The notes under the pieces: model-generated
Databases searched by the model: none
Told to the model about the DNA's origin: nothing
Seen by the model: only the letters and a program-made list of their open reading frames with translations
NCBI RefSeq assembly: GCF_009498275.1
Contig: NZ_CP045643.1
Coordinates: 6,820,001-6,884,000, forward strand
Reading direction: 5' to 3'
DNA from: Streptomyces fagopyri
Lineage (GTDB): Bacteria; Actinomycetota; Actinomycetes; Streptomycetales; Streptomycetaceae
DNA: 64,000 nt
Position numbers and translations under genes: made by a program
In this document: positions 1 to 64,000 of the stretch, one piece after another
Layout of the letters: every line of letters begins with the position of its first letter
How positions within the stretch are numbered: position 1 is the stretch's first letter

Positions 1-115
1 GATCATCGAACGGCTTTGAGCGTGCTCCCGCCGGAAGCCGCTCGCGGCATCGCCGCCGGAGCCGGTACAGGTCTTCCAGCCCCGCGAGCTTCTTGAACCT
101 GAAGGCGTACTTCAC
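1..115 (-). pseudogene. Remnant of a RelE/ParE-type toxin, internally deleted
   Basis: A GTG at 113-115 overlaps the antitoxin stop by the bases GTGA, the usual coupling in type II toxin-antitoxin pairs. The frame reads VKYAFRF directly joined to KKLAGLEDLYRLR and then an arginine-rich stretch that runs off the window edge. In complete Streptomyces RelE/ParE toxins the opening MKYAFRF block and the KKLxGxxGLYRLR block are separated by roughly 40 residues. The joining here therefore looks like an in-frame internal deletion, after which the sequence no longer resembles the conserved IGSYRV end. Inferred to be an inactive toxin. The window edge prevents seeing the end. Confidence 0.6.
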
Positions 116-372
116 GCGGCGCCCTGGTCATCGCTGAACAGGTCGGCGAGGAGCTCTGCCATGGAGACCGTGGGCTCGTCGACGTACGCGGACGCTTCCC
201 GGGCGAGTAGCCGGTCGGCCGCCTCCTCGACCGCGTCCAGAACCTCTATGGGCACGACGGCACCGACGCGCTCGCCCTTGCGGGTGATCACTGTGAAGTC
301 GCCGGCCTCGGCGTTGCTCAGGATCTCGGCCGGCCGGGCACGGGCCTCGCGGATGCCCAGCGTCTCGGTCAT
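112..372 (-). CDS. Phd/YefM-family antitoxin
   Basis: An 86-residue protein beginning MTETLGIREARARPAEILSN, with the Phd/YefM pattern: the N-terminal part forms the DNA-binding dimer (about residues 1-55, including FTVITRKGERVGAVVP) and the acidic C-terminal tail (about 60-86) normally wraps the toxin. In the family it neutralises a RelE/ParE-like toxin and represses its own operon. The start ATG overlaps the stop of ipdC as ATGA, so it is translationally coupled to the steroid-degradation operon. The toxin partner that follows appears decayed, making this an orphan or near-orphan antitoxin. Confidence 0.8.
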   Translation of the reverse strand: MTETLGIREARARPAEILSNAEAGDFTVITRKGERVGAVVPIEVLDAVEEAADRLLAREASAYVDEPTVSMAELLADLFSDDQGAA

Positions 373-1451
373 GGCCCCGAGTGCACACCGGGTTGTGCAC
401 ACGCGGGGTGGACGGTCAGTCCGCGGAGAACCACCGCCGCTTCCGACATCACGCGCTCGACCAGCTCCGCGCACGACGGCAGATCCTCAATCACCCCCGC
501 GACCTGCCCCGACGCCATCACCCCCAGATCCGTACGCCCGTCCACCATCGCCGCCCTGAGCAGCATCGGCGTGTTCGCGGCCAGCAGCACCTGGCTCCAC
601 GTCAGGTCCCTGCCGTGCCTCATGGCGAGGCCGTCCCGGACCATCCGGGGCCAGGAGAGGCCGGACACCCGCCGGAAGCCCGCCGCCCCGCGCACGGCCC
701 GGACGAGCGCCCGCGCACGGCCGGCCCGCTCCAGGGAGCCGACGAAGTCCGTCCGCAGCATGCGGTGCGGCAGCCCGTCGACGGCCCTCGTGACCGTCAC
801 GTCGCCGACCCCCGCCGCCAGATACGCCGCCTTCACCGCGTCCGGGACGGTGGAGTCGGAGGTGAGCAGGAAACGCGTCCCCATCGCGATGCCCGCCGCC
901 CCGTACGCCAGCGCCGCGACCAGCCCCCGCCCGTCGTGGAAACCGCCCGCCGCCACCACCGGGACGTCCACGGCGTCCACCACCTGCGGCAGCAGCACCG
1001 TCGTCGCCACCTCGCCGGTGTGTCCGCCGCCCTCGCCGCCCTGCACGATCACCGCGTCCGCACCCCAGGCGGCCACCTTCTCCGCGTGCCGGCGCGCCCC
1101 GACGGAGGGCACCACGACCACGCCCGCCTCCTTCAACTCGGTGATCAGCTCACGGGAGGGGGCGAGGGCGAACGACGCGACCCGCACGCCCTCCTCGACG
1201 AGGATCCGTACTCGCTCCCCCGCGTCCCCCGCGTCGGCCCGCAGGTTCACCCCGAACGGCGCGTCCGTACGCGACCTGACCTCCCGCACCGCGTCCCGCA
1301 GGTGGTCCAGGGTCATCGTCGCGGAGGCCAGGATGCCCAGGGCCCCCGCGTTCGCCGTGGCGGAGACCAGCCGGGGCCCCGCGACCCACCCCATGCCGGT
1401 CTGCACGACCGGGTGACGGACACCGACGAGACGGGTGAACGCGGTCTCCAT
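369..1451 (-). CDS. ipdC: IpdC-like nitronate-monooxygenase-fold flavoenzyme of HIP (steroid C/D ring) catabolism
   Basis: A 360-residue TIM-barrel flavoprotein of the 2-nitropropane dioxygenase/nitronate monooxygenase family. Visible family signatures are the opening RHPVVQTGMGWVAGPRLVSATANAGALG, the FMN phosphate-binding region GADAVIVQGGEGGGHTGE (about 138-155) and PVVAAGGFHDGRGLVAALAYGAAGIAMGTRFL (about 175-207). Family membership alone would allow a generic nitronate monooxygenase. Its place directly after ipdA and ipdB, overlapping ipdB by one base, argues for IpdC, the FMN oxidoreductase acting on 5-OH-HIC-CoA before ring C opening in Mycobacterium and Rhodococcus. It is the last catabolic gene of the operon, and its stop codon overlaps the start of an antitoxin gene. 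Confidence 0.8.
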   Translation of the reverse strand: METAFTRLVGVRHPVVQTGMGWVAGPRLVSATANAGALGILASATMTLDHLRDAVREVRSRTDAPFGVNLRADAGDAGERVRILVEEGVRVASFALAPSRELITELKEAGVVVVPSVGARRHAEKVAAWGADAVIVQGGEGGGHTGEVATTVLLPQVVDAVDVPVVAAGGFHDGRGLVAALAYGAAGIAMGTRFLLTSDSTVPDAVKAAYLAAGVGDVTVTRAVDGLPHRMLRTDFVGSLERAGRARALVRAVRGAAGFRRVSGLSWPRMVRDGLAMRHGRDLTWSQVLLAANTPMLLRAAMVDGRTDLGVMASGQVAGVIEDLPSCAELVERVMSEAAVVLRGLTVHPACAQPGVHSGP

Positions 1452-2224
1452 CAGCGCCCGGCCTCCCCGGTACGCGGGGCCGGGTCCACGACCTCGCGGT
1501 CCCGGGCACCGCCCGGATCGATCACCGTACGGATCAGCTCCCGCTCCAGCGGGGTCGGTTCGCGGGTGTACGGCACGTCGGCGGCCACGGACAGCTCGAA
1601 GCCCGTCGCCTCCCGCACCTCCTCCACGGTGACGCCCGGATGCAGTGAGGCCAGACGCATGGAGCGGTCGAGCGTGGCGAAGTCGAAGACGCCGAGGTCG
1701 CTCACCACGCGCGGGATGCGGTGGAAACGGGTGGCGCTCGGGCCCGCGGCGGCGGCCCGGTCGTACCCCACCCCGCACACCATGTCGACCCGCGCGACGA
1801 AGACCCGCCGGGAGTGCTTCGGGATCCAGTAACTCGTCGGATTGTTCAGCGTGTTGACCGGCGCCCCGCGCACGCCGAGCAGCTGGCGCAGCGGCCGGGC
1901 CCAGTCCCCGACGCAGGAGATGTTCTGGTTGCCGAAGCGGTCGATCTGACTCGCGCCCATCATCACGTGCCGGCGTCCGCCGGTCACCGCGGTCAGGTGC
2001 CGGCGGTAGGGCAGCCAGCCCTCGGGGGTGCCGTCGAGGCCGACGAGCAGGGCCTCGCCGTCGGTCATCAGCAGATCGGGCGAGAAGGTGCGCCTGGCCA
2101 GTCGGGCCCCGATGGACGGGATGGTGCCCATGGGGCTGGCGAGCACCTCGCCGTCGTCCCGCCAGGCCTCGGCGCAGGCGATCACGCAGTACTCGGCGCG
2201 GGTGATCGCTGGGACCGGGTTCAT
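1451..2224 (-). CDS. ipdB: IpdB, beta subunit of COCHEA-CoA hydrolase (CoA-transferase fold)
   Basis: A 257-residue class I CoA-transferase-like subunit. It opens MNPVPAITRAEYCVIACAEAWRDDGEVLASPMGTIPSIGARLARRTFSPDLLMTDGEA and carries the GASQIDRFGNQNIS block typical of the beta subunit. In the Mycobacterium tuberculosis pathway IpdAB is a hydrolase rather than a CoA transferase and opens the last steroid ring (ring D). The start ATG overlaps the ipdA stop (ATGA), implying equimolar, coupled synthesis of the heterodimer. Assignment rests on sequence pattern plus the complete ipdA-ipdB-ipdC/echA20 gene order. A 3-oxoacid CoA-transferase is the alternative but does not fit the neighbours. Confidence 0.87.
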   Translation of the reverse strand: MNPVPAITRAEYCVIACAEAWRDDGEVLASPMGTIPSIGARLARRTFSPDLLMTDGEALLVGLDGTPEGWLPYRRHLTAVTGGRRHVMMGASQIDRFGNQNISCVGDWARPLRQLLGVRGAPVNTLNNPTSYWIPKHSRRVFVARVDMVCGVGYDRAAAAGPSATRFHRIPRVVSDLGVFDFATLDRSMRLASLHPGVTVEEVREATGFELSVAADVPYTREPTPLERELIRTVIDPGGARDREVVDPAPRTGEAGR

Positions 2225-3078
2225 CGCCCCTCCTTGTGCCAGGTCCGCACGGCGGACTGGTACGCCTGTTCGTCCCCGGCGAGGAATCGCTCGGCGAACC
2301 GCTCGTACGGTGTGGTGGCGTACAGCTTCTGGAAGGGTTCGTCCCGCACGTAGTCCGGGGCGCAGGACGTGAAGTGCGCGCCGTTCGGAGCCTCGACGAC
2401 ACCCGTCACGCTCGACCGGTTCAGCAGCAGCGTCTGCGGCGCGGCCTCCTTGCCGGGCGCGGCGGTGCCGAGGTGGTCGACGAGCTGCTCGCAGGAGACG
2501 TACGCCGTGTCGGCCGCCTCGCAGAACAGATCGTCGAAGTACGGGTCCGGGCCCAGGTACTGGCCGTTTCCCGCGCGGTCCGCGCGGTTCATGTGGACCA
2601 GCGCCGCGTCCAGACGGAGGGCGGGCATGGCGACGAACGTCTCCCCGTCCTCGTAGGGGGAAGTGACCGTCCGCAGGCCGGGGTTGACCCGCATCACGTC
2701 CGAACCGATCCCGGCGCGCACCGGGAGGAAGGGGAGCCGGTTCGCCGCGGCGTGCAGGCCCCACATGAACATCGCCTCGTCGACCTCCGTGAGCTCGAAG
2801 GCGCCGCTCTCGCGCGCCGCGCGGTAGTGCGGTTCCAGCGGGATGGAGTCGAGGGTGGTGAAGGCGGTGACCAGCTCGCGGATCCGTCCGGCGGCGGCGA
2901 GCAGGCCGACGTCCGGGCCGCCGTACGACACGACGGTGAGATCGGTGACGTCGGTCCGCAGCAGCGCTCTCACCAGGGCCATCGGCTTGCGGCGCGAACC
3001 CCAGCCGCCGATGCCCAGCGTCATCCCGCTCTCCAGCCGGGCGACGGCCTCGTCCGCCGACATGGTCTTGTCGCTCAC
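2221..3078 (-). CDS. ipdA: IpdA, alpha subunit of COCHEA-CoA hydrolase
   Basis: A 285-residue alpha subunit of the CoA-transferase fold. The opening ADEAVARLESGMTLGIGGWGSRRKPMALVRALLR contains the glycine-rich CoA-site loop (GIGGWGS, about residues 22-28). The long C-terminal segment (DPYFDDLFCEAADTAYVSCEQLVD) is typical of IpdA rather than of acetate/butyrate CoA transferases. The start chosen is GTG at 3076-3078, which overlaps the echA20 stop by four bases (GTGA); the next candidate is an internal ATG six residues later. With IpdB it hydrolyses the ring D of the steroid-derived CoA thioester in the cytoplasm. Confidence 0.87.
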   Translation of the reverse strand: MSDKTMSADEAVARLESGMTLGIGGWGSRRKPMALVRALLRTDVTDLTVVSYGGPDVGLLAAAGRIRELVTAFTTLDSIPLEPHYRAARESGAFELTEVDEAMFMWGLHAAANRLPFLPVRAGIGSDVMRVNPGLRTVTSPYEDGETFVAMPALRLDAALVHMNRADRAGNGQYLGPDPYFDDLFCEAADTAYVSCEQLVDHLGTAAPGKEAAPQTLLLNRSSVTGVVEAPNGAHFTSCAPDYVRDEPFQKLYATTPYERFAERFLAGDEQAYQSAVRTWHKEGR

Positions 3079-4007
3079 CGCCGGGCCTCCTGCTCCCCGT
3101 GCTGCCCGGGTCGGCCGGGGCCGCCGGGTTCGTCGTGCTCCTCGGGTGCCGCGGGTGTGCCGGGTGCTGCGGGTGCGTCGGGTGTCTGGCACCGTGGGGT
3201 TCCCGTGGCCCCCGTGACTTCCCTGGCCGCTTCGGGCGCTGCGGCAGCGTCGGTGGCTTCCCGGCCGAACGTGTCGCGGACGCGGTCGGCCACTCCGCTG
3301 AGGTTCGCCTCGAAGGTGAAGCCCTGTTCGAAGCGGTAGCTGCGGCGCACGTCCACGGGGTCGATGCCGTTGAGCGCGGCCTTGGCGAGCCTGATCAGCT
3401 CGCCGTCCTTGGCGGCTATCTCGCGTGCCAGTTCCAGCGCGGCGTCCAGGAGCTCCTCGCGGGCCACGACCCTCCACACCGAGCCGTGCGCGTGCAGTTC
3501 GGCCGCCGTCGCCGTGCGCGCGGTGTAGTACAGCGCGCGCATCAGGTGCCCCGGGACCAGCCGGGCCAGGTGGGTGGCCGCGCCGAGTGCGCCGCGGTCG
3601 AGCTCGGGCAGGCCGAAGGTGGCGTCCTCGCTGGCCACGATCGCGTCGGCGTTCCCCACCAGCCCGATCCCGCCGCCCAGGCAGAATCCGTGGACCGCGG
3701 CGACGACCGGCACCTCGCACTCGTAGACCGCGGCGAACGCCTCGAAGCAGCCGCGGTTCGCCCCGACCAGCGCCCGGTGGCCCGCGGTCTCCAGGGCCTC
3801 CCGCTGCATCTCCTTGATGTCCACGCCCGCGTTGAAACCGCGCCCGGCGGCCGTCAGCACGACACACCGTGTGTCGGGGTCGCGGCCCGCGGCGCGCACG
3901 GCGTCGGCGAGGTCGAACCAGCCGCGCACCGGCAGCGCGTTGACCGGCGGGAAGTCGACCGTGACGACGGAGATCCGTTTTTCCGGGGACGAGGTGGAGA
4001 CACCCAT
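3075..4007 (-). CDS. echA20: EchA20-like crotonase of steroid C-ring opening, with low-complexity C-terminal tail
   Basis: A 310-residue crotonase-fold protein. The oxyanion-hole segments GRGFNAGVDIKEM (about 55-67) and HGFCLGGGIGLVGNAD (about 105-120) are present. Known EchA20 proteins are about 250 residues, open ring C of HIEC-CoA hydrolytically and sit beside ipdAB. Here residues from about 255 onward are a PGAE-rich tail (repeated ATGxP, GTPAAPEE and GGPGRPGQ-like runs) with no family counterpart, so the tail was probably added by repeat expansion. It is the first gene of the minus-strand operon, 84 bp from the divergent SDR gene, with a KstR2-like palindrome between them. Confidence 0.83.
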   Translation of the reverse strand: MGVSTSSPEKRISVVTVDFPPVNALPVRGWFDLADAVRAAGRDPDTRCVVLTAAGRGFNAGVDIKEMQREALETAGHRALVGANRGCFEAFAAVYECEVPVVAAVHGFCLGGGIGLVGNADAIVASEDATFGLPELDRGALGAATHLARLVPGHLMRALYYTARTATAAELHAHGSVWRVVAREELLDAALELAREIAAKDGELIRLAKAALNGIDPVDVRRSYRFEQGFTFEANLSGVADRVRDTFGREATDAAAAPEAAREVTGATGTPRCQTPDAPAAPGTPAAPEEHDEPGGPGRPGQHGEQEARR

Positions 4008-4028
4008 GGACGCATCAGCTACCTTTCC

Positions 4029-4042
4029 ACCAAACGTTTGTT
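4029..4042. promoter_or_regulatory. KstR2-like TetR-family operator between divergent HIP operons
   Basis: The 14-mer ACCAAACGTTTGTT has a perfect 10-bp palindromic core (CAAACGTTTG). The published KstR2 motif is AnCAAGnnCTTGnT. This site keeps the A, CAA/TTG and T positions and the spacing, and differs only by a symmetric G-to-A/C-to-T change. It lies midway between the starts of echA20 and the SDR gene, where the KstR2 box of mycobacterial HIP genes is also found. A KstR2 gene is not in the window. Confidence 0.6.
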
Positions 4043-4090
4043 AGGTGCACTCTCGAAGCTAGCAGCGAATGCATCCGCGCGGGAGGCCCT

Positions 4091-4957
4091 GTGGACAACG
4101 TGGACGGCACGGACGGCACGGACGGCACGGACGGCACGGACGGCACGGAGGAGGTGCGGGGCGCGCGGGGATCGGGTGACACGGCGGGAACGGGCGGCGT
4201 GGGCACCGGCGAGCGGACCGTCGTCGTCACCGGCGGGACCCGCGGAGTCGGCGCCGGCATCGCGCGGGCCTTCGCCGAGGCGGGTGCGAAGGTGCTGGTC
4301 TGCGCCCGCAGGCCCCCGGAAGTGCCCGTCGCGGGCGCGGAGTTCGTCCCGCTCGACCTGCGCGACCCGCCCGCCGTGCACGCCTTCTTCGACGCGCTGC
4401 CCCGGCTCGACGTACTGGTCAACAACGCGGGCGGGGCCCCCTACCGCCCCCTGGCGGAGGCCGGCGCCGAGCGGCACGCGCGCGTGATCGAGCTCAACCT
4501 CGTCGCGCCGCTGACCGCCTCGCTCGCCGCGTACGCGCACCTCAGACGGGCCGGGGGCTCGATCGTGATGATCGGCAGTGTGAGCGGGACGCGCCCGTCG
4601 CCCGGTTCGGCGGCGTACGGGGCGGCCAAGGCGGGTCTGGAGAACCTGGCCCGTTCGATGGCCGTCGAGTGGGCCCCTCACATCAGGGTCAACACCCTTG
4701 TCGTCGGCATGGTCCGCACCGAGCTGTCCCACCTCCACTACGGCGGGGAGCACGGTGTGGCCGCTGTCTCGCGGACCGTCCCGCTGGGCCGTCTCGCCGA
4801 CCCGTCCGACGTGGGCGAGGCCGCCGTCTTCCTCGCCTCGGACGCCGCCGCCTACATCAGCGGGGCCTCGCTCCTCGTGCACGGGGGAGGGGAGCGGCCC
4901 GCCTTCCTCGACGCCGCGACCGTCAACCGGGCCGATCCGACCAACCAGGAGGACTGA
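4091..4957 (+). CDS. Short-chain dehydrogenase/reductase of the HIP cluster (Rv3549c-type), repeat-extended N-terminus
   Basis: A 288-residue classical SDR. The nucleotide motif TGGTRGVGAGIARAF is near residues 47-61, NNAGG near 114-118, an active-site Ser in GSVSG and YGAAKAG (YxxxK) near 176-182. The position divergent to echA20-ipdABC copies the mycobacterial arrangement of Rv3549c, so it probably oxidises or reduces a CoA-linked ring intermediate. The first about 40 residues are unlike the family: five exact 9-bp repeats (4103-4147) encode Asp-Gly-Thr five times. The GTG at 4091 has a GGGAGG four bases upstream, but an internal start closer to ERTVVVTGG cannot be excluded. Confidence 0.75.
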   Translation: MDNVDGTDGTDGTDGTDGTEEVRGARGSGDTAGTGGVGTGERTVVVTGGTRGVGAGIARAFAEAGAKVLVCARRPPEVPVAGAEFVPLDLRDPPAVHAFFDALPRLDVLVNNAGGAPYRPLAEAGAERHARVIELNLVAPLTASLAAYAHLRRAGGSIVMIGSVSGTRPSPGSAAYGAAKAGLENLARSMAVEWAPHIRVNTLVVGMVRTELSHLHYGGEHGVAAVSRTVPLGRLADPSDVGEAAVFLASDAAAYISGASLLVHGGGERPAFLDAATVNRADPTNQED

Positions 4958-4958
4958 G

Positions 4959-5909
4959 ATGAGCGGACCGCTGCTGTGCCGGGAACGGGTCGTGATCGTC
5001 ACCGGCGCGGGGCGCGGACTCGGCAGGGCGCACGCGCTCGCGTACGCCGCCGAGGGCGCGCGGATCGTCGTGAACGACCTCGGGGTCGGGCTGGACGGCT
5101 CGCCGGGTGCGGACGGCCCGGCCGCGCGGGTCGTGGCGGAGATCCGCGCGGCGGGCGGTGAGGCGGTCGCCCACGGGGGCGACGTCGCCACCACCGAGGG
5201 GGCCGCGTCCCTGGTCCGCACCGCCCTGGAGACGTACGGACGCCTCGACACCCTCGTCAACAACGCGGGCTTCCTGCGCGACCGGATGCTGGTCAACCTC
5301 GACGAGGAGGACTGGGACGCCGTCCTGCGCGTCCACCTCAAAGGGCACTTCCTGCCCCTGAAGCACGCGGCGGCGCACTGGCGGGCCGAGGCGAAGGCGG
5401 GGCGGACGCCGCGGGCCCGGGTCGTCAACACGAGCAGCGGCGCGGGCCTGCTGGGTTCGGTCGGGCAGGGCAACTACAGCGCCGCCAAGGCCGGGATCAT
5501 CGGACTGACCCTGGTCGCCGCCGCCGAGCTGGGGCGCTACGGCGTCCAGGTCAACGCGATCGCGCCCGCGGCCCGCACCCGGATGACCGAACGTGCCTTC
5601 GCCCGGGCGATGGCGGCTCCGGACACCGGTGCCTTCGACGCGATGGCGCCCGAGAACGTGTCGCCGCTGGTCGTGTGGCTGGGCGCGGACGCGAGCGCCG
5701 GCGTCACCGGACGCGTCTTCGAGACCGAGGGGGGCCGCATCACCGTCATGGAAGGCTGGCGGCCGGGACCCGGCGCGGACGGCGGGGCCCGCCGGAGCCC
5801 CTCCGAGGCCGGTGACACGGCCCTGCGACTCCTGGCGCGCGCCGAGGCGCCCGGCGCGGTGTACGGAACGGGCGGCGCGGCGGGGGAGGAGCCGGCGACA
5901 GGACGCTGA
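4959..5909 (+). CDS. Short-chain dehydrogenase/reductase of the HIP cluster (Rv3548c-type)
   Basis: A 316-residue SDR with TGAGRGLGRAHALAYAAEGARIVVNDLGVGLDG at the N-terminus; the VNDLG pattern is typical of the hydroxysteroid/17-beta-HSD4-like class. It also has NNAGFLRDRML, an active-site Ser in NTSSGAG and YSAAKAG (YxxxK). It starts one base after the stop of the previous SDR, with an AGGAGG Shine-Dalgarno inside that gene's end, so the two form an operon. The C-terminal about 60 residues beyond the catalytic domain (GWRPGPGADGG onward) are low-complexity. By position it matches Rv3548c; the exact substrate is not known to me. Confidence 0.78.
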   Translation: MSGPLLCRERVVIVTGAGRGLGRAHALAYAAEGARIVVNDLGVGLDGSPGADGPAARVVAEIRAAGGEAVAHGGDVATTEGAASLVRTALETYGRLDTLVNNAGFLRDRMLVNLDEEDWDAVLRVHLKGHFLPLKHAAAHWRAEAKAGRTPRARVVNTSSGAGLLGSVGQGNYSAAKAGIIGLTLVAAAELGRYGVQVNAIAPAARTRMTERAFARAMAAPDTGAFDAMAPENVSPLVVWLGADASAGVTGRVFETEGGRITVMEGWRPGPGADGGARRSPSEAGDTALRLLARAEAPGAVYGTGGAAGEEPATGR

Positions 5910-5963
5910 GGACCGTCCGCCGGCCGGCGCGCGCCGTCTTCGCCGGTCCGCGCGTGCGCCGGT

Positions 5964-6017
5964 CTCAACCCTTGGGTGGAGGCCGGAAACCCACCCGTGC
6001 TCAACCCGGTGGTTGAG
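5964..6017 (+). promoter_or_regulatory. Pair of inverted-repeat operator-like sites
   Basis: Two related dyads, 36 bp apart start to start, lie just upstream of the frameshifted small membrane-protein gene. The first, at 5964-5981, is CTCAACCCTTGGGTGGAG. The second, at 6000-6017, is CTCAACCCGGTGGTTGAG. Both begin CTCAACCC and end in a complement or near-complement. The arrangement suggests a transcription factor site; MerR-type regulators such as SoxR use similar CTCAA/TTGAG half-sites. No regulator gene is adjacent. Confidence 0.4.
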
Positions 6018-6051
6018 GACGCGCGGCGCCTCGCACGGCAGTCTCGAAGAC

Positions 6052-6551
6052 ATGACGACGACCGACTACATCATCTCCGCGGCTCTCATCCTTCTCGTGA
6101 TCCCGCAGATCCGCGGCACCCGCCAGACCCTGCCGCACACGCTGTTGCCACCGCGGCCGCGTACTACCTCAAGTCCTTCCCGACCCAGGGGCACGACATC
6201 CGTCTCGACGCCGTCACCGTCGCGGCGGGCGCGGCGCTGGGCCTCGCCTGTGGCGCGGCCACCCGGCTCGGCCGGGCGGCCGACGGCGTCGCGGTCGCCA
6301 GGGCCGGGGCGGTCGCCGCGCTCCTGTGGATCGCCGGCATGGCCGCCCGCGCCGGATTCGAGTTCTGGGCGACCCACGGCGGTGCGGGCAGTGTCGCGCG
6401 GTTCAGCCGCGACCACCTGATCACCGGGGCCGACGCGTGGACCGCCGCTCTGCTGCTGATGGCCCTGGCCCAGGTCGTGTGCCGGCTCACCGTGGTGCGC
6501 GTCAGGGCGCGCCGCGTCACCGCCACCGGACCGATATCCGCCGTGGCCTGA
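6052..6551 (+). pseudogene. Small multi-pass membrane protein gene with a frameshift (DUF1453-like)
   Basis: An ATG at 6052 begins MTTTDYIISAALILLVIPQIRGTRQT in one frame. From about 6130-6150 the continuation VATAAAYYLKSFPTQGHDIRLD and the rest of the membrane protein, ending CRLTVVRVRARR, is in the frame one base earlier. Joined, the two pieces make a plausible protein of about 165 residues with four hydrophobic segments, as in the Streptomyces DUF1453-type family, whose members read QIRG..., YLKSFP..., GHD and ITGADAWTAAL in one frame. A single missing base near ctgttgcca explains it. Either a recent mutation or a sequencing error. Confidence 0.68.
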
Positions 6552-6568
6552 GCGCGCCGTCCCGTCGG

Positions 6569-7798
6569 TCAGCTCTTCCCCCGCAGCACGGTCAGCGCGT
6601 GTGCCGCCCGCGCGCGGACCTCGGCGTCGTGGTCCTCGGCCAGGGCGCGCAGACGTTCGACGCCCTCGGGGTGGCCGGCGGGCAGCAGCCGGGCCAGTGC
6701 GTCGGCGACCGCCGCGCGCACCGCGGCCTGCGGGTGCCGCGCGTGGCGCAGGACCTCGGGGAGCGCGGCCGCGTCCGCGCGGCGGCCCAGGGCGACGACG
6801 GCGGCCCGCGCGACCACGGGCTGCTCGCTCTCGCGGGCGAGTTCGCGCAGCACCTGGCGGCCGCGAGGTGTGCGGGACCGGCCCAGCACGTCCGCCCCGA
6901 AGGCCTGCCGGAGAGGATCCGTGCCGCGGCACCACAGCACCGCCGCACGGAACGTGTCCTCGTCGCCGCGCAGGCCGAGAGCCGCGGCGGCCTCGGTCCA
7001 GTCGTCGTCGGCGGGGTCGGCGCGGCGCAGGGCGCGGGCGGCGAGTTCGGGGGCGGGGGCGGCGATGCCGAGGGACGTTTCCAGGAGGGTGGCGATGGCG
7101 GCGTGACCGGTCTGCTGGTCGTCGCCGGACACAGGGTGCCCGGCCGGGTCGAGGAGCTGGACCTCGACGGTGACACCGCCGTCCTCCGGGTAGCGGTGCA
7201 CGGCGGACGGGTGACCGGGACCGTAGGTCTGCTCCAGGCCCGCGCGGAGCGCGGCCTCCACGTCGACGCTCAGCCAGCGGTGCGCCTCGGCGAGCGCGGC
7301 GGACCGCTCCCGCGCCCCCCGCCGGAGGAGGGCGCGTACGCAGCCGGGGGAGCCGCGGCGGGCCGCCGCCACGATCGGGGGCTCACCCGTCGGTCCCGGA
7401 CGGTCGGGGTCGGCGCCGGCCGCGAGCAGTTCCGCCACCACCGCGGCCCGGCCCCGCTGCACCGCCCAGGTCAGCGCCGTGAACCCGAAGCCCTCCACGC
7501 GGTCGGGGCTCGCCCCGGCCGCCAACAGGGCCCGTACGACCTCTGTGTGGCCGCCGCAGGCCGCCCCGCACAACGGGGCGTCCGTGCCCTGGCTGAGCCG
7601 GTCCGGGTCGGCGCCCGCGGCCAGCAACAGCCGTACGACGTCCGGCCGGTCGCTGACCGCGGCCAGGTACAGCGCCGTCTCGCCCTCCGTGTCCGCCGAC
7701 TCCGGGCTCGCGCCGGAGCGCAGCAGCCGTACCACCGCGTCCTCGTCACCCTCGTACACAGCGGTGAGGAGACGCGCCGCGGGGTCGTTCGTGCTCAT
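6569..7798 (-). CDS. Ankyrin-repeat and HEAT-repeat protein
   Basis: A 409-residue cytoplasmic scaffold protein. Residues 1 to about 180 hold four to five ankyrin repeats (GETALYLAAVSDRPDVVRLLLAAGADPD, then APLCGAACGGHTEVVRALLAAGASPD, then TALTWAVQRGRAAVVAELLAAGADPD). The C-terminal third (about 300-409) holds HEAT/PBS-type repeats (VVARAAVVALGRRADAAALPEVLRHARHPQAAVRAAVADALARLL). No catalytic motif was seen. Such proteins usually mediate protein contacts; the partner is unknown. The ATG at 7796-7798 (MSTNDPAARLL) is preferred over an upstream in-frame ATG because the ankyrin array begins immediately after it. Confidence 0.8.
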   Translation of the reverse strand: MSTNDPAARLLTAVYEGDEDAVVRLLRSGASPESADTEGETALYLAAVSDRPDVVRLLLAAGADPDRLSQGTDAPLCGAACGGHTEVVRALLAAGASPDRVEGFGFTALTWAVQRGRAAVVAELLAAGADPDRPGPTGEPPIVAAARRGSPGCVRALLRRGARERSAALAEAHRWLSVDVEAALRAGLEQTYGPGHPSAVHRYPEDGGVTVEVQLLDPAGHPVSGDDQQTGHAAIATLLETSLGIAAPAPELAARALRRADPADDDWTEAAAALGLRGDEDTFRAAVLWCRGTDPLRQAFGADVLGRSRTPRGRQVLRELARESEQPVVARAAVVALGRRADAAALPEVLRHARHPQAAVRAAVADALARLLPAGHPEGVERLRALAEDHDAEVRARAAHALTVLRGKS

Positions 7799-7898
7799 CC
7801 TTCGACCCTCGCTCGTGAAGGAGGCGGGAGGCAAAGCCTTTTGGGGTGTTCTGACTCACCTCGCGCGTCCCGTCCGCCCCTTGCGCCGCGGCATCCCG

Positions 7899-8828
7899 TT
7901 ACGTGTCGCACTCCAGCACCGTCCCGCACAGCGTGCAGCGCGCCCGCACCCGGCCCCGTACCGGCACCCTGATCCGCTGGTGGCAGGTCGGACAGGGGAA
8001 GGAGACACGCAGCGGGCCGCGGCCGTCGGGGGTGAACGTGTACGGGACGCCGGGGCGCGGGCCGGGAGCGTGCGGGTCCTGGGCGTGACGCCGGTCCTTC
8101 GCGTAGCGGCGGCGGCCCGCCCAGCCGGCCGCGGTCAGCGGGGGCTGCTGTTCGTCGCCGCGGGCCGTCGCCATGCCCTTCGTGTACGCGGTGTAGGCCT
8201 GCGGGCTGGTGAACCAGACAGAGGGGTCCTCACCGAAGACCAGGGCGCGTTTGGCGAGGACGTAGCCGAACTCCTCGGGGGTGAGATAGCCGAACTTCTG
8301 CAAGGAGGCATCGTCCTCGCGGTAGGCGTCGAGCAGCAGCCAGCCCGCGCCGAGGTAGGTCGCGGCGGTGTCGGTGAGGATCTCGGTGTCGGGGGTGCGG
8401 GGGAAGGAGAGGCCGAGGCGGTGCAGATAGACGTGCATCACCTCGTGGGCGAGCGCGGCGCCGATGTCCCTGCGGTGGACGCGGAAACGGTCGTTGAGCT
8501 CGATGAAGTACTCGGGGCCCGCCGCGAGTTCGACGTTCGCCGCGTGGGTCATCTCGCGGAAGGAGATGATCATCCGGGCGTCCGGCAGACGGTAGTGGCG
8601 CACCAGTTCGCGGGCCACCCGCTGCGCGCCCAGGTACAGGTCGTCGCCGTCGGCGAAGGCCACGTCGGCGGGGGCCACGCTGGCCGCGAAGGTGTGCACG
8701 GTGTCGTACGAGAGCCGCCTGTAGAGCGCGGTGATCGAGGCCCGCACCATGTCCAGGTGCGGGTAGCCGTGTTCGACGGGCCCGCCGTTCGCCACGTCCG
8801 CACCCCCTGAAGACGCCGGCATCCGCAC
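7899..8828 (-). CDS. Putative zinc metallopeptidase-like protein with C-terminal zinc ribbon
   Basis: A 309-residue protein with no signal peptide. The HEVMH motif (H128-E129-x-x-H132) inside GAALAHEVMHVYLHRLGL is the HExxH signature of zinc peptidases, followed by TEILTDTAATYLGAGWL as a possible third-ligand region. The C-terminus carries CPTCHQRIRVP and ARCTLCGTVLEC, a CxxC...CxxC zinc ribbon (about residues 277-307). I do not recognise a named family. A peptidase role is inferred only from the motif. It sits alone on the minus strand, divergent from the trypsin gene. Confidence 0.6.
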   Translation of the reverse strand: MRMPASSGGADVANGGPVEHGYPHLDMVRASITALYRRLSYDTVHTFAASVAPADVAFADGDDLYLGAQRVARELVRHYRLPDARMIISFREMTHAANVELAAGPEYFIELNDRFRVHRRDIGAALAHEVMHVYLHRLGLSFPRTPDTEILTDTAATYLGAGWLLLDAYREDDASLQKFGYLTPEEFGYVLAKRALVFGEDPSVWFTSPQAYTAYTKGMATARGDEQQPPLTAAGWAGRRRYAKDRRHAQDPHAPGPRPGVPYTFTPDGRGPLRVSFPCPTCHQRIRVPVRGRVRARCTLCGTVLECDT

Positions 8829-8956
8829 TCCACTCTAAGCCGGGTTCCACCGAGTGGCCGGACGAGTGCGCGCGGTCGCGGACGGCGCGACGGCGTGCGC
8901 CGGGGAGCGGCTGGCCGAAAAGCGGTTCTTGCCGGGGCACCCGGGCGTCTCAATAA

Positions 8957-9889
<933 letters not shown>

Positions 9890-9911
9890 CGGCCCGGTCG
9901 CCGTCATGACA

Positions 9912-9952
9912 CGGAGCGGGCGCCCGTGACCGGATCACGGACGCCCGCTCCG
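9912..9952. terminator. Bidirectional terminator between sprT and the beta-galactosidase gene
   Basis: CGGAGCGGGCG at 9912 and its complement at 9942-9952 flank a second paired segment, CCGTGA/TCACGG, with loop CCGGA. The hairpin lies between two convergent genes. Confidence 0.75.
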
Positions 9953-9981
9953 CACTCGCGGACGCCCGCCCCCCACACGGT

Positions 9982-11838
9982 CTAACTCCGGCTCCCCGCG
10001 ACCGGGTCGGCATCGGGCGCCCCCGCCGGAACCGGCCCGCGCAGAACCGGCGGCATCGGGCGGACCGACCCCGCGCCCGACCCGGCCGGCCTCCCGCCCG
10101 CCCCCTCGTCCGACTCGACCGGCTCCCCGTCCGGTCCCTGGAACTCCAGGACCCACACCTCGTTGACCCCCTCGCGCAGCACCGGCCCCGGCACGTACAG
10201 CGACCGCTGCGGGCCCACCGACCAGTAGCGGCCGAGATTGAACCCGTTGATCCACACGAACCCCCGCGTCCAGCCGGGAAGATCGAGAAAGGCGTCCCCC
10301 GTACCGCGCACCTCCACCGTGCCGCGGTACAGACCACGGGCGCCCTGCCCGGGCACCCCCGTGAACGGCACCGCGCCCACGCCCCCGTCGAACGCGTCGA
10401 GACGCAGCCCCCGGGCCCGCACCCCGTGCAGATACTGCCGCTCGTGCAGCACACCCCCGGTGATGCCCTTCGGCTCGCCCGAACGCGGCCCGTAGTTGAC
10501 CCGGCCCAGCGACTCCACCCACATCTCCACCCGCGCGCCCCCCGCGACGGGCTCCCCGAGCCGCGGCTCGTCCTCGGTCAGCACCCCGGACGCCACTCCG
10601 TCGACGTACACCACCGCCAGATCCCGCAGCCCGCGCAGCAGCAGCGGATACCGGCCCCGCGGCCCCGGCACGGTCACCTCGTACCGCACCAGGCCCCGGT
10701 CCACGTCCAGTTCCTCGAAGGTCGGCGGCACGGCGTACTCCTCCTCCGGACCGCCCAGCGCCTCCAGCACGGCGTGAGGCGAAGCCCACTCCCGCAGATC
10801 CACCACCGCGGACGCGCCCAGCGGCGCCGGGACCGGCGGCACATCCGGCAGCGGCCCTTGCGCGTACCCGGCCAGGACCTCCCGGAAGCGCCAGAACTTC
10901 TCCGTCGGCCGCCCGAGTTCGTCGAGGGGAGCGTCGTAGTCGTACGACGTGACATCCGGCTCCAGCGTGCCCTCGTGGAGCGCTCCACCACCCCGGTTCG
11001 CCCCCGCCCAGCCCGCGAAGTTCGTTCCCCCGTGCGCCATGTACAGATTGACCGACGCCCCGCACTCCAGGATCTCGCGCAGCGCGTCCGCCGCGTCCCC
11101 CGGATCCCGTACGACGTGCTCACCACCCCAGTGGTCGAACCAGCCGCACCAGAACTCCATGCACATCAACGGGCCTTCGGGCCGGTGCCGGCGCAACACC
11201 TCGAACGCCTCACGCGCGCGGGAGCCGAAATTGACCGTCGCGAGGACACCGGGGACCGAGCCGCCACCGAGCATGTGGTCCTCGGGACCGTCCGACGTGA
11301 ACAGCGGGACGCTCACCCCCTCGGCACGCAGCACATCGGCCAGACGCCGCAGATACACCCGGTCCGACCCGTAACTGCCGTACTCGTTCTCGACCTGCAC
11401 CATCAGCACGGGACCGCCCCGGTCGATCTGCCGGGGCACGATCTCACCCATCAGGCGACGGAACCAGCGCTCCACCTCCCGCAGAAACTCCCCGTCCCGG
11501 GTCCGCGCCCGCCCCGGCAGCCAGTGCGGCAGCCCACCGTTCTCCCACTCCGCGCAGATGTAGGGACCGGGCCGCACGATCGCCCACAGCCCCGCCTCCC
11601 GCGCCGCGTCCAGGAACCGGCCCAGCGCCCGCACATCACGGAACACGCCGGGCCGAGGCTCGTGCAGGTTCCACGGGACGTACGTCTCCACGCAGTTGAG
11701 CCCCATCGCCCGCAACATCCCCAGCCGGTGCCCCCACTGCTCCTCACGCACCCGGAAGTAGTGCAGCGCACCCGACAGCAGCCGCACCGGCCGCCCGTCC
11801 AGCAGAAAATCCGTGTCCCCCACCGTGAACTCGCCCAT
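9982..11838 (-). CDS. GH35 beta-galactosidase
   Basis: A 618-residue glycoside hydrolase family 35 enzyme that removes terminal beta-linked galactose. N-terminal TIM barrel: FLLDGRPVRLLSGALHYFRV, LNCVETYVPWNLHEP and VRPGPYICAEWENGGLP. The acid/base Glu152 is in VQVENEYGSYG, and the nucleophile Glu228 is in LMCMEFWCGWFDHWG. Two C-terminal beta domains (about 380-580) contain the galactose-binding jelly-roll pattern WTRGFVWINGFNLGRYW. There is no signal peptide, so it is cytoplasmic and probably acts on imported oligosaccharides. The last about 45 residues are low-complexity Pro/Gly. Divergent from an AraC regulator 102 bp away, which probably controls it. Confidence 0.93.
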   Translation of the reverse strand: MGEFTVGDTDFLLDGRPVRLLSGALHYFRVREEQWGHRLGMLRAMGLNCVETYVPWNLHEPRPGVFRDVRALGRFLDAAREAGLWAIVRPGPYICAEWENGGLPHWLPGRARTRDGEFLREVERWFRRLMGEIVPRQIDRGGPVLMVQVENEYGSYGSDRVYLRRLADVLRAEGVSVPLFTSDGPEDHMLGGGSVPGVLATVNFGSRAREAFEVLRRHRPEGPLMCMEFWCGWFDHWGGEHVVRDPGDAADALREILECGASVNLYMAHGGTNFAGWAGANRGGGALHEGTLEPDVTSYDYDAPLDELGRPTEKFWRFREVLAGYAQGPLPDVPPVPAPLGASAVVDLREWASPHAVLEALGGPEEEYAVPPTFEELDVDRGLVRYEVTVPGPRGRYPLLLRGLRDLAVVYVDGVASGVLTEDEPRLGEPVAGGARVEMWVESLGRVNYGPRSGEPKGITGGVLHERQYLHGVRARGLRLDAFDGGVGAVPFTGVPGQGARGLYRGTVEVRGTGDAFLDLPGWTRGFVWINGFNLGRYWSVGPQRSLYVPGPVLREGVNEVWVLEFQGPDGEPVESDEGAGGRPAGSGAGSVRPMPPVLRGPVPAGAPDADPVAGSRS

Positions 11839-11940
11839 GGGCCCACCCTCACCCCCTGGCGGCGACCACGTCCATGGACAAAGATCACCTCTGGTTGGAC
11901 CGAAGAACGACACCGGCCGCACCGGCGGGAGGCACAGCGG

Positions 11941-12825
11941 ATGCACCACACCTGGATGCGGTACCTCACCCCCGCCCCCGTCCACCACCGGCTCGGCCTC
12001 ACCTGCCTCGGCGTCGGTCTCCAGCACGGCGAACTGCCCCCTGTCGGGCCACGCACCCTCGACCACCACGTCGCCGTCGTCGTCAGCGCGGGCGGCGGCT
12101 GGCTCCAGGACCCCGACGGACACCGCCACATCGTCACCGCCCCCGCCCTGCTCTGGCTCACCCCCGGCGTACCCCACCACTACGGACCCGACCCCAGCTG
12201 GGACGAGTGCTTCGTCGACTTCACCGGCCCCGCGACCACCGCCTACACCGAACTCGGCTACATCGAACCGGACCGCCCCGTCGTCCCCCTCTCCGACACG
12301 GCCGCGGCCCGCGCCACCGTCACCCGCATCGCCCGCGCCGCCCGCCGTGACAACCCCCTCCTGGAGGTCGAGACCGGCGCCGCCGTCCACGAACTCCTCG
12401 TCGCACTGCGCCGCGCCCGCGCCGACCTCGCCCCCGACGGCGACCCCGTACTCCACGCCCTCGCCCGGGACGCCTTCCAGCCTCTGTCCGTCGCCGAACA
12501 CGCGGCCCGGCACGGCATGACCCCCGCCGAACTGCGCGGTGCCGTCCGCCGCGCCGCCGGCCGCGGCCCCAAGGACTACCTCCTCACGATCCGCCTCGGC
12601 CGCGCCAAGGAACTCCTCGCCGCCACCGAACTCCCCGTCGCCGCCGTGGCCCGACGCGTCGGCTACGACGACCCCGCCTACTTCTCCCGACTGTTCACCC
12701 GCCGTGTCGGCGTCGCTCCCGTCCGCTTCCGCGCACAACAGGGCCGCACCCCGCCCGGCGCCCGCGACGACAGCGCCCCCGACCCCCACGATCCGCCCAC
12801 GACCGACCACCCGCACGCCACGTAG
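11941..12825 (+). CDS. AraC-family transcriptional regulator
   Basis: A 294-residue regulator. The N-terminal cupin-like sensor (about 1-150, including HHVAVVVSAGGGWLQDPDG and TPGVPHHYGPD) suggests sugar sensing. The C-terminal AraC double helix-turn-helix spans about 175-270, with PLSVAEHAARHGMTPAELRGAVRRAAGRGPKDYLLTIRLGRAKELLAATELPVAAVARRVGYDDPAYFSRLFTRRVGVAPVRFR. The start ATG at 11941 has GGGAGG seven to eight bases upstream. Divergent to the GH35 gene and likely its activator. The stop codon is embedded in the -10 box of the next gene. Confidence 0.87.
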   Translation: MHHTWMRYLTPAPVHHRLGLTCLGVGLQHGELPPVGPRTLDHHVAVVVSAGGGWLQDPDGHRHIVTAPALLWLTPGVPHHYGPDPSWDECFVDFTGPATTAYTELGYIEPDRPVVPLSDTAAARATVTRIARAARRDNPLLEVETGAAVHELLVALRRARADLAPDGDPVLHALARDAFQPLSVAEHAARHGMTPAELRGAVRRAAGRGPKDYLLTIRLGRAKELLAATELPVAAVARRVGYDDPAYFSRLFTRRVGVAPVRFRAQQGRTPPGARDDSAPDPHDPPTTDHPHAT

Positions 12826-12828
12826 GCT
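12823..12828 (+). promoter_or_regulatory. -10 element of a leaderless promoter for chorismate mutase
   Basis: TAGGCT starts on the TAG stop codon of the AraC gene and lies eight bases before the chorismate mutase ATG, with no Shine-Dalgarno between them. That spacing fits transcription starting at or next to the ATG. No clear -35 was seen. Confidence 0.5.
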
Positions 12829-12836
12829 GGTCGACC

Positions 12837-13316
12837 ATGACCACCAGCAACACCGGCGACGCGACCGACGACAGCGGCGACACGACCGACCGCACCGGCC
12901 ACGCGACCGACGACACCGGGAACGCGAACGCGACGAGCGGATCCGGTAACGCGACGAGCGACACCGGGAACGCGACCGGCACCACCGCGACCGAGGCCGA
13001 CGCGGCGGTGCGCGCCGAACTCGCCCGGCTGCGCGACAGCATCGACAACATCGACGCCGCCGTCGTCCACATGCTCGCCGAACGCTTCAAATGCACCCAG
13101 CAGGTCGGTCACCTCAAAGCAGCCCACCAGCTGCCGCCCGCCGACCCCTCCCGCGAGGCCCAGCAGATCGCCCGGCTGCGCCGGCTCGCCGAGAACGCCA
13201 AGCTGGATCCGGCCTTCGCGGAAAAGTTGCTGAATTTCATCATCGCCGAGGTCATCCGCCACCACGAGAGCATCGCGGACGGCGCGGGACAGGCCACCGG
13301 GGCCACGGGGGAGTGA
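12837..13316 (+). CDS. Chorismate mutase (AroQ class), with repeat-encoded N-terminal extension
   Basis: A 159-residue protein converting chorismate to prephenate for Phe/Tyr synthesis. Residues about 55-145 form the all-helical AroQ fold: ELARLRDSIDNIDAAVVHMLAERFKCTQQVGHLKAAHQLPPADPSREAQQIARLRRLAENAKLDPAFAEKLLNFIIAEVIRHHE. The Arg in LRDSIDNID, Arg-Phe-Lys in ERFKCTQQVG and the IIAEVIRHH helix match active-site helices of the family. The first about 50 residues are an Asp/Thr/Asn/Gly-rich tract (DDSGDTTDRTGHATDDTGNAN) made by imperfect short DNA repeats, unlike compact AroQ enzymes of about 100 residues. Probably leaderless. Confidence 0.85.
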   Translation: MTTSNTGDATDDSGDTTDRTGHATDDTGNANATSGSGNATSDTGNATGTTATEADAAVRAELARLRDSIDNIDAAVVHMLAERFKCTQQVGHLKAAHQLPPADPSREAQQIARLRRLAENAKLDPAFAEKLLNFIIAEVIRHHESIADGAGQATGATGE

Positions 13317-13441
13317 CACCGGGTGCCCCCAGCGGGCATCCTGCGCGGAGCACTCCCTGTCAGTGTCAGGCCAAGGGCACATGCCGCCCGTCCATGCGCG
13401 CCAGGGACGGCGGGTGCCCGAGCGAGGGGACGTATCGGGCC

Positions 13442-13912
13442 ATGCCGTCGGATGCCAAGATCCTCATCGTCGACGACCACGAGGACACGCTCTACGCGCT
13501 GGAGAACGCCCTGGCCCCACTGGGTCACCTCATGACCCGCGCGACCAGCGGCGACGGCGCCCTCAAGGAAGTCCTGCGCGGGCAGATCGGACTGCTCCTC
13601 CTCGACGTACGCATGCCCGGCGTCAGCGGCCTCGACGTCGTGCGCTACATGCGGCGCCTGGAACAGACCCAGCACATCCCCGTCATCCTGCTCACCGGCT
13701 TCGGCCCGGACACCGAACTGTCCGCCACCGCCTACGCGCTCGGCGTCGCCGACCTCGTCATGAAACCCGTCGACCCCTGGACCCTGCGCACCAAGGTCCG
13801 CTACCTCTACGACACCCACCGCCGCCGCCAGGCCCTCGAACAGGAACTGCGCGAACTGCGCGCCGAGGTCGACGCCGCCAACCGCACCCTCGCACAGGGC
13901 CGCACCCCCTGA
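13442..13912 (+). CDS. Stand-alone receiver-domain protein with C-terminal coiled coil
   Basis: A 156-residue response regulator without an output domain. It has the acidic pocket DDHED (11-15), phosphoacceptor Asp55 in LLLLDVRMPG, Thr in ILLTGFG and Lys108 in LVMKPVDPW. Residues about 122-156 (HRRRQALEQELRELRAEVDAANRTL) form a short coiled coil probably used for dimerisation or partner binding. No histidine kinase gene is adjacent. The start ATG at 13442 gives the normal receiver N-terminus (MPSDAKILIVDDHED). Its partner kinase and output remain unknown. Confidence 0.82.
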   Translation: MPSDAKILIVDDHEDTLYALENALAPLGHLMTRATSGDGALKEVLRGQIGLLLLDVRMPGVSGLDVVRYMRRLEQTQHIPVILLTGFGPDTELSATAYALGVADLVMKPVDPWTLRTKVRYLYDTHRRRQALEQELRELRAEVDAANRTLAQGRTP

Positions 13913-13982
13913 CCGGACCAGACAAAAGCCGCATGACGGGCCACCCCTGTGCCCTGCCGGGGCCATCAGGCAGCATGTCCCC

Positions 13983-16484
13983 ATGTCCGTACTGACGCGC
14001 GACGAAGCGCAGACCCGTGCCAAGCTCCTCGACGTCCACCACTACGGGATCGAACTCGACCTGACCGGCGGGGACGAGACCTTCGCATCCCGGACCGTCA
14101 TCCGGTTCACCGCCCGCGCCGACGCGGACACCTTCGTCGAGCTGAAGCCCGCCGAGCTGCGCTCCGTCACCCTCGACGGGCAGCCCCTCGACCCCGAAAC
14201 CCTCGACGGGAACAGGCTTCCCCTCAAAGGCCTGACCGAGGGCGAGCACGAACTGCGCCTCGACACCGTCATGCACTACTCGCGCACCGGCGAAGGCATG
14301 CACCGCTTCACCGACCCCACCGACGGCGAGACCTACCTCTACACCCAGCTGTTCATGGAAGACGTCCAGCGCGTCTTCGCCGCCTTCGACCAGCCCGACC
14401 TCAAGGCTGTCTTCGACCTCACCGTCACCGCCCCCGACACCTGGACCGTCCTCTCCAACGGCATCACCGAACACCTCGGAGAAGGCCGCTGGAAGGCCGC
14501 GCCCACCCCACTCATCTCCACCTACCTCGTCGCCGTCGCCGCGGGGCCCTGGCACTCCGTGCGCACCGAGCACCGCGGCCTCCCCTTCGGCATCCACTGC
14601 CGCCGCTCGCTCGCCCCCTACCTGGACACCGACGCCGACGAGATCCTCGACGTCACCCGCGCCTGCTTCGACCGCTACCACGAGAAGTTCGACGAGCCCT
14701 ACCCCTTCGACTCCTACGACCAGGCGTTCGTCCCCGAATTCAACGCCGGCGCCATGGAGAACCCCGGCCTCGTCACCTTCCGCGACGAGTTCGTCTACCG
14801 CTCCGCCGTCACCGACACCGAGCGCCAGACCCGCGCCATGGTCATCGCCCACGAAATGGCCCACATGTGGTTCGGCGACCTCGTCACCCTGCGCTGGTGG
14901 GACGACATCTGGCTCAACGAGTCCTTCGCCGAGTACATGGGCTACCAGACCCTCACCGAAGCCACCCGCTTCACCGACACCTGGACCGAGTTCGGCGTCA
15001 CCCGCAAACCCTGGGGCTACGACGCCGACCAGCGCCCCTCCACCCACCCCGTCGCCCCCGACCCGGACGCCGTCCCCGACACCGCGTCCGCCATGCTCAA
15101 CTTCGACGGCATCTCCTACGCCAAGGGCGCCTCCGCCCTGCGCCAACTCGTCACCTGGCTCGGCGAGAAGGACTTCCTGGCCGGCATCAACACCCACTTC
15201 GCCCGCCACAAGTTCGCCAACGCCACCCTCGCCGACTTCATCGACTCCCTCGCCGCCACCACCGAACGCGACGTCCACGCCTGGGCCGCCTCCTGGCTGC
15301 GCACCACCGGCGTCGACACCCTGCGCCCCACACTCACCGAGACCCAGGGCACCTGGCACCTCACCGTCGAACACCACGGCAGCCGCCCCCACCGCATCGC
15401 CGTCAGCGCCTACGACACCGTCCCGGGCGAGGACCGACGACTGCTCCCACGGGCCCGCTTCGAGACCGACGTACCACAGAACGACCCCGTCGAACTCGGC
15501 CCCGGCCGCCGCCCCGCCCTGCTCCTCCTCAACGACGGCGACCTCACCTACGCCAAGATCCGCTTCGACACCGACTCCTTCCGGACCGTCCGCGACGCCC
15601 TGTCCGGCCTGCCCGAACCCCTCACCCGCGCCGTCGTCTGGAACGCCCTGCGCGACGCCGTCCGCGACGGCGAACTGCCCCCCATGGCCTACATCGACGC
15701 CGCCCGCACCCACCTCCCGCACGAGACCGACCTCGCCCTCGTCCAGGGCGTCCTGACGTTCGCCGCCACCCAGGTCGCCGACCTCCTCCTGCCCGCCGAG
15801 GACCGCCCGACCGCCCTCGCCACCCTCACCGACCTCTGCCGCGACCTCCTGCGCCGCACCGAGGACGGCGACAACCCGGGCCTGCGCCTCACCGCCGTAC
15901 GCCACTTCATCGACGTCGCCGCCCACCCCGACACCATCAGCGCCTGGTTCTCCGAGGGCACCGTCCCCGGCGGCCCCGAACTCGACCCCGAACTGCGCTG
16001 GCGCGTCCTCGGCCGCCTCGCCGTCCTCGGCGCCATCGACGACGCCGTCATCGAGGCCGAACTCGTCCAGGACCCCAGCGCCACCGGCCAGGAAGGCGCC
16101 GCCCGCTGCCGCGCCGCGCTGCCCGACCCCGAGGCCAAACGACGCGCCTGGGAGGAGATGTTCGCCTCCGACCACCTCTCCAACTACCTGTTCACCGCGA
16201 CCGCCCAGGGCTTCTGGCAACCCGAACAGGCCGACCTCGTACGGGAGTACGTCGAGCGCTACTGGGCCGACGCCGTGGCCCTCGCCGCCCGCCGAGGCCC
16301 CGCCATCGCCGACGCCGCCGGCCGCTACGCGTTCCCCGGCCACGCCGTCAGCGCGGAGACCCTCACCCTCGGCGAGACCTGCCTGCGCGACGCCGACCCC
16401 ATCCCCGCGCTGCGCCGCAAGCTCGTCGACCAACTCGACGACCTGGCAAGGGCGCTGAAGGTACGGGAAGCGAGCCGCAACTAG
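13983..16484 (+). CDS. pepN: Aminopeptidase N (M1 family)
   Basis: An 833-residue M1 zinc aminopeptidase. The substrate N-terminus-binding motif GAMEN is at about 256-260, and the zinc site is H290-E-M-A-H294 followed about 19 residues later by the third ligand Glu in WLNESFAEYMGY. Tyr in ISYAKGASALRQL is the transition-state-stabilising region. The C-terminal ERAP1-like helical domain (about 500-830) is complete. It removes N-terminal residues from peptides in the cytoplasm. The start MSVLTRDEAQTRA matches Streptomyces PepN, and the length is normal. Confidence 0.95.
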   Translation: MSVLTRDEAQTRAKLLDVHHYGIELDLTGGDETFASRTVIRFTARADADTFVELKPAELRSVTLDGQPLDPETLDGNRLPLKGLTEGEHELRLDTVMHYSRTGEGMHRFTDPTDGETYLYTQLFMEDVQRVFAAFDQPDLKAVFDLTVTAPDTWTVLSNGITEHLGEGRWKAAPTPLISTYLVAVAAGPWHSVRTEHRGLPFGIHCRRSLAPYLDTDADEILDVTRACFDRYHEKFDEPYPFDSYDQAFVPEFNAGAMENPGLVTFRDEFVYRSAVTDTERQTRAMVIAHEMAHMWFGDLVTLRWWDDIWLNESFAEYMGYQTLTEATRFTDTWTEFGVTRKPWGYDADQRPSTHPVAPDPDAVPDTASAMLNFDGISYAKGASALRQLVTWLGEKDFLAGINTHFARHKFANATLADFIDSLAATTERDVHAWAASWLRTTGVDTLRPTLTETQGTWHLTVEHHGSRPHRIAVSAYDTVPGEDRRLLPRARFETDVPQNDPVELGPGRRPALLLLNDGDLTYAKIRFDTDSFRTVRDALSGLPEPLTRAVVWNALRDAVRDGELPPMAYIDAARTHLPHETDLALVQGVLTFAATQVADLLLPAEDRPTALATLTDLCRDLLRRTEDGDNPGLRLTAVRHFIDVAAHPDTISAWFSEGTVPGGPELDPELRWRVLGRLAVLGAIDDAVIEAELVQDPSATGQEGAARCRAALPDPEAKRRAWEEMFASDHLSNYLFTATAQGFWQPEQADLVREYVERYWADAVALAARRGPAIADAAGRYAFPGHAVSAETLTLGETCLRDADPIPALRRKLVDQLDDLARALKVREASRN

Positions 16485-17190
16485 ATCCGCCGGCACCGGG
16501 GCCCGCTGGGGTCCGGGATCCCATTGAACCCCGAGGCAACGGCCTGGAGGCCAACGGACCTCGGGGTCAACGGGCCTCGGGTCAACGGGCCTCGGGGTCG
16601 AGGGGCCTGGTGGTCAACGGGCCTCGGGGTCAACGGGCCTGGTGGTCAACGGGCCTCGGGGTACGGTCCGAGGTCAACGGGCCCCGAGGCCACCGGTCCT
16701 GAAGGTCAACGGGTAGTGGGGCCGATCGGGCCCGGGGTAAACAGGCCCGGATTCCGTGGACCCGGCTTCGTGGAAGCCCGCTCCGCACGGACCCGGATCC
16801 AGCAGACCGGATTCGATCCGATTCGATCCGGTCCGGGCCGGTCGGGCCGGCCCGGGTCCACCGGGGCCGGCCCGGGACGTGCCAGGACCGGCGGACGGGC
16901 GGACCCGCACCCCCGGACACACGGCGGGCCGATCGCCCCTCCCGTAAAGGGCAGGGACGATCACCCCGTCCCCACCGTCCCCCGTCCCCACCGCCCCGGT
17001 CCCACCCGGCAGGGCACCGCACCGCACCCCACCCGGCTCCCGAACACCCCCCGTCACCTCCGCCCCTTTACTCACCATTCCTCCCCACGGCGGTACCCCC
17101 ATTCGGGTCAGATCGTTGTGCTCTGCGGGCGCGCCGCCCCCATCCCGTACAGGCTTGGACCCCCTGCCGCGCGCCCACCGGAGGACACCC
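16485..17190. repeat. Intergenic region with degenerate 16-bp tandem repeats
   Basis: No gene is supported in this 706-bp gap. Between about 16545 and 16715 a unit close to GGGCCTCGGGGTCAAC recurs about nine times, with variants GGGCCTGGTGGTCAAC and GGGCCTCGGGTCAAC. Around 16750-16870 shorter repeats follow (GATTCGATCC twice, GGTCCGGGCCGGTCGGGCC). The last 150 bp upstream of desA are C-rich. I found no iron box resembling TTAGGTTAGGCTCACCTAA in front of desA. Confidence 0.75.
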
Positions 17191-18576
17191 ATGAGCACGC
17201 CGCCCCTCGCCTCAGGTCCCGAAGGCCCCGGCGCACTGCGGCCACTGCTCGACACCGTGCTCGACGCACTCCGCACCGGCAGCACCGCACGCGGCGGACC
17301 CCTGCCCGCCGGAGGACCCGAGGACGTCGCCCGGCGCCTACGGGACGCGGCCGGCGACATCCTGCCCCGGCACGGCACCGACGACGCCCTGCGCACCCTC
17401 GTCCACGCCCTCGCCGAAGGCTCCGCCGACCCCGCCGATCCCCTCTGCGCCGCCCACCTGCACTGCCCGCCCCTCGCCGTCGCCACCGCCGCCGACCTCG
17501 CCGCCTCCGTCCTCAACCCGTCCCTGGACTCCTGGGACCAGGCACCCGCCGCGTCGGAACTCGAAACCCTCGTCACCACCACTCTCGCCGCGGAGATCTA
17601 CGGAACGACGGACGGAACCCGCACAGCCACCGCCCTCGTCACCACCGGCGGCACCGAATCCAACCAACTCGCCGTACTCCTCGCCCGAGAAGCGCACAGC
17701 GCCGTCCAACTCGTCCACGGCGCCAACGCCCACCACTCACTGCCCCGCGCCGCCTGGCTCCTCGGCCTGCCCGACCCCGTCGTCGTCCCCGCCCCCGCCG
17801 GCACCATGGACCCCGTAGCCCTCGACGAAGCCCTCACCGCGCTCCGAGGCCCCCGCGGCTCCCTCCTCGTCGCCGCCACCGCGGGCACCACCGACGCCGG
17901 ACTCATCGACCCCCTGCCCGACCTCGCCGACGTCTGCGCCACCCACGGCGCCCGCCTCCACATCGACGCCGCCTACGGCGGGGGCCTCCTCTTCAGCGAC
18001 CGCCACCGACCCGCACTCGACGGACTCGACCGCGCCCACACCGTCACCCTCGACCTTCACAAACTCGGCTGGCAGCCCATCGCCGCCGGCCTCCTCGCCG
18101 TACGGGACCCCCACGACCTCACCGCACTGCGACACCAGGCCGACTACCTCAACGCCACCGACGACACCGAAGCCGGACTCCCCGACCTCCTCGACCGCTC
18201 CCTGCGCACCACCCGACGCCCCGACATCCTCAAGATCGCCGTCACCCTCAAAACCCTCGGCCGCGCCGGCCTCGGCGCGCTCGTCGACCACGTCTGCGCC
18301 CGAGCCACCGACCTGGCCGACCTCATCGCCTCCCGCCCCGGCCTCGAACTCCACGCCCCACCCACCCTCAGCACCGTCCTGTTCCGGCCCGCCGGAGCCA
18401 CCGACGAAGCCGTCGCCGCCGTACGTCGCACACTCCTCCACGACGGCCGCGCCGTCCTCGGCCGCGCCCGCCTCGACGACCGCCTCTGGCTCAAAGCCAC
18501 CCTCCTCAACCCCCACACCCGGCCGGACGACCTGGCCGCGCTCCTGAAACTGGTGGAAGGACACACCCCCCGATGA
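17191..18576 (+). CDS. desA: DesA-like PLP-dependent amino-acid decarboxylase (lysine to cadaverine)
   Basis: A 461-residue group II pyridoxal-phosphate decarboxylase. It shows TGGTESNQLA (phosphate contact), HIDAAYGGG with the Asp that binds the pyridine nitrogen, and the Schiff-base lysine Lys291 in TLDLHKLGWQP. In desferrioxamine clusters DesA makes cadaverine. The next gene, in an ATGA overlap, is the N-hydroxylase DesB, which supports the same role here. The start ATG at 17191 has GGAGGA five bases upstream. Unlike the standard desABCD operon, the acyltransferase desC and the synthetase desD do not follow. Confidence 0.85.
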   Translation: MSTPPLASGPEGPGALRPLLDTVLDALRTGSTARGGPLPAGGPEDVARRLRDAAGDILPRHGTDDALRTLVHALAEGSADPADPLCAAHLHCPPLAVATAADLAASVLNPSLDSWDQAPAASELETLVTTTLAAEIYGTTDGTRTATALVTTGGTESNQLAVLLAREAHSAVQLVHGANAHHSLPRAAWLLGLPDPVVVPAPAGTMDPVALDEALTALRGPRGSLLVAATAGTTDAGLIDPLPDLADVCATHGARLHIDAAYGGGLLFSDRHRPALDGLDRAHTVTLDLHKLGWQPIAAGLLAVRDPHDLTALRHQADYLNATDDTEAGLPDLLDRSLRTTRRPDILKIAVTLKTLGRAGLGALVDHVCARATDLADLIASRPGLELHAPPTLSTVLFRPAGATDEAVAAVRRTLLHDGRAVLGRARLDDRLWLKATLLNPHTRPDDLAALLKLVEGHTPR

Positions 18577-19991
18577 CCCCGACACCCCTCCACCCACGCC
18601 ACGAACCCGAAGCACCCCGCGACCTCGTGGGCATCGGAATCGGCCCCTTCAACCTCTCCCTCGCCGCCCTAGCCCAGCCCCTCCCCGAACTCGACACCGT
18701 CTTCTACGAACAGCGCCCCGGCTTCGACTGGCACCCCGGCCTCCTCATCGACGGCGCCACCCTCCAAGTCCCCTTCCTCGCCGACCTGGTCACCCTCGCC
18801 GACCCCACCAGCCCCTGGTCCTTCCTCAACCACCTCAAGGACCGCGACCGCCTCTTCCCCTTCTACTTCGCCGAGCGCTTCCACATCCAGCGCGCCGAAT
18901 ACGACGCCTACTGCCGCTGGGTCGCCGACCGCCTCCCCGGACTCCACTTCGGACACCAGGTCGACGCCGTCCGCTGGAACCCCGAACGAGCCCTCTTCGA
19001 AGTCGACTTCACCCAACTCGGCACCGACGGAGAAGCCGAAGCCCTCGGCCGCACCCACACCCGCAACATCGTCCTCGGCGTCGGCACCGCCCCCCACATC
19101 CCCGACGCCCTCAAACCCCTCGTCGAAGCCCCCGGCGTCCCCGTCATCCACGCCGCCGACTACCTCGCCCACCGCGACCGCTTCCTCACCGCCGAACACA
19201 TCACCGTCATCGGCGCCGGACAATCAGGCGCCGAAGTCTTCCTCGACCTCCTCAGGAACCGCCCCGCCGGACGCGAGAAGATCCACTGGCTCGCCCGCAC
19301 CGAGGCCTTCGCCCCCATGGAGTACTCCAAACTCGGCCTCGAACACTTCACCCCCGACTACACCCGCTACTTCCACGCCCTCACCGAACCCGTACGCGAC
19401 CGCCTCGTCGCCGCCCAATGGCAACTCCACAAAGGCATCGACGCCGACACCATCGCCGCCATCCACGACGAGCTCTACCGCCGCACCCTGCACGGCGACT
19501 GGCCCGACGCCGTCCTCACCCCCGCCGTCACCGTCCGCACCGCCGGACGCGTCGCCACCACCAAAGTCGAACTCCACCTCGAACACGGCCAACAAGGCAC
19601 CCGCAGCCGCCTCACCACCGACGCCGTCGTCCTCGCCACCGGCTACCGCGAACGCCCCCTCGACCGCATCCTCGCCGGACTCGACCCCTACCTACGCCGC
19701 GACGACTCCGAACGCCCCCGCATCGACGACCAGTTCCGCCTCCACCTCGACCCCTCCGTCAACGGCCGCGTCTACGTCCAGAACGCCGAACTCCACACCC
19801 ACGGCGTCGGCGCCCCCGACCTCGGCCTCGCCGCCTGGCGCAGCGCCACCATCCTCAACTCCCTCACCGGCAAGGACCCCTACCCACTCCCACGCCGAAC
19901 GGCCTTCACCACCTTCGGACTCGAACCCCACCCACAGATCCCACCCACACGACACAGCCCGGCCCTCACACCCCTCGCCGACGGACGATGA
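18573..19991 (+). CDS. desB: DesB-like lysine/cadaverine N-monooxygenase
   Basis: A 472-residue flavin-dependent N-hydroxylating monooxygenase. The FAD-binding start is DLVGIGIGPFNLSLAALA (about 18-35), followed by the substrate/FAD region ATLQVPFLADLVTLADPTSPWSFLNHLKDRDRLFPFYF, NADPH motif ITVIGAGQSGAEVFLDLL (about 211-228) and the C-terminal ATGYRERPLD. It hydroxylates cadaverine to N-hydroxycadaverine with NADPH and O2. It overlaps desA by ATGA. The C-terminal about 25 residues are longer than usual. Convergent to the nucleotidase gene, with a terminator between them. Confidence 0.9.
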   Translation: MTPTPLHPRHEPEAPRDLVGIGIGPFNLSLAALAQPLPELDTVFYEQRPGFDWHPGLLIDGATLQVPFLADLVTLADPTSPWSFLNHLKDRDRLFPFYFAERFHIQRAEYDAYCRWVADRLPGLHFGHQVDAVRWNPERALFEVDFTQLGTDGEAEALGRTHTRNIVLGVGTAPHIPDALKPLVEAPGVPVIHAADYLAHRDRFLTAEHITVIGAGQSGAEVFLDLLRNRPAGREKIHWLARTEAFAPMEYSKLGLEHFTPDYTRYFHALTEPVRDRLVAAQWQLHKGIDADTIAAIHDELYRRTLHGDWPDAVLTPAVTVRTAGRVATTKVELHLEHGQQGTRSRLTTDAVVLATGYRERPLDRILAGLDPYLRRDDSERPRIDDQFRLHLDPSVNGRVYVQNAELHTHGVGAPDLGLAAWRSATILNSLTGKDPYPLPRRTAFTTFGLEPHPQIPPTRHSPALTPLADGR

Positions 19992-20044
19992 GACGCACCG
20001 CCCCCGAAACACCCCCGACCGACCCCCGGACCGCCCCACACGCC

Positions 20045-20085
20045 AACGGCGCCGGCCCCCCGGAAAAAGGGGAACCGACGCCGTT
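20045..20085. terminator. Bidirectional terminator between desB and the 5'-nucleotidase gene
   Basis: AACGGCG at 20045-20051 pairs with CGCCGTT at 20079-20085, and inner CCGG-CCCC pairs with GGGG-AACCG with small mismatches around a purine-rich AAAA loop. It lies between the stops of two convergent genes. Confidence 0.65.
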
Positions 20086-20102
20086 CACACCACCGCGCGG
20101 TA

Positions 20103-21917
20103 CTAGAAGACCGGCGTACCCTCCCGCGTGAGCCGCCAGTCCACCGACGCGAACTCCCTCGGGTCGAGAGTCCCCTTCGCCGTCACCCACTCCGCGATAC
20201 GCGTACGGATCTCCGTCGACTCCGACCACACCTCCTTGGCCGACGCCACGAACGGGAACGCGCCACCACCGTTCGCCCGATAGTTGTTCACCGCGAACAC
20301 GAACTGCTGCGCGTCGTCCAGCGCCACACCACCGAACGTCAGATTCCTGATCCGCGAACCCTCCGCCTGCGCGATGTCGATGTCGTACCCCAACCCCGAC
20401 ACATAGTCGTAGTTGTAGTCCGGACGATCATTCGCGTTGGTCAGCTTCTCCACGTCCACCACCGCACCCACCGCGGTCCGCACGAAGTAGTTCGCCGAAT
20501 ACTCCAGGTACGCCCGCACCTGGGCACCCGTCATCACCTTCGCCACCAGCGTGTTGTCATACACGTACAGGCTCGACAGATCCCGGATCGTCACCTCACC
20601 CGCCGGAATCTCCGACGTCCGCGAGAACGGCGAGGCCTGCGCGATCACCGGCAGCGACGCGTACTCCGTCCCCACTAGAGCCGCCCTGACCACATCCTCC
20701 TGCACCTTCGTGATCAGATCGATGATCGGAGCGTCCTTGTACCGCGCCTCGACCGTCGTCAACGTCTCCGTGGCCGTACCGACCACCTGATTGACGTACT
20801 CCACCACCAACGCGTGCTCGTCCCGCAGCAACCGCGTGATCTTCGGGTCGTCGGCCACCGAGTTCGAGTTGCGGACCGACGCCGCCACCGACTCGACCTG
20901 CCACCGGCCCTTCTCGAAGACCAACTCGAAGTCGAACACCGACAACCGCTCCGCGAACGCCAGCGGCTCCGAAAGAACCACCGTCCGCCCCGTCTTCGCG
21001 TTCGTGACCCTCAACTCCGGAATCTCCGCGTGCGCGTGCCCGACCAGAATCGCGTCGATCCCCGGCACCTGCTGCGCCACCAACGCCGCCGAGTTCTCGA
21101 CGTACGGCAACTGGTCACCGTACGAGGACGTACCCGACGCACCCGAGTGCGCCGACACCACCACCACGTCCGCACCCATCGAACGCAGCTTCGGCACCCA
21201 CTTCGCGGCCTGCTCCTCAAGACCCGGGAACACCAACTTGCCCTGGACATAAGCCTTGTCCCAGATCGCGATACCCGGGTTCGTCAGACCCAGCACCGCC
21301 ACCTTCACCACCGGCGCACCCGGCACCCGGAACGTCTTCATGAGATACGGGGGGAACGCCGGCTTCAGCGTCTTCGCGTCCAGCGCGTTCGCCCCCAACA
21401 ACGGGAAGTCGCACTGCGACTCGAACTTCCGCAGCGTCTCGATCCCGTAGTTGAACTCGTGATTCCCCAACGCCACCGCGTCGTACCCGATCGCGTTCAT
21501 CGCCTGCGCCATCGGGTGCACCGGACCGTGCTTCGCGGTGATCGGATCCACCTTCGCGAAGTAGTACGTCAGCGGAGTCCCCTGGATCGTGTCACCCGCG
21601 TCGATCAGCAGCGTGTTGCAACGCCCCTTCTCCTTGCGGACCGCGTTCACCAGCGTCGAGATCCGCGACAGCCCCTGCGCGTTGCCCGCGCTGTCCTTGT
21701 ACTCCGCGTCCTTGAAGTAGTCCCAGTTGAAGACATGCCCATGCAGGTCCGTCGTGCCCATCACGGTCAGGGAGTACCGCTTCACAGGCTTCCTCCCACC
21801 CCTCGCCACCGACTCCGCAGCGGCCTGCGCGGACGGAGCCGCGACCGCACCCGCGAGCGCCACCCCCGCACCCGTCACGGCGGACTTCTCCAGGAACTTC
21901 CGGCGGTTCAAAGACAT
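20103..21917 (-). CDS. Secreted 5'-nucleotidase / 2',3'-cyclic nucleotide phosphodiesterase
   Basis: A 604-residue UshA-type enzyme. N-terminus MSLNRRKFLEKSAVTGAGVALAGAVAAPSAQA is a twin-arginine signal (NRRKFL). The calcineurin-like metallophosphatase domain (about 50-350) has TTDLHGHV, LLIDAGDTIQGTP, ALGNHEFNYG, SAHSGASG and GHAHAEIP. The C-terminal 5'-nucleotidase domain (about 380-600) includes SSLYVYDNTLVAKVMTGAQVRAYLE and VNNYRANGGGAFP. It releases phosphate and nucleosides from extracellular nucleotides. The start ATG has GAGGAG nine bases upstream. No Pho box was recognised. Confidence 0.9.
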   Translation of the reverse strand: MSLNRRKFLEKSAVTGAGVALAGAVAAPSAQAAAESVARGGRKPVKRYSLTVMGTTDLHGHVFNWDYFKDAEYKDSAGNAQGLSRISTLVNAVRKEKGRCNTLLIDAGDTIQGTPLTYYFAKVDPITAKHGPVHPMAQAMNAIGYDAVALGNHEFNYGIETLRKFESQCDFPLLGANALDAKTLKPAFPPYLMKTFRVPGAPVVKVAVLGLTNPGIAIWDKAYVQGKLVFPGLEEQAAKWVPKLRSMGADVVVVSAHSGASGTSSYGDQLPYVENSAALVAQQVPGIDAILVGHAHAEIPELRVTNAKTGRTVVLSEPLAFAERLSVFDFELVFEKGRWQVESVAASVRNSNSVADDPKITRLLRDEHALVVEYVNQVVGTATETLTTVEARYKDAPIIDLITKVQEDVVRAALVGTEYASLPVIAQASPFSRTSEIPAGEVTIRDLSSLYVYDNTLVAKVMTGAQVRAYLEYSANYFVRTAVGAVVDVEKLTNANDRPDYNYDYVSGLGYDIDIAQAEGSRIRNLTFGGVALDDAQQFVFAVNNYRANGGGAFPFVASAKEVWSESTEIRTRIAEWVTAKGTLDPREFASVDWRLTREGTPVF

Positions 21918-22056
21918 GTCACAGACTCCTCGGGAATCGGTCAACGACGCGCGTAGATTCTGACCCACACATGACACTCCCGAACAGGGCCCGAAGGTTT
22001 CCATCTGATGACCAGCCACCCCCGCACACCCCCCACACGATGACAGAGTGGAACAC

Positions 22057-22770
22057 ATGACCCCCACCACGGAACAACCCCAACCCTCCCTCCCCTACGG
22101 CACCCCCGAAGCACCCCGCATCGCCGTCCGCGGCGAAGCCCACCTCGAAGTCGACCCCGAGATCGCCCGCATCGGCATCACCGTCGCCGCCCGCGGCACC
22201 GACCGCCGAGAAGCCCTCACCGACCTCACCCGCCGCAACACCACCGCCCTCGACCTCATCAAGTCCTACGGCGACGCCGTCGAACACATCGAGAGCGGCA
22301 CCTACTCCATCAGCCCCGAACTCACCAGACACGGCCGCGGCGAACGCATCCGCGCCTACCACGGCCGCGTCCACATCACCGCCGAACTCACCGACTTCAC
22401 CGCACTCGGCGAACTCACCACCCGACTGGCCGACCTCGACCTCACCCGCATCGACGGCCCCTGGTGGGACCTGCGCCCCGACTCGCCCTCCCACCGCCAA
22501 GCCCGCCAACAAGCCGTCCGAGAAGCCGTCCAACGCGCCCGCGAATACGCCGAAGCCCTCGGCACCACCCTCGCCGCCCTCGTCGAACTCGCCGACATCG
22601 GCGCCGAGAACACCCCGTCCCACCCCGCAGCCCCCGGCCGCGCCATGCGCTCCATGTCCTTCGCCGGAGCCGCCCCCGAAGAAGCCCCGCCCCTCGACCT
22701 CGAACCCCAACGCCAGCACATCCACGCCCAGGTCAACGCCCGGTTCACGATGGCCCCACCCCGGCTCTGA
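22057..22770 (+). CDS. SIMPL-domain (DUF541) protein
   Basis: A 237-residue protein of the SIMPL/DUF541 family. It shows IAVRGEAHLEVDPEIARIGITVAARGTDRREALTDLTRRNTTALDLIKSYG, the ESGTYSISPEL segment and the final QAVREAVQRAREYAEALG helix, covering the whole family length. Members bind diverse partners and the biochemical role is not settled. There is no signal peptide, so it is probably cytoplasmic. The start could also be GTG at 22048, three codons earlier. It is divergent from the nucleotidase. Confidence 0.8.
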   Translation: MTPTTEQPQPSLPYGTPEAPRIAVRGEAHLEVDPEIARIGITVAARGTDRREALTDLTRRNTTALDLIKSYGDAVEHIESGTYSISPELTRHGRGERIRAYHGRVHITAELTDFTALGELTTRLADLDLTRIDGPWWDLRPDSPSHRQARQQAVREAVQRAREYAEALGTTLAALVELADIGAENTPSHPAAPGRAMRSMSFAGAAPEEAPPLDLEPQRQHIHAQVNARFTMAPPRL

Positions 22771-22985
22771 CCCCCGAAACCATCACCCTCGGTGACCGGG
22801 CGATCCCCCACCCGGACCATCGGGAGGCCGCTCCGCGCAACCCCGGACGGCCGCGGCGCGCACCCGCCGCCTCTCATCCGCTCATAGGAGCGGCCGCACG
22901 CACAATTCAACAGTTGTCAATAATCCTTCACGCAAAGGTTGTTGAGTAGTCATGCACGGCCAATTCTCTACCCACGGGTAAGGCC

Positions 22986-22991
22986 TAGGCT
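22986..22991 (+). promoter_or_regulatory. -10 element of a probable leaderless pyk promoter
   Basis: TAGGCT is six bases before the pyruvate kinase ATG, and there is no Shine-Dalgarno in between. A transcript starting at the ATG is therefore likely. No convincing -35 is visible 17-18 bp upstream. The preceding stretch 22905-22960 is markedly AT-richer than the rest of the window. Confidence 0.5.
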
Positions 22992-22997
22992 CAAACC

Positions 22998-24434
22998 ATG
23001 CGCCGAGCAAAAATCGTCTGCACCCTGGGCCCCGCCACCGACTCCTACGACCAGATCAAAGCCCTGGTCGACGCCGGAATGGACGTAGCCCGCTTCAACC
23101 TCAGCCACGGCACCTACGCCGAACACGAGGACCGCTACCAGCGGGTGCGAAAGGCCGCCGACGAAACGGGCCGCAGCATCGGACTCCTCGCCGACCTTCA
23201 AGGCCCGAAGATCCGACTCGGCCGCTTCACCGAAGGTCCCGTACTCCTTGAACGCGGAGACACCTTCACCATCACCGTCGAAGAAGGCGCCGAAGGCGAC
23301 CGCCACACCTGCGGCACCACCTACACCGGACTCGCCACCGACGTCACCCCCGGTGAGCGCATCCTCGTCGACGACGGCAAGGTCTGCCTCGAAGTCACCA
23401 CCGTCGACGGCCCCCGCGTCCACACCACCGTCATCGAAGGCGGCATGGTCTCCGACCACAAGGGCCTCAACCTCCCCGGCGTCGCCGTCTCCGTCCCCGC
23501 CCTCTCCGACAAGGACGAAGCAGACCTCCGCTGGGCCCTGCGCATGGGCTTCGACGTCATCGCCCTCTCCTTCGTCCGCACCGGCGACGACATCCACGAC
23601 GTCCACCGCATCATGGACGAGGAAGGCCGCCGCCTCCCCGTCATCGCCAAGGTCGAGAAGCCCCAGGCCGTCGAGAACATCGACGGCATCGTCGCCGCCT
23701 TCGACGGCATCATGGTCGCCCGCGGCGACCTCGGCGTCGAAATGCCCCTCGAACAGGTGCCCATCGTCCAGAAGCGCGCCATCAAGCTCGCCAGGCGCAA
23801 CGCCAAACCGGTCATCGTCGCCACCCAGATGCTCGACTCGATGATCGACCACTCCCGCCCCACCCGCGCCGAAGCCTCCGACGTCGCCAACGCCGTCATC
23901 GACGGCACCGACGCCGTCATGCTCTCCGGCGAGACCAGCGTCGGCAAATACCCCGTCGCGACCGTCCGCACCATGGCCCGCATCGTCACCGCCGCCGAAG
24001 AGGACCTCCTCGCCACCGGCCTGCCACCCCTCACCGAACGCAACAAACCCCGCACCCAGGGCGGCGCCGTCGCCCGCGCCGCGGCCGAGATGGGCGACTT
24101 CCTCGGCGCCAAGTTCCTCGTCGCCTTCACCCAGTCCGGCGACACCGTCCGCCGCCTCTCCCGCTACCGCTCCCCGATCCCGCTGCTCGCCTTCACCTCC
24201 GACCCGGCGACCCGCTCCCAGCTCAGCCTGACGTGGGGCGTGGAGACCTTCCTCGGCCCGCACGTCGGCTCCACGGACGCGATGGTCGACCAGGTGGACG
24301 AACTGCTGCTGAAGTACGGCCGCTGCAAGAAGGGCGACATCGTGGTCATCACGGCCGGCTCCCCGCCCGGCGTCTCCGGCACGACGAACCTGGTCCGCGT
24401 CCACCACGTCGGCGAGGACGACAGCCCCAAGTAG
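22998..24434 (+). CDS. pyk: Pyruvate kinase
   Basis: A 478-residue pyruvate kinase: phosphoenolpyruvate plus ADP gives pyruvate plus ATP. Family landmarks are RRAKIVCTLGPATDS at the N-terminus, ARFNLSHG, LADLQGPKIRLG, SDHKGLNLPGV, the catalytic-lysine/metal signature VIAKVEKPQAVENIDGIVAAFDGIMVARGDLGVE (about 217-251), ATQMLDSMI and DAVMLSGETSVGKYP. The C-terminal allosteric domain is complete. Length is normal. It is tail to tail with the LAGLIDADG gene, with only 10 bp between the stops. Confidence 0.97.
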   Translation: MRRAKIVCTLGPATDSYDQIKALVDAGMDVARFNLSHGTYAEHEDRYQRVRKAADETGRSIGLLADLQGPKIRLGRFTEGPVLLERGDTFTITVEEGAEGDRHTCGTTYTGLATDVTPGERILVDDGKVCLEVTTVDGPRVHTTVIEGGMVSDHKGLNLPGVAVSVPALSDKDEADLRWALRMGFDVIALSFVRTGDDIHDVHRIMDEEGRRLPVIAKVEKPQAVENIDGIVAAFDGIMVARGDLGVEMPLEQVPIVQKRAIKLARRNAKPVIVATQMLDSMIDHSRPTRAEASDVANAVIDGTDAVMLSGETSVGKYPVATVRTMARIVTAAEEDLLATGLPPLTERNKPRTQGGAVARAAAEMGDFLGAKFLVAFTQSGDTVRRLSRYRSPIPLLAFTSDPATRSQLSLTWGVETFLGPHVGSTDAMVDQVDELLLKYGRCKKGDIVVITAGSPPGVSGTTNLVRVHHVGEDDSPK

Positions 24435-24444
24435 GCGATCCCCG

Positions 24445-25221
24445 TCAGTACTTGGGGCCGACGTGGGTGTCCATGAGGGCGACGGAGGCCTTCTGGGCGA
24501 CGGAGATGTTGTACGGGTTTCCACCGCGGGTGCAGTGCGTCCACCGGACGCCGAGCGTGTCGAGGGTGTCGGTGCAGAGCCGCCGGATGTCGTCCGACAC
24601 GTTGGTGAAGAAGTACCGGGGATATTCGTAGCGCTTGCGTTCACCGCCGACCATACGGGTGGTCCAGTTGGTGATCCGGCATCCGTCGGAGTGGATGAGG
24701 CCCCGGACGAATTCCCAGGGGTGGGCGCCGACGATCTCCTGCTGCCAGGGTTCGAGGACGATGAGGCGCTCGTGCTTCTTGCCGGGGCCGTGCCGGGGGA
24801 AGAGGCAGCGCCAGTGCCGGCTGTACGCGACGACGGACACGTACCCGCCCGCTTGCGACCGGCTCGACCTCGCGCTGGGGTTGACCGCTTCGACGGCGGC
24901 GGCGCATGTCTCGATCAGGCCCGGCCAGCTGTCAGCGCAGGCGATGCGGAGAAAGTGGCCCGCTCGCACGCCAGGACTGATGCAGCCGTCTCCGAGGTAG
25001 AGCCCGAGGAGGTAGCTGTAGGCCGCTGTGTCCGGAGGCGCCTCGGTGAGGGGGCCGCATCTGGAACAGGGCGTGTTCCGCATCCGTGGTAGCGGGTCCA
25101 GGCGTGACTGCCAGGAACGGATCGCGGACCGGGAGGCGCCGGTCGCCCTGCTCGCGGAGTTGAGGCTGTGCCCCTGCGCGACCAGTGTCAGCGCTCGCTT
25201 GCGCGTGCCGATGTCGTACAT
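24445..25221 (-). CDS. Free-standing HTH and LAGLIDADG-type endonuclease-like protein
   Basis: A 258-residue protein. Residues 1-40 (MYDIGTRKRALTLVAQGHSLNSASRATGASRSAIRSWQSR) form a Hin/resolvase-like helix-turn-helix. CSRCGPL may be part of a zinc knuckle. Two LAGLIDADG-like motifs follow, SYLLGLYLGDGCI (about 72-84) and WEFVRGLIHSDGCRI (about 171-185), each with the catalytic acidic residue. This resembles the LAGLIDADG homing endonuclease fold as a free-standing gene, not in an intron or intein. Whether it cuts DNA or has become a regulator is unknown. The ATG at 25219-25221 is preferred over an upstream start because the HTH begins there. Confidence 0.72.
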   Translation of the reverse strand: MYDIGTRKRALTLVAQGHSLNSASRATGASRSAIRSWQSRLDPLPRMRNTPCSRCGPLTEAPPDTAAYSYLLGLYLGDGCISPGVRAGHFLRIACADSWPGLIETCAAAVEAVNPSARSSRSQAGGYVSVVAYSRHWRCLFPRHGPGKKHERLIVLEPWQQEIVGAHPWEFVRGLIHSDGCRITNWTTRMVGGERKRYEYPRYFFTNVSDDIRRLCTDTLDTLGVRWTHCTRGGNPYNISVAQKASVALMDTHVGPKY

Positions 25222-25327
25222 GTGGCCACTCTGCGGAAACGGAGTGAATGGCACGCAGCGAAAAGCGGATGTTCACCAGAATGGGAACATCCGCTTTTGA
25301 TTGACGACCTTGGAATCCAAAGAAAAG

Positions 25328-25400
25328 TGCCCCGAGTCGGATTCGAACCGACGCTGTATGGGTTTTGAATCCATCGCCTCTGCCGCTGGGCTACCGGGGC
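25328..25400 (-). tRNA. Unusual short tRNA with anticodon CAA (tRNA-Leu-like)
   Basis: The 73-nt minus-strand sequence folds as a class I tRNA. Acceptor GCCCCGG pairs with TCGGGGC (one G-T), the D-arm is GCCCAGCGGCAGAGGC with GG in the loop, the T-arm is GTCGG-TTCGAAT-CCGAC, the variable loop is only five bases and the discriminator is A. The anticodon loop reads TTCAAAA, so anticodon CAA (Leu, UUG codons). Normal bacterial tRNA-Leu has a long variable arm, absent here, and the stem ATGGA/CCCAT ends in an A-C mismatch. CCA is not encoded. It may be atypically charged or a tRNA-like RNA. Confidence 0.75.
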
Positions 25401-25501
25401 TTCCTTCGAAACGAAGGTCAGCGGTCACCCGCCGTGTGACCACCTTACCGCAGCTAGGTACGCTCTTGGGAGCAGTACCCGCCCCTGAACGAGGAGCCCC
25501 C

Positions 25502-26152
25502 GTGACCGCCCCCGAGTCGCCCCAGCCCGTCGCCGACGACGACAAGTCGCACGTGCCTCCGCTGACGACCCGTGTCGTCATCGCCGAGGACGAGGCGCTG
25601 ATCCGTCTCGACCTGAAAGAGATGCTCGAGGAAGAGGGCTACTCCGTCGTGGGTGAGGCGGGGGACGGTGAGCAGGCAGTCGAGCTGGCCCGTGAGCACA
25701 AGCCGGACCTCGTGATCCTCGACGTGAAGATGCCGAAGCTGGACGGGATCTCGGCGGCGGAGAAGATCGCGGAGGAGGGCATCGCCCCGGTTCTGATGCT
25801 GACGGCGTTCTCGCAGCGCGATCTGGTGGAGCGGGCGCGTGACGCGGGTGCGATGGCGTACCTGGTGAAGCCGTTCAGCAAGAGCGATGTCGTGCCGGCG
25901 ATCGAGATGGCCGTGTCCCGGTTCGCGGAGCTGAAGCAGTTGGAGCAGGAGGTCGCGGACCTGAGTCTGCGGCTGGAGACGCGGAAGCTGGTGGACCGGG
26001 CGAAGTCGGTGCTCCAGACGGAGTACGGCCTGACGGAGCCGGCGGCGTTCCGGTGGATCCAGAAGACGTCGATGGACCGTCGGATGTCGATGCAGCAGGT
26101 CGCGGAGGCGGTCATCGCGGACGCCGCGGAGAAGAAGTCGCCGAAGGGTTAG
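25502..26152 (+). CDS. pdtaR: PdtaR-type response regulator with ANTAR RNA-binding domain
   Basis: A 216-residue antitermination regulator. The receiver domain (about 23-140) has EDE at 29-31, phosphoacceptor Asp74 in LVILDVKMPK and the lysine in YLVKPFSK. The linker helix is a coiled coil (FAELKQLEQEVADLSLRLETRKLVDRAKSVLQ). The C-terminal ANTAR domain (about 150-207) has the AxxR..A pattern in EPAAFRWIQKTSMDRRMSMQQVAEAVIA. Phosphorylated PdtaR binds paired hairpins in mRNAs and prevents termination; its kinase PdtaS is not in the window. The GTG start at 25502 has GAGGAG five bases upstream. Confidence 0.9.
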   Translation: MTAPESPQPVADDDKSHVPPLTTRVVIAEDEALIRLDLKEMLEEEGYSVVGEAGDGEQAVELAREHKPDLVILDVKMPKLDGISAAEKIAEEGIAPVLMLTAFSQRDLVERARDAGAMAYLVKPFSKSDVVPAIEMAVSRFAELKQLEQEVADLSLRLETRKLVDRAKSVLQTEYGLTEPAAFRWIQKTSMDRRMSMQQVAEAVIADAAEKKSPKG

Positions 26153-26173
26153 TCCCGTCGCGTGCGAGCGCGC

Positions 26174-26212
26174 GAAGAGGCCCGCGTCCCCACGAGGGGC
26201 GCGGGCCTCTTC
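26174..26212. terminator. Strong bidirectional terminator between pdtaR and livF
   Basis: GAAGAGGCCCGCG at 26174-26186 pairs perfectly with CGCGGGCCTCTTC at 26200-26212, with inner CCCC/GGGG pairs around an ACGA loop. It serves both convergent genes. Confidence 0.9.
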
Positions 26213-26228
26213 GGCTGTGGGCGGGGTT

Positions 26229-26941
26229 CTAGTCCTCGCCGAGGTAGGCCTTGCGTACGGACTCGTCGTGCAGGAGGTCCTGTCCGGTTCCGGAGAGCAC
26301 GATGTTGCCGACTTCCATGACGTGTCCCTGGTCGGCGAGGGAGAGCGCCGCCTGGGCGTTCTGTTCGACGAGGAGGATGGTCGTGCCGTCGGACTTGAGT
26401 TCGGCGATGGTGGCCATGATCTTCTGCATCATGATCGGTGAGAGGCCCATGGAGGGTTCGTCGAGCATGAGCAGTTTGGGCTGGGACATGAGCGCGCGGC
26501 CCATGGCGAGCATCTGCTGTTCGCCGCCCGAGAGGGTTCCGGCGGCCTGCTTGCGGCGTTCCCCGAGGATGGGGAAGAGGTCGTAGGCGCGCTGGATGTC
26601 CTTCTCGATGCCTGCCTTGTCGGTGCGGAGGAAGGCTCCGAGCTGGAGGTTCTCGGTGATCGTCAGCCGGGGGAAGATGTGGCGTCCCTCGGGGGAGTGG
26701 GCGAGGCCCAGGGAGACGATCTTGTGGGCGGGGATGCCGTCCAGGGGTTGGCCGTCGAAGGTGATGCGGCCGGAGGTCGGCTTGAGGAGGCCGGAGAGGG
26801 TGCGCAGGGTGGTGGTCTTGCCCGCGCCGTTGGTGCCGATGAGGGTGACGATCTGGCCGGCTTCGACGGAGAAGGAGATGCCCTTGACGGCTTCGATCTT
26901 GCCGTAGGCGACCTTGAGGTCTTCGACCTCGAGCAGTGCGG

Positions 26942-26945
<4 letters not shown>
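26229..26945 (-). CDS. livF: Branched-chain amino-acid ABC transporter, ATPase LivF
   Basis: A 238-residue ABC ATPase: Walker A GTNGAGKTT (about 37-45), Q-loop region SPEGRHIFP, signature LSGGEQQML, Walker B LLMLDEP and His in the switch region. It pairs with LivG to drive uptake of branched-chain amino acids (or related substrates) through LivH/LivM. The start ATG at 26943-26945 overlaps the livG stop. Last gene of the livKHMGF operon. Confidence 0.93.
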
Positions 26946-28059
<1,114 letters not shown>

Positions 28060-28063
<4 letters not shown>

Positions 28064-29865
28064 GCCCCTGCCTTGGTGACGCCGACGGTGGAGTCGGGCA
28101 GGCCCTGTTCGGGGATGTCGATGGTCTCGTCGGCCTCGTGGAACTCGAGTTGGCGGCGACGGTTGGCGATGATGCCTTCGGGGCGGAAGCGCATGAGGAT
28201 GACGAGCGCGAGGCCGAAGGCGAAGAGCTGGTACTCCTTCAGGAAGCCGAGCTTCTCGGGGAGGAGGTAGAGCAGGGTGGCGCCGAGGATGGGGCCGTTG
28301 ACGGTGCCCATGCCGCCGAGGACGACCGCGGCGAGCAGGAACGCGGAGTTCGGGGGCACGGAGCCGGCGAACTGGTACGGGGCCGGGTTGACGCTGTAGC
28401 CGACGTGGGCGCTGACGGTGCCGGCGAGGCCGGCGAGGGAGGCGCCGAGTGCGAAGGCGATGAGCTTGACGCGGAAGCCGTTGATGCCCATGGCGGTGGC
28501 GGCGGTCTCGTCCTCGCGGATGGCGATCCAGGAGCGGCCGATGCGGGAGTCCGCGGCGCGGTTGAAGACGATCACGACGATGCCGGTGATGATCAGCATC
28601 AGCAGGAAGTAGTTGGCGAAGCGGCCGAGGGTGAGCGAGCCGATCTCGTGGGCGTTGCCGAAGTTGAACCCGAAGATGTTGAGGTCCGGGATCATCGAGA
28701 TGCCGTTGGGGCCGTTGGTGAGGTTGGGTCCGGAGGAGCCGTCGAGGTTGTTGACGGTGATGCGGAAGATCTCTCCGAAGCCGAGGGTGACGATGGCGAG
28801 GTAGTCGCCGCGCAGTCGCAGGGTGGGGGCGCCGATGAGGACGCCGAAGACGAGCGACGCTGCCATGCCGGTGAGCATGGCGGCCCAGAAGGGGAACTGG
28901 ACGCCGGAGAAGCGGGAGAACTCGGAGCCGGAGACGAGGGCGGCGGCGTAGGCGCCGACGCCGAGGAAGGCGACGTATCCGAGGTCGAGGAGGCCGGTGA
29001 GGCCGACGACGATGTTGAGGCCGAGGGCGACGGTGGCGACGACGAGGATGTTCACGCCGAGGTTGGCGTTGTGTTCGTCGTTCTCGACGAAGGGGAAGAT
29101 CGCCGCGGCGAGGAACGCCATGGAGGTGGCGAATCCCTTGTGGCGGACGTTGAGTTCGGCGAAGCGGTCGAAGAGTCCGGCGGACTGGAGGGCCCAGACG
29201 CCGAGGACGACGAGCAGCAGGTAGCCGATGAAGGTCTCGCTGGCGTCGGGGTCGACGCCGATGCCGTAGGTGAAGACGATCAGTGCGACGGCGGTGGCGC
29301 CGGTGATGACGAGGCGCTCGCCCCAGGCGGGGAGTTGTGCGGCGGCGGGGAGGTGTTCGGGTTTGGTGACGTAGTCCTTGAAGGTGTCACCGGGCTTGGG
29401 GAGTGCCAGGGCGCCGAGGAGGGCGATGAGGGAGGCGACGGCGGCGACGTAGGCGCCGGGGTCGAGGGCGACGATGCCCTTGAGGTCGACGGCGATGGCG
29501 ATGGCGCTGAACCAGCTGATGGCGAACGCGGAGGCGGTGGCGAGGACGACCGGTGCGGTGGCGGCGGTCGGGTTGAGCCAGCGCAGTCCGCGGATGCCGT
29601 AGTGGGTGAGCGCGAAGAGGAGGGCGAGGGCGCCCGCGACGAGGGCGAGGACCTGGAGGCCGGCGGGGGAGCCGTAGTAGGTGAGGTCGCCGGGGAAGTC
29701 GGCCGTGTAGGTCCACGACATGAAGGCGCTGGCGATGGTGCCGATGGCGCCGACGGCGATGAGGACGCGGGCGACCGTCTGCGGGAGGGCGATCAGGCCG
29801 GCCGTGGGTGCGGCGACCCCGGTGGTGTTCTCTGCGGTGTTCTCGGTGGTTGCCATGGTGCTCAC
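28060..29865 (-). CDS. livM: Branched-chain amino-acid ABC transporter, permease LivM, with extended N-terminal membrane domain
   Basis: A 601-residue membrane protein. The C-terminal about 330 residues are the LivM permease (LGLNIVVGLTGLLDLGYVAFLGVGAYAAALV, LRLRGDYLAIVTLGFGEIFRI, RSWIAIREDETAATAMGINGFRVKLIAFALGASLAGLAG). The N-terminal about 250 residues carry extra hydrophobic helices (about 20-230) not found in short LivM proteins of about 330-420 residues. The GTG at 29863-29865 overlaps the livH stop, and an ATG lies three codons in. With LivH it forms the transmembrane path. Confidence 0.9.
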
Positions 29866-30794
29866 GCCCTGTCCGCGACGCGTTCGCCGACCAGACCCTG
29901 TGGTCTGAACAGCAGTACGAGGATGAGGAGGACGAAGGCCCAGACGGAGGACCAGCCGCCGCCGCCGAGCTGCTGCATGCCGGGGATGCCGTCGATGTAG
30001 GAGGTGGCCATGGTTTCGGCGAGGCCGAGGACGAGGCCGCCGATCATGGCGCCGTAGATGTTGCCGATGCCGCCGAGGACGGCCGCGGTGAAGGCCTTGA
30101 GGCCCATCTGGAAGCCCATGTTGTACTGGATGGTGCCGTAGCGCAGGCCGTAGGCGATGGCGGCCACGGCGGCGAAGAAGCCGCCGATCGCGAAGGCGAT
30201 CACGATGATCTTGTTGGTGTCGATGCCCATGAGCTGGGCGGTGTCCGGGTCCTGGGCGGTGGCCTGCATGGCGCGGCCGGTGCGGGACATGCGGACGAAG
30301 ATCGCGAGGGCCGCCATGCAGAGGGGGGCGGCGATGATGACGAAGACGGAGCCGCTCTGGACGCTGATGGAGCCGAGGTGCCAGGGGCCGAAGTCGAGTT
30401 GGGGGAACTTGCGGTCGGTCTTGGCGTCCGGGTACCAGTTGAAGACGGCCTGCTGGAGGGCGAGGGAGAGGCCGATGGCGGTGATGAGGGGTGCGAGGCG
30501 TGGTGCGCCGCGCAGTGGACGGTAGGCGAACCGTTCCGCCCCGACGGCGATCAGGACGGCGACGAGGCCTCCGCCGATGAGCATCGCCGGAAGGGCTATC
30601 CACATGGATGTGCCGTCGGGCAGGACGTAGAGGTAGACCGTGAGTGCGCCGAAGCCTCCGGTCATGAAGATCTCGCCGTGGGCGAAGTTGATGAGCTGGA
30701 CGATGCCGTACACCATCGTGTAGCCGATGGCGATCAGCCCGTACATCGAGCCGAGGAACAGCCCGTTGGCCAGCTGCTGCGGCAGGGTGTTCAC
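29862..30794 (-). CDS. livH: Branched-chain amino-acid ABC transporter, permease LivH
   Basis: A 310-residue permease with about eight membrane helices. Family landmarks are NGLFLGSMYGLIAIGYTMVYGIVQLINFAHGEIFMTGGF, RLAPLITAIGLSLALQ, GRAMQATAQDPDTAQLMGID and FTAAVLGGIGNIYGAMIGGLVLGLAE. The GTG start at 30792-30794 follows a GGAGG. It is separated from livK by 130 bp containing a hairpin, and coupled to livM by GTGA. Confidence 0.93.
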   Translation of the reverse strand: MNTLPQQLANGLFLGSMYGLIAIGYTMVYGIVQLINFAHGEIFMTGGFGALTVYLYVLPDGTSMWIALPAMLIGGGLVAVLIAVGAERFAYRPLRGAPRLAPLITAIGLSLALQQAVFNWYPDAKTDRKFPQLDFGPWHLGSISVQSGSVFVIIAAPLCMAALAIFVRMSRTGRAMQATAQDPDTAQLMGIDTNKIIVIAFAIGGFFAAVAAIAYGLRYGTIQYNMGFQMGLKAFTAAVLGGIGNIYGAMIGGLVLGLAETMATSYIDGIPGMQQLGGGGWSSVWAFVLLILVLLFRPQGLVGERVADRA

Positions 30795-30840
30795 CGCATG
30801 GCCTCCATGTGGGTGGGGAGAGTGAAAGGGAGTATGGAGC

Positions 30841-30878
30841 GGGCCGCGCGGTGACGTGTGGTCGAGGCCGCGCGGCCC
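30841..30878 (-). terminator. Intercistronic hairpin between livK and livH
   Basis: GGGCCGCGCGG at 30841-30851 pairs perfectly with CCGCGCGGCCC at 30868-30878 across a 16-base loop. Placed between the binding-protein gene and the transporter genes, it could partly terminate or stabilise the livK message so that binding protein is made in excess. This is inference from position. Confidence 0.6.
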
Positions 30879-30924
30879 TGGGGTTGTGCTAGCGGCGGAT
30901 CGGATCCGAGGGGATCAGATCGGA

Positions 30925-32145
30925 TCAGCCGTTGAACGTGCCGCTCTTGACGGCCTTCCACTTGCCGGCCACGACCTGGTAGACGGTGAGCTGCTTGTTG
31001 GTGGTGTCACCGAACTCGTCGAAGGAGACGGGGCCGGCGATGCCGTCGAACTTCGTCTTCTGGACCTCGTCGACGATCTTGGCGCGGGCGCCGTCGGGGA
31101 CCTTGCCGTCCTTCACGACGTTGCCGATCGCCTTGATGATGGCGGTGGCGGCGTCGTAGGAGTAACCGCCGTAGGTGCCGTAGTCGCCCTTGAGGCCGGA
31201 AGCCTTGTACTTCTTGATGAAGTCCGCGGCGGAGGCCAGGGAGTCGACGGGCTGGCCGACCGAGGTGACGAGGTCGCCCTCGGAGGTCTTGCCGGCGGTC
31301 TGGATGTAGGTGTCGCTGAACATGCCGTCGCCACCGAACACCGGGATCTTGGCGCCGCCGTCCTTGAGCTGCTTGGTGAGCTTCTCGGACTCGTCGTACT
31401 GGCCGCCGTAGTAGACGAGGTCGGCCTTGGAGTTCTTGATCTTGGTGACGAGGGCGGAGAAGTCGGTGTCGCCGGTGTTGACGTGGTCCTCGCCCGCGAC
31501 CTTGCCGCCACCCTTGGTGAAGCCGGCCTTGAACAGCTTGGCCAGACCGGCGCCGTAGGTCTGCTTGTCGTCGACGACGAAGACGTTCTTCTTCTTGAGC
31601 GTGGTGGTCGCGTACTCGGCCGCGAAGCCGCCCTGGAGGGCGTCGGTGGTGGCGGTGCGGAAGTACGTCTTGAACGGGCGGGACTTCGAGGTCTGCCAGT
31701 TCTTGCCCTGGGTGAGTTCGGGCGCCGTGTTGGAGGGCGAGATCTCGACCAGGCCGGCGGTCGCGAAGACCTGCTGCATCTGGGTGGCGACACCGGAGTT
31801 GAGCGGGCCGACGACGCCGAGCACCTTGTCGTTGCCGACGAGGGCGGTGGCGTTCTGCTGGCCGCTGGCGGGGATCGCCTTGTCGTCGAGCGCCTGGACC
31901 TTGAAGGTCACGCCGGGAACGGTGTTGTTCTTGTTGGCGTCGTCGACGGCGATCTGGACGCCGCCCTGGATGCCGAGGCCGGTGGCGGAGTTCTGACCGG
32001 TCAGCGGGGCGTCGACACCGATGATGATCTCGGTCTTCTTGCCGCTGTCCTTGTTCCCACCGTCGTCGCGCGAACCGCAGGCGGTCAGCGTGAGTGCTCC
32101 AGTGGTGAGCACGGAGGTGAGTATGACCAAAGAACGCTGTCGCAC
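30925..32145 (-). CDS. livK: Branched-chain amino-acid ABC transporter, substrate-binding lipoprotein LivK
   Basis: A 406-residue lipoprotein. The signal peptide ends in a lipobox LTLTAC with Cys23 as lipid anchor, followed by a charged linker GSRDDGGNKDSGKK. The periplasmic-binding-protein type I fold shows EIIIGVDAPLTGQNSATGLGIQGGVQIAVDD, VGPLNSGVATQMQQVFATAGLVEISPSNTAPEL and VYYGGQYDESEKLTKQLKDGG. It captures substrate at the outer face of the membrane. The start is GTG at 32143-32145. First gene of the operon. A minus-strand TAGAGT at 32268-32263 could be its -10. Confidence 0.93.
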   Translation of the reverse strand: MRQRSLVILTSVLTTGALTLTACGSRDDGGNKDSGKKTEIIIGVDAPLTGQNSATGLGIQGGVQIAVDDANKNNTVPGVTFKVQALDDKAIPASGQQNATALVGNDKVLGVVGPLNSGVATQMQQVFATAGLVEISPSNTAPELTQGKNWQTSKSRPFKTYFRTATTDALQGGFAAEYATTTLKKKNVFVVDDKQTYGAGLAKLFKAGFTKGGGKVAGEDHVNTGDTDFSALVTKIKNSKADLVYYGGQYDESEKLTKQLKDGGAKIPVFGGDGMFSDTYIQTAGKTSEGDLVTSVGQPVDSLASAADFIKKYKASGLKGDYGTYGGYSYDAATAIIKAIGNVVKDGKVPDGARAKIVDEVQKTKFDGIAGPVSFDEFGDTTNKQLTVYQVVAGKWKAVKSGTFNG

Positions 32146-33120
32146 GATGATTCCTCTCCCTGGCGCAGCAGCTCGGCTGAGCCGCTGTGAGTCTCGCCGG
32201 GCCGTACTGGTGTTACAGATGCCGTGCTGCAGACGCGCCCGGCGGCGCGGTGACTGGCCGTGACTCTAAGCCTGTCTGTGGGCCCCGGCATCGTGGTGGG
32301 CTGGCTTGTGACTTTCTTGTTATGACGTGCTGGTTGGTGAGCTTCGAGGAAGGGTGCTCTCAGCCGGTTTGGCGGAAATTCTGCGAAGTCCACATGTTGA
32401 GAATCCGCACTTCCGGTTGTGCGTAGGTGAGCGTCAGGGTGGGAAGGCATCGCAGGTCGGGCGGAGGAACGCGGAAAGATCCCCGGAGTACTGGGCTTCG
32501 AAGGGCGAACTCCGGTGCTGTATTGCGTGCGTGTTACGCAGCGTTACGTCGGGCGTGGAGGAGTTCGGTGTCGTGAGGGAGTCCGGAACGCTCGGTCACG
32601 GAGGTGTGGGCCGTGATCCGGTGGGTTGTCCCGGGCCGCGCGGTAAAGATCGCATGCGGTGGGGTCCGGGCGTGAAGTCCGGTGAAGGTGGTGATGGTCC
32701 CGTATGCGGGGGAGACGTCACAACTGTGCCGCGGGCGCGCCGAGTCGGGGACGACGGGGCGTGATTCGGCTGAGGCGCGGGGGAGTTGGCGCTGCGGGGA
32801 TTCGTCGTGCGGGTGTTCGTCCGGGCCTGTCCGTGCCGGGTTCCCGGGTCCACGGGTTCGGCGGGTCGCAACTCCCGTGTCGTCGGGTCCTTGTGACGGG
32901 GTGACGGGCGGGCGCCGGTGCCGGGGTGGGGTTCAACTCCCCTGGTGCCGTGCCCACTCGGCCGGGAGTCGCGCGGTGCGCCCGTGTCCGTTGGCTGTGC
33001 CCGTACTGATCGGCCGCGTCCGCGCCTGTGTTCGACGGGTCCGGGTGTCCGCCGTCCGCCCGTCCGTCGATGTGACGGGCGGGGCCGGCGGACGGATCCG
33101 GTGTCCGTGCGGGGCGGGCG
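32146..33120. other. Long intergenic region upstream of livK without recognisable gene
   Basis: This 975-bp gap holds the livK promoter region. From 32290 to 32560 the composition is less GC-rich than neighbouring coding DNA. Open frames further on (for example around 32680-33220) give Cys/Arg/Gly-rich translations without family resemblance or codon bias, so I call no gene. No riboswitch or tRNA was recognised. A small RNA cannot be excluded. Confidence 0.55.
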
Positions 33121-33609
33121 TCAGTCCTGGGGGCGCACGTGCTGTTCGTCGCCGGGGCGTACGTCCCGGAGCAGACAGGTCAGCCGCGCGGTGCACACGC
33201 GCTTGCCGTCCTCGTCCGTGATGACGATCTCGTACGTGGCCGTGGAGCGTCCCCGGTGGACGGGTGTGGCCACGCCCGTGACGAGGCCGGAGCGTGCTCC
33301 GCGGTGGTGGGTGCAGTTCAGGTCGACGCCGACGGCGATCTTGGAGCTGCCGCCGTGCAGCATGGAGCCGACGGAGCCGAGGGTCTCCGCGAGGACGGCG
33401 GAGGCGCCGCCGTGCAGGAGTCCGTACGGCTGGGTGTTGCCCTCCACGGGCATGGTGCCGACGACCCGGTCCGCGGAGGCCTCGACGATCTGGACGCCCA
33501 TGCGGGTGCCGAGGTGGCCCGCGGAGAAGAGGGCGGGCAGGTCGACGCCGAGCGCGGCGTACTCGTCGAGGACCTCTTGCGGGAACTTCACGTGGCTCTG
33601 CTCGCCCAT
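33121..33609 (-). CDS. Hotdog-fold acyl-CoA thioesterase (PaaI/YbgC-like group)
   Basis: A 162-residue single-domain hotdog protein. It has the conserved PYGLLHGGASAVLAETLGSVGSM (about 61-83, with HGG and the catalytic acidic residue in the helix), KIAVGVDLNCTHHRGARSG and VVITDEDGKRVCTARLTCLL. Such proteins hydrolyse CoA thioesters such as aromatic or menaquinone-precursor acyl-CoAs; the substrate is not determined by sequence. It is downstream of and co-directional with the oxidoreductase gene. A perfect palindrome sits 43-58 bp upstream of its start. Confidence 0.83.
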   Translation of the reverse strand: MGEQSHVKFPQEVLDEYAALGVDLPALFSAGHLGTRMGVQIVEASADRVVGTMPVEGNTQPYGLLHGGASAVLAETLGSVGSMLHGGSSKIAVGVDLNCTHHRGARSGLVTGVATPVHRGRSTATYEIVITDEDGKRVCTARLTCLLRDVRPGDEQHVRPQD

Positions 33610-33651
33610 GGGGGCCGGCTCCGATCGTCGTCGATCTCTCTTGCTGACGTC

Positions 33652-33667
33652 CTGAGCGAACGCTCAG
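33652..33667. promoter_or_regulatory. Palindromic operator upstream of the thioesterase gene
   Basis: CTGAGCGAACGCTCAG has perfect 7-bp arms around AA and overlaps the end of the oxidoreductase gene. It lies just upstream of the thioesterase start. The shape (TGAGCG-n2-CGCTCA) is typical of TetR-family operators that control acyl-CoA genes. No regulator gene is adjacent. Confidence 0.5.
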
Positions 33668-35943
33668 TCGGTGGCCGATTGTTCCAGACGGATCACGACG
33701 GACTTGCTGGCCGGGGTGTTGCTGGTGTCGGCGGTGGCGTCGAGGGGGACGAGGACGTTGGTCTCGGGGTAGTAGGAGGCGGCGCAGCCGAGGGCGGTCG
33801 GGTAGTGCACGACGCGGAATCCGGGGGCGCGCCGTTCGAGGCCGTCCTGCCATTCGCTGACCAGGTCGACGTACGAGCCGTCGGCGACGCCGAGCGCGCG
33901 CGCGTCCTCGGGGTTGACCAGGACGACCCGGCGGCCGTTCTTGATGCCCCGGTAGCGGTCGTCCAGGCCGTAGATCGTGGTGTTGTACTGGTCGTGCGAG
34001 CGCAGGGTCTGCAGCAGCAGCCGGCCCTCGGGGAGCTTCGGGTACTCGACGGGCGCGGCGGTGAAGTTGGCCTTGCCCGTGGCGGTGGGGAAGCGGCGTT
34101 CGTCGCGCGGGGCGTGGGGGAGGGCGAATCCCGCGGGGTCGGCCACGCGCGCGTTGAAGTCGTCGAAGCCGGGGACCACGCGGGCGATGCGGTCGCGCAC
34201 GGTCGCGTAGTCCTTCTCGAACTCCTCCCAGGGGGTGCGGGAGTCGTCGCCGAGCACGCGGCGGGCGAGGCGGCACACGATGGCCGGTTCGGACAGCAGG
34301 TGGGTGCTCGCGGGCTCCAGGCGGCCGCGTGAGGCGTGGACCATGCCCATGGAGTCCTCGACGGTGACGAACTGTTCGCCGCTGCCCTGGAGGTCGCGTT
34401 CGGTGCGGCCGACGGTGGGCAGGATCAGCGCGCGGGCGCCGGTGACCACGTGCGAACGGTTGAGCTTCGTCGACACGTGCACGGTGAGGCGGGCGCGGCG
34501 CATGGCGGCCTCGGTCACCTCGGTGTCGGGGGACGCGGACACGAAGTTGCCGCCCATGGCGAAGAAGACCTTCGCGTCGCCGTCGCGCAGGGCGCGGATG
34601 GCGCGGACGACGTCGTAGCCGTGTTCGCGGGGCGGGGCGAAGCCGAACTCCTTCTCCAGGGCGTCCAGGAAGGCGGGGGCGGGGCGTTCGAAGATGCCCA
34701 TGGTGCGGTCGCCCTGCACGTTCGAGTGGCCGCGGACCGGGCAGACGCCCGCGCCGGGGCGGCCTATGTTGCCGCGCAGCAGCAGGAAGTTGACGACTTC
34801 GCGGATGGTCGGCACGGAGTGCTTGTGCTGGGTGAGGCCCATGGCCCAGCAGACGATGGTGCGCCGCGAGGCGAGGACCATGGCCAGGGCTTCGTCGATC
34901 TTCGCGCGGGTGAGGCCGGTCGCGGTGAGTGTCTCGTCCCAGTCGGCGGCGCGGGCGGTGGCCGCGAACTCCTCGTATCCGTGGGTGTGCTCGGCGACGA
35001 AGTCCTCGTCGACGGCGCCTTCGGTGTCGAGGACGAGCTTGTTCAGGAGGCGGAAGAGGGCTTGGTCGCCGCCGAGGCGGATCTGCAGGAACAGGTCCGT
35101 GAGGGCGGCGCCCTTGAGCATGCCCTGTGGGGTCTGCGGGTTCTTGAAGCGCTCCAGGCCCGCTTCGGGGAGCGGGTTCACGCTGATGATCTTCGCGCCG
35201 TTGGCCTTGGCCTTCTCCAGGGCGGAGAGCATGCGGGGGTGGTTCGTGCCGGGGTTCTGCCCGGCGACGATGATGAGGTCCGCCTGGTGGAGGTCGTCGA
35301 GCAGGACGCTGCCCTTGCCTATGCCTATGGTCTCCGAGAGGGCGGAACCCGAGGACTCGTGGCACATGTTCGAGCAGTCGGGGAGGTTGTTCGTGCCGAG
35401 CTCGCGGGCGAAGAGCTGGTAGAGGAAGGCGGCCTCGTTGCTCGTCCGTCCGGAGGTGTAGAAAAGGGCCTCGTCGGGCGAGTCGAGCGCGGTGAGCTCG
35501 TCGGCGACGATGTCGAAGGCGCGTTCCCAGGTCACCGGCTCGTAGTGGTCGGCGCCCTCGGGCAAATACATGGGGTGGGTGAGGCGGCCCTGTTGTCCGA
35601 GCCAGTAGCCGCTGCGGCCGGCGAGGTCGGTGACGGGGTGCTCGGCGAAGAAGCCGGGGGTGACCCGGCGCAGGGTCGCCTCCTCGGCGACCGCCTTCGC
35701 GCCGTTCTCGCAGAACTCCGCCGTGTGCCGGTGCTCCGGCTCGGGCCAGGCGCAGCCGGGGCAGTCGAAGCCGTCCTTCTGGTTGACCCTGAGCAGGGTG
35801 AGCGCGGTGCGGCGCACGCCCATCTGCTGCTGGGCGATCCGCAGGGTGTGTCCGATCGCGGGCAGCCCGGCCGCCGCGTGCTTCGGTTCGGCGACCTGTG
35901 GCGCGTCCTGGACCGGATCGCTCTTGGGCGGCTTGCTGGCCAT
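33664..35943 (-). CDS. FdhF/YdeP-type molybdopterin oxidoreductase (formate dehydrogenase-like alpha subunit)
   Basis: A 759-residue molybdopterin-guanine-dinucleotide enzyme. Landmarks are the N-terminal cysteines DGFDCPGCAWPEPE, WERAFDIVADEL, YTSGRTSNEAAFLYQLFAR, the active-site stretch NNLPDCSNMCHESSGSALSETIGIGKGSV, VAGQNPGTNHPRMLSAL, LLRGNIGRPGAGVCPVRGHSNVQGDRTMG and the C-terminal MGD domain SHDQYNTTIYGLDDRYRGI. This group lacks the full N-terminal four-cysteine iron-sulfur ligand set of true formate dehydrogenases. The physiological substrate is uncertain. The start ATG at 35941-35943 was preferred to upstream frames. Confidence 0.87.
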   Translation of the reverse strand: MASKPPKSDPVQDAPQVAEPKHAAAGLPAIGHTLRIAQQQMGVRRTALTLLRVNQKDGFDCPGCAWPEPEHRHTAEFCENGAKAVAEEATLRRVTPGFFAEHPVTDLAGRSGYWLGQQGRLTHPMYLPEGADHYEPVTWERAFDIVADELTALDSPDEALFYTSGRTSNEAAFLYQLFARELGTNNLPDCSNMCHESSGSALSETIGIGKGSVLLDDLHQADLIIVAGQNPGTNHPRMLSALEKAKANGAKIISVNPLPEAGLERFKNPQTPQGMLKGAALTDLFLQIRLGGDQALFRLLNKLVLDTEGAVDEDFVAEHTHGYEEFAATARAADWDETLTATGLTRAKIDEALAMVLASRRTIVCWAMGLTQHKHSVPTIREVVNFLLLRGNIGRPGAGVCPVRGHSNVQGDRTMGIFERPAPAFLDALEKEFGFAPPREHGYDVVRAIRALRDGDAKVFFAMGGNFVSASPDTEVTEAAMRRARLTVHVSTKLNRSHVVTGARALILPTVGRTERDLQGSGEQFVTVEDSMGMVHASRGRLEPASTHLLSEPAIVCRLARRVLGDDSRTPWEEFEKDYATVRDRIARVVPGFDDFNARVADPAGFALPHAPRDERRFPTATGKANFTAAPVEYPKLPEGRLLLQTLRSHDQYNTTIYGLDDRYRGIKNGRRVVLVNPEDARALGVADGSYVDLVSEWQDGLERRAPGFRVVHYPTALGCAASYYPETNVLVPLDATADTSNTPASKSVVIRLEQSATD

Positions 35944-36065
35944 CGCTGAACCCCTTCGCGTGCCTGTGTGCGGTACCTGTTCGATCCTCGCACGCGCCGG
36001 TGGTGATGCGTGCGGTCGGTCGCGGACGGTCCGCGCTGTCAGTGGGGCGTGGCAGGATCGGGGGT

Positions 36066-38792
36066 GTGGCAGAGACAGCATCGAAGAAGACCGAGAAGAC
36101 CGCAGGTACGAGCCGTCCGCGTCTGATGCTCATGGATGGGCACTCGCTGGCGTACCGCGCGTTCTTCGCGCTGCCCGCGGAGAATTTCACGACCGCGAGC
36201 GGCCAGCCGACGAACGCGATCTACGGTTTCGCGTCGATGCTGGCGAACACGCTGCGTGACGAGTCGCCCACGCATTTCGCGGTGGCGTTCGACGTCTCAC
36301 GCAAGACCTGGCGCTCCGAGGAGTTCACGGAGTACAAGGCGAACCGGTCGAAGACCCCGGACGAGTTCAAGGGCCAGGTCGAGCTGATCGGTGAGCTGCT
36401 GGACGCGATGCACGCGCGGCGGTTCGCGGTGGACGGCTTCGAGGCCGACGACATCATCGCCACGCTCGCCACGCAGGCCGAGGCCGAGGGCTTCGAGGTC
36501 CTGATCGTCACCGGTGACCGTGACTCCTTCCAGCTGGTCTCGGAGCACACGACGGTCCTCTATCCGACGAAGGGTGTCTCCGAGCTGACCCGGTTCACTC
36601 CGGAGAAGGTCGTCGAGAAGTACGGGTTGACGCCGGCGCAGTACCCGGACTTCGCGGCGCTGCGCGGTGACCCGTCGGACAACCTGCCGGGCATTCCGGG
36701 TGTCGGTGAGAAGACGGCCGCGAAGTGGATCAACCAGTTCGGTTCGTTCGCGGAGCTGGTCGAGCGCGTCGACGAGGTGAAGGGCAAGGCCGGCCAGAAC
36801 CTCCGCGACCACCTGGATGCGGTGCGCCTCAACCGCCGTCTCACGGAGATGGTGAAGGACGTGGAGCTGCCGGGGGCGGTCACCGACCTGGAGCGTGCGG
36901 CGTACGACCGTACGGCCGTGTCGATGGTCCTGGACACCCTGGAGATCCGTAACCCCTCGCTGCGGGAGCGGCTGTTCGCCGTCGACCCGGGGGCGCAGGA
37001 GGCCGAGACCGCGGCGCCGGTCGTCGCGGGTGTCGAGCTGGACGGTGTGGTGCTGGGCGCGGGCGAGCTGAAGCCGTGGCTCGCCGAGCACGGCGACGCG
37101 GTCCTGGGTCTGGCCACGGTCGACGCGTGGGCGCTGGGCGCCGGTTCGGTGACGGAGATCGCGCTCGCCGCGGCGGAGGGGGCCGCCGCCTGGTTCGACC
37201 CCTCGGAGCTGGACGAGGCCGACGAGAACGCGTTCGCGCGGTGGGTCGCCGACCCCGCGAAGCCGAAGGTGCTGCACAACGCCAAGGGTGTGATGCGGGT
37301 CTTCGCCGAGCACGGCTGGAGCGTCGAGGGCGTGTCCATGGACACCGCGCTCGCCGCGTATCTGGTCAAGCCGGGCCGGCGTTCCTTCGCTCTGGACGCG
37401 CTGTCGCTGGAGTACCTCGGGCGGGAGCTGGGTCCGGCCGCCGCGGCCGACGGGCAGCTGGCCTTCGGCGCGGACGACGGGGCCGAGGCCGAGGCGCTGA
37501 TGGCGCAGGCCCGCACGATCCTCGACCTCGGCGAGGCGTTCGACGAGAAGCTGCCGGAGGTCGGCGCGGCCGATCTGCTGCGGGACATGGAGCTGCCCAC
37601 GTCGGCGCTGCTGGCGCGGTTGGAGCGGTACGGCATCGCGGCCGACCGGGCGCACCTGGAAGCCATGGAGCAGATGTTCGGGGCCGCCGTGCAGCAGGCG
37701 GTGAAGGAGGCGCACGCCTCCGTGGGCCACGAGTTCAACCTCGGCTCGCCCAAGCAGCTCCAGGAGGTCTTCTTCGGGGAGCTCGACCTGCCCAAGACGA
37801 AGAAGACGAAGACGGGGTACACGACGGACGCGGACGCGCTGGCCTGGCTGGCCACGCGGACCGACCACGAGCTGCCCGTCATCATGCTCCGCCACCGCGA
37901 GCAGGCGAAGCTGCGTGTGACCGTCGAGGGCCTGATCAAGACGATCGCCGCGGACCACCGTATCCACACCACGTTCAACCAGACGGTGGCCGCGACGGGC
38001 CGTCTGTCGTCGGTGGACCCGAACCTGCAGAACATCCCGGTGCGTACGGAGGAGGGCCGCGCGATCCGCCGCGGCTTCGTCGTCGGCGAGGGCTTCGAGT
38101 CGCTGATGACCGCGGACTACAGCCAGATCGAACTGCGGGTGATGGCCCACCTGTCCGAGGACGAGGGCCTGCTGGAGGCGTTCACCTCGGGTGAGGACCT
38201 GCACACGACGGTGGCGTCCCAGGTGTTCTCGGTCGAGCGTTCGGCGGTCGACGCGGAGATGCGCCGCAAGATCAAGGCCATGTCGTACGGCCTGGCGTAC
38301 GGGCTGTCGGCGTTCGGCCTGTCCCAGCAGCTGAACATCGAGGCGGGTGAGGCGCGTGCCCTGATGGACACGTACTTCGAGCGCTTCGGTGGTGTCCGGG
38401 ACTATCTGCGCCGGGTCGTGGACGAGGCGCGTGCCACGGGTTACACGGAGACCCTCTTCGGGCGGCGCCGTTATCTGCCCGACCTGAACAGCGACAACCG
38501 CCAGCGTCGCGAGATGGCCGAGCGCATGGCACTGAACGCGCCGATCCAGGGCACGGCCGCGGACATCGTCAAGATCGCGATGCTGAACGTCGACCGGGCC
38601 CTGCGCGAGGCCGGTCTGAAGTCCCGCATGCTCCTCCAGGTCCACGACGAAATCGTCCTGGAGATCGCCCCGGGTGAGCGTGCGAAGACCGAGGAGCTGC
38701 TCCGCCGCGAGATGGCGTCGGCCGTCGCGCTCCGGGCCCCGCTCGACGTCTCCGTCGGCTCGGGAGCCGACTGGGAATCGGCGGCGCACTAG
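36066..38792 (+). CDS. polA: DNA polymerase I
   Basis: A 908-residue family A polymerase for Okazaki-fragment processing and repair. The N-terminal 5'-3' exonuclease (about 20-300) includes LMLMDGHSLAYRAFFALP, DGFEADDIIATLA, IVTGDRDSFQLV and GDPSDNLPGIPGVGEKTA. The central 3'-5' exonuclease-like domain (about 320-520) lacks a clear set of catalytic acidic residues, as in other actinobacterial PolA. The polymerase domain has motif A TADYSQIELR (Asp684), motif B RRKIKAMSYGLAYG and motif C QVHDEIV (Asp861). The GTG at 36066 (VAETASKKTEKTAG) is the chosen start. Confidence 0.95.
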   Translation: MAETASKKTEKTAGTSRPRLMLMDGHSLAYRAFFALPAENFTTASGQPTNAIYGFASMLANTLRDESPTHFAVAFDVSRKTWRSEEFTEYKANRSKTPDEFKGQVELIGELLDAMHARRFAVDGFEADDIIATLATQAEAEGFEVLIVTGDRDSFQLVSEHTTVLYPTKGVSELTRFTPEKVVEKYGLTPAQYPDFAALRGDPSDNLPGIPGVGEKTAAKWINQFGSFAELVERVDEVKGKAGQNLRDHLDAVRLNRRLTEMVKDVELPGAVTDLERAAYDRTAVSMVLDTLEIRNPSLRERLFAVDPGAQEAETAAPVVAGVELDGVVLGAGELKPWLAEHGDAVLGLATVDAWALGAGSVTEIALAAAEGAAAWFDPSELDEADENAFARWVADPAKPKVLHNAKGVMRVFAEHGWSVEGVSMDTALAAYLVKPGRRSFALDALSLEYLGRELGPAAAADGQLAFGADDGAEAEALMAQARTILDLGEAFDEKLPEVGAADLLRDMELPTSALLARLERYGIAADRAHLEAMEQMFGAAVQQAVKEAHASVGHEFNLGSPKQLQEVFFGELDLPKTKKTKTGYTTDADALAWLATRTDHELPVIMLRHREQAKLRVTVEGLIKTIAADHRIHTTFNQTVAATGRLSSVDPNLQNIPVRTEEGRAIRRGFVVGEGFESLMTADYSQIELRVMAHLSEDEGLLEAFTSGEDLHTTVASQVFSVERSAVDAEMRRKIKAMSYGLAYGLSAFGLSQQLNIEAGEARALMDTYFERFGGVRDYLRRVVDEARATGYTETLFGRRRYLPDLNSDNRQRREMAERMALNAPIQGTAADIVKIAMLNVDRALREAGLKSRMLLQVHDEIVLEIAPGERAKTEELLRREMASAVALRAPLDVSVGSGADWESAAH

Positions 38793-39493
38793 TCGCGGCG
38801 CCGGCTGGATCAGGGCTCTCGGGGGGTTCCCGGGGTTCCTCGGGATTCCAGGAACCCGGGGTTCTCGGGCCACGGCCCGGTACCACCTGGTGCCGGGCCG
38901 GATGCCCCGCCACGACGTCGGCGCCGTGAGCCAGGACCTCCGGCGGCGAACCGGCCGGCCTTGACCGGAACCGATGGGTGGCTGCCGGTACCCGCTGAAA
39001 CACCGGGTGCGCCCACGGGCGACGGCACCGCCCCGTCGCCCCGCGCCGGAACCCGGCTTCCTGCGCCGGAGCCGCCTTCCCGTGCGGGAGCCGCCCCGAT
39101 GCCGGAGCCGCCTCCCCGTGCCGGATCCGGCACCCTGCCCGTGAGCCGTGAGCCGTGAGCCGTGAGCCGTGAGCCGTGAGCGGTGAGCGGTGAGCGGTGA
39201 GCGGTGAGCGGTGAGCGGTGAGCCGTGAGCCGTGAGCCGGGGAGCCCAGAAGCCGGGAGCCGGGTGCCCGGAAGCAGGCGGACCGGGGACCGGGGGACCC
39301 GAAAGCCTGGAAACACCGGGGACCCGAAACCCCGGAAGCAGCGAGACCAGGGGTGGCCGAGCCCCGGAAACAGGGAGGCCGAGCGCCCCGGGATCAGGGA
39401 TCGGCCGTCTCCCGTTCATCCCTCGGAGAGCCCGTCACCCGCGTGGCCCCCGCAAAGACGCCCCCCGCGCAGGGGGACCGCGAGGATGCGGGC
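38793..39493. other. Repeat-rich intergenic region after polA
   Basis: No gene is supported in these 701 bp. Apart from the heptamer array (listed separately), the DNA is made of short degenerate echoes such as GGTTCCCGGGGTT/GGAACCCGGGGTT (38825-38870), GCCGGAGCCGCC-type units (39060-39125) and GGGGACCCGAAA repeats (39290-39330). The pattern looks like slippage-driven expansion. Confidence 0.7.
39141..39238 (+). repeat. Heptamer tandem array, 14 copies of GTGAGCC/GTGAGCG
   Basis: Counting from 39141 there are five GTGAGCC units, six GTGAGCG units and three GTGAGCC units, 98 bp without a single interruption. Copies differ only at the seventh base, and the variants are grouped in blocks, which indicates unit-by-unit duplication. 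Confidence 0.97.
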
Positions 39494-40339
39494 ATGGGTA
39501 TACGCATACTCCACCGCCGCACGGCCCTGCCCGCGGGCATCGCCCCCGCGCTGTCCGCGCCGGTGCCCGCGGTGGCCGCGGACGCGAGCACCGCTCAGAC
39601 GCCCGAAGCCCGCCGTCCCGGCCGCGCCCCCGATCCCGCCGGGCCCGCCGGGCCCGCGTCCCGTGACGTCGGGCCGGCACCGGCCGCACACCGGGACACC
39701 TTCGCCCCGGCGGTGCGTGCCGACGGCGCCGGGGCGACCTGCGACCTCGCGAGCGAGTGCCAGTACGACCCGGAGAGCTTCGCCGAGGCCGCGGCGACGA
39801 GGGCCGCCCCGCGCGGGGCGGAGCGGCTCCGGCACACCCTGGACCGGTGGGAGCTCGCCACCCTCAGCCCCCTGGTCACCGTCGCGGACGGCATCGCGGC
39901 GCTGCGCCTGCCGGACATGGTCGCCGGCTCGGGCTCCTTCCTGAAGGCCCGCGTGCACGGACTGGACCTGCTCGGTCACCTCCGCGGCGCGTCGCGCCGG
40001 AGCAGTCGCGCCGGCACGCCGGGCGGTCCGAGGGCGCACCCGGAGAACGGCCGGCTGCCCCGGTCCGCGCACGGCTGGCGGGTGCACAGCGTCGGCGCGT
40101 TCACGAGCACCGGCAGGACCTGCCGCATCGTCGTCCTCTCGCACGACAACCCGACGACGGCGTACGGGGCCCGCACCATCGAGCGCATCGCCCGGGCCGT
40201 CCACCGCGGCCTGGGTCAGGGGCGCGGCGCCGTCCGGAGCCCGGCCGCGCGGGACGGGGTCAGCGAGGTGCCGTACGGCTCGGCTCCGTACGCGTGGCTG
40301 CCGGGCCGGGAAGGACCGGAACGGGACGCCACACCCTGA
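39494..40339 (+). CDS. Secreted protein of unknown function with beta-lactamase-like C-terminal end
   Basis: A 281-residue protein. It begins MGIRILHRRTALPAGIAPALSAPVPAVAADAST, a basic then weakly hydrophobic signal-like segment. Middle residues (CDLASECQYDPESFAEAAATRAAPRGAERLRHTLDRWELATLSPLVTVADGIAALRLPDM) are not recognised. The C-terminal HGWRVHSVGAFTSTGRTCRIVVLSHDNPTTAYGARTIERIARAVHRGL resembles the last strand-helix pair of class A beta-lactamase-like serine hydrolases, but no SxxK active site was found. It could be a degenerate relative. Its 3' end overlaps the convergent DUF4184-like gene by 80 bp. Confidence 0.5.
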   Translation: MGIRILHRRTALPAGIAPALSAPVPAVAADASTAQTPEARRPGRAPDPAGPAGPASRDVGPAPAAHRDTFAPAVRADGAGATCDLASECQYDPESFAEAAATRAAPRGAERLRHTLDRWELATLSPLVTVADGIAALRLPDMVAGSGSFLKARVHGLDLLGHLRGASRRSSRAGTPGGPRAHPENGRLPRSAHGWRVHSVGAFTSTGRTCRIVVLSHDNPTTAYGARTIERIARAVHRGLGQGRGAVRSPAARDGVSEVPYGSAPYAWLPGREGPERDATP

Positions 40340-41114
40340 CGGCGACGGCGTACAGCGCGAGGCCGAGGACGAGACCCGCGCCCGCGCCGAAGCACAGGGT
40401 CGGGATCAGTTCCCAAGGCTTCGCGCGAGAGCCCCGGTAGGCCCACCAGCGCGCGGCCCGCTGCCCGGCGGCGGCGACCGCGCAGCCGCCGATCACGGCC
40501 GCCGCGAACCACCGGTCGGGACGCGACAGCACGGGTACCCCCACCGGATCGCCGGGAGGCGTCCGGCGCAGCGCGACGACCACGAAGACCACGATCACCA
40601 CGGCCGCCGCCATCGAGGTGCCGTACTGCGCGTACATGAACAGGGGCGTGCCCCCGACGTCCCGCCCCAGCGCGGGCAGCAGCCGCACCCCCCACCGGTC
40701 GTGATGCGTGAACGCGTCCCACACGACATGCGTCAGCGCGCCGAGCACCGCGGACACGTACCACCACAGCGTCAGGGACGCACCGGGCTCGCGGCGGGCC
40801 GTCCCGCAGCGCAGCAACCCCGCGGGCCGTCCCTGACGGGTCCGCGGCAGCAGGGCCACCAACGGCTCACGCAGGACCAGCCAGACTCCCACGAGGGCCC
40901 AGGCGACGAGCACGTCGAAGGTGAGGACACCGGTGAACGAGTGGGTGAACTCGCCGAATTCCATCGCTCCGGGTAGCACGCTCGCCGCGTAATAGGTCAT
41001 GTCGGGAGCGAACGAGCCGGCCACCAGGACCGCCGGCACGAGTCGGCTCCGGCCGCTTCCGTCGCCGCGCACGGCGGGCAGTACGGCCGCCGCGTGGCTG
41101 AGGGTGAAGGGCAA
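40260..41114 (-). CDS. DUF4184-family membrane protein
   Basis: A 284-residue multi-pass membrane protein. The family hallmark PFTLSHAAAVLP is at the very start, followed by LVAGSFAPDMTYYA, EFTHSFTGVLTFDVLVAWALV and ALTHVVWDAFTHHDRWGV, the last with clustered His/Asp. Function is unknown. The start is TTG at 41112-41114 with GGGGGA five bases upstream, because PFTLSH is the normal second residue onward. An upstream ATG at 41165 would add an unlikely polar tail. Confidence 0.78.
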   Translation of the reverse strand: MPFTLSHAAAVLPAVRGDGSGRSRLVPAVLVAGSFAPDMTYYAASVLPGAMEFGEFTHSFTGVLTFDVLVAWALVGVWLVLREPLVALLPRTRQGRPAGLLRCGTARREPGASLTLWWYVSAVLGALTHVVWDAFTHHDRWGVRLLPALGRDVGGTPLFMYAQYGTSMAAAVVIVVFVVVALRRTPPGDPVGVPVLSRPDRWFAAAVIGGCAVAAAGQRAARWWAYRGSRAKPWELIPTLCFGAGAGLVLGLALYAVAVRVWRPVPVLPGPAATRTEPSRTAPR

Positions 41115-41369
41115 AACGTCCCCCTGTGACTGACATCGTTCGAAGGCATCGTCTCCGGTGATCACCGGAGGCCATTATGAGAGACGCGTGAGAAGGTCCG
41201 GACGGCCCGCTCGGGGTGGGTGTCCCACCGGACAATCGAACATGGCCAACCGGTGAAAATCGGGCACGAACGGGTGCCCGGGCGACGGAAGTTGTCGTAG
41301 GGTCACCTGCGTCACAGTGCAGGCGAACGCGCGGAGCGCGGACGGTCGTCCACGGGAGGGGTTCACTCA

Positions 41370-43127
41370 ATGGCGGCGCATTTCGGCAGACTGCGCAAGG
41401 GCGCGGCGTCCACCGCCGTGGCCGCGGCAGCGGTGGCGGCTCTGTCCGCTTCCCAGGCACCCGGAGTGGCCACCGAGGACCTCGGCAGACAGGCGAGCGG
41501 CGCCCAGCCCTCGGCCGACGCGAGCGCCGGCGCCCTCGGCGGTGAGGGTGGCGCGACCGGCAACTCGCCCTACTACACCGACCTGCCGCCGCTGAAGAGT
41601 CCCAATCCGAGCCCGTCGCCGACCATCGGGACGCCCGTCTCGGTGGGCGAGGCCGAGGCCGGCATACCGGCGACGGTGCTCGACGCCTACAAGCGGGCCG
41701 AGACCTCGCTGCGCGCGTCCAAGCCGGAGTGCAATCTGCCCTGGCAACTCCTCGCGGCCATCGGGAAGGTCGAGTCCGGGCAGGCGCGCGGCGGCCGGGT
41801 CGACGCGAACGGTACGACGTTCTCGCCGATCCTCGGTCCCAAGCTCGACGGCAACGGCTTCGCGCTGATCGCCGACACGGACAACGGCGCGTACGACGGC
41901 GACAGCGCGTACGACCGCGCGGTGGGCCCCATGCAGTTCATCCCCTCCACCTGGGCGTGGGCGGGCCGCGACGGCAACGGCGACGGCAAGAAGGACCCCA
42001 ACAACGTCTACGACGCGGCACTCGCGGCCGGTCACTACCTGTGCCGGTCCGGGCGTGACCTGTCCGTGCAGGCGCAGATGAACGCGGCGATCCTCGGCTA
42101 CAACAACTCGACGGCCTACCTCGACACGGTGCTGTCGTGGCTGGAGTACTACCGCAAGGGCACCCACGAGGTGCCGGACGGCACGGGCACCCTGCCTTCG
42201 CACGGCAGCGGCGACTCCACGGCGAGCCCGGACCCGTCGCCCTCAACGCCGTCGACGCCCGACTCGAAGCCGAGCACCACCAAGCCCGGCGGCGGCGGTT
42301 CGACGAGCCCCTCGAACCCCACCACGCCCGATTCCCCCTCGACCTCGCCGCCCGCCACGCCTCCCACGCCCACCGAGACGGTGGACCACCTGGAGGACGC
42401 GGGCTCCGGGAAGCTCACCGCGACGGCGGGCCGGACGTTCGCCTCCAAGGTCGCGGTGCGCACCGAGACCAAGGCGGGCAAGGCGGTCGCGAAGGTCCGC
42501 GTCCGGTTCCTGATCGTCGGCGACACGGACAGCACCTTCACGGGCGGCGAGAGCGTCGCCACGGTGGTCACCGACAGCAAGGGCACGGCGACCGCGCCGG
42601 CGCTCGTGGCGGGCGAGAAGACCGGCGCGTTCACCGTCCGCGCCACCGTCGTGGGCCGCACTCTGAGCGGCCTCGACTACGCGGCGACGGTCACCGCGCG
42701 CCAGGCCGACGCCCTGACCCGCACCGGCGACACCGAGCTGACCTGCGTACCGGGCGGCGAGTTCGCCGACCAGGTCCGGCTGAAGGCCACCTACAAGGGT
42801 GCCGTCGCGGGGAAGGTCGCGGCCACCGCCACGCTCGTGAAGTCGGCGGACGACGCGACCGAGAACGACAAGGGCCCGTACTTCAAGGACGCGGACGGCA
42901 AGACGGTCCGCACCCTCACGGACCTCACGACCGACGCGGACGGCGCGCTCGTGCTCCCCAAGCTGTACGCGGACGACACGGCCGGCACGTTCCTGCTCCG
43001 CGTCACCACGACGGGCGGCGCGACGCTGACGGTCGAGCTGAAGGTGGCCCCGGCCGCCACGGACACGCCGTCCGACCCGGCCACGCCGTCCTCCTCGGCC
43101 ACCCCGTCCGCTTCGGCCACGCCGTAG
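41370..43127 (+). CDS. Secreted lytic transglycosylase with Pro/Ser/Thr linker and Ig-like C-terminal region
   Basis: A 585-residue exported cell-wall enzyme. Signal-like N-terminus MAAHFGRLRKGAASTAVAAAAVAALSASQA. The lysozyme-like/SLT domain (about 100-265) has the catalytic Glu135 in LLAAIGKVESGQARGG, then AVGPMQFIPSTWAWAGRDGNGDGKKDPNNVYDAALAAGHYLC and AILGYNNSTAYLDTVLSWLEYY. A PSTPSTPDSKPSTTKP linker (about 280-335) leads to two Ig/invasin-like beta domains (about 345-575). It cleaves glycan strands of peptidoglycan. The start ATG at 41370 has GGGAGGGG upstream. Confidence 0.87.
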   Translation: MAAHFGRLRKGAASTAVAAAAVAALSASQAPGVATEDLGRQASGAQPSADASAGALGGEGGATGNSPYYTDLPPLKSPNPSPSPTIGTPVSVGEAEAGIPATVLDAYKRAETSLRASKPECNLPWQLLAAIGKVESGQARGGRVDANGTTFSPILGPKLDGNGFALIADTDNGAYDGDSAYDRAVGPMQFIPSTWAWAGRDGNGDGKKDPNNVYDAALAAGHYLCRSGRDLSVQAQMNAAILGYNNSTAYLDTVLSWLEYYRKGTHEVPDGTGTLPSHGSGDSTASPDPSPSTPSTPDSKPSTTKPGGGGSTSPSNPTTPDSPSTSPPATPPTPTETVDHLEDAGSGKLTATAGRTFASKVAVRTETKAGKAVAKVRVRFLIVGDTDSTFTGGESVATVVTDSKGTATAPALVAGEKTGAFTVRATVVGRTLSGLDYAATVTARQADALTRTGDTELTCVPGGEFADQVRLKATYKGAVAGKVAATATLVKSADDATENDKGPYFKDADGKTVRTLTDLTTDADGALVLPKLYADDTAGTFLLRVTTTGGATLTVELKVAPAATDTPSDPATPSSSATPSASATP

Positions 43128-43227
43128 TCGGGCGCGGCCGCGCAGTCCCCACCGGGACCGCACGGCCACCACGCCCACCACGCCCCCGTGGTCCCCGCCA
43201 GGACCACCCGCGGCCCCCGTGCCACCA

Positions 43228-43262
43228 GGGCGCCCCTCCGCTTCCGGCGGAGGGGCGCCCTC
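43228..43262 (+). terminator. Terminator after the lytic transglycosylase gene
   Basis: AGGGCGCCCCTCCGC (43228-43242) pairs perfectly with GCGGAGGGGCGCCCT (43248-43262), with loop TTCCG. It lies about 100 bp after the stop codon. Confidence 0.88.
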
Positions 43263-43354
43263 GTCGTGTGCGCGACGTGTTCTCATCTCGGCCCCCCGTT
43301 GCTACCGTGCCCGACCTGACGGTGCATCAGCTCCAGGCTTCCGGGAGGCCCCGT

Positions 43355-43489
43355 ATGCGTGCCCTCATCGCCGCCGCGACCGGTCTCGCCGTGGCACTGG
43401 CCCTGGTGTTCACCATCACCGCCCTGGGCTCACCGGCCGGCGGGACGTCGCCGAAGCCGCTGCTCACCACCGTCCCCAAGCATCCGTGA
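43355..43489 (+). CDS. Small single-pass membrane protein (SPW_0924-like)
   Basis: A 44-residue protein, MRALIAAATGLAVALALVFTITALGSP followed by AGGTSPKPLLTTVPKHP. One hydrophobic helix (about 4-25) and a short Pro-rich tail match a tiny Streptomyces protein that I recall being conserved almost unchanged. GGGAGG lies eight bases upstream of ATG 43355. It is followed 21 bp later by the DUF3068 gene, possibly as an operon. Function unknown. Confidence 0.75.
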   Translation: MRALIAAATGLAVALALVFTITALGSPAGGTSPKPLLTTVPKHP

Positions 43490-43510
43490 CCAGCCGGGAG
43501 GGCCGTCGAG

Positions 43511-44503
43511 ATGCGCCGCAAGGCCAGCCTGATCCTGCTCGCCCTCGCCGTGTTCTGCGCGGCGCTGTCCCCGCTGCTGCGCTGGTACGTGTTCCCGCGG
43601 GTGGCGAAGATCCCCGCGAACCAGTACCAGGACATGGTCCTGGAGGCGAAGGACGCGACCCTGCTCGACTACGCCACCATGAAGGCGAAGAAGGTCCCCG
43701 AGGTCACCGTCGTGCAGACCCTCAGGGGCAACGTCGAGGCCTCCGACCGGATCGAGCGGACGGCGGGCCGCGACGTCGTCGTCTGGGACTCCCTCTCCTA
43801 TGTGCAGGGCCCCGACGGGAAGATGGTCTCCAAGCTCCCCGAGCGCTACATCTTCGACGCCCACACCCAGGAACCCGTCCACGCGACCGGCGAGTCGGTC
43901 GACGGCGACCCCGTCCGGCGCGACGGCATCGAGTTCAAGTGGCCCTTCCGGACGGAGAAGCGGGACTACGAGTACTTCGACGCGCAGACCCGCACCTCGG
44001 CCCCCATCCACTACGAGGGCACCCGGACCTTCCGCGGCGTCGCGGTCTACTACTTCGAGCAGACGATCCCCTGGACGAAGGTCGCGTTCCCCAAGGTCAT
44101 GCCCGTCCAGGGGATCACCGCGCGGTCCGTCGCCAAGACCGGTACGACACGCTGGTACACGACCGTCCGCAGGTTCTGGGTCGAACCGGTCACCGGCGCG
44201 CCGGTCTACGGCGAGGAGATCCACAAGGAGGAACTGCGCGGCGGCACACTGCTCGGCGGCCGCGCCAAGGTGACCGCCTTCTCCGGGCACGTGAAGATGC
44301 GCGAGGACTACATCGAACACACCGTCGCCCTGGTCAAGTCGAACCGCACCCTGGTCCTCGTGATGACCTCCTACCTCCCCTGGGGCCTGCTGCTCCTGGG
44401 CGCGGCCCTGCTGTCCCTCTCCCTCTACCTGGAGGCACGCGGCCGGCGCCCGGACGATCCCACGCCCACCCGCGCGGCACGGCCCGAACCGGTCAGCGCC
44501 TGA
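43511..44503 (+). CDS. DUF3068 (PorA-like) membrane-anchored protein
   Basis: A 330-residue protein with an N-terminal hydrophobic anchor (LILLALAVFCAALSPLLRWYV) and a second near the C-terminus (VLVMTSYLPWGLLLLGAALLSLSLYL, about 283-308). Between them is an extracytoplasmic domain with RDVVVWDSLSYVQGPDG, FKWPFRTEKRDYEYFD and TRRFWVEPVTGAPVYGEEIHKEEL. This is the DUF3068 pattern, a widespread actinobacterial family of unknown role. The stop overlaps the convergent hrpB gene by 11 bp. Confidence 0.85.
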   Translation: MRRKASLILLALAVFCAALSPLLRWYVFPRVAKIPANQYQDMVLEAKDATLLDYATMKAKKVPEVTVVQTLRGNVEASDRIERTAGRDVVVWDSLSYVQGPDGKMVSKLPERYIFDAHTQEPVHATGESVDGDPVRRDGIEFKWPFRTEKRDYEYFDAQTRTSAPIHYEGTRTFRGVAVYYFEQTIPWTKVAFPKVMPVQGITARSVAKTGTTRWYTTVRRFWVEPVTGAPVYGEEIHKEELRGGTLLGGRAKVTAFSGHVKMREDYIEHTVALVKSNRTLVLVMTSYLPWGLLLLGAALLSLSLYLEARGRRPDDPTPTRAARPEPVSA

Positions 44504-47153
44504 GCCGCGCGTTCGTATGGCGGGTCGGCTCGGCGGACGCCGGGTCCTCGGGCCACGGATGCTTCGGGTAACGGCCGCGCAGTTCGGCCCGCACCGCCCG
44601 GTAACCGTCCTTCCAGAAGGAGGCGAGGTCGGCGGTGACCGCCGCGGGCCGCCCGGCGGGCGACAGCAGATGGACGAGGACGGGCACCCCGGCCACGGCG
44701 GGTGACTCGTGGAGGCCGAACATCTCCTGCAACTTGACGGCGAGGACGGGCTGTTCGGGATTGCCGTAGTCGACCCGGATCCTGGACCCGCTGGGCACCT
44801 CGATCCGCTCGGGCGCGAGCTCGTCCAGCCGGGCGGCCTCACCGGTGGCCCAGGGCAGCAGCCGGGCCAGTGCCTGCCCGGCGTCGATGCGGGCCAGATC
44901 GGCCCGCCGCCGCGCGCGGCTCAGTTCCGGCTCCAGCCACTCGTCCACGCGCGCGTGGAGCCCGTCGTCGCCGACGTCGGGCCAGGGAGCGCCGACACGC
45001 AGCCGCAGGAAGGCGAGCCGCCGGCGCAGCGCCTCGGCGTCCGGGGACCACCGCAGCAGCCCGAGCCCGTCCGCCCGCAGCCCCTCCAGCAGCGCCTCGC
45101 GTACGAGCCCGGGGGCGGCGTTCGTGAGCGGGCGCACCGCCAGCTCCAGCGCGCCGAGCCGCTCGACCCGCCGTGCGACGACATCGCCCTCGGACCAGTG
45201 GACCTCCTCGCCGCCGGTGGCGAAGCTCGCGGCGGCGCGCCGGGCCGTCCCCTCGTCCACCACCGCCCCGAGCCGCACGCGCGCGTGCCCGGCGCCGACG
45301 GGACGGTCGGCCACGGCGACGGCCAGCCAGGGCGCGTCCCGCAGGGCGGAGCCGTCGCCGACGTCGGCGCGGGTCCCGTTCACCATCAGGTACGAGCCGC
45401 CCTGCGCCCGTGCGAGGCGCTCGGGGAACGCGAGGGCGGCGACCAGTCCGGCGACCCGGTCGTCCCCGGGCCCGGCCCGGCCGCCCGCGTCCCCGCCGCC
45501 CCCGTGCGCGGCACCCGCGTCCACACCGTGTGCGGACGCGCCGCGGACGGGCGGCGACGGCGGGGCGGACGACAGGCCCTCCGGTATGTCCGACGGCGGG
45601 TTCATGCCCGACGGCGGGTTCGCCGGCGCCTTCCCGACGGCGTCCGTGCCGGCCCTGGTGGCCGAACGCAGCCGGCGCGCCTCGGTGCGCCAGCGCGCCG
45701 CGTAGGCGTCACCGCCGCGCCGGGCCGCCCGCCAGGCCGCCGCCAGATCGTCCCCGTACTCCCGCGGCGGCTCCTCGCTCAGCAGGGCGACCACCTCGGC
45801 CGCCCGGTCCGCGCCGACCTCGGCGGCCGCGTCCAGCAGGGCCCGGGCCAGCCGCGGGTGCAGGCCCAGCCGGGACATGCGGACACCCCGCCGCGTGGCG
45901 CGGCCCGCCGGGTCCACGGCACCCACCGCCGTCAGGACGGAGCGCGCCGCCGCCATCGCGCCACCCGGCGGCGGGTCCAGGAGTGCCAGTCCCGCCGCGT
46001 CCGGGTCGCCCCAGCAGGCCGCCTGCAGGGCGAACGCCGTGAGGTCGGCCACCTTGATCTCCGGTGCGGGAAAACGCGGGAGGCGGGCGTCCTCCGCCTC
46101 GGACCAGCAGCGGTACACCCGTCCCGGCGCCTCACGGCCGGCCCGTCCCGCCCGCTGCCGGCCGGCGGCCTGCGCGGCCCGCACGGTCGTCAGCGCGCTC
46201 AGCCCGCGCGCGTGGTCCACCCGGGGTTCGCGCGCGAGCCCCGAGTCCACGACCACCCGCACCCCGGGAACCGTCAGCGACGACTCCGCGACGGAGGTGG
46301 CCAGGACCACCCGGCGCCCGGTACCCGGGGCCAGCACCGCGTCCTGCACCGCCGCGGGCGCCCGTCCGTGCACCTGGAGCACGTCGGTCCCGCCGAGGTG
46401 CCCGAGCTGTCCGGCGACCCGTGCGATCTCCCCCACGCCGGGCAGGAAGCACAGCACGTCCCCGTCGCACTCGGCCAGCGCCCGCCGCACCACCGCCACC
46501 ACGTGTGCGAGCAGAGCGGGATCGACCCGCATGCCGTGCGGCGGACGCACGGGCCGTGCCGGAGGCGCCCAGACCACCTCCACCGGATATGAGATCCCCC
46601 GCGCCTCGACGACGGGCGCCCCGCCCAGCAGCCGGGCCCAGCCCTCGGCGTCGGTCGTGGCGGACGCGGCCACGAGCCGCAGTTCGGGGCGGAGCGCGGC
46701 CCGGACGTCCAGGAGGAAGGCGGCCACCGTGTCGGCGTCCAGATGCCGTTCGTGGCACTCGTCGAGAATCACCACGTCGACGCCCGCGAGCTCCTGGTCC
46801 CGCTGCAGCCGTTGCAGGAGCACTCCCGTGGTGACGACCTCCACGCGCGCGCGTGGCCCCACGACACGCTCCCCGCGCACCGTGTAACCCACGCTCGCGC
46901 CGACCTGCTCGCCGAGCAGCCACGCCATCCGCCGGGCCGCGGCCCGGGCCGCGATCCGCCGTGGTTCGGCGACCAGCACCCGGCGTGCCGGGCCCCGTCC
47001 GACGAGCCCGGCGAGAACCAGTGGCACGAGCGTCGTCTTGCCGGTGCCCGGCGGCGCGCACAGCACCGCCGCACCGTGCTCCTCCAGGGCGTCGCGCAGC
47101 GCGGGCACGGCGGAACGGACGGGCAGCCGGTCGAGGGCGTCGGTACGGATCAC
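44493..47153 (-). CDS. hrpB: ATP-dependent helicase HrpB (DEAH-type)
   Basis: An 886-residue SF2 helicase. Walker A GTGKTT (36-41), motif II DECH (131-134), SAT at VAASATTDAEGW and motif VI QRAGRAGREAPGRVYR. The HA2/OB region and the HrpB C-terminal domain (about 720-880, with RARRRADLARIDAGQALARLLPW and IPGSRIRVDYGNPEQPVLAVKLQEMFGL-like sequence) are complete. Family members unwind RNA/DNA in vitro; the cellular role in actinobacteria is not established. A Pro/Gly/Ser-rich insertion (about 505-560) is lineage-specific. GTG start at 47151-47153. Confidence 0.88.
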   Translation of the reverse strand: MIRTDALDRLPVRSAVPALRDALEEHGAAVLCAPPGTGKTTLVPLVLAGLVGRGPARRVLVAEPRRIAARAAARRMAWLLGEQVGASVGYTVRGERVVGPRARVEVVTTGVLLQRLQRDQELAGVDVVILDECHERHLDADTVAAFLLDVRAALRPELRLVAASATTDAEGWARLLGGAPVVEARGISYPVEVVWAPPARPVRPPHGMRVDPALLAHVVAVVRRALAECDGDVLCFLPGVGEIARVAGQLGHLGGTDVLQVHGRAPAAVQDAVLAPGTGRRVVLATSVAESSLTVPGVRVVVDSGLAREPRVDHARGLSALTTVRAAQAAGRQRAGRAGREAPGRVYRCWSEAEDARLPRFPAPEIKVADLTAFALQAACWGDPDAAGLALLDPPPGGAMAAARSVLTAVGAVDPAGRATRRGVRMSRLGLHPRLARALLDAAAEVGADRAAEVVALLSEEPPREYGDDLAAAWRAARRGGDAYAARWRTEARRLRSATRAGTDAVGKAPANPPSGMNPPSDIPEGLSSAPPSPPVRGASAHGVDAGAAHGGGGDAGGRAGPGDDRVAGLVAALAFPERLARAQGGSYLMVNGTRADVGDGSALRDAPWLAVAVADRPVGAGHARVRLGAVVDEGTARRAAASFATGGEEVHWSEGDVVARRVERLGALELAVRPLTNAAPGLVREALLEGLRADGLGLLRWSPDAEALRRRLAFLRLRVGAPWPDVGDDGLHARVDEWLEPELSRARRRADLARIDAGQALARLLPWATGEAARLDELAPERIEVPSGSRIRVDYGNPEQPVLAVKLQEMFGLHESPAVAGVPVLVHLLSPAGRPAAVTADLASFWKDGYRAVRAELRGRYPKHPWPEDPASAEPTRHTNARLRR

Positions 47154-47298
47154 GCCCCCAGTCTCGTACGAGGTCTCTCACGGGCGTCAAACACGCCTCC
47201 TCGCGCGTACGACCGCGCGCGGCGAGGTGGGGAGGCGACGGGGGAGACGGGAGACCCGGACAAGAGGGGCGAGAGGGGCGGGACGGGCGGGGGCGGTC

Positions 47299-48168
47299 TC
47301 AGTCCCGCAGGCACACGAAGATCGCGGTCCCCGGGATCAGGTTCCCGCGCAACGGGGACCAGCCGCCCCACTCCTGGGTGTTCCAGGCGGGCCACTGCGG
47401 TTCGACGAGGTCCACGAGCCGGAAGCCCCCGGCCACCACGTCACGCACTCGGTCGCCCACCGTCCTGTGGTGTTCGACGTACAGCGCGCGGCCCTCGTCG
47501 TCCTGCTCGACGTAGGGAGTGCGGTCGAAGTAGGAGGCGGAGACCGACAGTCCCTCCGGACCGGGTTCGTCCGGGAAGGCCCAGCGGACCGGATGCGTCA
47601 CGGAGAAGACGAAGCGGCCGCCGGGACGCAGGACGCGGTGCACGTCGCGCAGCACCCGCACCGGGTCGGCGACGAACGGCAGCGCCCCGTACGCGGAGCA
47701 CGCGAGGTCGAAGGAGCCGTCCGCGAACGGCAGCGCGCCCGCGTCGGCCTCCACCAGCGGCACCCCGCCGCCGATGCGCAGCGCGTGCTGGAGCTGGCGG
47801 TGGGAGAGGTCCAGGGCGACCGGGCGGGCGCCCTGGGCCGCCAGCCAGCGTGAGCACTGGGCCGCGCCGGCTCCGATCTCCAGGACGTCCTTCCCCTTGA
47901 GGTCCTCCGGCGGGCCGAGCAGTTCGGCCTCCACCTCGTCGAGACCCTCGGGCCCCCACACGAATCGGTCGTCCCCGAGGAACGTGCCGTGCTCTGTCTG
48001 ATAGTCGTCCGCGTTCCGGTCCCACCAGCTGCGATTGGCACGGGAACTCTCCGTGACGTCCGCGTCGCGCCGGGTGGCTCCGGGTTCGAACGGTTCGGGC
48101 TCTTGGATGATCGGCTCCCTCGTATTAATCTGCGGGCTCGTCCCCTCGACCCGCCCCGGGAGTGTCAC
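47299..48168 (-). CDS. SAM-dependent class I methyltransferase
   Basis: A 289-residue methyltransferase. Motif I VLEIGAGAAQCSRWLAAQGA (about 95-114), acidic end of strand 2 in VALDLSHRQLQHA, motif II region EADAGALPFADGSFDLACSAYGALPFV and post-motif RVLRPGGRFVFSVTHP. Substrate unknown. The preceding tryptophan-rich NRSWWDRNADDYQTEHGTFLGDDRFVWGPEG is typical of a small actinobacterial subfamily. The GTG at 48166-48168 was taken; an internal start nearer VTESSRANRSWW would remove about 37 residues of poorly conserved sequence. Divergent from rpsA. Confidence 0.82.
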   Translation of the reverse strand: MTLPGRVEGTSPQINTREPIIQEPEPFEPGATRRDADVTESSRANRSWWDRNADDYQTEHGTFLGDDRFVWGPEGLDEVEAELLGPPEDLKGKDVLEIGAGAAQCSRWLAAQGARPVALDLSHRQLQHALRIGGGVPLVEADAGALPFADGSFDLACSAYGALPFVADPVRVLRDVHRVLRPGGRFVFSVTHPVRWAFPDEPGPEGLSVSASYFDRTPYVEQDDEGRALYVEHHRTVGDRVRDVVAGGFRLVDLVEPQWPAWNTQEWGGWSPLRGNLIPGTAIFVCLRD

Positions 48169-48258
48169 GGCAGGGGCCGATGAGGGCCCGCGTGGCCTCT
48201 TGGGACAGGTCTTGTGCCGGGATTGCGGCGATCCGCCCCGGGTGTGCGCCTTCGCGCA

Positions 48259-48287
48259 TTGACCCTGCCCGGCTGCCCCCGTATGCT
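48259..48287 (+). promoter_or_regulatory. Consensus housekeeping promoter for rpsA
   Basis: TTGACC (48259-48264) and TATGCT (48282-48287) are separated by exactly 17 bp, the best housekeeping (HrdB-type) promoter visible in the window. Transcription would start near 48294, giving a leader of about 210 bases. The leader has several inverted segments (for example TGCGCTGCGGGCCTGCGC at 48294-48312), leaving room for regulation. Confidence 0.82.
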
Positions 48288-48503
48288 ACAAGTTGCGCTG
48301 CGGGCCTGCGCTCCTCAGACGTAGCAGGCTGCGCTCGCATCTGTATGTATGTCCCCTCGGTTTTCGAGGCGCCACCGGTGGTGTTCGGTAGAACACGGTC
48401 CGGTCCGGCGCTTCCTTGGCTGTCCGGCCTTCTGCAGAGCGAAACGGGCTCCCGGCGTAAGCAGTACCTACGACTCTCTGTCCGTACCGGAGCCCTTTCC
48501 CAC

Positions 48504-50003
48504 ATGACGAGCAGCACCGAGACCACCTCTACCACGCCGCAGGTAGCGGTCAACGACATCGGTAACGAGGAAGCTTTCCTCGCCGCGATCGACGAGACGA
48601 TCAAGTACTTCAACGACGGCGACATCGTCGACGGCGTCATCGTGAAGGTCGACCGGGACGAGGTCCTGCTCGACATCGGTTACAAGACCGAAGGTGTCAT
48701 CCCGAGCCGCGAGCTCTCGATCAAGCACGACGTCGACCCGAACGAGGTCGTCGCCGTCGGTGACGAGATCGAAGCCCTTGTTCTCCAGAAGGAGGACAAG
48801 GAAGGCCGCCTGATCCTCTCGAAGAAGCGCGCCCAGTACGAGCGCGCCTGGGGCACCATCGAGAAGATCAAGGAAGAGGACGGCATCGTCACCGGTACCG
48901 TCATCGAGGTCGTCAAGGGTGGTCTCATCCTCGACATCGGCCTCCGTGGCTTCCTGCCGGCTTCCCTCGTCGAGATGCGCCGTGTCCGCGACCTCCAGCC
49001 CTATGTGGGCAAGGAGCTCGAGGCCAAGATCATCGAGCTGGACAAGAACCGCAACAACGTGGTCCTGTCCCGCCGTGCCTGGCTGGAGCAGACCCAGTCC
49101 GAGGTTCGCCAGACGTTCCTCACCACCCTCCAGAAGGGTCAGGTCCGCTCCGGCGTCGTCTCCTCGATCGTCAACTTCGGTGCCTTCGTGGACCTGGGTG
49201 GCGTCGACGGTCTGGTGCACGTCTCCGAGCTCTCCTGGAAGCACATCGACCACCCCTCCGAGGTTGTCGAGGTCGGCCAGGAAGTCACCGTCGAGGTCCT
49301 CGACGTCGACATGGACCGCGAGCGTGTCTCCCTGTCGCTCAAGGCGACGCAGGAAGACCCGTGGCAGCAGTTCGCCCGGACGCACCAGATCGGTCAGGTC
49401 GTCCCGGGTAAGGTCACCAAGCTCGTTCCGTTCGGTGCGTTCGTCCGCGTGGACGAGGGCATCGAGGGTCTGGTCCACATCTCCGAGCTGGCCGAGCGCC
49501 ACGTGGAGATTCCGGAGCAGGTCGTCCAGGTCAACGACGAGATCTTCGTCAAGGTCATCGACATCGACCTCGAGCGCCGTCGCATCAGCCTCTCGCTGAA
49601 GCAGGCCAACGAGGCCTTCGGTGCCGACCCGGCGTCGGTCGACTTCGACCCGACCCTGTACGGCATGGCGGCGTCCTACGACGACCAGGGCAACTACATC
49701 TACCCCGAGGGCTTCGACCCCGAGACCAACGACTGGCTCGAGGGCTTCGAGTCCCAGCGTGAGGTGTGGGAGACGCAGTACGCCGAGGCGCAGACGCGCT
49801 TCGAGCAGCACCAGGCCCAGGTCATCAAGTCCCGCGAGGCGGACGCTCAGGCCGAGGCCGAGGGTGCCAGCACCTCCAGCGCGGCTCCGGCCGCCTCCGG
49901 TGGCGGTTCGTACTCCTCGGAGTCGGACGACACCTCCGGCGCCCTGGCGTCGGACGAGGCCCTGGCTGCCCTCCGCGAGAAGCTCGCCGGCGGCCAGAGC
50001 TGA
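48504..50003 (+). CDS. rpsA: 30S ribosomal protein S1
   Basis: A 499-residue S1 with four S1/OB RNA-binding domains. Domain 1 begins GDIVDGVIVKVDRDEVLLDIGYKTEGVIP (about 34-62); domain 2 spans GTVIEVVKGGLILDIGLRGFLPASLVEMR; domain 3 is QVRSGVVSSIVNFGAFVDLGGVDGLVHVSELSWKHI; domain 4 is GQVVPGKVTKLVPFGAFVRVDEGIEGLVHISELAERHV. The Ala/Glu/Ser-rich tail (about 435-499) is shorter than the six-domain proteobacterial protein, as expected for actinobacteria. S1 brings mRNA to the ribosome. ATG 48504 has GGAG eleven bases upstream. Codon use is the most biased in the window. Confidence 0.97.
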   Translation: MTSSTETTSTTPQVAVNDIGNEEAFLAAIDETIKYFNDGDIVDGVIVKVDRDEVLLDIGYKTEGVIPSRELSIKHDVDPNEVVAVGDEIEALVLQKEDKEGRLILSKKRAQYERAWGTIEKIKEEDGIVTGTVIEVVKGGLILDIGLRGFLPASLVEMRRVRDLQPYVGKELEAKIIELDKNRNNVVLSRRAWLEQTQSEVRQTFLTTLQKGQVRSGVVSSIVNFGAFVDLGGVDGLVHVSELSWKHIDHPSEVVEVGQEVTVEVLDVDMDRERVSLSLKATQEDPWQQFARTHQIGQVVPGKVTKLVPFGAFVRVDEGIEGLVHISELAERHVEIPEQVVQVNDEIFVKVIDIDLERRRISLSLKQANEAFGADPASVDFDPTLYGMAASYDDQGNYIYPEGFDPETNDWLEGFESQREVWETQYAEAQTRFEQHQAQVIKSREADAQAEAEGASTSSAAPAASGGGSYSSESDDTSGALASDEALAALREKLAGGQS

Positions 50004-50031
50004 AAGGCTCCCCGCTAGGCAGTAGCTGAAA

Positions 50032-50068
50032 GAAGTGGGCCCGCACCGATTCGGTGCGGGCCCACTTC
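50032..50068. terminator. Perfect bidirectional terminator after rpsA
   Basis: GAAGTGGGCCCGCACCGA (50032-50049) is followed after one base by its exact complement (50051-50068): 18-bp arms, of which about 16 can pair around a small loop. It separates rpsA from the convergent beta-helix gene. Confidence 0.95.
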
Positions 50069-50095
50069 CATGGGGGGCCGTTGTTCCCGGTCGGG

Positions 50096-51058
50096 TCAGG
50101 GGGTCACGGTGATGTTGGTGAGCCCCTTGCCGCCCGTCACCGTGTTCGACGCGTACACGGTGGTCCTGCACGAGGCGCTGTAGTTCGTGACGTTGACCGC
50201 CAGCTGCTTGTCGCCCGACGCGCCCCGCAGGTCGGAGGTGTTGCCGCGGAACACCGTGCCGCAGCCCCAGCCGGACTGCTGGGTGTGGGTCTCGTAGCCG
50301 TCGTTCGTGGTGGCCGTGCCCTTGTTGTTCTCGACGAGGACGCCGTTGCCCTTCACGTCGACCCAGGAGTCGTCGAAGTTGGCACCGGTCAGACCGCTGC
50401 CGTCGAAGGTGTTGCCGGTGATGCGCGCACCCGTGGTGCCCTCCTTGATGTCGACGTTCTCGCCGCCCACGTCCGGGCCGATCGTGTTGCCGGTGATCTC
50501 GACGCGGTCGCTCTTGTCCGAGGTCCCGCCGGCCGTGCCGACATAGACGCCCTCGCCCATGCCGCGGCCGTCGTTGCCGGTGTCGTAGATCCTCGAGTTC
50601 CTGATCACGCCGTCCGTGCTGGAGTTGCGGAAGTGGACGCCCTCCATGTCGAGGCCGTGGACGGTGACCGTGTCGACCACGACGCCCTTCGCCGAGTCGA
50701 TCATGATGCCCTTCTGGCCGCCGGTGACGGTGATGCCCCGGACCGTCCAGTACGAGGCGCCGTTGAGGTGCAGCCCGTAGCCGCCACCCGCAGTGAGGAC
50801 GGCCTTCGAGGAGCCGGTGAGGGTGATGCGGGAGCCGGAGCTCGCGGCCGTCGTCGTCTTGAAGTTGCCGGTGTACGTGCCGTCGGCGAGGTGGATGGTG
50901 TCGCCGGGCGCGGCGGAGGTGAGCGCCGACTTCAGCTGCGCGGCCGTGGCGACCTCGATGGTCTGGGCCGCGGCCGCGGTGGGCGCTGACGCCAGCACCC
51001 CGCCCGTGACCAGGGTCGCGCCGAGCAGGGGGAGGAGAAGCGTGCGTCGGATACGCAT
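50096..51058 (-). CDS. Secreted right-handed parallel beta-helix protein (polysaccharide lyase-like)
   Basis: A 320-residue exported protein. Signal peptide MRIRRTLLLPLLGATLVTGGVLASAPTAAAA, then EVATAAQLKSALTSAAPGDTIHLADGTYTGNF, the usual first turn of pectate-lyase/chondroitinase B-type beta-helices. Repeated short strands follow: RGITVTGGQKGIMIDSAKGVVVDTVTVHGLDMEGVHFRNSSTDGVIRNSRI, VEITGNTIG, ARITGNTFD, VLVENNKGTA. A lyase or glycan-binding role is inferred from fold only; no catalytic residues were identified. The start at ATG 51056-51058 gives a normal signal peptide. Confidence 0.82.
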   Translation of the reverse strand: MRIRRTLLLPLLGATLVTGGVLASAPTAAAAQTIEVATAAQLKSALTSAAPGDTIHLADGTYTGNFKTTTAASSGSRITLTGSSKAVLTAGGGYGLHLNGASYWTVRGITVTGGQKGIMIDSAKGVVVDTVTVHGLDMEGVHFRNSSTDGVIRNSRIYDTGNDGRGMGEGVYVGTAGGTSDKSDRVEITGNTIGPDVGGENVDIKEGTTGARITGNTFDGSGLTGANFDDSWVDVKGNGVLVENNKGTATTNDGYETHTQQSGWGCGTVFRGNTSDLRGASGDKQLAVNVTNYSASCRTTVYASNTVTGGKGLTNITVTP

Positions 51059-51858
51059 GTGGGGGTGACCTTCCCGTCGGTTCGCAAGAAGAGTGTTCCT
51101 GTACATGAACTCTGGGCGCCTATATGAACGTAAGGGGGCCTTGGGTCCGCGTCAAGGTCCGTACCTGGCCGGTGTGCGAGGAGGGAGAGGTGGCGGATCC
51201 GCGAGCAACCGCGCCGCCCCGGCCGGCTGTTGCCGGGGTCTCCGGGTCACTCGCGAGCGAGAGGGGGGCCGACGGCGTGGCGACACGGGAGCGATCGAGT
51301 GCGCCGAGCCGGCGCGCGTTCCCGCGCACCACCGGTCGGACCGGCGGTGCGGGCACGGTGACTCGTCACCGGGGGAGCCCTCGTTCTCGCGCCCGCCGTG
51401 CGGGTCGCTCGGCCTGAACAGCCCTCCCGCGCACCGAAGTCGGGCGAGTTCACGCCTACCGGGAGGGGTGCCGCGAAGGTCGTGGTCGTGGACGGGGGCA
51501 TCGTCGGACCCGCCTCCGCGTCCGGGCTCGGCGTCCCCGTCGCGGTGTTCACGAACACGGACGGGGACACCGAGGCGGCGGCCCGCCGGACCGAGCGCCG
51601 CGCTCCACACGCGTGCGCCGGCGTCGTAACGTTCCACGCGACGCCCCACGCGCGCGTGCTGTCCCCGCACCGGCGTGTGGCGTGCGCGCGGCCGGCACCC
51701 GCGGTCCCGTCACCGCGGGGCACCCCCGGCCGCTCGTGGCGGACGGGACGAAACGACGAGGCGGCGGTGGAGACGCGGCAGGGACGCGGCGCGCGGGACG
51801 GGAATGCCCGCGCTCGGTGCCCTGTTGTCGAGTACGGACACGAGGAGGAGCGGTCACA
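51059..51858. other. Divergent intergenic region without supported gene
   Basis: These 800 bp separate the minus-strand beta-helix gene from the plus-strand PAC2 gene. Open frames exist on both strands but give Arg/Pro/Thr-rich translations with no family resemblance. AACTCTGGGCGCCTATATGAACGTAAG near 51107-51133 is unusually AT-rich and probably part of a promoter. A stretch reading [19 protein letters not shown] in one frame (about 51475-51535) hints at a decayed nucleotide-binding protein, but the rest does not support it. Confidence 0.5.
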
Positions 51859-52797
51859 GTGCTTGATCCGCAGGGTTTGTACGCATGGGAGCCGAAGGGC
51901 CTGGCCGTGGTGGACATGGCGCTCGCCCAGGAGTCGGCCGGACTGGTCATGCTCTACCACTTCGACGGATACATCGACGCGGGTGAGACGGGCGACCAGA
52001 TCGTCGACCGGCTGCTCGACTCGCTGCCCCACCAGGTCGTGGCCCGATTCGACCACGACCGGCTGGTGGACTACCGGGCGCGCCGCCCGCTGCTGACGTT
52101 CAAGCACGACCGGTGGACCGACTACGACGAGCCCGCGCTCGACGTGCGGCTCGTCCAGGACGCGACAGGCGCGCCGTTCCTGTTGCTGTCCGGCCCCGAG
52201 CCGGACGTCGAGTGGGAGCGCTTCGCCGCCGCCGTCCAGCAGATCGTGGAGCGGCTCGGCGTCCGGCTCGCGGTGAACTTCCACGGCATCCCCATGGGCG
52301 TTCCGCACACCCGTCCCGTGGGCCTCACCCCGCACGGCAACCGCACCGACCTGGTGCCCGGTCACCGCAGCCCCTTCGACGAGGCGCAGGTGCCGGGCAG
52401 CGCCGAGGCCCTCGTCGAGTACCGCCTCATGGAGGCCGGGCACGACGTGCTGGGCGTCGCCGCGCACGTTCCGCACTACATCGCCCGTTCCCCGTACCCG
52501 GACGCCGCGCTGACGGTCCTGGAGGCCATCACGGGCGCGACGGGACTGGTGCTCCCCGGCATCGCGCACTCGCTGCGCAACGAGGCGCACCGCACCCAGA
52601 CGGAGATCGACCGGCAGGTCCAGGAGGGCGACGAGGAACTCGTCTCCCTCGTCCAGGGACTTGAGCACCAGTACGACGCCGCGGCGGGCTCGGAGACGCG
52701 GGGCAACATGCTCGCGGAGCCGGTGGAGATTCCGTCGGCGGACGAGATCGGGCTGGAGTTCGAGCGATTCCTCGCGGAGCGCGAAGGCGACTCGTAG
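51859..52797 (+). CDS. PAC2-family protein (proteasome assembly chaperone-like)
   Basis: A 312-residue protein of the PAC2 superfamily. It shows [104 protein letters not shown] and [36 protein letters not shown]. Eukaryotic PAC2 helps assemble proteasomes, and actinobacteria have both proteasomes and PAC2 proteins; a role there is a reasonable but unproven inference. The GTG start at 51859 has AGGAGGAG eight bases upstream. Confidence 0.87.
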
Positions 52798-53070
52798 GCC
52801 GTGTCCGGCCCCTCGCACCGGATCGCCGGGCCGCGCCCGCCCGGTGGGAAGGGCCCGACACGGCCCGGCGCCACGTCGGACACGGCCGTGGGCCACGTCC
52901 GGCACGGTCGGGGCCCACGGCCCGCGCCACGTCCGACACGCTGAGCGCGACGGCCCGGCGTCAGGGCCGACACGGCCGGGGGACCGTGCCCGGTCGGCCG
53001 CGGCGCCGTCGCGGGCCGGGCGCCGCTTCGACGGATGGGGGCCGCGCCGGTGTCCGCCTGGGGCAGGCCC

Positions 53071-53076
53071 TAGTCT
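53071..53076 (+). promoter_or_regulatory. -10 element of a probable leaderless coaE promoter
   Basis: TAGTCT lies seven bases before the coaE ATG with no ribosome-binding site in the gap, so the transcript probably starts at the ATG. The upstream 270 bp consist of imperfect repeats of a GCCACGTCCGACACGG-like unit (52850-52945) and contain no gene. Confidence 0.5.
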
Positions 53077-53083
53077 TTCCGGC

Positions 53084-53692
53084 ATGTTGAAGGTGGGCCT
53101 GACCGGCGGTATCGGCGCCGGCAAGAGCGAGGTGTCGCGGCTCCTCGTCGAGCACGGCGCGGTCCTGGTCGACGCGGACCGTATCGCGCGGGAGGTCGTC
53201 GAACCCGGAACTCCCGGGCTCGCGGCCGTGGTCGAGGCCTTCGGCACGGAGGTGCTCGCACCGGACGGCGGCCTGGACCGCCCCGGACTGGGCTCGATCG
53301 TCTTCGCCGACCCCGGGAGACTCGCGGTCCTGAACTCGATCGTGCACCCTCTGGTGGGGGCCCGATCCCGCGCCCTGGAGAGCGCCGCCCCGCCCGACGC
53401 CGTGGTGGTCCACGACGTGCCCCTCCTCGCCGAGAACGCCCTCGGAGGGCTGTACGACCTCGTGATCGTCGTGGACGCCGCTCCCGGGACCCAGCTCGAC
53501 CGGCTGGTGCGGCTGCGCGGCATGACCGAGGAGGACGCCCGCGCCCGCATGGCCGCCCAGGCCACCCGCGAGCAGCGTCTCGCGATCGCCGATGTCGTCA
53601 TCGACAACGACGTACCCCTGGAGCAGCTGAAGCGGCGCGTGGGGGAGGTATGGGCGGATCTCGTGCGCCGGGCGCACGCTCGCGAGGAATAG
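53084..53692 (+). CDS. coaE: Dephospho-CoA kinase
   Basis: A 202-residue P-loop kinase catalysing the last step of coenzyme A synthesis. Walker [11 protein letters not shown] (8-17), [10 protein letters not shown], the lid region [24 protein letters not shown] and [30 protein letters not shown]. It is the standard single-domain form and, as in other actinobacteria, lies close downstream of rpsA. Confidence 0.96.
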
Positions 53693-53742
53693 CGGCCCTC
53701 GTCCGGGGCGTTGAACCCGTGAAGTGAGGGAAGGACTGAGCC

Positions 53743-54123
53743 GTGCCCGAGACCAGCGGACCGACCGGACGTACTCCGGAGACGCATGTCATCGACTTCC
53801 GTGCCGCCGAGCAGCTGCTTGCCGCGCGTGACCCGCGGGGCGCGGTGAAGCTGCTCGACCCGGTGATCGCCGCGCATCCGGAGAACACCGCGGCCCGGCT
53901 GCTGCGCGCGCGTGCCTTCTTCGCCGCCGCGCAACTGCGGCCCGCCGAGCTGGAGTTCACCATCGTGCTGGAGCGCGAGCCGGACAACGCGTTCGCGCAT
54001 TTCGCGCTCGCCCGCACCTATGAGCGCCAGCTCCGCCCCGAGCAGGCCAAGCGGCACTTCAGACTGGCGGCGGCACTCGATCCGAAACCGCAGTACCTGG
54101 AAGCCGCGCGTTTCGACTCCTAG
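53743..54123 (+). CDS. Small TPR-repeat protein
   Basis: A 126-residue cytoplasmic protein with about three tetratricopeptide repeats (RAAEQLLAARDPRGAVKLLDPVIAAHPENTAARLLRARAFFAAAQLRPAELEFTIVLEREPDNAFAHFALARTYERQLRPEQAKRHFRLAAALDPKP). The TPR consensus residues (A8, G/A9, A20, P32) are visible. It probably binds a partner protein. It starts with GTG 50 bp after coaE and may be co-transcribed. Confidence 0.85.
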   Translation: MPETSGPTGRTPETHVIDFRAAEQLLAARDPRGAVKLLDPVIAAHPENTAARLLRARAFFAAAQLRPAELEFTIVLEREPDNAFAHFALARTYERQLRPEQAKRHFRLAAALDPKPQYLEAARFDS

Positions 54124-54360
54124 GCCGCCGCGACCGCGAGCCACGCGCTCCCGGGACCGGTCCGGGGTGGCCGGGACGCGGCACCCTGAGATCCGCCGGT
54201 ACGCGGGGATCCCGCGATCCGTCGGCCCTCGCGAACCCCTGCACCGGACCCACGGGTGGCGACCTGAGGCCCACGGCAGCCCGCCGGGGCTCAGGGGGCG
54301 CCGGGGCCCGTACGGATGGCCGCCGTGGCCATGGACGGCGGACAGGGCGTCCGCAGGGGC

Positions 54361-54624
54361 CTAGGGATGGTGCTCCGGCGGCCGGTACGGCGGGATGTCA
54401 CGGCTGGGCTGGTAGTGCGGGCCCTGGTGGATGTGCCACAGGATCATGGTCATGTCCACGGTGGCCACCAGCCACAGCACGCCGCAGGCGGCGGCCCACC
54501 CGGGCCGTCCGGCCAGCGCGAACGCGGCCGTCCCGAAGACCGCCCACGCCAGGCCCCAGGCACTCAGCCAGAAGCGCATCCGCAGAGCACTGCGCGCTGT
54601 CGTCGGTTCACTGCCTGTACGCAT
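54361..54624 (-). CDS. DUF6343-like small membrane protein
   Basis: An 87-residue protein starting MRTGSEPTTARSALRMRFWLSAWGLAWAVFGTAAFALAGRPGWAAACGVLWLVATVDMTMILWHIHQGPHYQPSRDIPPYRPPEHHP. Two hydrophobic helices (about 17-37 and 42-62) precede a conserved polar tail HIHQGPHYQPxRDxPPYRP. It matches a short, well-conserved Streptomyces family of unknown function. The start ATG at 54622-54624 is chosen because MRTGSEPTTARSxLRMRFWL is the family's usual beginning. Confidence 0.78.
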   Translation of the reverse strand: MRTGSEPTTARSALRMRFWLSAWGLAWAVFGTAAFALAGRPGWAAACGVLWLVATVDMTMILWHIHQGPHYQPSRDIPPYRPPEHHP

Positions 54625-54724
54625 CGGGATCACCGTTCCCGGACCGCCGTTCCTACTCGAAAACGTACTCTCGTCGTGCACGTTCACCAAAGGGACGAAG
54701 GCCGGACCGACGGGGGAGGCGACA

Positions 54725-55711
54725 GTGCTGCTGGAGGCGCTGCGGGCGGACGCGAGGCTCGCCGAGTGGCTGCGGGACCTGGAGGGCGAGGGCGCGCCCC
54801 GGGCGGAGGCGGTGCTTCCCGACGCGGACGAGCTGGCGGACATCCTGCTCGACCTGTCCGTGGCCCACGAACACGTCAACGAGTTCGTCGCACTGCGCTC
54901 CCGGCTCGCCGCGGACCCGGAGGCGATGACGCTGCTCACGCGGTGCGTCGCCCGGTTCGTACGGGACATGGGGGAGATCGGCAGGGGATGGGAACCGCCC
55001 GCGTTCCCCGCCTCGACGGGACCCCTCGGGCGCTGCTTCCACCTTTACGTCTTCGTCGCGGCGCTCCCGTACGTCCGTGCCTACCACCACGCTCGCGGTA
55101 TCCCCGACGACGTGTCCCGGCGCACCCTCGCCGACCTCGGGCGGCATGTGGCGGTCCATCGCAGACGGCTCGGCACGGCGGGTCTGCTCTTCCCCTGGTG
55201 GATCGCCCTGCACTTCCACGGCGAGCTGTTCCAGCTGGGGCGGCTGCAGTTCCAGCGGGCCCGGCTCGGCCGGCGCACCGGCCGTGCGGTCGCGGCGGCG
55301 GGCCTCGGCTCAGGACCGGGCGATCCCTGTCTGAGCGTGCACATAGCCGACTTCCGCGGGCCGCTGTCGCCCGCCGCCTGTGAGCGGTCGCTCGCCCTGG
55401 CGCGGGAGTTCTTCGCCCGGCACTACCCCGACGAGCGCTACGAGGTGGCGGAGTGCCACTCCTGGCTGCTGGATCCGCAGCTCGGGCGGTATCTGCCGGC
55501 GGACTCGAACATCATGCGCTTCCAGGAACGTTTCCGCGTCGCCTACCAGGAGACGACCCCGGACGACGGGGTGCCGGTCGGGTTCGTCTTCGGCGACCCC
55601 GAGCTGCCGACCCGTGACCTGCCGAGGCGGAGTGCCGTGGAGCGGGCGGTGGGGGACCATCTGCGGGACGGCGGGCACTGGTACGTCGGACACGGCTGGT
55701 TCGCGCTGTAG
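54725..55711 (+). CDS. Acyltransferase-domain protein (N-acyltransferase-like, DUF5596 type)
   Basis: A 328-residue protein. The N-terminal helical part (LLEALRADARLAEWLRDLEGEG) is followed by a conserved core FPWWIALHFHGELFQLGRLQFQR, SVHIADFRGPLSPAACERSLALAREFFARHYPDERYEVAECHSWLLDPQLGRYLPADSNIMRFQERFRVAYQ and RRSAVERAVGDHLRDGGHWYVGHGWFAL. This agrees with Streptomyces proteins annotated as acyltransferases with a GNAT-like fold. Substrate unknown. The GTG at 54725 has GGGGGAGG five bases upstream; longer upstream frames lack similarity. Divergent to the DUF6343-like gene. Confidence 0.7.
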   Translation: MLLEALRADARLAEWLRDLEGEGAPRAEAVLPDADELADILLDLSVAHEHVNEFVALRSRLAADPEAMTLLTRCVARFVRDMGEIGRGWEPPAFPASTGPLGRCFHLYVFVAALPYVRAYHHARGIPDDVSRRTLADLGRHVAVHRRRLGTAGLLFPWWIALHFHGELFQLGRLQFQRARLGRRTGRAVAAAGLGSGPGDPCLSVHIADFRGPLSPAACERSLALAREFFARHYPDERYEVAECHSWLLDPQLGRYLPADSNIMRFQERFRVAYQETTPDDGVPVGFVFGDPELPTRDLPRRSAVERAVGDHLRDGGHWYVGHGWFAL

Positions 55712-55800
55712 AACCGCCCCGGGTGCTGGCGATGAGTTCCCGATGCCCGTCCGGTCTATCCCTGCGACAGCACCTCGTACCGCTTCGCACAGGAGACCCC

Positions 55801-56244
55801 ATGTCCGAGACCACCGTCCCCGCCACCCCGGCCACCGCGTCGCGCTCCCGCACCCCGCGCGGCCGGGCTCCGCGGATCGCGCTGAGCGCCCTGCAGATCG
55901 TCCTCGGTCTCTTCTACGCGTTCGCGAGCGCCCTGCCCAAGCTCATCGCGCACCCGTCGGCGGCCGAGTCCTTCGACAAGCTCGGCTGGGGCAGCGCGGG
56001 CATGTACATCATCGGCACGCTCGAACTCGCCGGTGGCGTGGCCCTGTTGATCCCGCTGCTGTCCTCGGTGGCGGCGGTGGCGCTCAGCGCGCTGATGGTC
56101 GGCGCCTTCATCGTCAACGTCACGGTGGTGCACGGACCGTACGTGGCGACCCCGCTCGTCCTGATCCTGCCGCTCGCGCTGATCGCGTGGGCACGCAGGA
56201 GTCACAATGCCGAGCTGGTCCGGCTGGTACGACGCCGGGCGTGA
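55801..56244 (+). CDS. DoxX-family membrane protein
   Basis: A 147-residue protein with four membrane helices: ALSALQIVLGLFYAFASALPKLIA, GMYIIGTLELAGGVALLIPLL, SSVAAVALSALMVGAFIVNVTVV and ATPLVLILPLALIAWARR. The GTLELAGGVALLIP segment is the DoxX signature. The family is linked to redox and quinone functions; in mycobacteria a DoxX partner acts with superoxide dismutase. Cytoplasmic N-terminus rich in Thr/Ala/Arg. The start is ATG at 55801. Confidence 0.82.
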   Translation: MSETTVPATPATASRSRTPRGRAPRIALSALQIVLGLFYAFASALPKLIAHPSAAESFDKLGWGSAGMYIIGTLELAGGVALLIPLLSSVAAVALSALMVGAFIVNVTVVHGPYVATPLVLILPLALIAWARRSHNAELVRLVRRRA

Positions 56245-56259
56245 GCGCTGTACGGGGTC

Positions 56260-56292
56260 GAGGGGCTCTCCGGCGGTGACGGAGAGCCCCTC
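56260..56292 (+). terminator. Terminator after the DoxX gene
   Basis: GAGGGGCTCTCCG pairs exactly with CGGAGAGCCCCTC around the loop GCGGTGA, about 16 bp after the stop codon. Confidence 0.88.
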
Positions 56293-56326
56293 TACCGCGT
56301 CGGGGACGGGGGCCGGTCACGAGCGC

Positions 56327-56534
56327 GACCGGTGACCGGTGATCGGTGACCGGTCACGGGTGACCGGGACGGCCGTCGCGGAGCCGCCGGGCCAAGGCCT
56401 CCGGAGGCCCGGTCCGCAGGGTCTCGGGGGCCAGGTCTCCGGGGCCGGGGACCCGTGACGGCCTGGTGCCGACCCGTGACGGCCTGGTGCCGACCCGTGC
56501 CGGTCTGCCGCCGACCCGTGACGGCGTGGTGTCA
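56327..56534. repeat. Tandem repeats between DoxX and S4-protein genes
   Basis: Two arrays are visible. At about 56327-56366 heptamers of the type CGGTGAC/CGGTGAT/GGGTGAC repeat five times. At 56451-56534 a 21-bp unit, ACCCGTGACGGCCTGGTGCCG, occurs four times: copies one and two are identical, copies three and four diverged. The last copy runs three bases into the 3' end of the S4-protein gene. Confidence 0.9.
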
Positions 56535-57044
56535 GGGGGCCTCGGGACCACCGAGGCCCCGGAGGCGCTCCAGCTCGCGACGGTCGCGCTTGGTCGGGCG
56601 CCCCGCGCCCCGGTCGCGGACCCCGGCCGGGGCGACGGCCTCGCGCGGCGGGGGCGGCGGGCTGTTGTCCACGTAGCACTCGGCCGCGACGGGCGGCCTG
56701 ACCCGCTTGCGGATCACCCGCTTCACCACGACGATCCGCTCCCGGCCCCCGTGCCGCAGGCGGACCTCGTCGCCCACGCGCACCGCGTACGCGGGTTTGA
56801 CGCGCTCGCCGTTCACCCGGACATGACCGCCCCTGCACGCGGTCGCGCCCGTCGAGCGGGTCTTGACCAGACGTACGGACCAGATCCAGCTGTCGACGCG
56901 CACGCTCTCGCCGCCCGCCGGGCGCGCGGCGACGGCGGCAGCCACCGTGTCGCCGGCAGCCACCGTGTCGCCGGAAGCCGTTGTCCCGTCGTCCGCGCTC
57001 TTCTTCTCGTCGTCCCGTTCGACGTCCGCACCCTCAGAAGCCAT
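56532..57044 (-). CDS. S4-domain RNA-binding protein (Hsp15/HslR-like)
   Basis: A 170-residue protein. The S4 domain (about 48-105) reads VRVDSWIWSVRLVKTRSTGATACRGGHVRVNGERVKPAYAVRVGDEVRLR, the Hsp15-type arrangement; Hsp15 binds stalled 50S subunits carrying peptidyl-tRNA. The basic C-terminus (RPTKRDRRELERLRG) fits RNA binding. The acidic N-terminal extension contains a short direct repeat GDTVAA-GDTVAA (about 25-36) not found in the family. The start is ATG at 57042-57044. Confidence 0.82.
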   Translation of the reverse strand: MASEGADVERDDEKKSADDGTTASGDTVAAGDTVAAAVAARPAGGESVRVDSWIWSVRLVKTRSTGATACRGGHVRVNGERVKPAYAVRVGDEVRLRHGGRERIVVVKRVIRKRVRPPVAAECYVDNSPPPPPREAVAPAGVRDRGAGRPTKRDRRELERLRGLGGPEAP

Positions 57045-57165
57045 GCCCCGACTCTAGAAGACGTCGCCGGGCCGGGCCGCATTTCCGTCACGCCGACCCA
57101 CGCGGGGCGGCGGCCGGTGGGGCCTCCCGGTCGCACGGTGGGGTCCCGGTCGTACGGTGGGGGTC

Positions 57166-58008
57166 ATGGACAGAGGCCCGATGGACAGCGGCGATCTCAC
57201 GGGTTCCGCAGATCGAACAGGCGGCACGGGTCGCACGGGCATCAGGGGTCCGGCGGGTCCCGCGGGCCCGCCCGATCCCGCCGCCGCGGCGGACGTGGCG
57301 GACCTGGCGGAACTGGACGGACGCATCGCGGGGTGCCGGGCCTGTCCGCGGCTGGTGGAGTGGCGCGAGGAAGTGGCCCGCACCCGACGTGCCGCCTTCG
57401 CCGACCAGACGTACTGGGGCCGCCCGGTCCCGGGCTTCGGCCCGGCCGACGCGTCGCTGCTGATCGTCGGTCTCGCGCCGGCCGCGCACGGCGCCAACCG
57501 CACCGGCCGCATGTTCACGGGGGACCGCTCGGGAGACGTGCTCTACGCGGCGCTGCACGAGGTGGGACTGGCCTCGCGGGAAACGGCCGTCAGCGCGGAC
57601 GACGGGCTGACCCTGCGCGGCGTACGGATCACCTCGCCCGTGCGCTGCGCCCCGCCCGCCAACAAGCCCACCCCCGAGGAGCGCGACACCTGCCGGCCCT
57701 GGCTGGTGCGCGAACTGGAACTGCTGCGGCCCTCCCTCCGCGCGGTCGTCGTTCTCGGCGCCTTCGGCTGGCAGGCCGCGCTGCCCGCCTTCGCCCGGGC
57801 GGGCTGGGAGGTGCCGCGGCCCCGCCCGGCGTTCGCGCACGGAGCCCGGGTCACCCTCACGTCGCCCACGCCGCTCGACGTCTTCGGCTGCTTCCACGTC
57901 AGCCAGCGGAACACGTTCACGGGACGGCTGACCCCCGCCATGCTGCGGGAGGTGCTGCGCACGGCGGCCTCGGCGGCGGGGCTGACGACGCGGCCGCAGG
58001 GCGGCTAG
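57166..58008 (+). CDS. Family-5 (UDGb-type) uracil-DNA glycosylase
   Basis: A 280-residue DNA repair enzyme with four iron-sulfur cysteines placed as in families 4/5: CRAC near the N-terminal domain start, VRCAPP and DTCRPWL. Motif I is GLAPAAHGANRTGRMFTGDRSG; the AxHG/NRTGRxFTGDxSG form with Ala at the usual water-activating position is typical of family 5. Motif II region is FHVSQRNTFTGRLT. It removes uracil and related deaminated bases. The N-terminal about 40 residues are a Gly/Thr/Pro-rich extension. ATG 57166 was chosen; GTG 57157 is possible. Confidence 0.88.
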   Translation: MDRGPMDSGDLTGSADRTGGTGRTGIRGPAGPAGPPDPAAAADVADLAELDGRIAGCRACPRLVEWREEVARTRRAAFADQTYWGRPVPGFGPADASLLIVGLAPAAHGANRTGRMFTGDRSGDVLYAALHEVGLASRETAVSADDGLTLRGVRITSPVRCAPPANKPTPEERDTCRPWLVRELELLRPSLRAVVVLGAFGWQAALPAFARAGWEVPRPRPAFAHGARVTLTSPTPLDVFGCFHVSQRNTFTGRLTPAMLREVLRTAASAAGLTTRPQGG

Positions 58009-58017
58009 CCTCCTCCG

Positions 58018-58980
58018 ATGGGCCTGTATCCGGAGATCGAACCGTACGACCACGGAATGCTCGACGTCGGGGACGGCAACCGCGTCCACTGGGAGGTCTG
58101 CGGAAACCCGGACGGGAAGCCTGCGCTCATGCTGCACGGCGGCCCGGGCTCCGGCTGCGGCCCCTCGTTCCGGCGCTATTGCGACCCCGCCAAGTACCGG
58201 ATCGTGCTGCTCGACCAGCGCGGCTGCGGACGCTCCACCCCGCACGCGAGCGCCCACGGCACCGACATGAGCGTCAACACGACCGCACACGTGATCGGGG
58301 ACCTGGAACTGCTGCGACGCCGTCTGGGCATCGAACGCTGGCTGGTGTGGGGGGTGTCCTGGGGCTCGGTGCTCGGACTGCGTTACGCGCAGACGTGTCC
58401 GGACGTCGTCTCCGAGCTGGTGCTGACCGCGGTGGCCACCGGCTCGAACCCCGAAGTGGCCCTGCTGACCCGGGGCCTCGGCACGATCTTCCCCGAGGCC
58501 TTCGAGCGGTTCCTCGCCGAACTGCCCGAGGGCGAGCGCCGGGGGAATCTCGCGGCCGCCTACAGCCGGCTGCTCGAATCGCCGGACGCCGAGGTGCGGG
58601 CACGGGCGGCGCGCGCCTGGACCGACTGGGAGACGGCGATCGCGCCGGCGCCGCCGCGATCCGTGCCACGGTACGAGGACGCGGAGTTCCGTATGGGGTT
58701 CGCGCGCACCGTCACGCACTACTTCGGCAGTGACCACTTCCTGGGGGAGGGGAACGACGAGGGCGTGGTGCTCCGGGACGCTCCTCTGCTGAAGGGGATC
58801 CCCGGCACGCTCGTCCAGGGCAGTCTCGACTTCGGGAACCTGCTGGGCGTCGTCTGGCGGCTCCACCGGGCCTGGCCCGACAGCGAGTTGGTCGTCGTGG
58901 ACGACGTGGGGCACACCATGGGAGCGACCGGGGTGGTGGACGCGCTGGTGGCGGCGACGGACAGGTACGCCCTCCGCTGA
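58018..58980 (+). CDS. pip: Proline iminopeptidase (alpha/beta hydrolase, S33)
   Basis: A 320-residue alpha/beta hydrolase that releases N-terminal proline. HGGPGSG (oxyanion region), the signature LDQRGCGRSTPH, nucleophile Ser in VWGVSWGSVLGLRYAQ, Asp in LVQGSLDFGN and His in VDDVGHTMG. The normal final Asp-containing motif usually reads GRYD; here SLDFGNLLGV replaces it, still with an Asp. Starts nine bases after the glycosylase stop, so likely the same operon. Confidence 0.9.
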   Translation: MGLYPEIEPYDHGMLDVGDGNRVHWEVCGNPDGKPALMLHGGPGSGCGPSFRRYCDPAKYRIVLLDQRGCGRSTPHASAHGTDMSVNTTAHVIGDLELLRRRLGIERWLVWGVSWGSVLGLRYAQTCPDVVSELVLTAVATGSNPEVALLTRGLGTIFPEAFERFLAELPEGERRGNLAAAYSRLLESPDAEVRARAARAWTDWETAIAPAPPRSVPRYEDAEFRMGFARTVTHYFGSDHFLGEGNDEGVVLRDAPLLKGIPGTLVQGSLDFGNLLGVVWRLHRAWPDSELVVVDDVGHTMGATGVVDALVAATDRYALR

Positions 58981-59122
58981 CCGGCTTCCCCCCTCGCCCA
59001 GGTTCCCTCGTTCACCGCGCACCCTGCGCCGGCCGTGCTTCCGTCGCGCGCCCCCGGCCCTCCGGTACCTGGGCGAGAGGGGGGCGCGGGCGCGTTCCGT
59101 GAGAGGCCTCCGCGTGACGTGT

Positions 59123-59632
59123 TCAGGGCGTGTCCGCCGGCGGGGGGAGGCGTACCTCGGCCCACACCGTTTTTCCGGGTGCGGCGGGGCGCGGGGCGAG
59201 TCCCCAGTCGTGGGCGAGGGCGTCGACGAGGAGCAGGCCGCGGCCGGACTCGCCGTCCGGCGCCTGTGGTCCCGGGACGGGGAGCCTCTCGGTAAGGGTG
59301 TCGGTGACCTCGATCCGTAGGGCGCCCCCGGTCCCGGTGAGGCTGAGGTGGAAGTCGCGGCCGGGGACGTGGCCGTGCCGGACCGCGTTCGCGGTGAGTT
59401 CCGCCGCGATGAGGGTGACGGTCTCGTTGGCGGGCGAGGTGTACGGGTGGCCCCATTCGTTCAGGCGGTGGGAGACGAGACGGCGGGCGAGCCGTGCGCC
59501 GCGTGGGGTCGACGTGAACCGCATGGCGAACTCACGTGCGGGCGCGAGGCGTTGCGGCATATGCCCTTGTGGGGGAGTCACGGGCTTCATGGGGGTAACG
59601 GTCGCGGCGTGTGCGTAGCGTTGAACAGGCAT
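59123..59632 (-). CDS. HATPase_c (anti-sigma factor-like) ATP-binding protein
   Basis: A 169-residue GHKL-type ATP-binding protein. N-box ELTANAVRHGHVPG (about 81-94), G1 region ESGRGLLLVDALAHDWG and the C-terminal GKTVWAEVRL. The N-terminal FAMRFTSTPRGARLARRLVSHRLNEWG is typical of the large Streptomyces set of RsbW/SpoIIAB-like single-domain kinases. It is divergent from an XRE regulator and DUF397 gene, forming the regulatory triad often repeated in Streptomyces. ATG 59630-59632 was chosen because it has GGCGG upstream. Confidence 0.85.
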   Translation of the reverse strand: MPVQRYAHAATVTPMKPVTPPQGHMPQRLAPAREFAMRFTSTPRGARLARRLVSHRLNEWGHPYTSPANETVTLIAAELTANAVRHGHVPGRDFHLSLTGTGGALRIEVTDTLTERLPVPGPQAPDGESGRGLLLVDALAHDWGLAPRPAAPGKTVWAEVRLPPPADTP

Positions 59633-59779
59633 GACGCGCTGACCGCCGTCCGTTGTACGTGGCCGGCGGTGCGGTTGTACGCGGAGTGAGGCGTGACCGG
59701 CCGCCCGCGCGCCCCGTTGATTGCGGGAACGGATGCGGGTTCGGGGTGCCGGTGGTGCGTACGTACGGAGGTGTCGCGC

Positions 59780-60610
59780 GTGGAGGAGCAGCGGGCGGAG
59801 GGCGAGTACGAGTCCGGTGCGGGGATCCTGCACGTGTTCGGGCGTCAGCTGAAGCTGTTCCGGGAGCGGGCCGGGGTGGATCGGGCGGAGTTGGGGGCGC
59901 GGACGGGGTACTCGGCGTCGACGATCGCCTCGTTCGAGCAGGGGAGGCGGATCCCTCCGCCCAGGTTCATCGACAGCGCCGATGAAGTGTTGGGTGCGAG
60001 TGGGGTGTTGAGGGCGGGGAAGGAGGAGGTGGCTCGGGCGCAGTATCCGGCGTTCTTCAGGGATGCGGCCAGGTTGGAGACCGAGGCGGTTGAGCTGCAT
60101 GTGTACGCGAATCAGGCGGTACCTGGTCTCATGCAGACGGAGGAATACGCGCGCTCGGTGTTCGCGAACTGGCGGCCACTGCTGGATGAGGAGACTGTCG
60201 AACAGAGGGTCACCGCACGCCTGGCCCGGCAGCACATTTTCTGCCGCTCGCCGCTGCCCACTCTCAGCTTCGTCATCGAGGAGTCGGTACTGCTTCGCCC
60301 GCTGGGTGGACGGGGCGTGATGCGTGGGCAACTTGAGCAGATCCTGCTCCACGGACAGAGGCGTAACGTGGAAATCCAGGTGATGCCGACCGAGCGAGAA
60401 GAGCACTCCGGACTGGCCGGCCCGTTCACCTTGATCGAGACGAAGGAAGGGCGGAGGATCGCCTACGTGGAGGCGCAACAAGACAGCCGCCTCTACACCG
60501 AGCGGAAGCCGGTCCGGGAGATCGAGGAGCAGTACGGCATCCTCCGGGCACAGGCGCTCACTCCGCGTGAATCGCTGGTCCTCATTGTGAAGTTGCTGGG
60601 AGAGACATGA
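59780..60610 (+). CDS. XRE-family regulator with DUF5753 sensor domain
   Basis: A 276-residue regulator. The HTH (about 17-72) reads FGRQLKLFRERAGVDRAELGARTGYSASTIASFEQGRRIPPPRFIDSADEVLG. The C-terminal DUF5753 domain (about 95-270) includes LHVYANQAVPGLMQTEEYARSVF, RLARQHIFCR, FVIEESVLLRPLGG and IQVMPTEREEHSGLAGPFTLIE. In the BldB/WhiJ-type systems this class of HTH works with a small DUF397 partner, and the next gene is exactly that, overlapping by ATGA. GTG 59780 is chosen (GGAGG eight bases upstream). Confidence 0.9.
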   Translation: MEEQRAEGEYESGAGILHVFGRQLKLFRERAGVDRAELGARTGYSASTIASFEQGRRIPPPRFIDSADEVLGASGVLRAGKEEVARAQYPAFFRDAARLETEAVELHVYANQAVPGLMQTEEYARSVFANWRPLLDEETVEQRVTARLARQHIFCRSPLPTLSFVIEESVLLRPLGGRGVMRGQLEQILLHGQRRNVEIQVMPTEREEHSGLAGPFTLIETKEGRRIAYVEAQQDSRLYTERKPVREIEEQYGILRAQALTPRESLVLIVKLLGET

Positions 60611-60819
60611 GCGTCGAAGAGTCTGTGAGCGCCACCCCCGAGTCGGCCTGGTTCGTGAGCAGTTACAGCAGCGGGGCGGGCGGCGAGTGCGTCGAGGTCG
60701 CCTCCCGGCCGGGAGTCACGCACGTTCGTGACTCGAAGGACAAGACGGGACCCGTGGTGAGCCTCACGCCGGTCGCCTGGACCGAGTTCGTCGGCTTCGT
60801 GGCCCGGCGCATTCCGTAG
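60607..60819 (+). CDS. DUF397 small acidic protein (WhiJ/BldB-system partner)
   Basis: A 70-residue protein with the full DUF397 pattern: WFVSSYSSGAGGECVEVA, VTHVRDSKDKTGPVVSLTPVAWTEFVGFV. It overlaps the XRE gene by ATGA. DUF397 proteins modulate the adjacent XRE regulator; the paired mechanism is known from whiJ and bldB loci. Together with the divergent HATPase gene they make the recurrent Streptomyces regulatory triad. Confidence 0.93.
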   Translation: MSVEESVSATPESAWFVSSYSSGAGGECVEVASRPGVTHVRDSKDKTGPVVSLTPVAWTEFVGFVARRIP

Positions 60820-60899
60820 GGGCCCGTGACCCGGGTCCGGGAAGCCGGCGCCGAATAACCCTTCGAAAAGGTCCCGTTGTCACTGCTAACGTCACCGAC

Positions 60900-61631
60900 G
60901 TGGCGAAACTCAATCAGATCATCGCAGTGGAGAAGGGCGTCAAGTCCAAGTCCCATCAGGACCTGACGGCAGCCCATCACGGGCTGCAGAAGCCCGCGTT
61001 GCTGGCCGGTATCTCGCGGACCTATCAGCCGAAGGACGAAGAGGGCGAGCAGTTGCCGCCCGAGTCCACCCGGGTGCAGGTGCAGGCGGAGGACGTGCTG
61101 CGGGACACCGCGGGGACGCTCACGCGGCTGTTCGATGTGACCGCCACCAAGGACTGGGCCAACTGCGCGGCCCGCGCGGACGTGAAGGTGGACGGGCGGG
61201 TGCTCGTCGCCGATGTGCCCGTCTCCTACCTGCTGTTCCTCGAGAAGCAGCTCACCGACATCAACACCTTCGTCAGGAAGCTGCCGGTTCTCGACGCCTC
61301 CGAGTCCTGGGTGCAGGACCCCTCCACCGACGCGTGGAAGACCGAGCCCGTCCGCACCCTGCGGACGAAGAAGGTCCCGCGCAACCACGTGAAGGCCGAG
61401 GCCACCGAGAAGCACCCCGCGCAGGTCGAGGTGTACTACGAGGACATTCCCGTCGGCTACTGGACGACCGTGAAGTTCTCCGGCGCCCTGCCCGCCCGGC
61501 GCGTGAACGAACTCCTCGACCGCGTCGAGAAGTTGCAGCAGGCCGTCAAGTTCGCCCGTGAGGAGGCGAACGGCGTGGACGTCGTCGACCAGCGCGTCGG
61601 TGACTCCGTTTTCGGCTACCTGTTCGGGTAG
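60900..61631 (+). CDS. Conserved protein of unknown function preceding the permuted tRNA-like RNAs
   Basis: A 243-residue soluble protein, VAKLNQIIAVEKGVKSKSHQDLTAAHHGLQKPALLAGISRTYQPKDEEGEQLPPESTRVQVQAEDVLRDT. A middle beta-rich section follows (ADVKVDGRVLVADVPVSYLLFLEKQLTDINTFVRKLPVLDASESW), then VRTLRTKKVPRNHVKAEATEKHPAQVEVYYEDIPVGYWTTVKFSGALPARRVNELLDRVEKLQQAVKFAREEANGVDVVDQRVGDSVFGYLFG. No enzyme motif or signal was recognised; it is Lys-rich for this genome, compatible with RNA binding. The GTG start at 60900 has TAACGT (60887-60892) seven bases before it, so the mRNA is probably leaderless. Two structured RNAs follow within 50 bp of its stop. Confidence 0.75.
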   Translation: MAKLNQIIAVEKGVKSKSHQDLTAAHHGLQKPALLAGISRTYQPKDEEGEQLPPESTRVQVQAEDVLRDTAGTLTRLFDVTATKDWANCAARADVKVDGRVLVADVPVSYLLFLEKQLTDINTFVRKLPVLDASESWVQDPSTDAWKTEPVRTLRTKKVPRNHVKAEATEKHPAQVEVYYEDIPVGYWTTVKFSGALPARRVNELLDRVEKLQQAVKFAREEANGVDVVDQRVGDSVFGYLFG

Positions 61632-61642
61632 CCTCATGATCT

Positions 61643-61670
61643 CCCCGGCCACGACGCACCACGGCCGGGG
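61643..61670 (+). terminator. Hairpin after the unknown-function gene
   Basis: CCCCGGCC (61643-61650) pairs exactly with GGCCGGGG (61663-61670), with a 12-base loop. It could terminate the upstream mRNA or serve as a processing boundary before the first tRNA-like RNA, which begins only a few bases later. Confidence 0.6.
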
Positions 61671-61677
61671 CGCGCGA

Positions 61678-61834
61678 GGAGCGCAAGCTGAAACTGAGGC
61701 TTGTCGTGAAAGGCACGGTTCCAGTGGAGGTTCGATCCCTCCCCGCGGCACCCAACGGCACCCCCACAGTGCCCACGCGCCGCGGTAGCCCAATTGGCAG
61801 AGGCAGACCGTGATCAATCTCAGACTCTTGCTCC
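61678..61834 (+). ncRNA. Circularly permuted tRNA-like RNA, unit 1 (YrlA-like architecture)
   Basis: The order is T-arm, acceptor, D-arm. T-stem GGAGG (61726-61730), loop TTCGATC, CCTCC (61738-61742). Acceptor 3' strand CCGCGGC (61743-61749) pairs 7/7 with downstream GCCGCGG (61779-61785); the 29-base cap between them contains a GGCAC/GTGCC hairpin. Then TA, D-arm GCCCAATTGGCAGAGGC (61788-61804) with GG in the loop. At the anticodon-stem position CACGGTT (61714-61720) pairs with GACCGTG (61806-61812), seven pairs, and a 5-base variable loop CCAGT precedes the T-arm. Outside it, CTGAGG-C-TTG (61694-61703, one bulged C) pairs with CAATCTCAG (61815-61823), and GGAG..CAAG (61678-61687) pairs with CTTGCTCC (61827-61834). 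Confidence 0.78.
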
Positions 61835-61869
61835 AGACTCAGCATTCGCCGCCGATCGCCGGATCGACC

Positions 61870-61977
61870 GGGCCCAGGCCCCAGTACGTCGAGATGCTGG
61901 TTCAAGTCCAGCCCGCGCAGCTCGATGCGTGGTGGTCCAAAGGCAGGACGCGGCGACATAACGACTGACCTGGGTCC
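61870..61977 (+). ncRNA. Circularly permuted tRNA-like RNA, unit 2 (YrlA-like architecture)
   Basis: Same permuted order as unit 1. T-stem GCTGG (61896-61900), loop TTCAAGT, CCAGC (61908-61912). Acceptor 3' strand CCGCGCA (61913-61919), 6-base cap GCTCGA, 5' strand TGCGTGG (61926-61932): seven pairs with one G-T. Then TG, D-stem GTCC, loop AAAGGCA, GGAC (61935-61949). The stem leading away from the tRNA-like body is irregular: ACGTCG (61886-61891) with CGACAT (61954-61959), CAGT (61882-61885) with ACTG (61964-61967), then a nine-pair helix of 61870-61878 with 61969-61977. No anticodon loop exists because both RNA ends are there. Confidence 0.75.
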
Positions 61978-62219
61978 TCAAGCGTGCCGGCGTGTGAATT
62001 GGGTGGCATCACAGGGTCCGGGGGCCGGCTACGCCCTCGGACCCGCTTCCCGTTCCCGGATACGCTTCCCGTTCCCGTTCCGCATCCGTTTTCCGTGGGC
62101 GCGAACGGAGTTGCGTTCATAAAGAACGCGGATCTCCCGAAAAGCGTCACCTCGTCGAAACGCCCGCGGCCCTTTCCGTCCGGGCAGGCGAACTACCCTG
62201 GTCCTGAAGAGCCCGGCCG

Positions 62220-64000
62220 ATGTCGCCCGAAGGCACCCCGCCCTCGCCCGACTGGAGCCCCGTGTCCCGCCTCAGCGCCGCCGTACCGCCCTGGCTCGCC
62301 CACGCCCTGCGCACGCAGCGGGGCCCCGTGCCCTGGAACGCGGTCGTACGAGGTGCCCTGGCCGCCGGACCCCTCCTGCTCGTCGCCGTACTGAGCCACG
62401 ACACCTCCGCCGGTGTCGTCGCGGCCCTCGGCGCCATGCTCGCCGGGATCAACGACCGGCCGGGAAGCCGTCGGGCCGCGGTCAGGCGGCTCGGAGTGCC
62501 GGCGCTCGCGGGAGCCGGTGGACTGCTCGCGGGTTCGTACGCGGGACAGTACGCCGGGGCGGTGACGCTCACCCTGCTTCTCACGGTGCTCGGGCTGTTC
62601 GCCGGAGCCGTCAGCGCGGTCGGTCCCGTCGCGAGCGCGGCCGGGACGCAGCTGCTCGTCGCCTCCGCCATCGGGGCCGGGATGCCCCTGCCCGAGCCCG
62701 GCTGGCAGCGGGCGCTCCTCTTCCTCGGCGGGGCCGGCTGGCTGCTCGCGTTGCGGCTCGCCCTGCCCACCCCCGGAGCCACCGCCGGGGACTACCGGTT
62801 CGACGGAGAGCGGCACGCCGTAGGCGCGGTGTACGAGGCGGTCGCCGCGCTGCTCGAAGCGGTCGGGGGGCCGGACGCGCCCCGCCACCGGGCCGCGCTC
62901 ACCGCCGCACTCGATCACGCCCAGGACGCGCTCGACGGACCCCGGCTGCGCCGCCGCGCCGGTTGCGCGGCCGAGCGCCGACTGCACGCCCAGTACGCCG
63001 CCGCACTGCCGCTCGCCGAGGCCGCGACCGCCCTCGCCTGGGCGGGCGACCCGTTACCAGCGCGGGCCGCGCAGGGGCCACGTCGACTCGCCGTCGCCGT
63101 ACGCACCGGCACGCACACCGGCGCGTTGCCCGCGCCCGCCCGCTCCGCGCCCGCCCTGCGCGCCCTCGACGACGCGCTGCTGCACGCGGCCGACACCTTC
63201 GACAGGGAGGGCCGGAGGGGCGGTGAAGGCGGGAGGGGCGGCGGATGCCGGAGAGGTGGAAGGGGCCTGAGAGGTGACAGGGGCCAGAGGGGCGAGGGAG
63301 CCCGGGGAGGGCAGGGAGAGCAAGGAGGCAGGAGCGGCGCCGGACAGCGCCCGCACATCCGGCGCCGGACCGCCCCGTCCCTCGTGCGCACCGCCTTCGG
63401 TTCCGGCGGACGCGAGTACGGGCTGCGCGTCGGTCTCTGCTTCGGCGCCGGCGCGGCCGTCGCCCAGGCCCTGCACCACACCCGCTGGTACGGCAGCCAC
63501 CCTCACTGGTACTGGCTCCCCGCCACGGCCGTCTTCCTCGTCAAGCCCGATCTCGGACCGCTCGCCTCGCGGGTGATCTGCCGGGCCGCGGGGACCGTGC
63601 TGGGCGCCGTCGTCTTCGCCGGCCTCGCCGCGCTGCTGCCGAGGCCGGCCGGGCCGGTCGCCCTGGTCGCGCTCTGCGGCGCGCTGATCCCCGTCGCCAC
63701 CCGGCACTTCGCCGCGCAGACCGCCGTCGTCACCGTCCTCGTGCTCTGCCTGGTCGTGGTGGGAGGAGAACCGCAGGCCTCCTGGAACCGGATCGGCGAG
63801 ACGCTGCTGGCGTGCGCGATCGTGCTGCTCGTCGGGCATCTGCCGGCGCTCGGGCAGCGCGCGGGAGGGGTACGGGCCCGGCTCACCCGCGCCGCCGAGG
63901 CCGCCCACGCCTATCTCGCCCATGTCCTGGACGACGGCACGACGGACGACCGGACAGGCCGGTGGGTGCTGCGCCGTGAGGCCTACCGGTCGCTGGCCGA
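62220..64000 (+). CDS. FUSC-family membrane protein (aromatic-acid-exporter-like), partial, with a TTA codon
   Basis: The frame is open to the window edge, at least 593 residues. Two membrane blocks of the FUSC type: LAAGPLLLVAVLSHDTSAGVVAALGAMLAGINDRPG with further helices (about 40-180), and LRVGLCFGAGAAVAQALHHTRWYGSHPHWYWLPATAVFLVKPDLGPLASRVICRAAGTVLGAVVF (about 400-465), the second carrying the family signature. Between them is a soluble helical part and a Gly/Arg-rich linker (about 330-375). A TTA leucine codon at 63054-63056 is in frame, so translation may depend on the bldA tRNA. Start ATG 62220, or GTG 62262 with GGAG upstream. Confidence 0.78.
   Translation, partial: MSPEGTPPSPDWSPVSRLSAAVPPWLAHALRTQRGPVPWNAVVRGALAAGPLLLVAVLSHDTSAGVVAALGAMLAGINDRPGSRRAAVRRLGVPALAGAGGLLAGSYAGQYAGAVTLTLLLTVLGLFAGAVSAVGPVASAAGTQLLVASAIGAGMPLPEPGWQRALLFLGGAGWLLALRLALPTPGATAGDYRFDGERHAVGAVYEAVAALLEAVGGPDAPRHRAALTAALDHAQDALDGPRLRRRAGCAAERRLHAQYAAALPLAEAATALAWAGDPLPARAAQGPRRLAVAVRTGTHTGALPAPARSAPALRALDDALLHAADTFDREGRRGGEGGRGGGCRRGGRGLRGDRGQRGEGARGGQGEQGGRSGAGQRPHIRRRTAPSLVRTAFGSGGREYGLRVGLCFGAGAAVAQALHHTRWYGSHPHWYWLPATAVFLVKPDLGPLASRVICRAAGTVLGAVVFAGLAALLPRPAGPVALVALCGALIPVATRHFAAQTAVVTVLVLCLVVVGGEPQASWNRIGETLLACAIVLLVGHLPALGQRAGGVRARLTRAAEAAHAYLAHVLDDGTTDDRTGRWVLRREAYRSLA

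What the first reader, a model, noticed from the sequence alone, without database searches (positions are those of the whole stretch)
61671..61980. Two tandem circularly permuted tRNA-like RNAs downstream of an uncharacterised gene
Directly visible: two units in a row, each ordered T-arm - acceptor 3' strand - cap - acceptor 5' strand - D-arm. Acceptor strands pair 7/7 within each unit in the permuted order (CCGCGGC with GCCGCGG; CCGCGCA with TGCGTGG). Both T-arms have perfect five-pair stems and canonical loops; both D-arms carry GG. The alternative, colinear reading (D-arm of unit 1 with T-arm of unit 2) pairs only five of seven acceptor bases. At the anticodon-arm position the RNA opens into a long stem made from its two ends, seven pairs plus two further helices in unit 1 and about nineteen pairs in unit 2. 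Established knowledge: bacterial YrlA-type Y RNAs have a tRNA-like module with capped acceptor stem on an end-to-end stem that binds Ro60 (Rsr). Inference: these are a tandem pair of Y-RNA-like or otherwise new permuted tRNA mimics. No Ro60, RtcB or PNPase gene lies in the window.
Basis: partly seen in the sequence, partly recalled or inferred. Interest (0 to 1): 0.95.

Follow-up and report, generated by a model that had tools for sequence, protein, structure and literature searches.

The report
Twin tRNA-mimic RNA with protein partner
Next to an uncharacterised gene, a Streptomyces genome and many phages carry a conserved RNA shaped like two inside-out transfer RNAs on stalks; gene and RNA are found together, which points to an undescribed RNA-protein machine.

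Summary
Window 61671-62044 encodes a conserved structured RNA just downstream of a DUF7873 gene (60900-61631): two circularly permuted tRNA-like modules, each on a multi-helix end-to-end stalk, then a closing hairpin. Acceptor strands chosen without regard to pairing match 7/7 in 304 of 382 candidates (17.6 when swapped between loci). Whole element: 92.9% of cells paired, 58 of 72 pairs with both-side changes. Of 101 Streptomyces genomes, the 50 with DUF7873 all have module 2 beside the gene (49 at 66-98 bits, one at 62.0); the best hits in the 51 without it reach 63.9 bits and look like rsr-linked Y RNAs and tRNA pairs. The pair recurs beyond Streptomyces, mostly in viral contigs and phages: 88 of 95 loci have a unit within 1 kb. 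In about a quarter of Streptomyces loci a short hairpin-type insert replaces module 1 while the core stays. The plan is Y-RNA-like, but it fails YrlA membership (20.3 bits against 69; kept without full-length Ro60). Best reading: an undescribed DUF7873-RNA ribonucleoprotein presenting tRNA decoys or handles. Expression, binding and function are untested.

The parts
60900..61631 (+). DUF7873 gene (PF25283), 243 aa, constant protein neighbour of the RNA; function unknown
   Evidence: Pfam 404 bits, cut-off 27; AlphaFold mean pLDDT 92.8, pTM 0.66
61643..61670 (+). GC-rich hairpin between the DUF7873 stop codon and the RNA (CCCCGGCC...GGCCGGGG), possible terminator or processing site
   Evidence: sequence; similar hairpins visible in Streptomyces loci printed; not tested statistically
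61679..61833 (+). Unit 1: stalk (outer 61679-61683/61829-61833; inner 61686-61689/61822-61826; AC stem 61714-61719/61807-61812) carrying permuted tRNA-like module 1
   Evidence: R1 85.4 bits at 61704-61829; covariation; coordinates
61726..61742 (+). T-arm of module 1, GGAGG TTCGATC CCTCC
61743..61785 (+). Acceptor 3' strand (61743-61749), cap of 29 nt (61750-61778), acceptor 5' strand (61779-61785)
   Evidence: 7/7 pairs; all 7 pairs show changes on both sides in relatives
61788..61804 (+). D-arm of module 1 (GCC CAATTGGCAGA GGC)
61834..61856 (+). Linker between the two stalks (CAGACTCAGCATTCGCCGCCGAT), largely conserved in Streptomyces
   Evidence: alignment; kept where module 1 is replaced
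61857..61992 (+). Unit 2: stalk (outer 61857-61862/61987-61992; conserved internal loop ATCGACC / CTCAAGCG, CTTAAACG in many relatives; middle 61870-61878/61969-61977; AC stem 61887-61891/61951-61955) carrying permuted tRNA-like module 2
   Evidence: R2 93.9 bits at 61874-61978; outer helix 99.6% of cells paired, 5 of 6 pairs with both-side changes
61896..61912 (+). T-arm of module 2, GCTGG TTCAAGT CCAGC
61913..61932 (+). Acceptor 3' strand (61913-61919), cap of 6 nt (61920-61925), acceptor 5' strand (61926-61932)
   Evidence: 7/7 pairs, one G-T; all 7 pairs covary
61935..61949 (+). D-arm of module 2 (GTCC AAAGGCA GGAC)
62014..62044 (+). Closing hairpin GGGTCCGGGGGC-CGGCTAC-GCCCTCGGACCC with conserved NGGMTAY loop, terminator-like
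   Evidence: such a hairpin follows in 103 of 112 Streptomyces and 39 of 82 other loci; mononucleotide shuffles give 0.4 and 0.8

Best explanation
The segment encodes a structured noncoding RNA that forms, with the DUF7873 protein encoded just upstream, a two-component module found in about half of the Streptomyces genomes sampled and in many phages and viral contigs. SHOWN by comparison: two permuted tRNA-like modules (T-arm, capped acceptor stem, D-arm, anticodon-position stem of about 5 bp), each on an end-to-end stalk; a sequence-conserved core around the stalks; a closing hairpin; gene and RNA occur together. INFERRED: DUF7873 binds the conserved core (internal loops such as ATCGACC/CTTAAACG), because core and protein are the constant parts, while module 1 can be replaced by a short hairpin-type insert or lost. 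INFERRED: the modules are presented outward as tRNA mimics with capped acceptor and no anticodon loop, so that tRNA-body-binding enzymes bind but cannot charge, decode or cut them at an anticodon. Most likely use (about 40% within this reading): decoy or tether that protects the phage's or cell's tRNAs from tRNA-attacking enzymes; next (about 30%): tether of a nuclease or modification enzyme, as YrlA tethers PNPase to Rsr.
For: Structure. Linkage: module 2 beside DUF7873 in 50 of 50 DUF7873+ Streptomyces (49 at 66 bits or more, G088 at 62.0), while no genome of the 51 DUF7873- ones exceeds 63.9 bits; module 1 at >= 80 bits in 37 of 50 against 0 of 51. Wide range. Core constant, module 1 replaced by a 35-70-nt insert in 28 of 112 Streptomyces loci, absent in G011, another insert in G069. 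In 85 non-Streptomyces loci no other protein family recurs in more than 8 loci, apart from an antisense ORF over the same region in 16. 25 of the 60 viral loci given to ARAGORN have three or more tRNA/tmRNA calls within about 4 kb.
Against: No transcript or binding data. DUF7873 is slightly acidic (pI 6.24; median 6.35 over 80 aligned relatives), so RNA binding is not suggested by charge; fold comparison is inconclusive. 26 of the 60 viral loci have no tRNA call nearby. Of 95 non-Streptomyces loci, L153, L154 and L187 show no RNA nearby, L184 only a weak hit with filters off, L198 has it upstream, L202 on the other strand, L223 about 1.8 kb away. In the Rhizobium and Vibrio phages fetched (L219-L222) only one unit was detected, at 28-40 bits. 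No defence-family match for the window protein, so the decoy role rests on context only.
Confidence: 0.6

Rival explanations
1. Cis-acting 3'-UTR element: the tandem tRNA-like fold sits in the DUF7873 mRNA and controls its stability, processing (RNase P-like recognition) or translation, with no separate RNA function.
For: Nearly always directly 3' of the gene on the same strand, with a hairpin in between and a terminator-like hairpin after it.
Against: Elaborate, compensated two-module structure with conserved internal loops is more than a UTR control seems to need (inference); in L198 the RNA lies upstream of the gene and in L202 on the other strand.
Confidence: 0.15
2. Ordinary Y RNA: client of Ro60/Rsr, which binds the stalk, with DUF7873 a chance or secondary neighbour.
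For: Same modular plan as YrlA; the YrlA model aligns end to end with unit 1 at 20.3 bits; 34 of 50 DUF7873+ genomes have TROVE.
Against: Far below the YrlA cut-off; no full-length Rsr in the 16 TROVE-less DUF7873+ genomes, 13 of them with no match at all; TROVE also in 26 of 51 DUF7873- genomes; rsr has its own Y RNAs with different stalk sequences; linkage to DUF7873 is complete in the sample.
Confidence: 0.1
3. Type III toxin-antitoxin-like pair: DUF7873 is a toxin held by the structured RNA.
For: Gene-RNA pair, patchy distribution (50 of 101 Streptomyces), phages and chromosomes.
Against: RNA lies downstream and is not a repeat array; no ribonuclease or toxin family matched.
Confidence: 0.06
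4. Permuted precursor of a working tRNA, matured by splicing at the anticodon loop and cutting at the cap, as in algae and archaea.
For: Same order of parts; tRNA-like geometry (about 1 nt, anticodon-position stem of about 5 bp, 4-5 nt variable loop in the printed examples).
Against: No anticodon loop: the stem runs on into stalk helices that covary; module 1 is replaced by a short insert in 28 of 112 Streptomyces loci; one genome with both modules (G047, one contig, 100% complete) shows no RtcB match.
Confidence: 0.03
5. Decayed or chance remnant of a tandem tRNA array.
For: Two tandem tRNA-Asn genes (L231) do imitate a permuted unit to the models (44.7 and 57.5 bits), which may be how such modules first arose.
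Against: Compensatory changes throughout, colinear pairing 7/7 in only 1 of 102 adjacent pairs, no tRNA called by ARAGORN or Rfam here.
Confidence: 0.01

Closest known systems
YrlA, the tRNA-mimicking bacterial Y RNA (RF02553), partner of Ro60/Rsr
   Same: Permuted order T-arm, capped acceptor stem, D-arm; stalk formed by the two ends replaces the anticodon arm (alignment; PMC8394870 passages); modular; a protein-coding partner next door. In Streptomyces rsr-linked units are also tandem in several loci.
   Different: CM score 20.3 against 69 needed; the P, M and M2 core motifs are absent from all 7 rsr loci checked and Q is present in 1 of 7; partner gene is DUF7873, not rsr; two modules in one continuous element; kept without full-length Rsr.
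Circularly permuted tRNA genes of algae and archaea
   Same: 3' half encoded before the 5' half, with an intervening segment (PMC3978253, search listing and abstract start only; details recalled).
   Different: Those mature into working tRNAs (recalled); here no anticodon loop, and the stalk is conserved.
Two-piece tmRNA (recalled)
   Same: Permuted tRNA-like end with an intervening segment.
   Different: No tmRNA match at the element; a tag frame was not looked for systematically.
GOLLD/ROOL large RNAs
   Same: Ornate bacterial RNAs (PMC12286853, abstract start only); their link with phages and tRNAs is recalled.
   Different: Much larger and, as recalled, without a dedicated protein partner; no Rfam family over its gathering score inside this element.

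Membership tests
YrlA / bacterial Y RNA | Score at or above the Rfam gathering threshold of RF02553 | tested here: not met
   20.3 bits against 69 for unit 1; unit 2 no match
YrlA / bacterial Y RNA | tRNA-like module in permuted order with capped acceptor | tested here: met
YrlA / bacterial Y RNA | Stalk formed by the RNA's own ends | tested here: met
YrlA / bacterial Y RNA | Genomic association with rsr (Ro60) | tested here: not met
   rsr about 103 kb away; 16 of 50 DUF7873+ genomes without TROVE
YrlA / bacterial Y RNA | Binding by Ro60/Rsr; modification by DusA/TruB; tethering of PNPase | not testable with these tools
   needs biochemistry; described for YrlA in PMC8394870 (passages read)
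Permuted tRNA gene | Anticodon stem-loop restored on joining the ends | tested here: not met
   anticodon-position stem continues into covarying stalk helices; module 1 replaceable
tRNA / tmRNA | Called by ARAGORN or Rfam tRNA/tmRNA models | tested here: not met
   for the window; in 16 related loci tRNA, tRNA-Sec and tmRNA matches lie only in the flanks
Type III toxin-antitoxin | Repeat-array antitoxin RNA upstream of a ribonuclease toxin | tested here: not met
   RNA downstream, no repeat array seen; no toxin family
DUF7873 (PF25283), for the protein | Score over the Pfam gathering cut-off | tested here: met
   404 bits against 27

The most novel reading that the evidence does not exclude
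A second, Ro60-independent class of tRNA-mimic ribonucleoprotein: DUF7873 plus a double permuted-tRNA RNA with a constant core and interchangeable modules, carried by phages, often among their tRNA genes, to shield or police tRNAs during conflict with tRNA-cutting defences, and domesticated in Streptomyces.
Probability: 0.45. Interest if true: 0.92.

Novelty: new variant of a known kind. Interest (0 to 1): 0.87.

Why it matters
Bacterial tRNA-mimic Y RNAs have been understood through Ro60 (recalled, and PMC8394870 passages). A second gene-RNA pairing with the same tRNA mimicry but another protein, spread through unrelated phages and about half of the sampled Streptomyces, would show that capped permuted tRNA modules are a reusable part. 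It gives a function to look for in a DUF family with at least 7428 relatives (capped search), and it offers a direct test of whether phages use tRNA mimics against tRNA-targeting immunity, a current question (PMC10264068 and PMC11555353, listing and abstract starts only). The natural module-1 replacements in Streptomyces are a ready-made mutational series.

Tried and rejected
Single-sequence folding gave weak z-scores, so comparative evidence was used. My first locus script located gene ends wrongly in many of the 30 loci where it saw no unit, and the 11 Streptomyces loci with no unit are minus-strand whole-genome loci that I had mis-oriented; both are superseded. Alignments A4, A5 and A6 were selected for 7/7 acceptor pairing, so their acceptor statistics are circular. 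R1 and R2 were built partly from the loci they were then used to count. Samples are parts: 80 of at least 540 relatives kept, 80 of 185, 14 of 73 phage records fetched. Streptomyces loci from the two sources overlap in part (some contig lengths coincide), so locus counts are not independent; genome counts are.

Full report
WHAT IS THERE. The window lies in an 8.88-Mb chromosome (G000, 6820001-6884000) of a Streptomyces (genus inferred from the relatives, up to 98% identical in DUF7873). The gene at 60900-61631 is DUF7873 (PF25283, 404 bits). ARAGORN and Rfam at gathering score see nothing there; with relaxed thresholds the YrlA model aligns along unit 1 at 20.3 bits, against a cut-off of 69. 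In 5000 dinucleotide shuffles of 61632-62050 one gave a single unit and none gave two.

IS IT CONSERVED, AND IS THE PAIRING REAL? I collected 207 DUF7873 loci: 111 Streptomyces loci, 80 IMG/VR contigs, 16 records (14 phages, a Streptomyces plasmid, a Nonomuraea replicon); these are parts of what the searches found (80 of at least 540, 80 of 185, 14 of 73 phage records). With strict rules (T-stem 5/5, acceptor 7/7, D-arm with GG) within 800 nt downstream, two units were found in 66 of 111, 41 of 80 and 8 of 16, one in 34, 31 and 7, none in 11, 8 and 1 (the 11 are loci I had mis-oriented); controls on the same loci gave one unit in 13 of 207 (upstream), 2 of 207 (reverse strand) and 2 of 207 (mononucleotide shuffle), never two. 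To avoid circularity, T-arms and D-arms were then chosen without looking at acceptor pairing: 382 candidates in 202 of 207 loci; 304 pair 7/7, against 17.6 when acceptor 5' strands are exchanged among loci; 35, 71 and 16 distinct 7/7 acceptor pairs occur in Streptomyces, IMG/VR and records; 12 of 207 loci had no candidate with six or more pairs. In 102 unique adjacent pairs, 155 of 204 units pair 7/7 within the unit but only 1 of 102 pairs 7/7 in the colinear sense, so this is not a tRNA with an insert.

COVARIATION. Unit alignments A4 (34 sequences) and A5 (26), which were selected for 7/7 pairing, give T, permuted acceptor and D helices in RNAalifold. In the counts, 99.6% and 99.5% of cells are paired (74.6% and 71.0% in column shuffles; 38-53% with slid partners), and 12 of 15 and 15 of 16 pairs show changes on both sides; 0 of 500 shuffles reach either. 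The anticodon-position stem is longer in native than in swapped combinations: 5.46 against 3.47 bp (46 unit-1 cases) and 5.20 against 3.39 bp (59 unit-2 cases). A whole-element alignment (A6, 43 sequences: 31 Streptomyces, 12 others) recovers two independent end-to-end stalks by itself: the outer helix of unit 1 (94.0% of cells paired, 3 of 5 pairs compensated) and the outer helix of unit 2 (99.6%, 5 of 6 compensated, e.g. CGCCGG/CCGGCG, TGCCAG/CTGGCA, CACCGG/CCGGTG), separated from the middle helix (88.3%, 8 of 8 compensated) by a conserved internal loop. Overall 92.9% of 3061 cells are paired (79.8% shuffled, 37-46% slid) and 58 of 72 pairs have both-side changes. The anticodon-position stems are noisier in this alignment (74-91% for unit 1, 73% for unit 2), and one small helix I had drawn is not supported (40%). 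After unit 2 a hairpin with an NGGMTAY loop follows in 103 of 112 Streptomyces and 39 of 82 other loci, against 0.4 and 0.8 in shuffles.

TOGETHER WITH DUF7873. In 101 Streptomyces genomes DUF7873 is present in 50. The unit-2 model scores at least 66 bits in 49 genomes, all among those 50; the fiftieth, G088, has 62.0 bits at its DUF7873 locus. In the 51 genomes without DUF7873 the best scores are 63.9 bits (G077, about 1.2 kb from its TROVE gene, so an rsr-linked Y RNA) and about 62 (presumed tRNA pairs; in G000 the corresponding place, 57.5 bits, is two tandem tRNA-Asn genes), so G088 alone does not stand above background by score. The unit-1 model scores at least 80 bits in 37 of the 50 and in 0 of the 51 (next best 50.5). 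The 13 exceptions all have unit 2 (62-93.5 bits). Both models were trained partly on Streptomyces copies.

THE MODULES ARE REPLACEABLE, THE CORE IS NOT. Of 112 Streptomyces loci, 73 have the permuted module 1, 28 have a short insert of 35-70 nt with an uninterrupted stem of 5-11 bp in its place, 6 have a T-loop but were not called, and 5 escaped my core pattern; unit 2 was called in all 107 with the core. In L016 a 9-bp hairpin (CGCGGTCCC-GGATCA-GGGACCGCG) stands where the tRNA-like module was, with both flanks of the core kept. In G011 the module is absent altogether and in G069 another insert of roughly 130 nt fills the slot; the slot of G010 and G085 was not read. This is a natural experiment: the stalk tip of unit 1 carries an interchangeable module; the core strands, unit 2 and the gene stay.

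DISTRIBUTION. In the phage collection 73 records have DUF7873 (Vibrio 29, Gordonia 12, Rhizobium 12, Klebsiella 7, Serratia 6, Arthrobacter 3, Pseudanabaena 2, Rhodococcus 1, Microcoleus 1). All six phages examined first, from Arthrobacter phage Mimi to cyanophage Pam2 and a Klebsiella jumbo phage whose DUF7873 is only 29% identical to the window's, carry two units within about 700 nt of the gene (in Gordonia phage Keelan after a tRNA gene). Over 95 non-Streptomyces loci (80 IMG/VR, 14 phages, Nonomuraea), 88 have at least one R1 or R2 hit (E <= 0.001) on the same strand within 1 kb of the stop codon (counted by eye from the listings; models built partly from these loci; tRNA neighbours can give weak false hits). 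Of the other seven: L184 shows a weak hit with filters off; L198 has the RNA upstream; L202 on the opposite strand; L223 about 1.8 kb on; L153, L154 and L187 none (L154 not searched with filters off). In the Rhizobium and Vibrio phages fetched (L219-L222) only one unit was detected, at 28-40 bits. Of 60 of the 80 IMG/VR loci given to ARAGORN, 25 have three or more tRNA/tmRNA calls within about 4 kb, up to 31, and 26 have none; several phage copies sit inside annotated tRNA arrays. Apart from an antisense ORF over the same region (16 loci), no protein family other than DUF7873 recurs in more than 8 of 85 loci. Among 296 genomes drawn from the phylum, DUF7873 was found only in 6, all Streptomyces. 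In Streptomyces the open reading frame that starts at about 62220 is shared downstream by 34 of 73 loci, the two regulator genes upstream of this window by 0 of 74, so the place is partly conserved.

RELATION TO RO60. TROVE occurs in 34 of 50 DUF7873+ and 26 of 51 DUF7873- genomes. A full-length Streptomyces Rsr query, which finds the three positive controls at about 1e-233, finds nothing in 13 of the 16 TROVE-less DUF7873+ genomes and only fragments of 27-65 residues in 3. G047, a one-contig genome with both modules (84.2 and 87.5 bits), has no full-length Rsr and no RtcB match. RtcB is otherwise near universal (99 of 101). The rsr genes of Streptomyces have their own units directly upstream, detected by YrlA at up to 59 bits and by R1 at 24-40 bits in the 12 rsr loci given; their stalks lack the P, M and M2 core motifs in 7 of 7 loci checked. 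So the architecture is Y-RNA-like, but membership in the Ro60 system fails on linkage, presence and model score; binding was not testable.

THE PROTEIN. AlphaFold gives a confident monomer (pLDDT 92.8, pTM 0.66; four long helices and long strands). Fold comparison was inconclusive. pI 6.24; no NCBIfam match, and no PADLOC match for the window protein. N88, P129, T169, A219, A223 and N224 are invariant in an 80-sequence alignment; no active site can be named from this.

HOW IT MOST LIKELY WORKS. Established by comparison: an RNA with two tRNA mimics on stalks, found with DUF7873. Inferred: DUF7873 binds the constant core. Inferred: the mimics, with capped acceptor ends and no anticodon loop, attract enzymes that recognise the tRNA body. 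For YrlA such a module is modified by DusA and TruB and tethers PNPase to Rsr (PMC8394870, passages), and a competitive-inhibitor role against an anticodon nuclease has been suggested for YrlA (PMC7790460, passages). The presence of this module in large phages, often beside their own tRNA genes, makes a decoy or guard role against tRNA-cutting immunity the reading I would test first (about 40%), a tether for a processing enzyme second (about 30%). An evolutionary route is visible: two tandem tRNA-Asn genes in this genome already imitate a permuted unit to the models, so modules could have arisen from tandem tRNA copies.

NOVELTY AND VERDICT. No Rfam family reaches its gathering score inside the element in the window or in 16 diverse loci; no paper of the held library contains DUF7873, PF25283 or 'permuted tRNA-like'. 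The library is incomplete and two central Y-RNA papers are not held. I rate it a new variant of the tRNA-mimic (Y-RNA-like) kind with an undescribed partner: near certain as a conserved structured RNA (about 0.97), with expression, protein binding and function unproven.

Noticed in passing
L229 1000-1500, L124, L128, L130 (upstream of rsr): Streptomyces rsr genes are preceded by what look like three Y-RNA-type units with shared stalk motifs (GGTGCGCAGGC..GGCTACTTC .. GATCTCGGG); by eye the middle one lacks the tRNA-like module, echoing the module loss seen in the DUF7873 RNA.
   Followed up: partly
L231 (G000:C1:6296700-6297250) 202-353: Two tandem tRNA-Asn genes 4 nt apart imitate a permuted unit to the models (44.7 and 57.5 bits): a false positive to watch for and a possible origin of such modules.
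   Followed up: yes
L134 3072-3600, L185 2476-2873, L188 7032-7434, L207 3546-3884: tmRNA genes lie near the DUF7873 pair in several viral genomes.
   Followed up: no
L242 (G069:C1:2970400-2971200) about 138-270: Module-1 slot filled by a different insert of roughly 130 nt; identity unknown.
   Followed up: no
L225 5018-5097: The public record of a Klebsiella jumbo phage annotates 'tRNA-Sup-TTA' across the linker and the start of unit 2 (unit 2 by R2 at 5048-5176), so parts of this RNA may sit in databases as odd tRNAs.
   Followed up: no
leader and linker, e.g. window 61684-61700 and 61817-61840: Six-nucleotide-phased RRYTSA-like repeats recur in the leader, linker and tail strands of the core across loci; part of them pair, the rest is unexplained.
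   Followed up: partly
L202 5961-6229, minus strand; L198 3650-3907: The RNA units lie on the opposite strand (L202) or upstream (L198) of DUF7873, natural cases for testing action in trans.
   Followed up: no
Deinobacterium chartae (control genome): Has both DUF7873 and TROVE; whether it carries the RNA was not checked.
   Followed up: no
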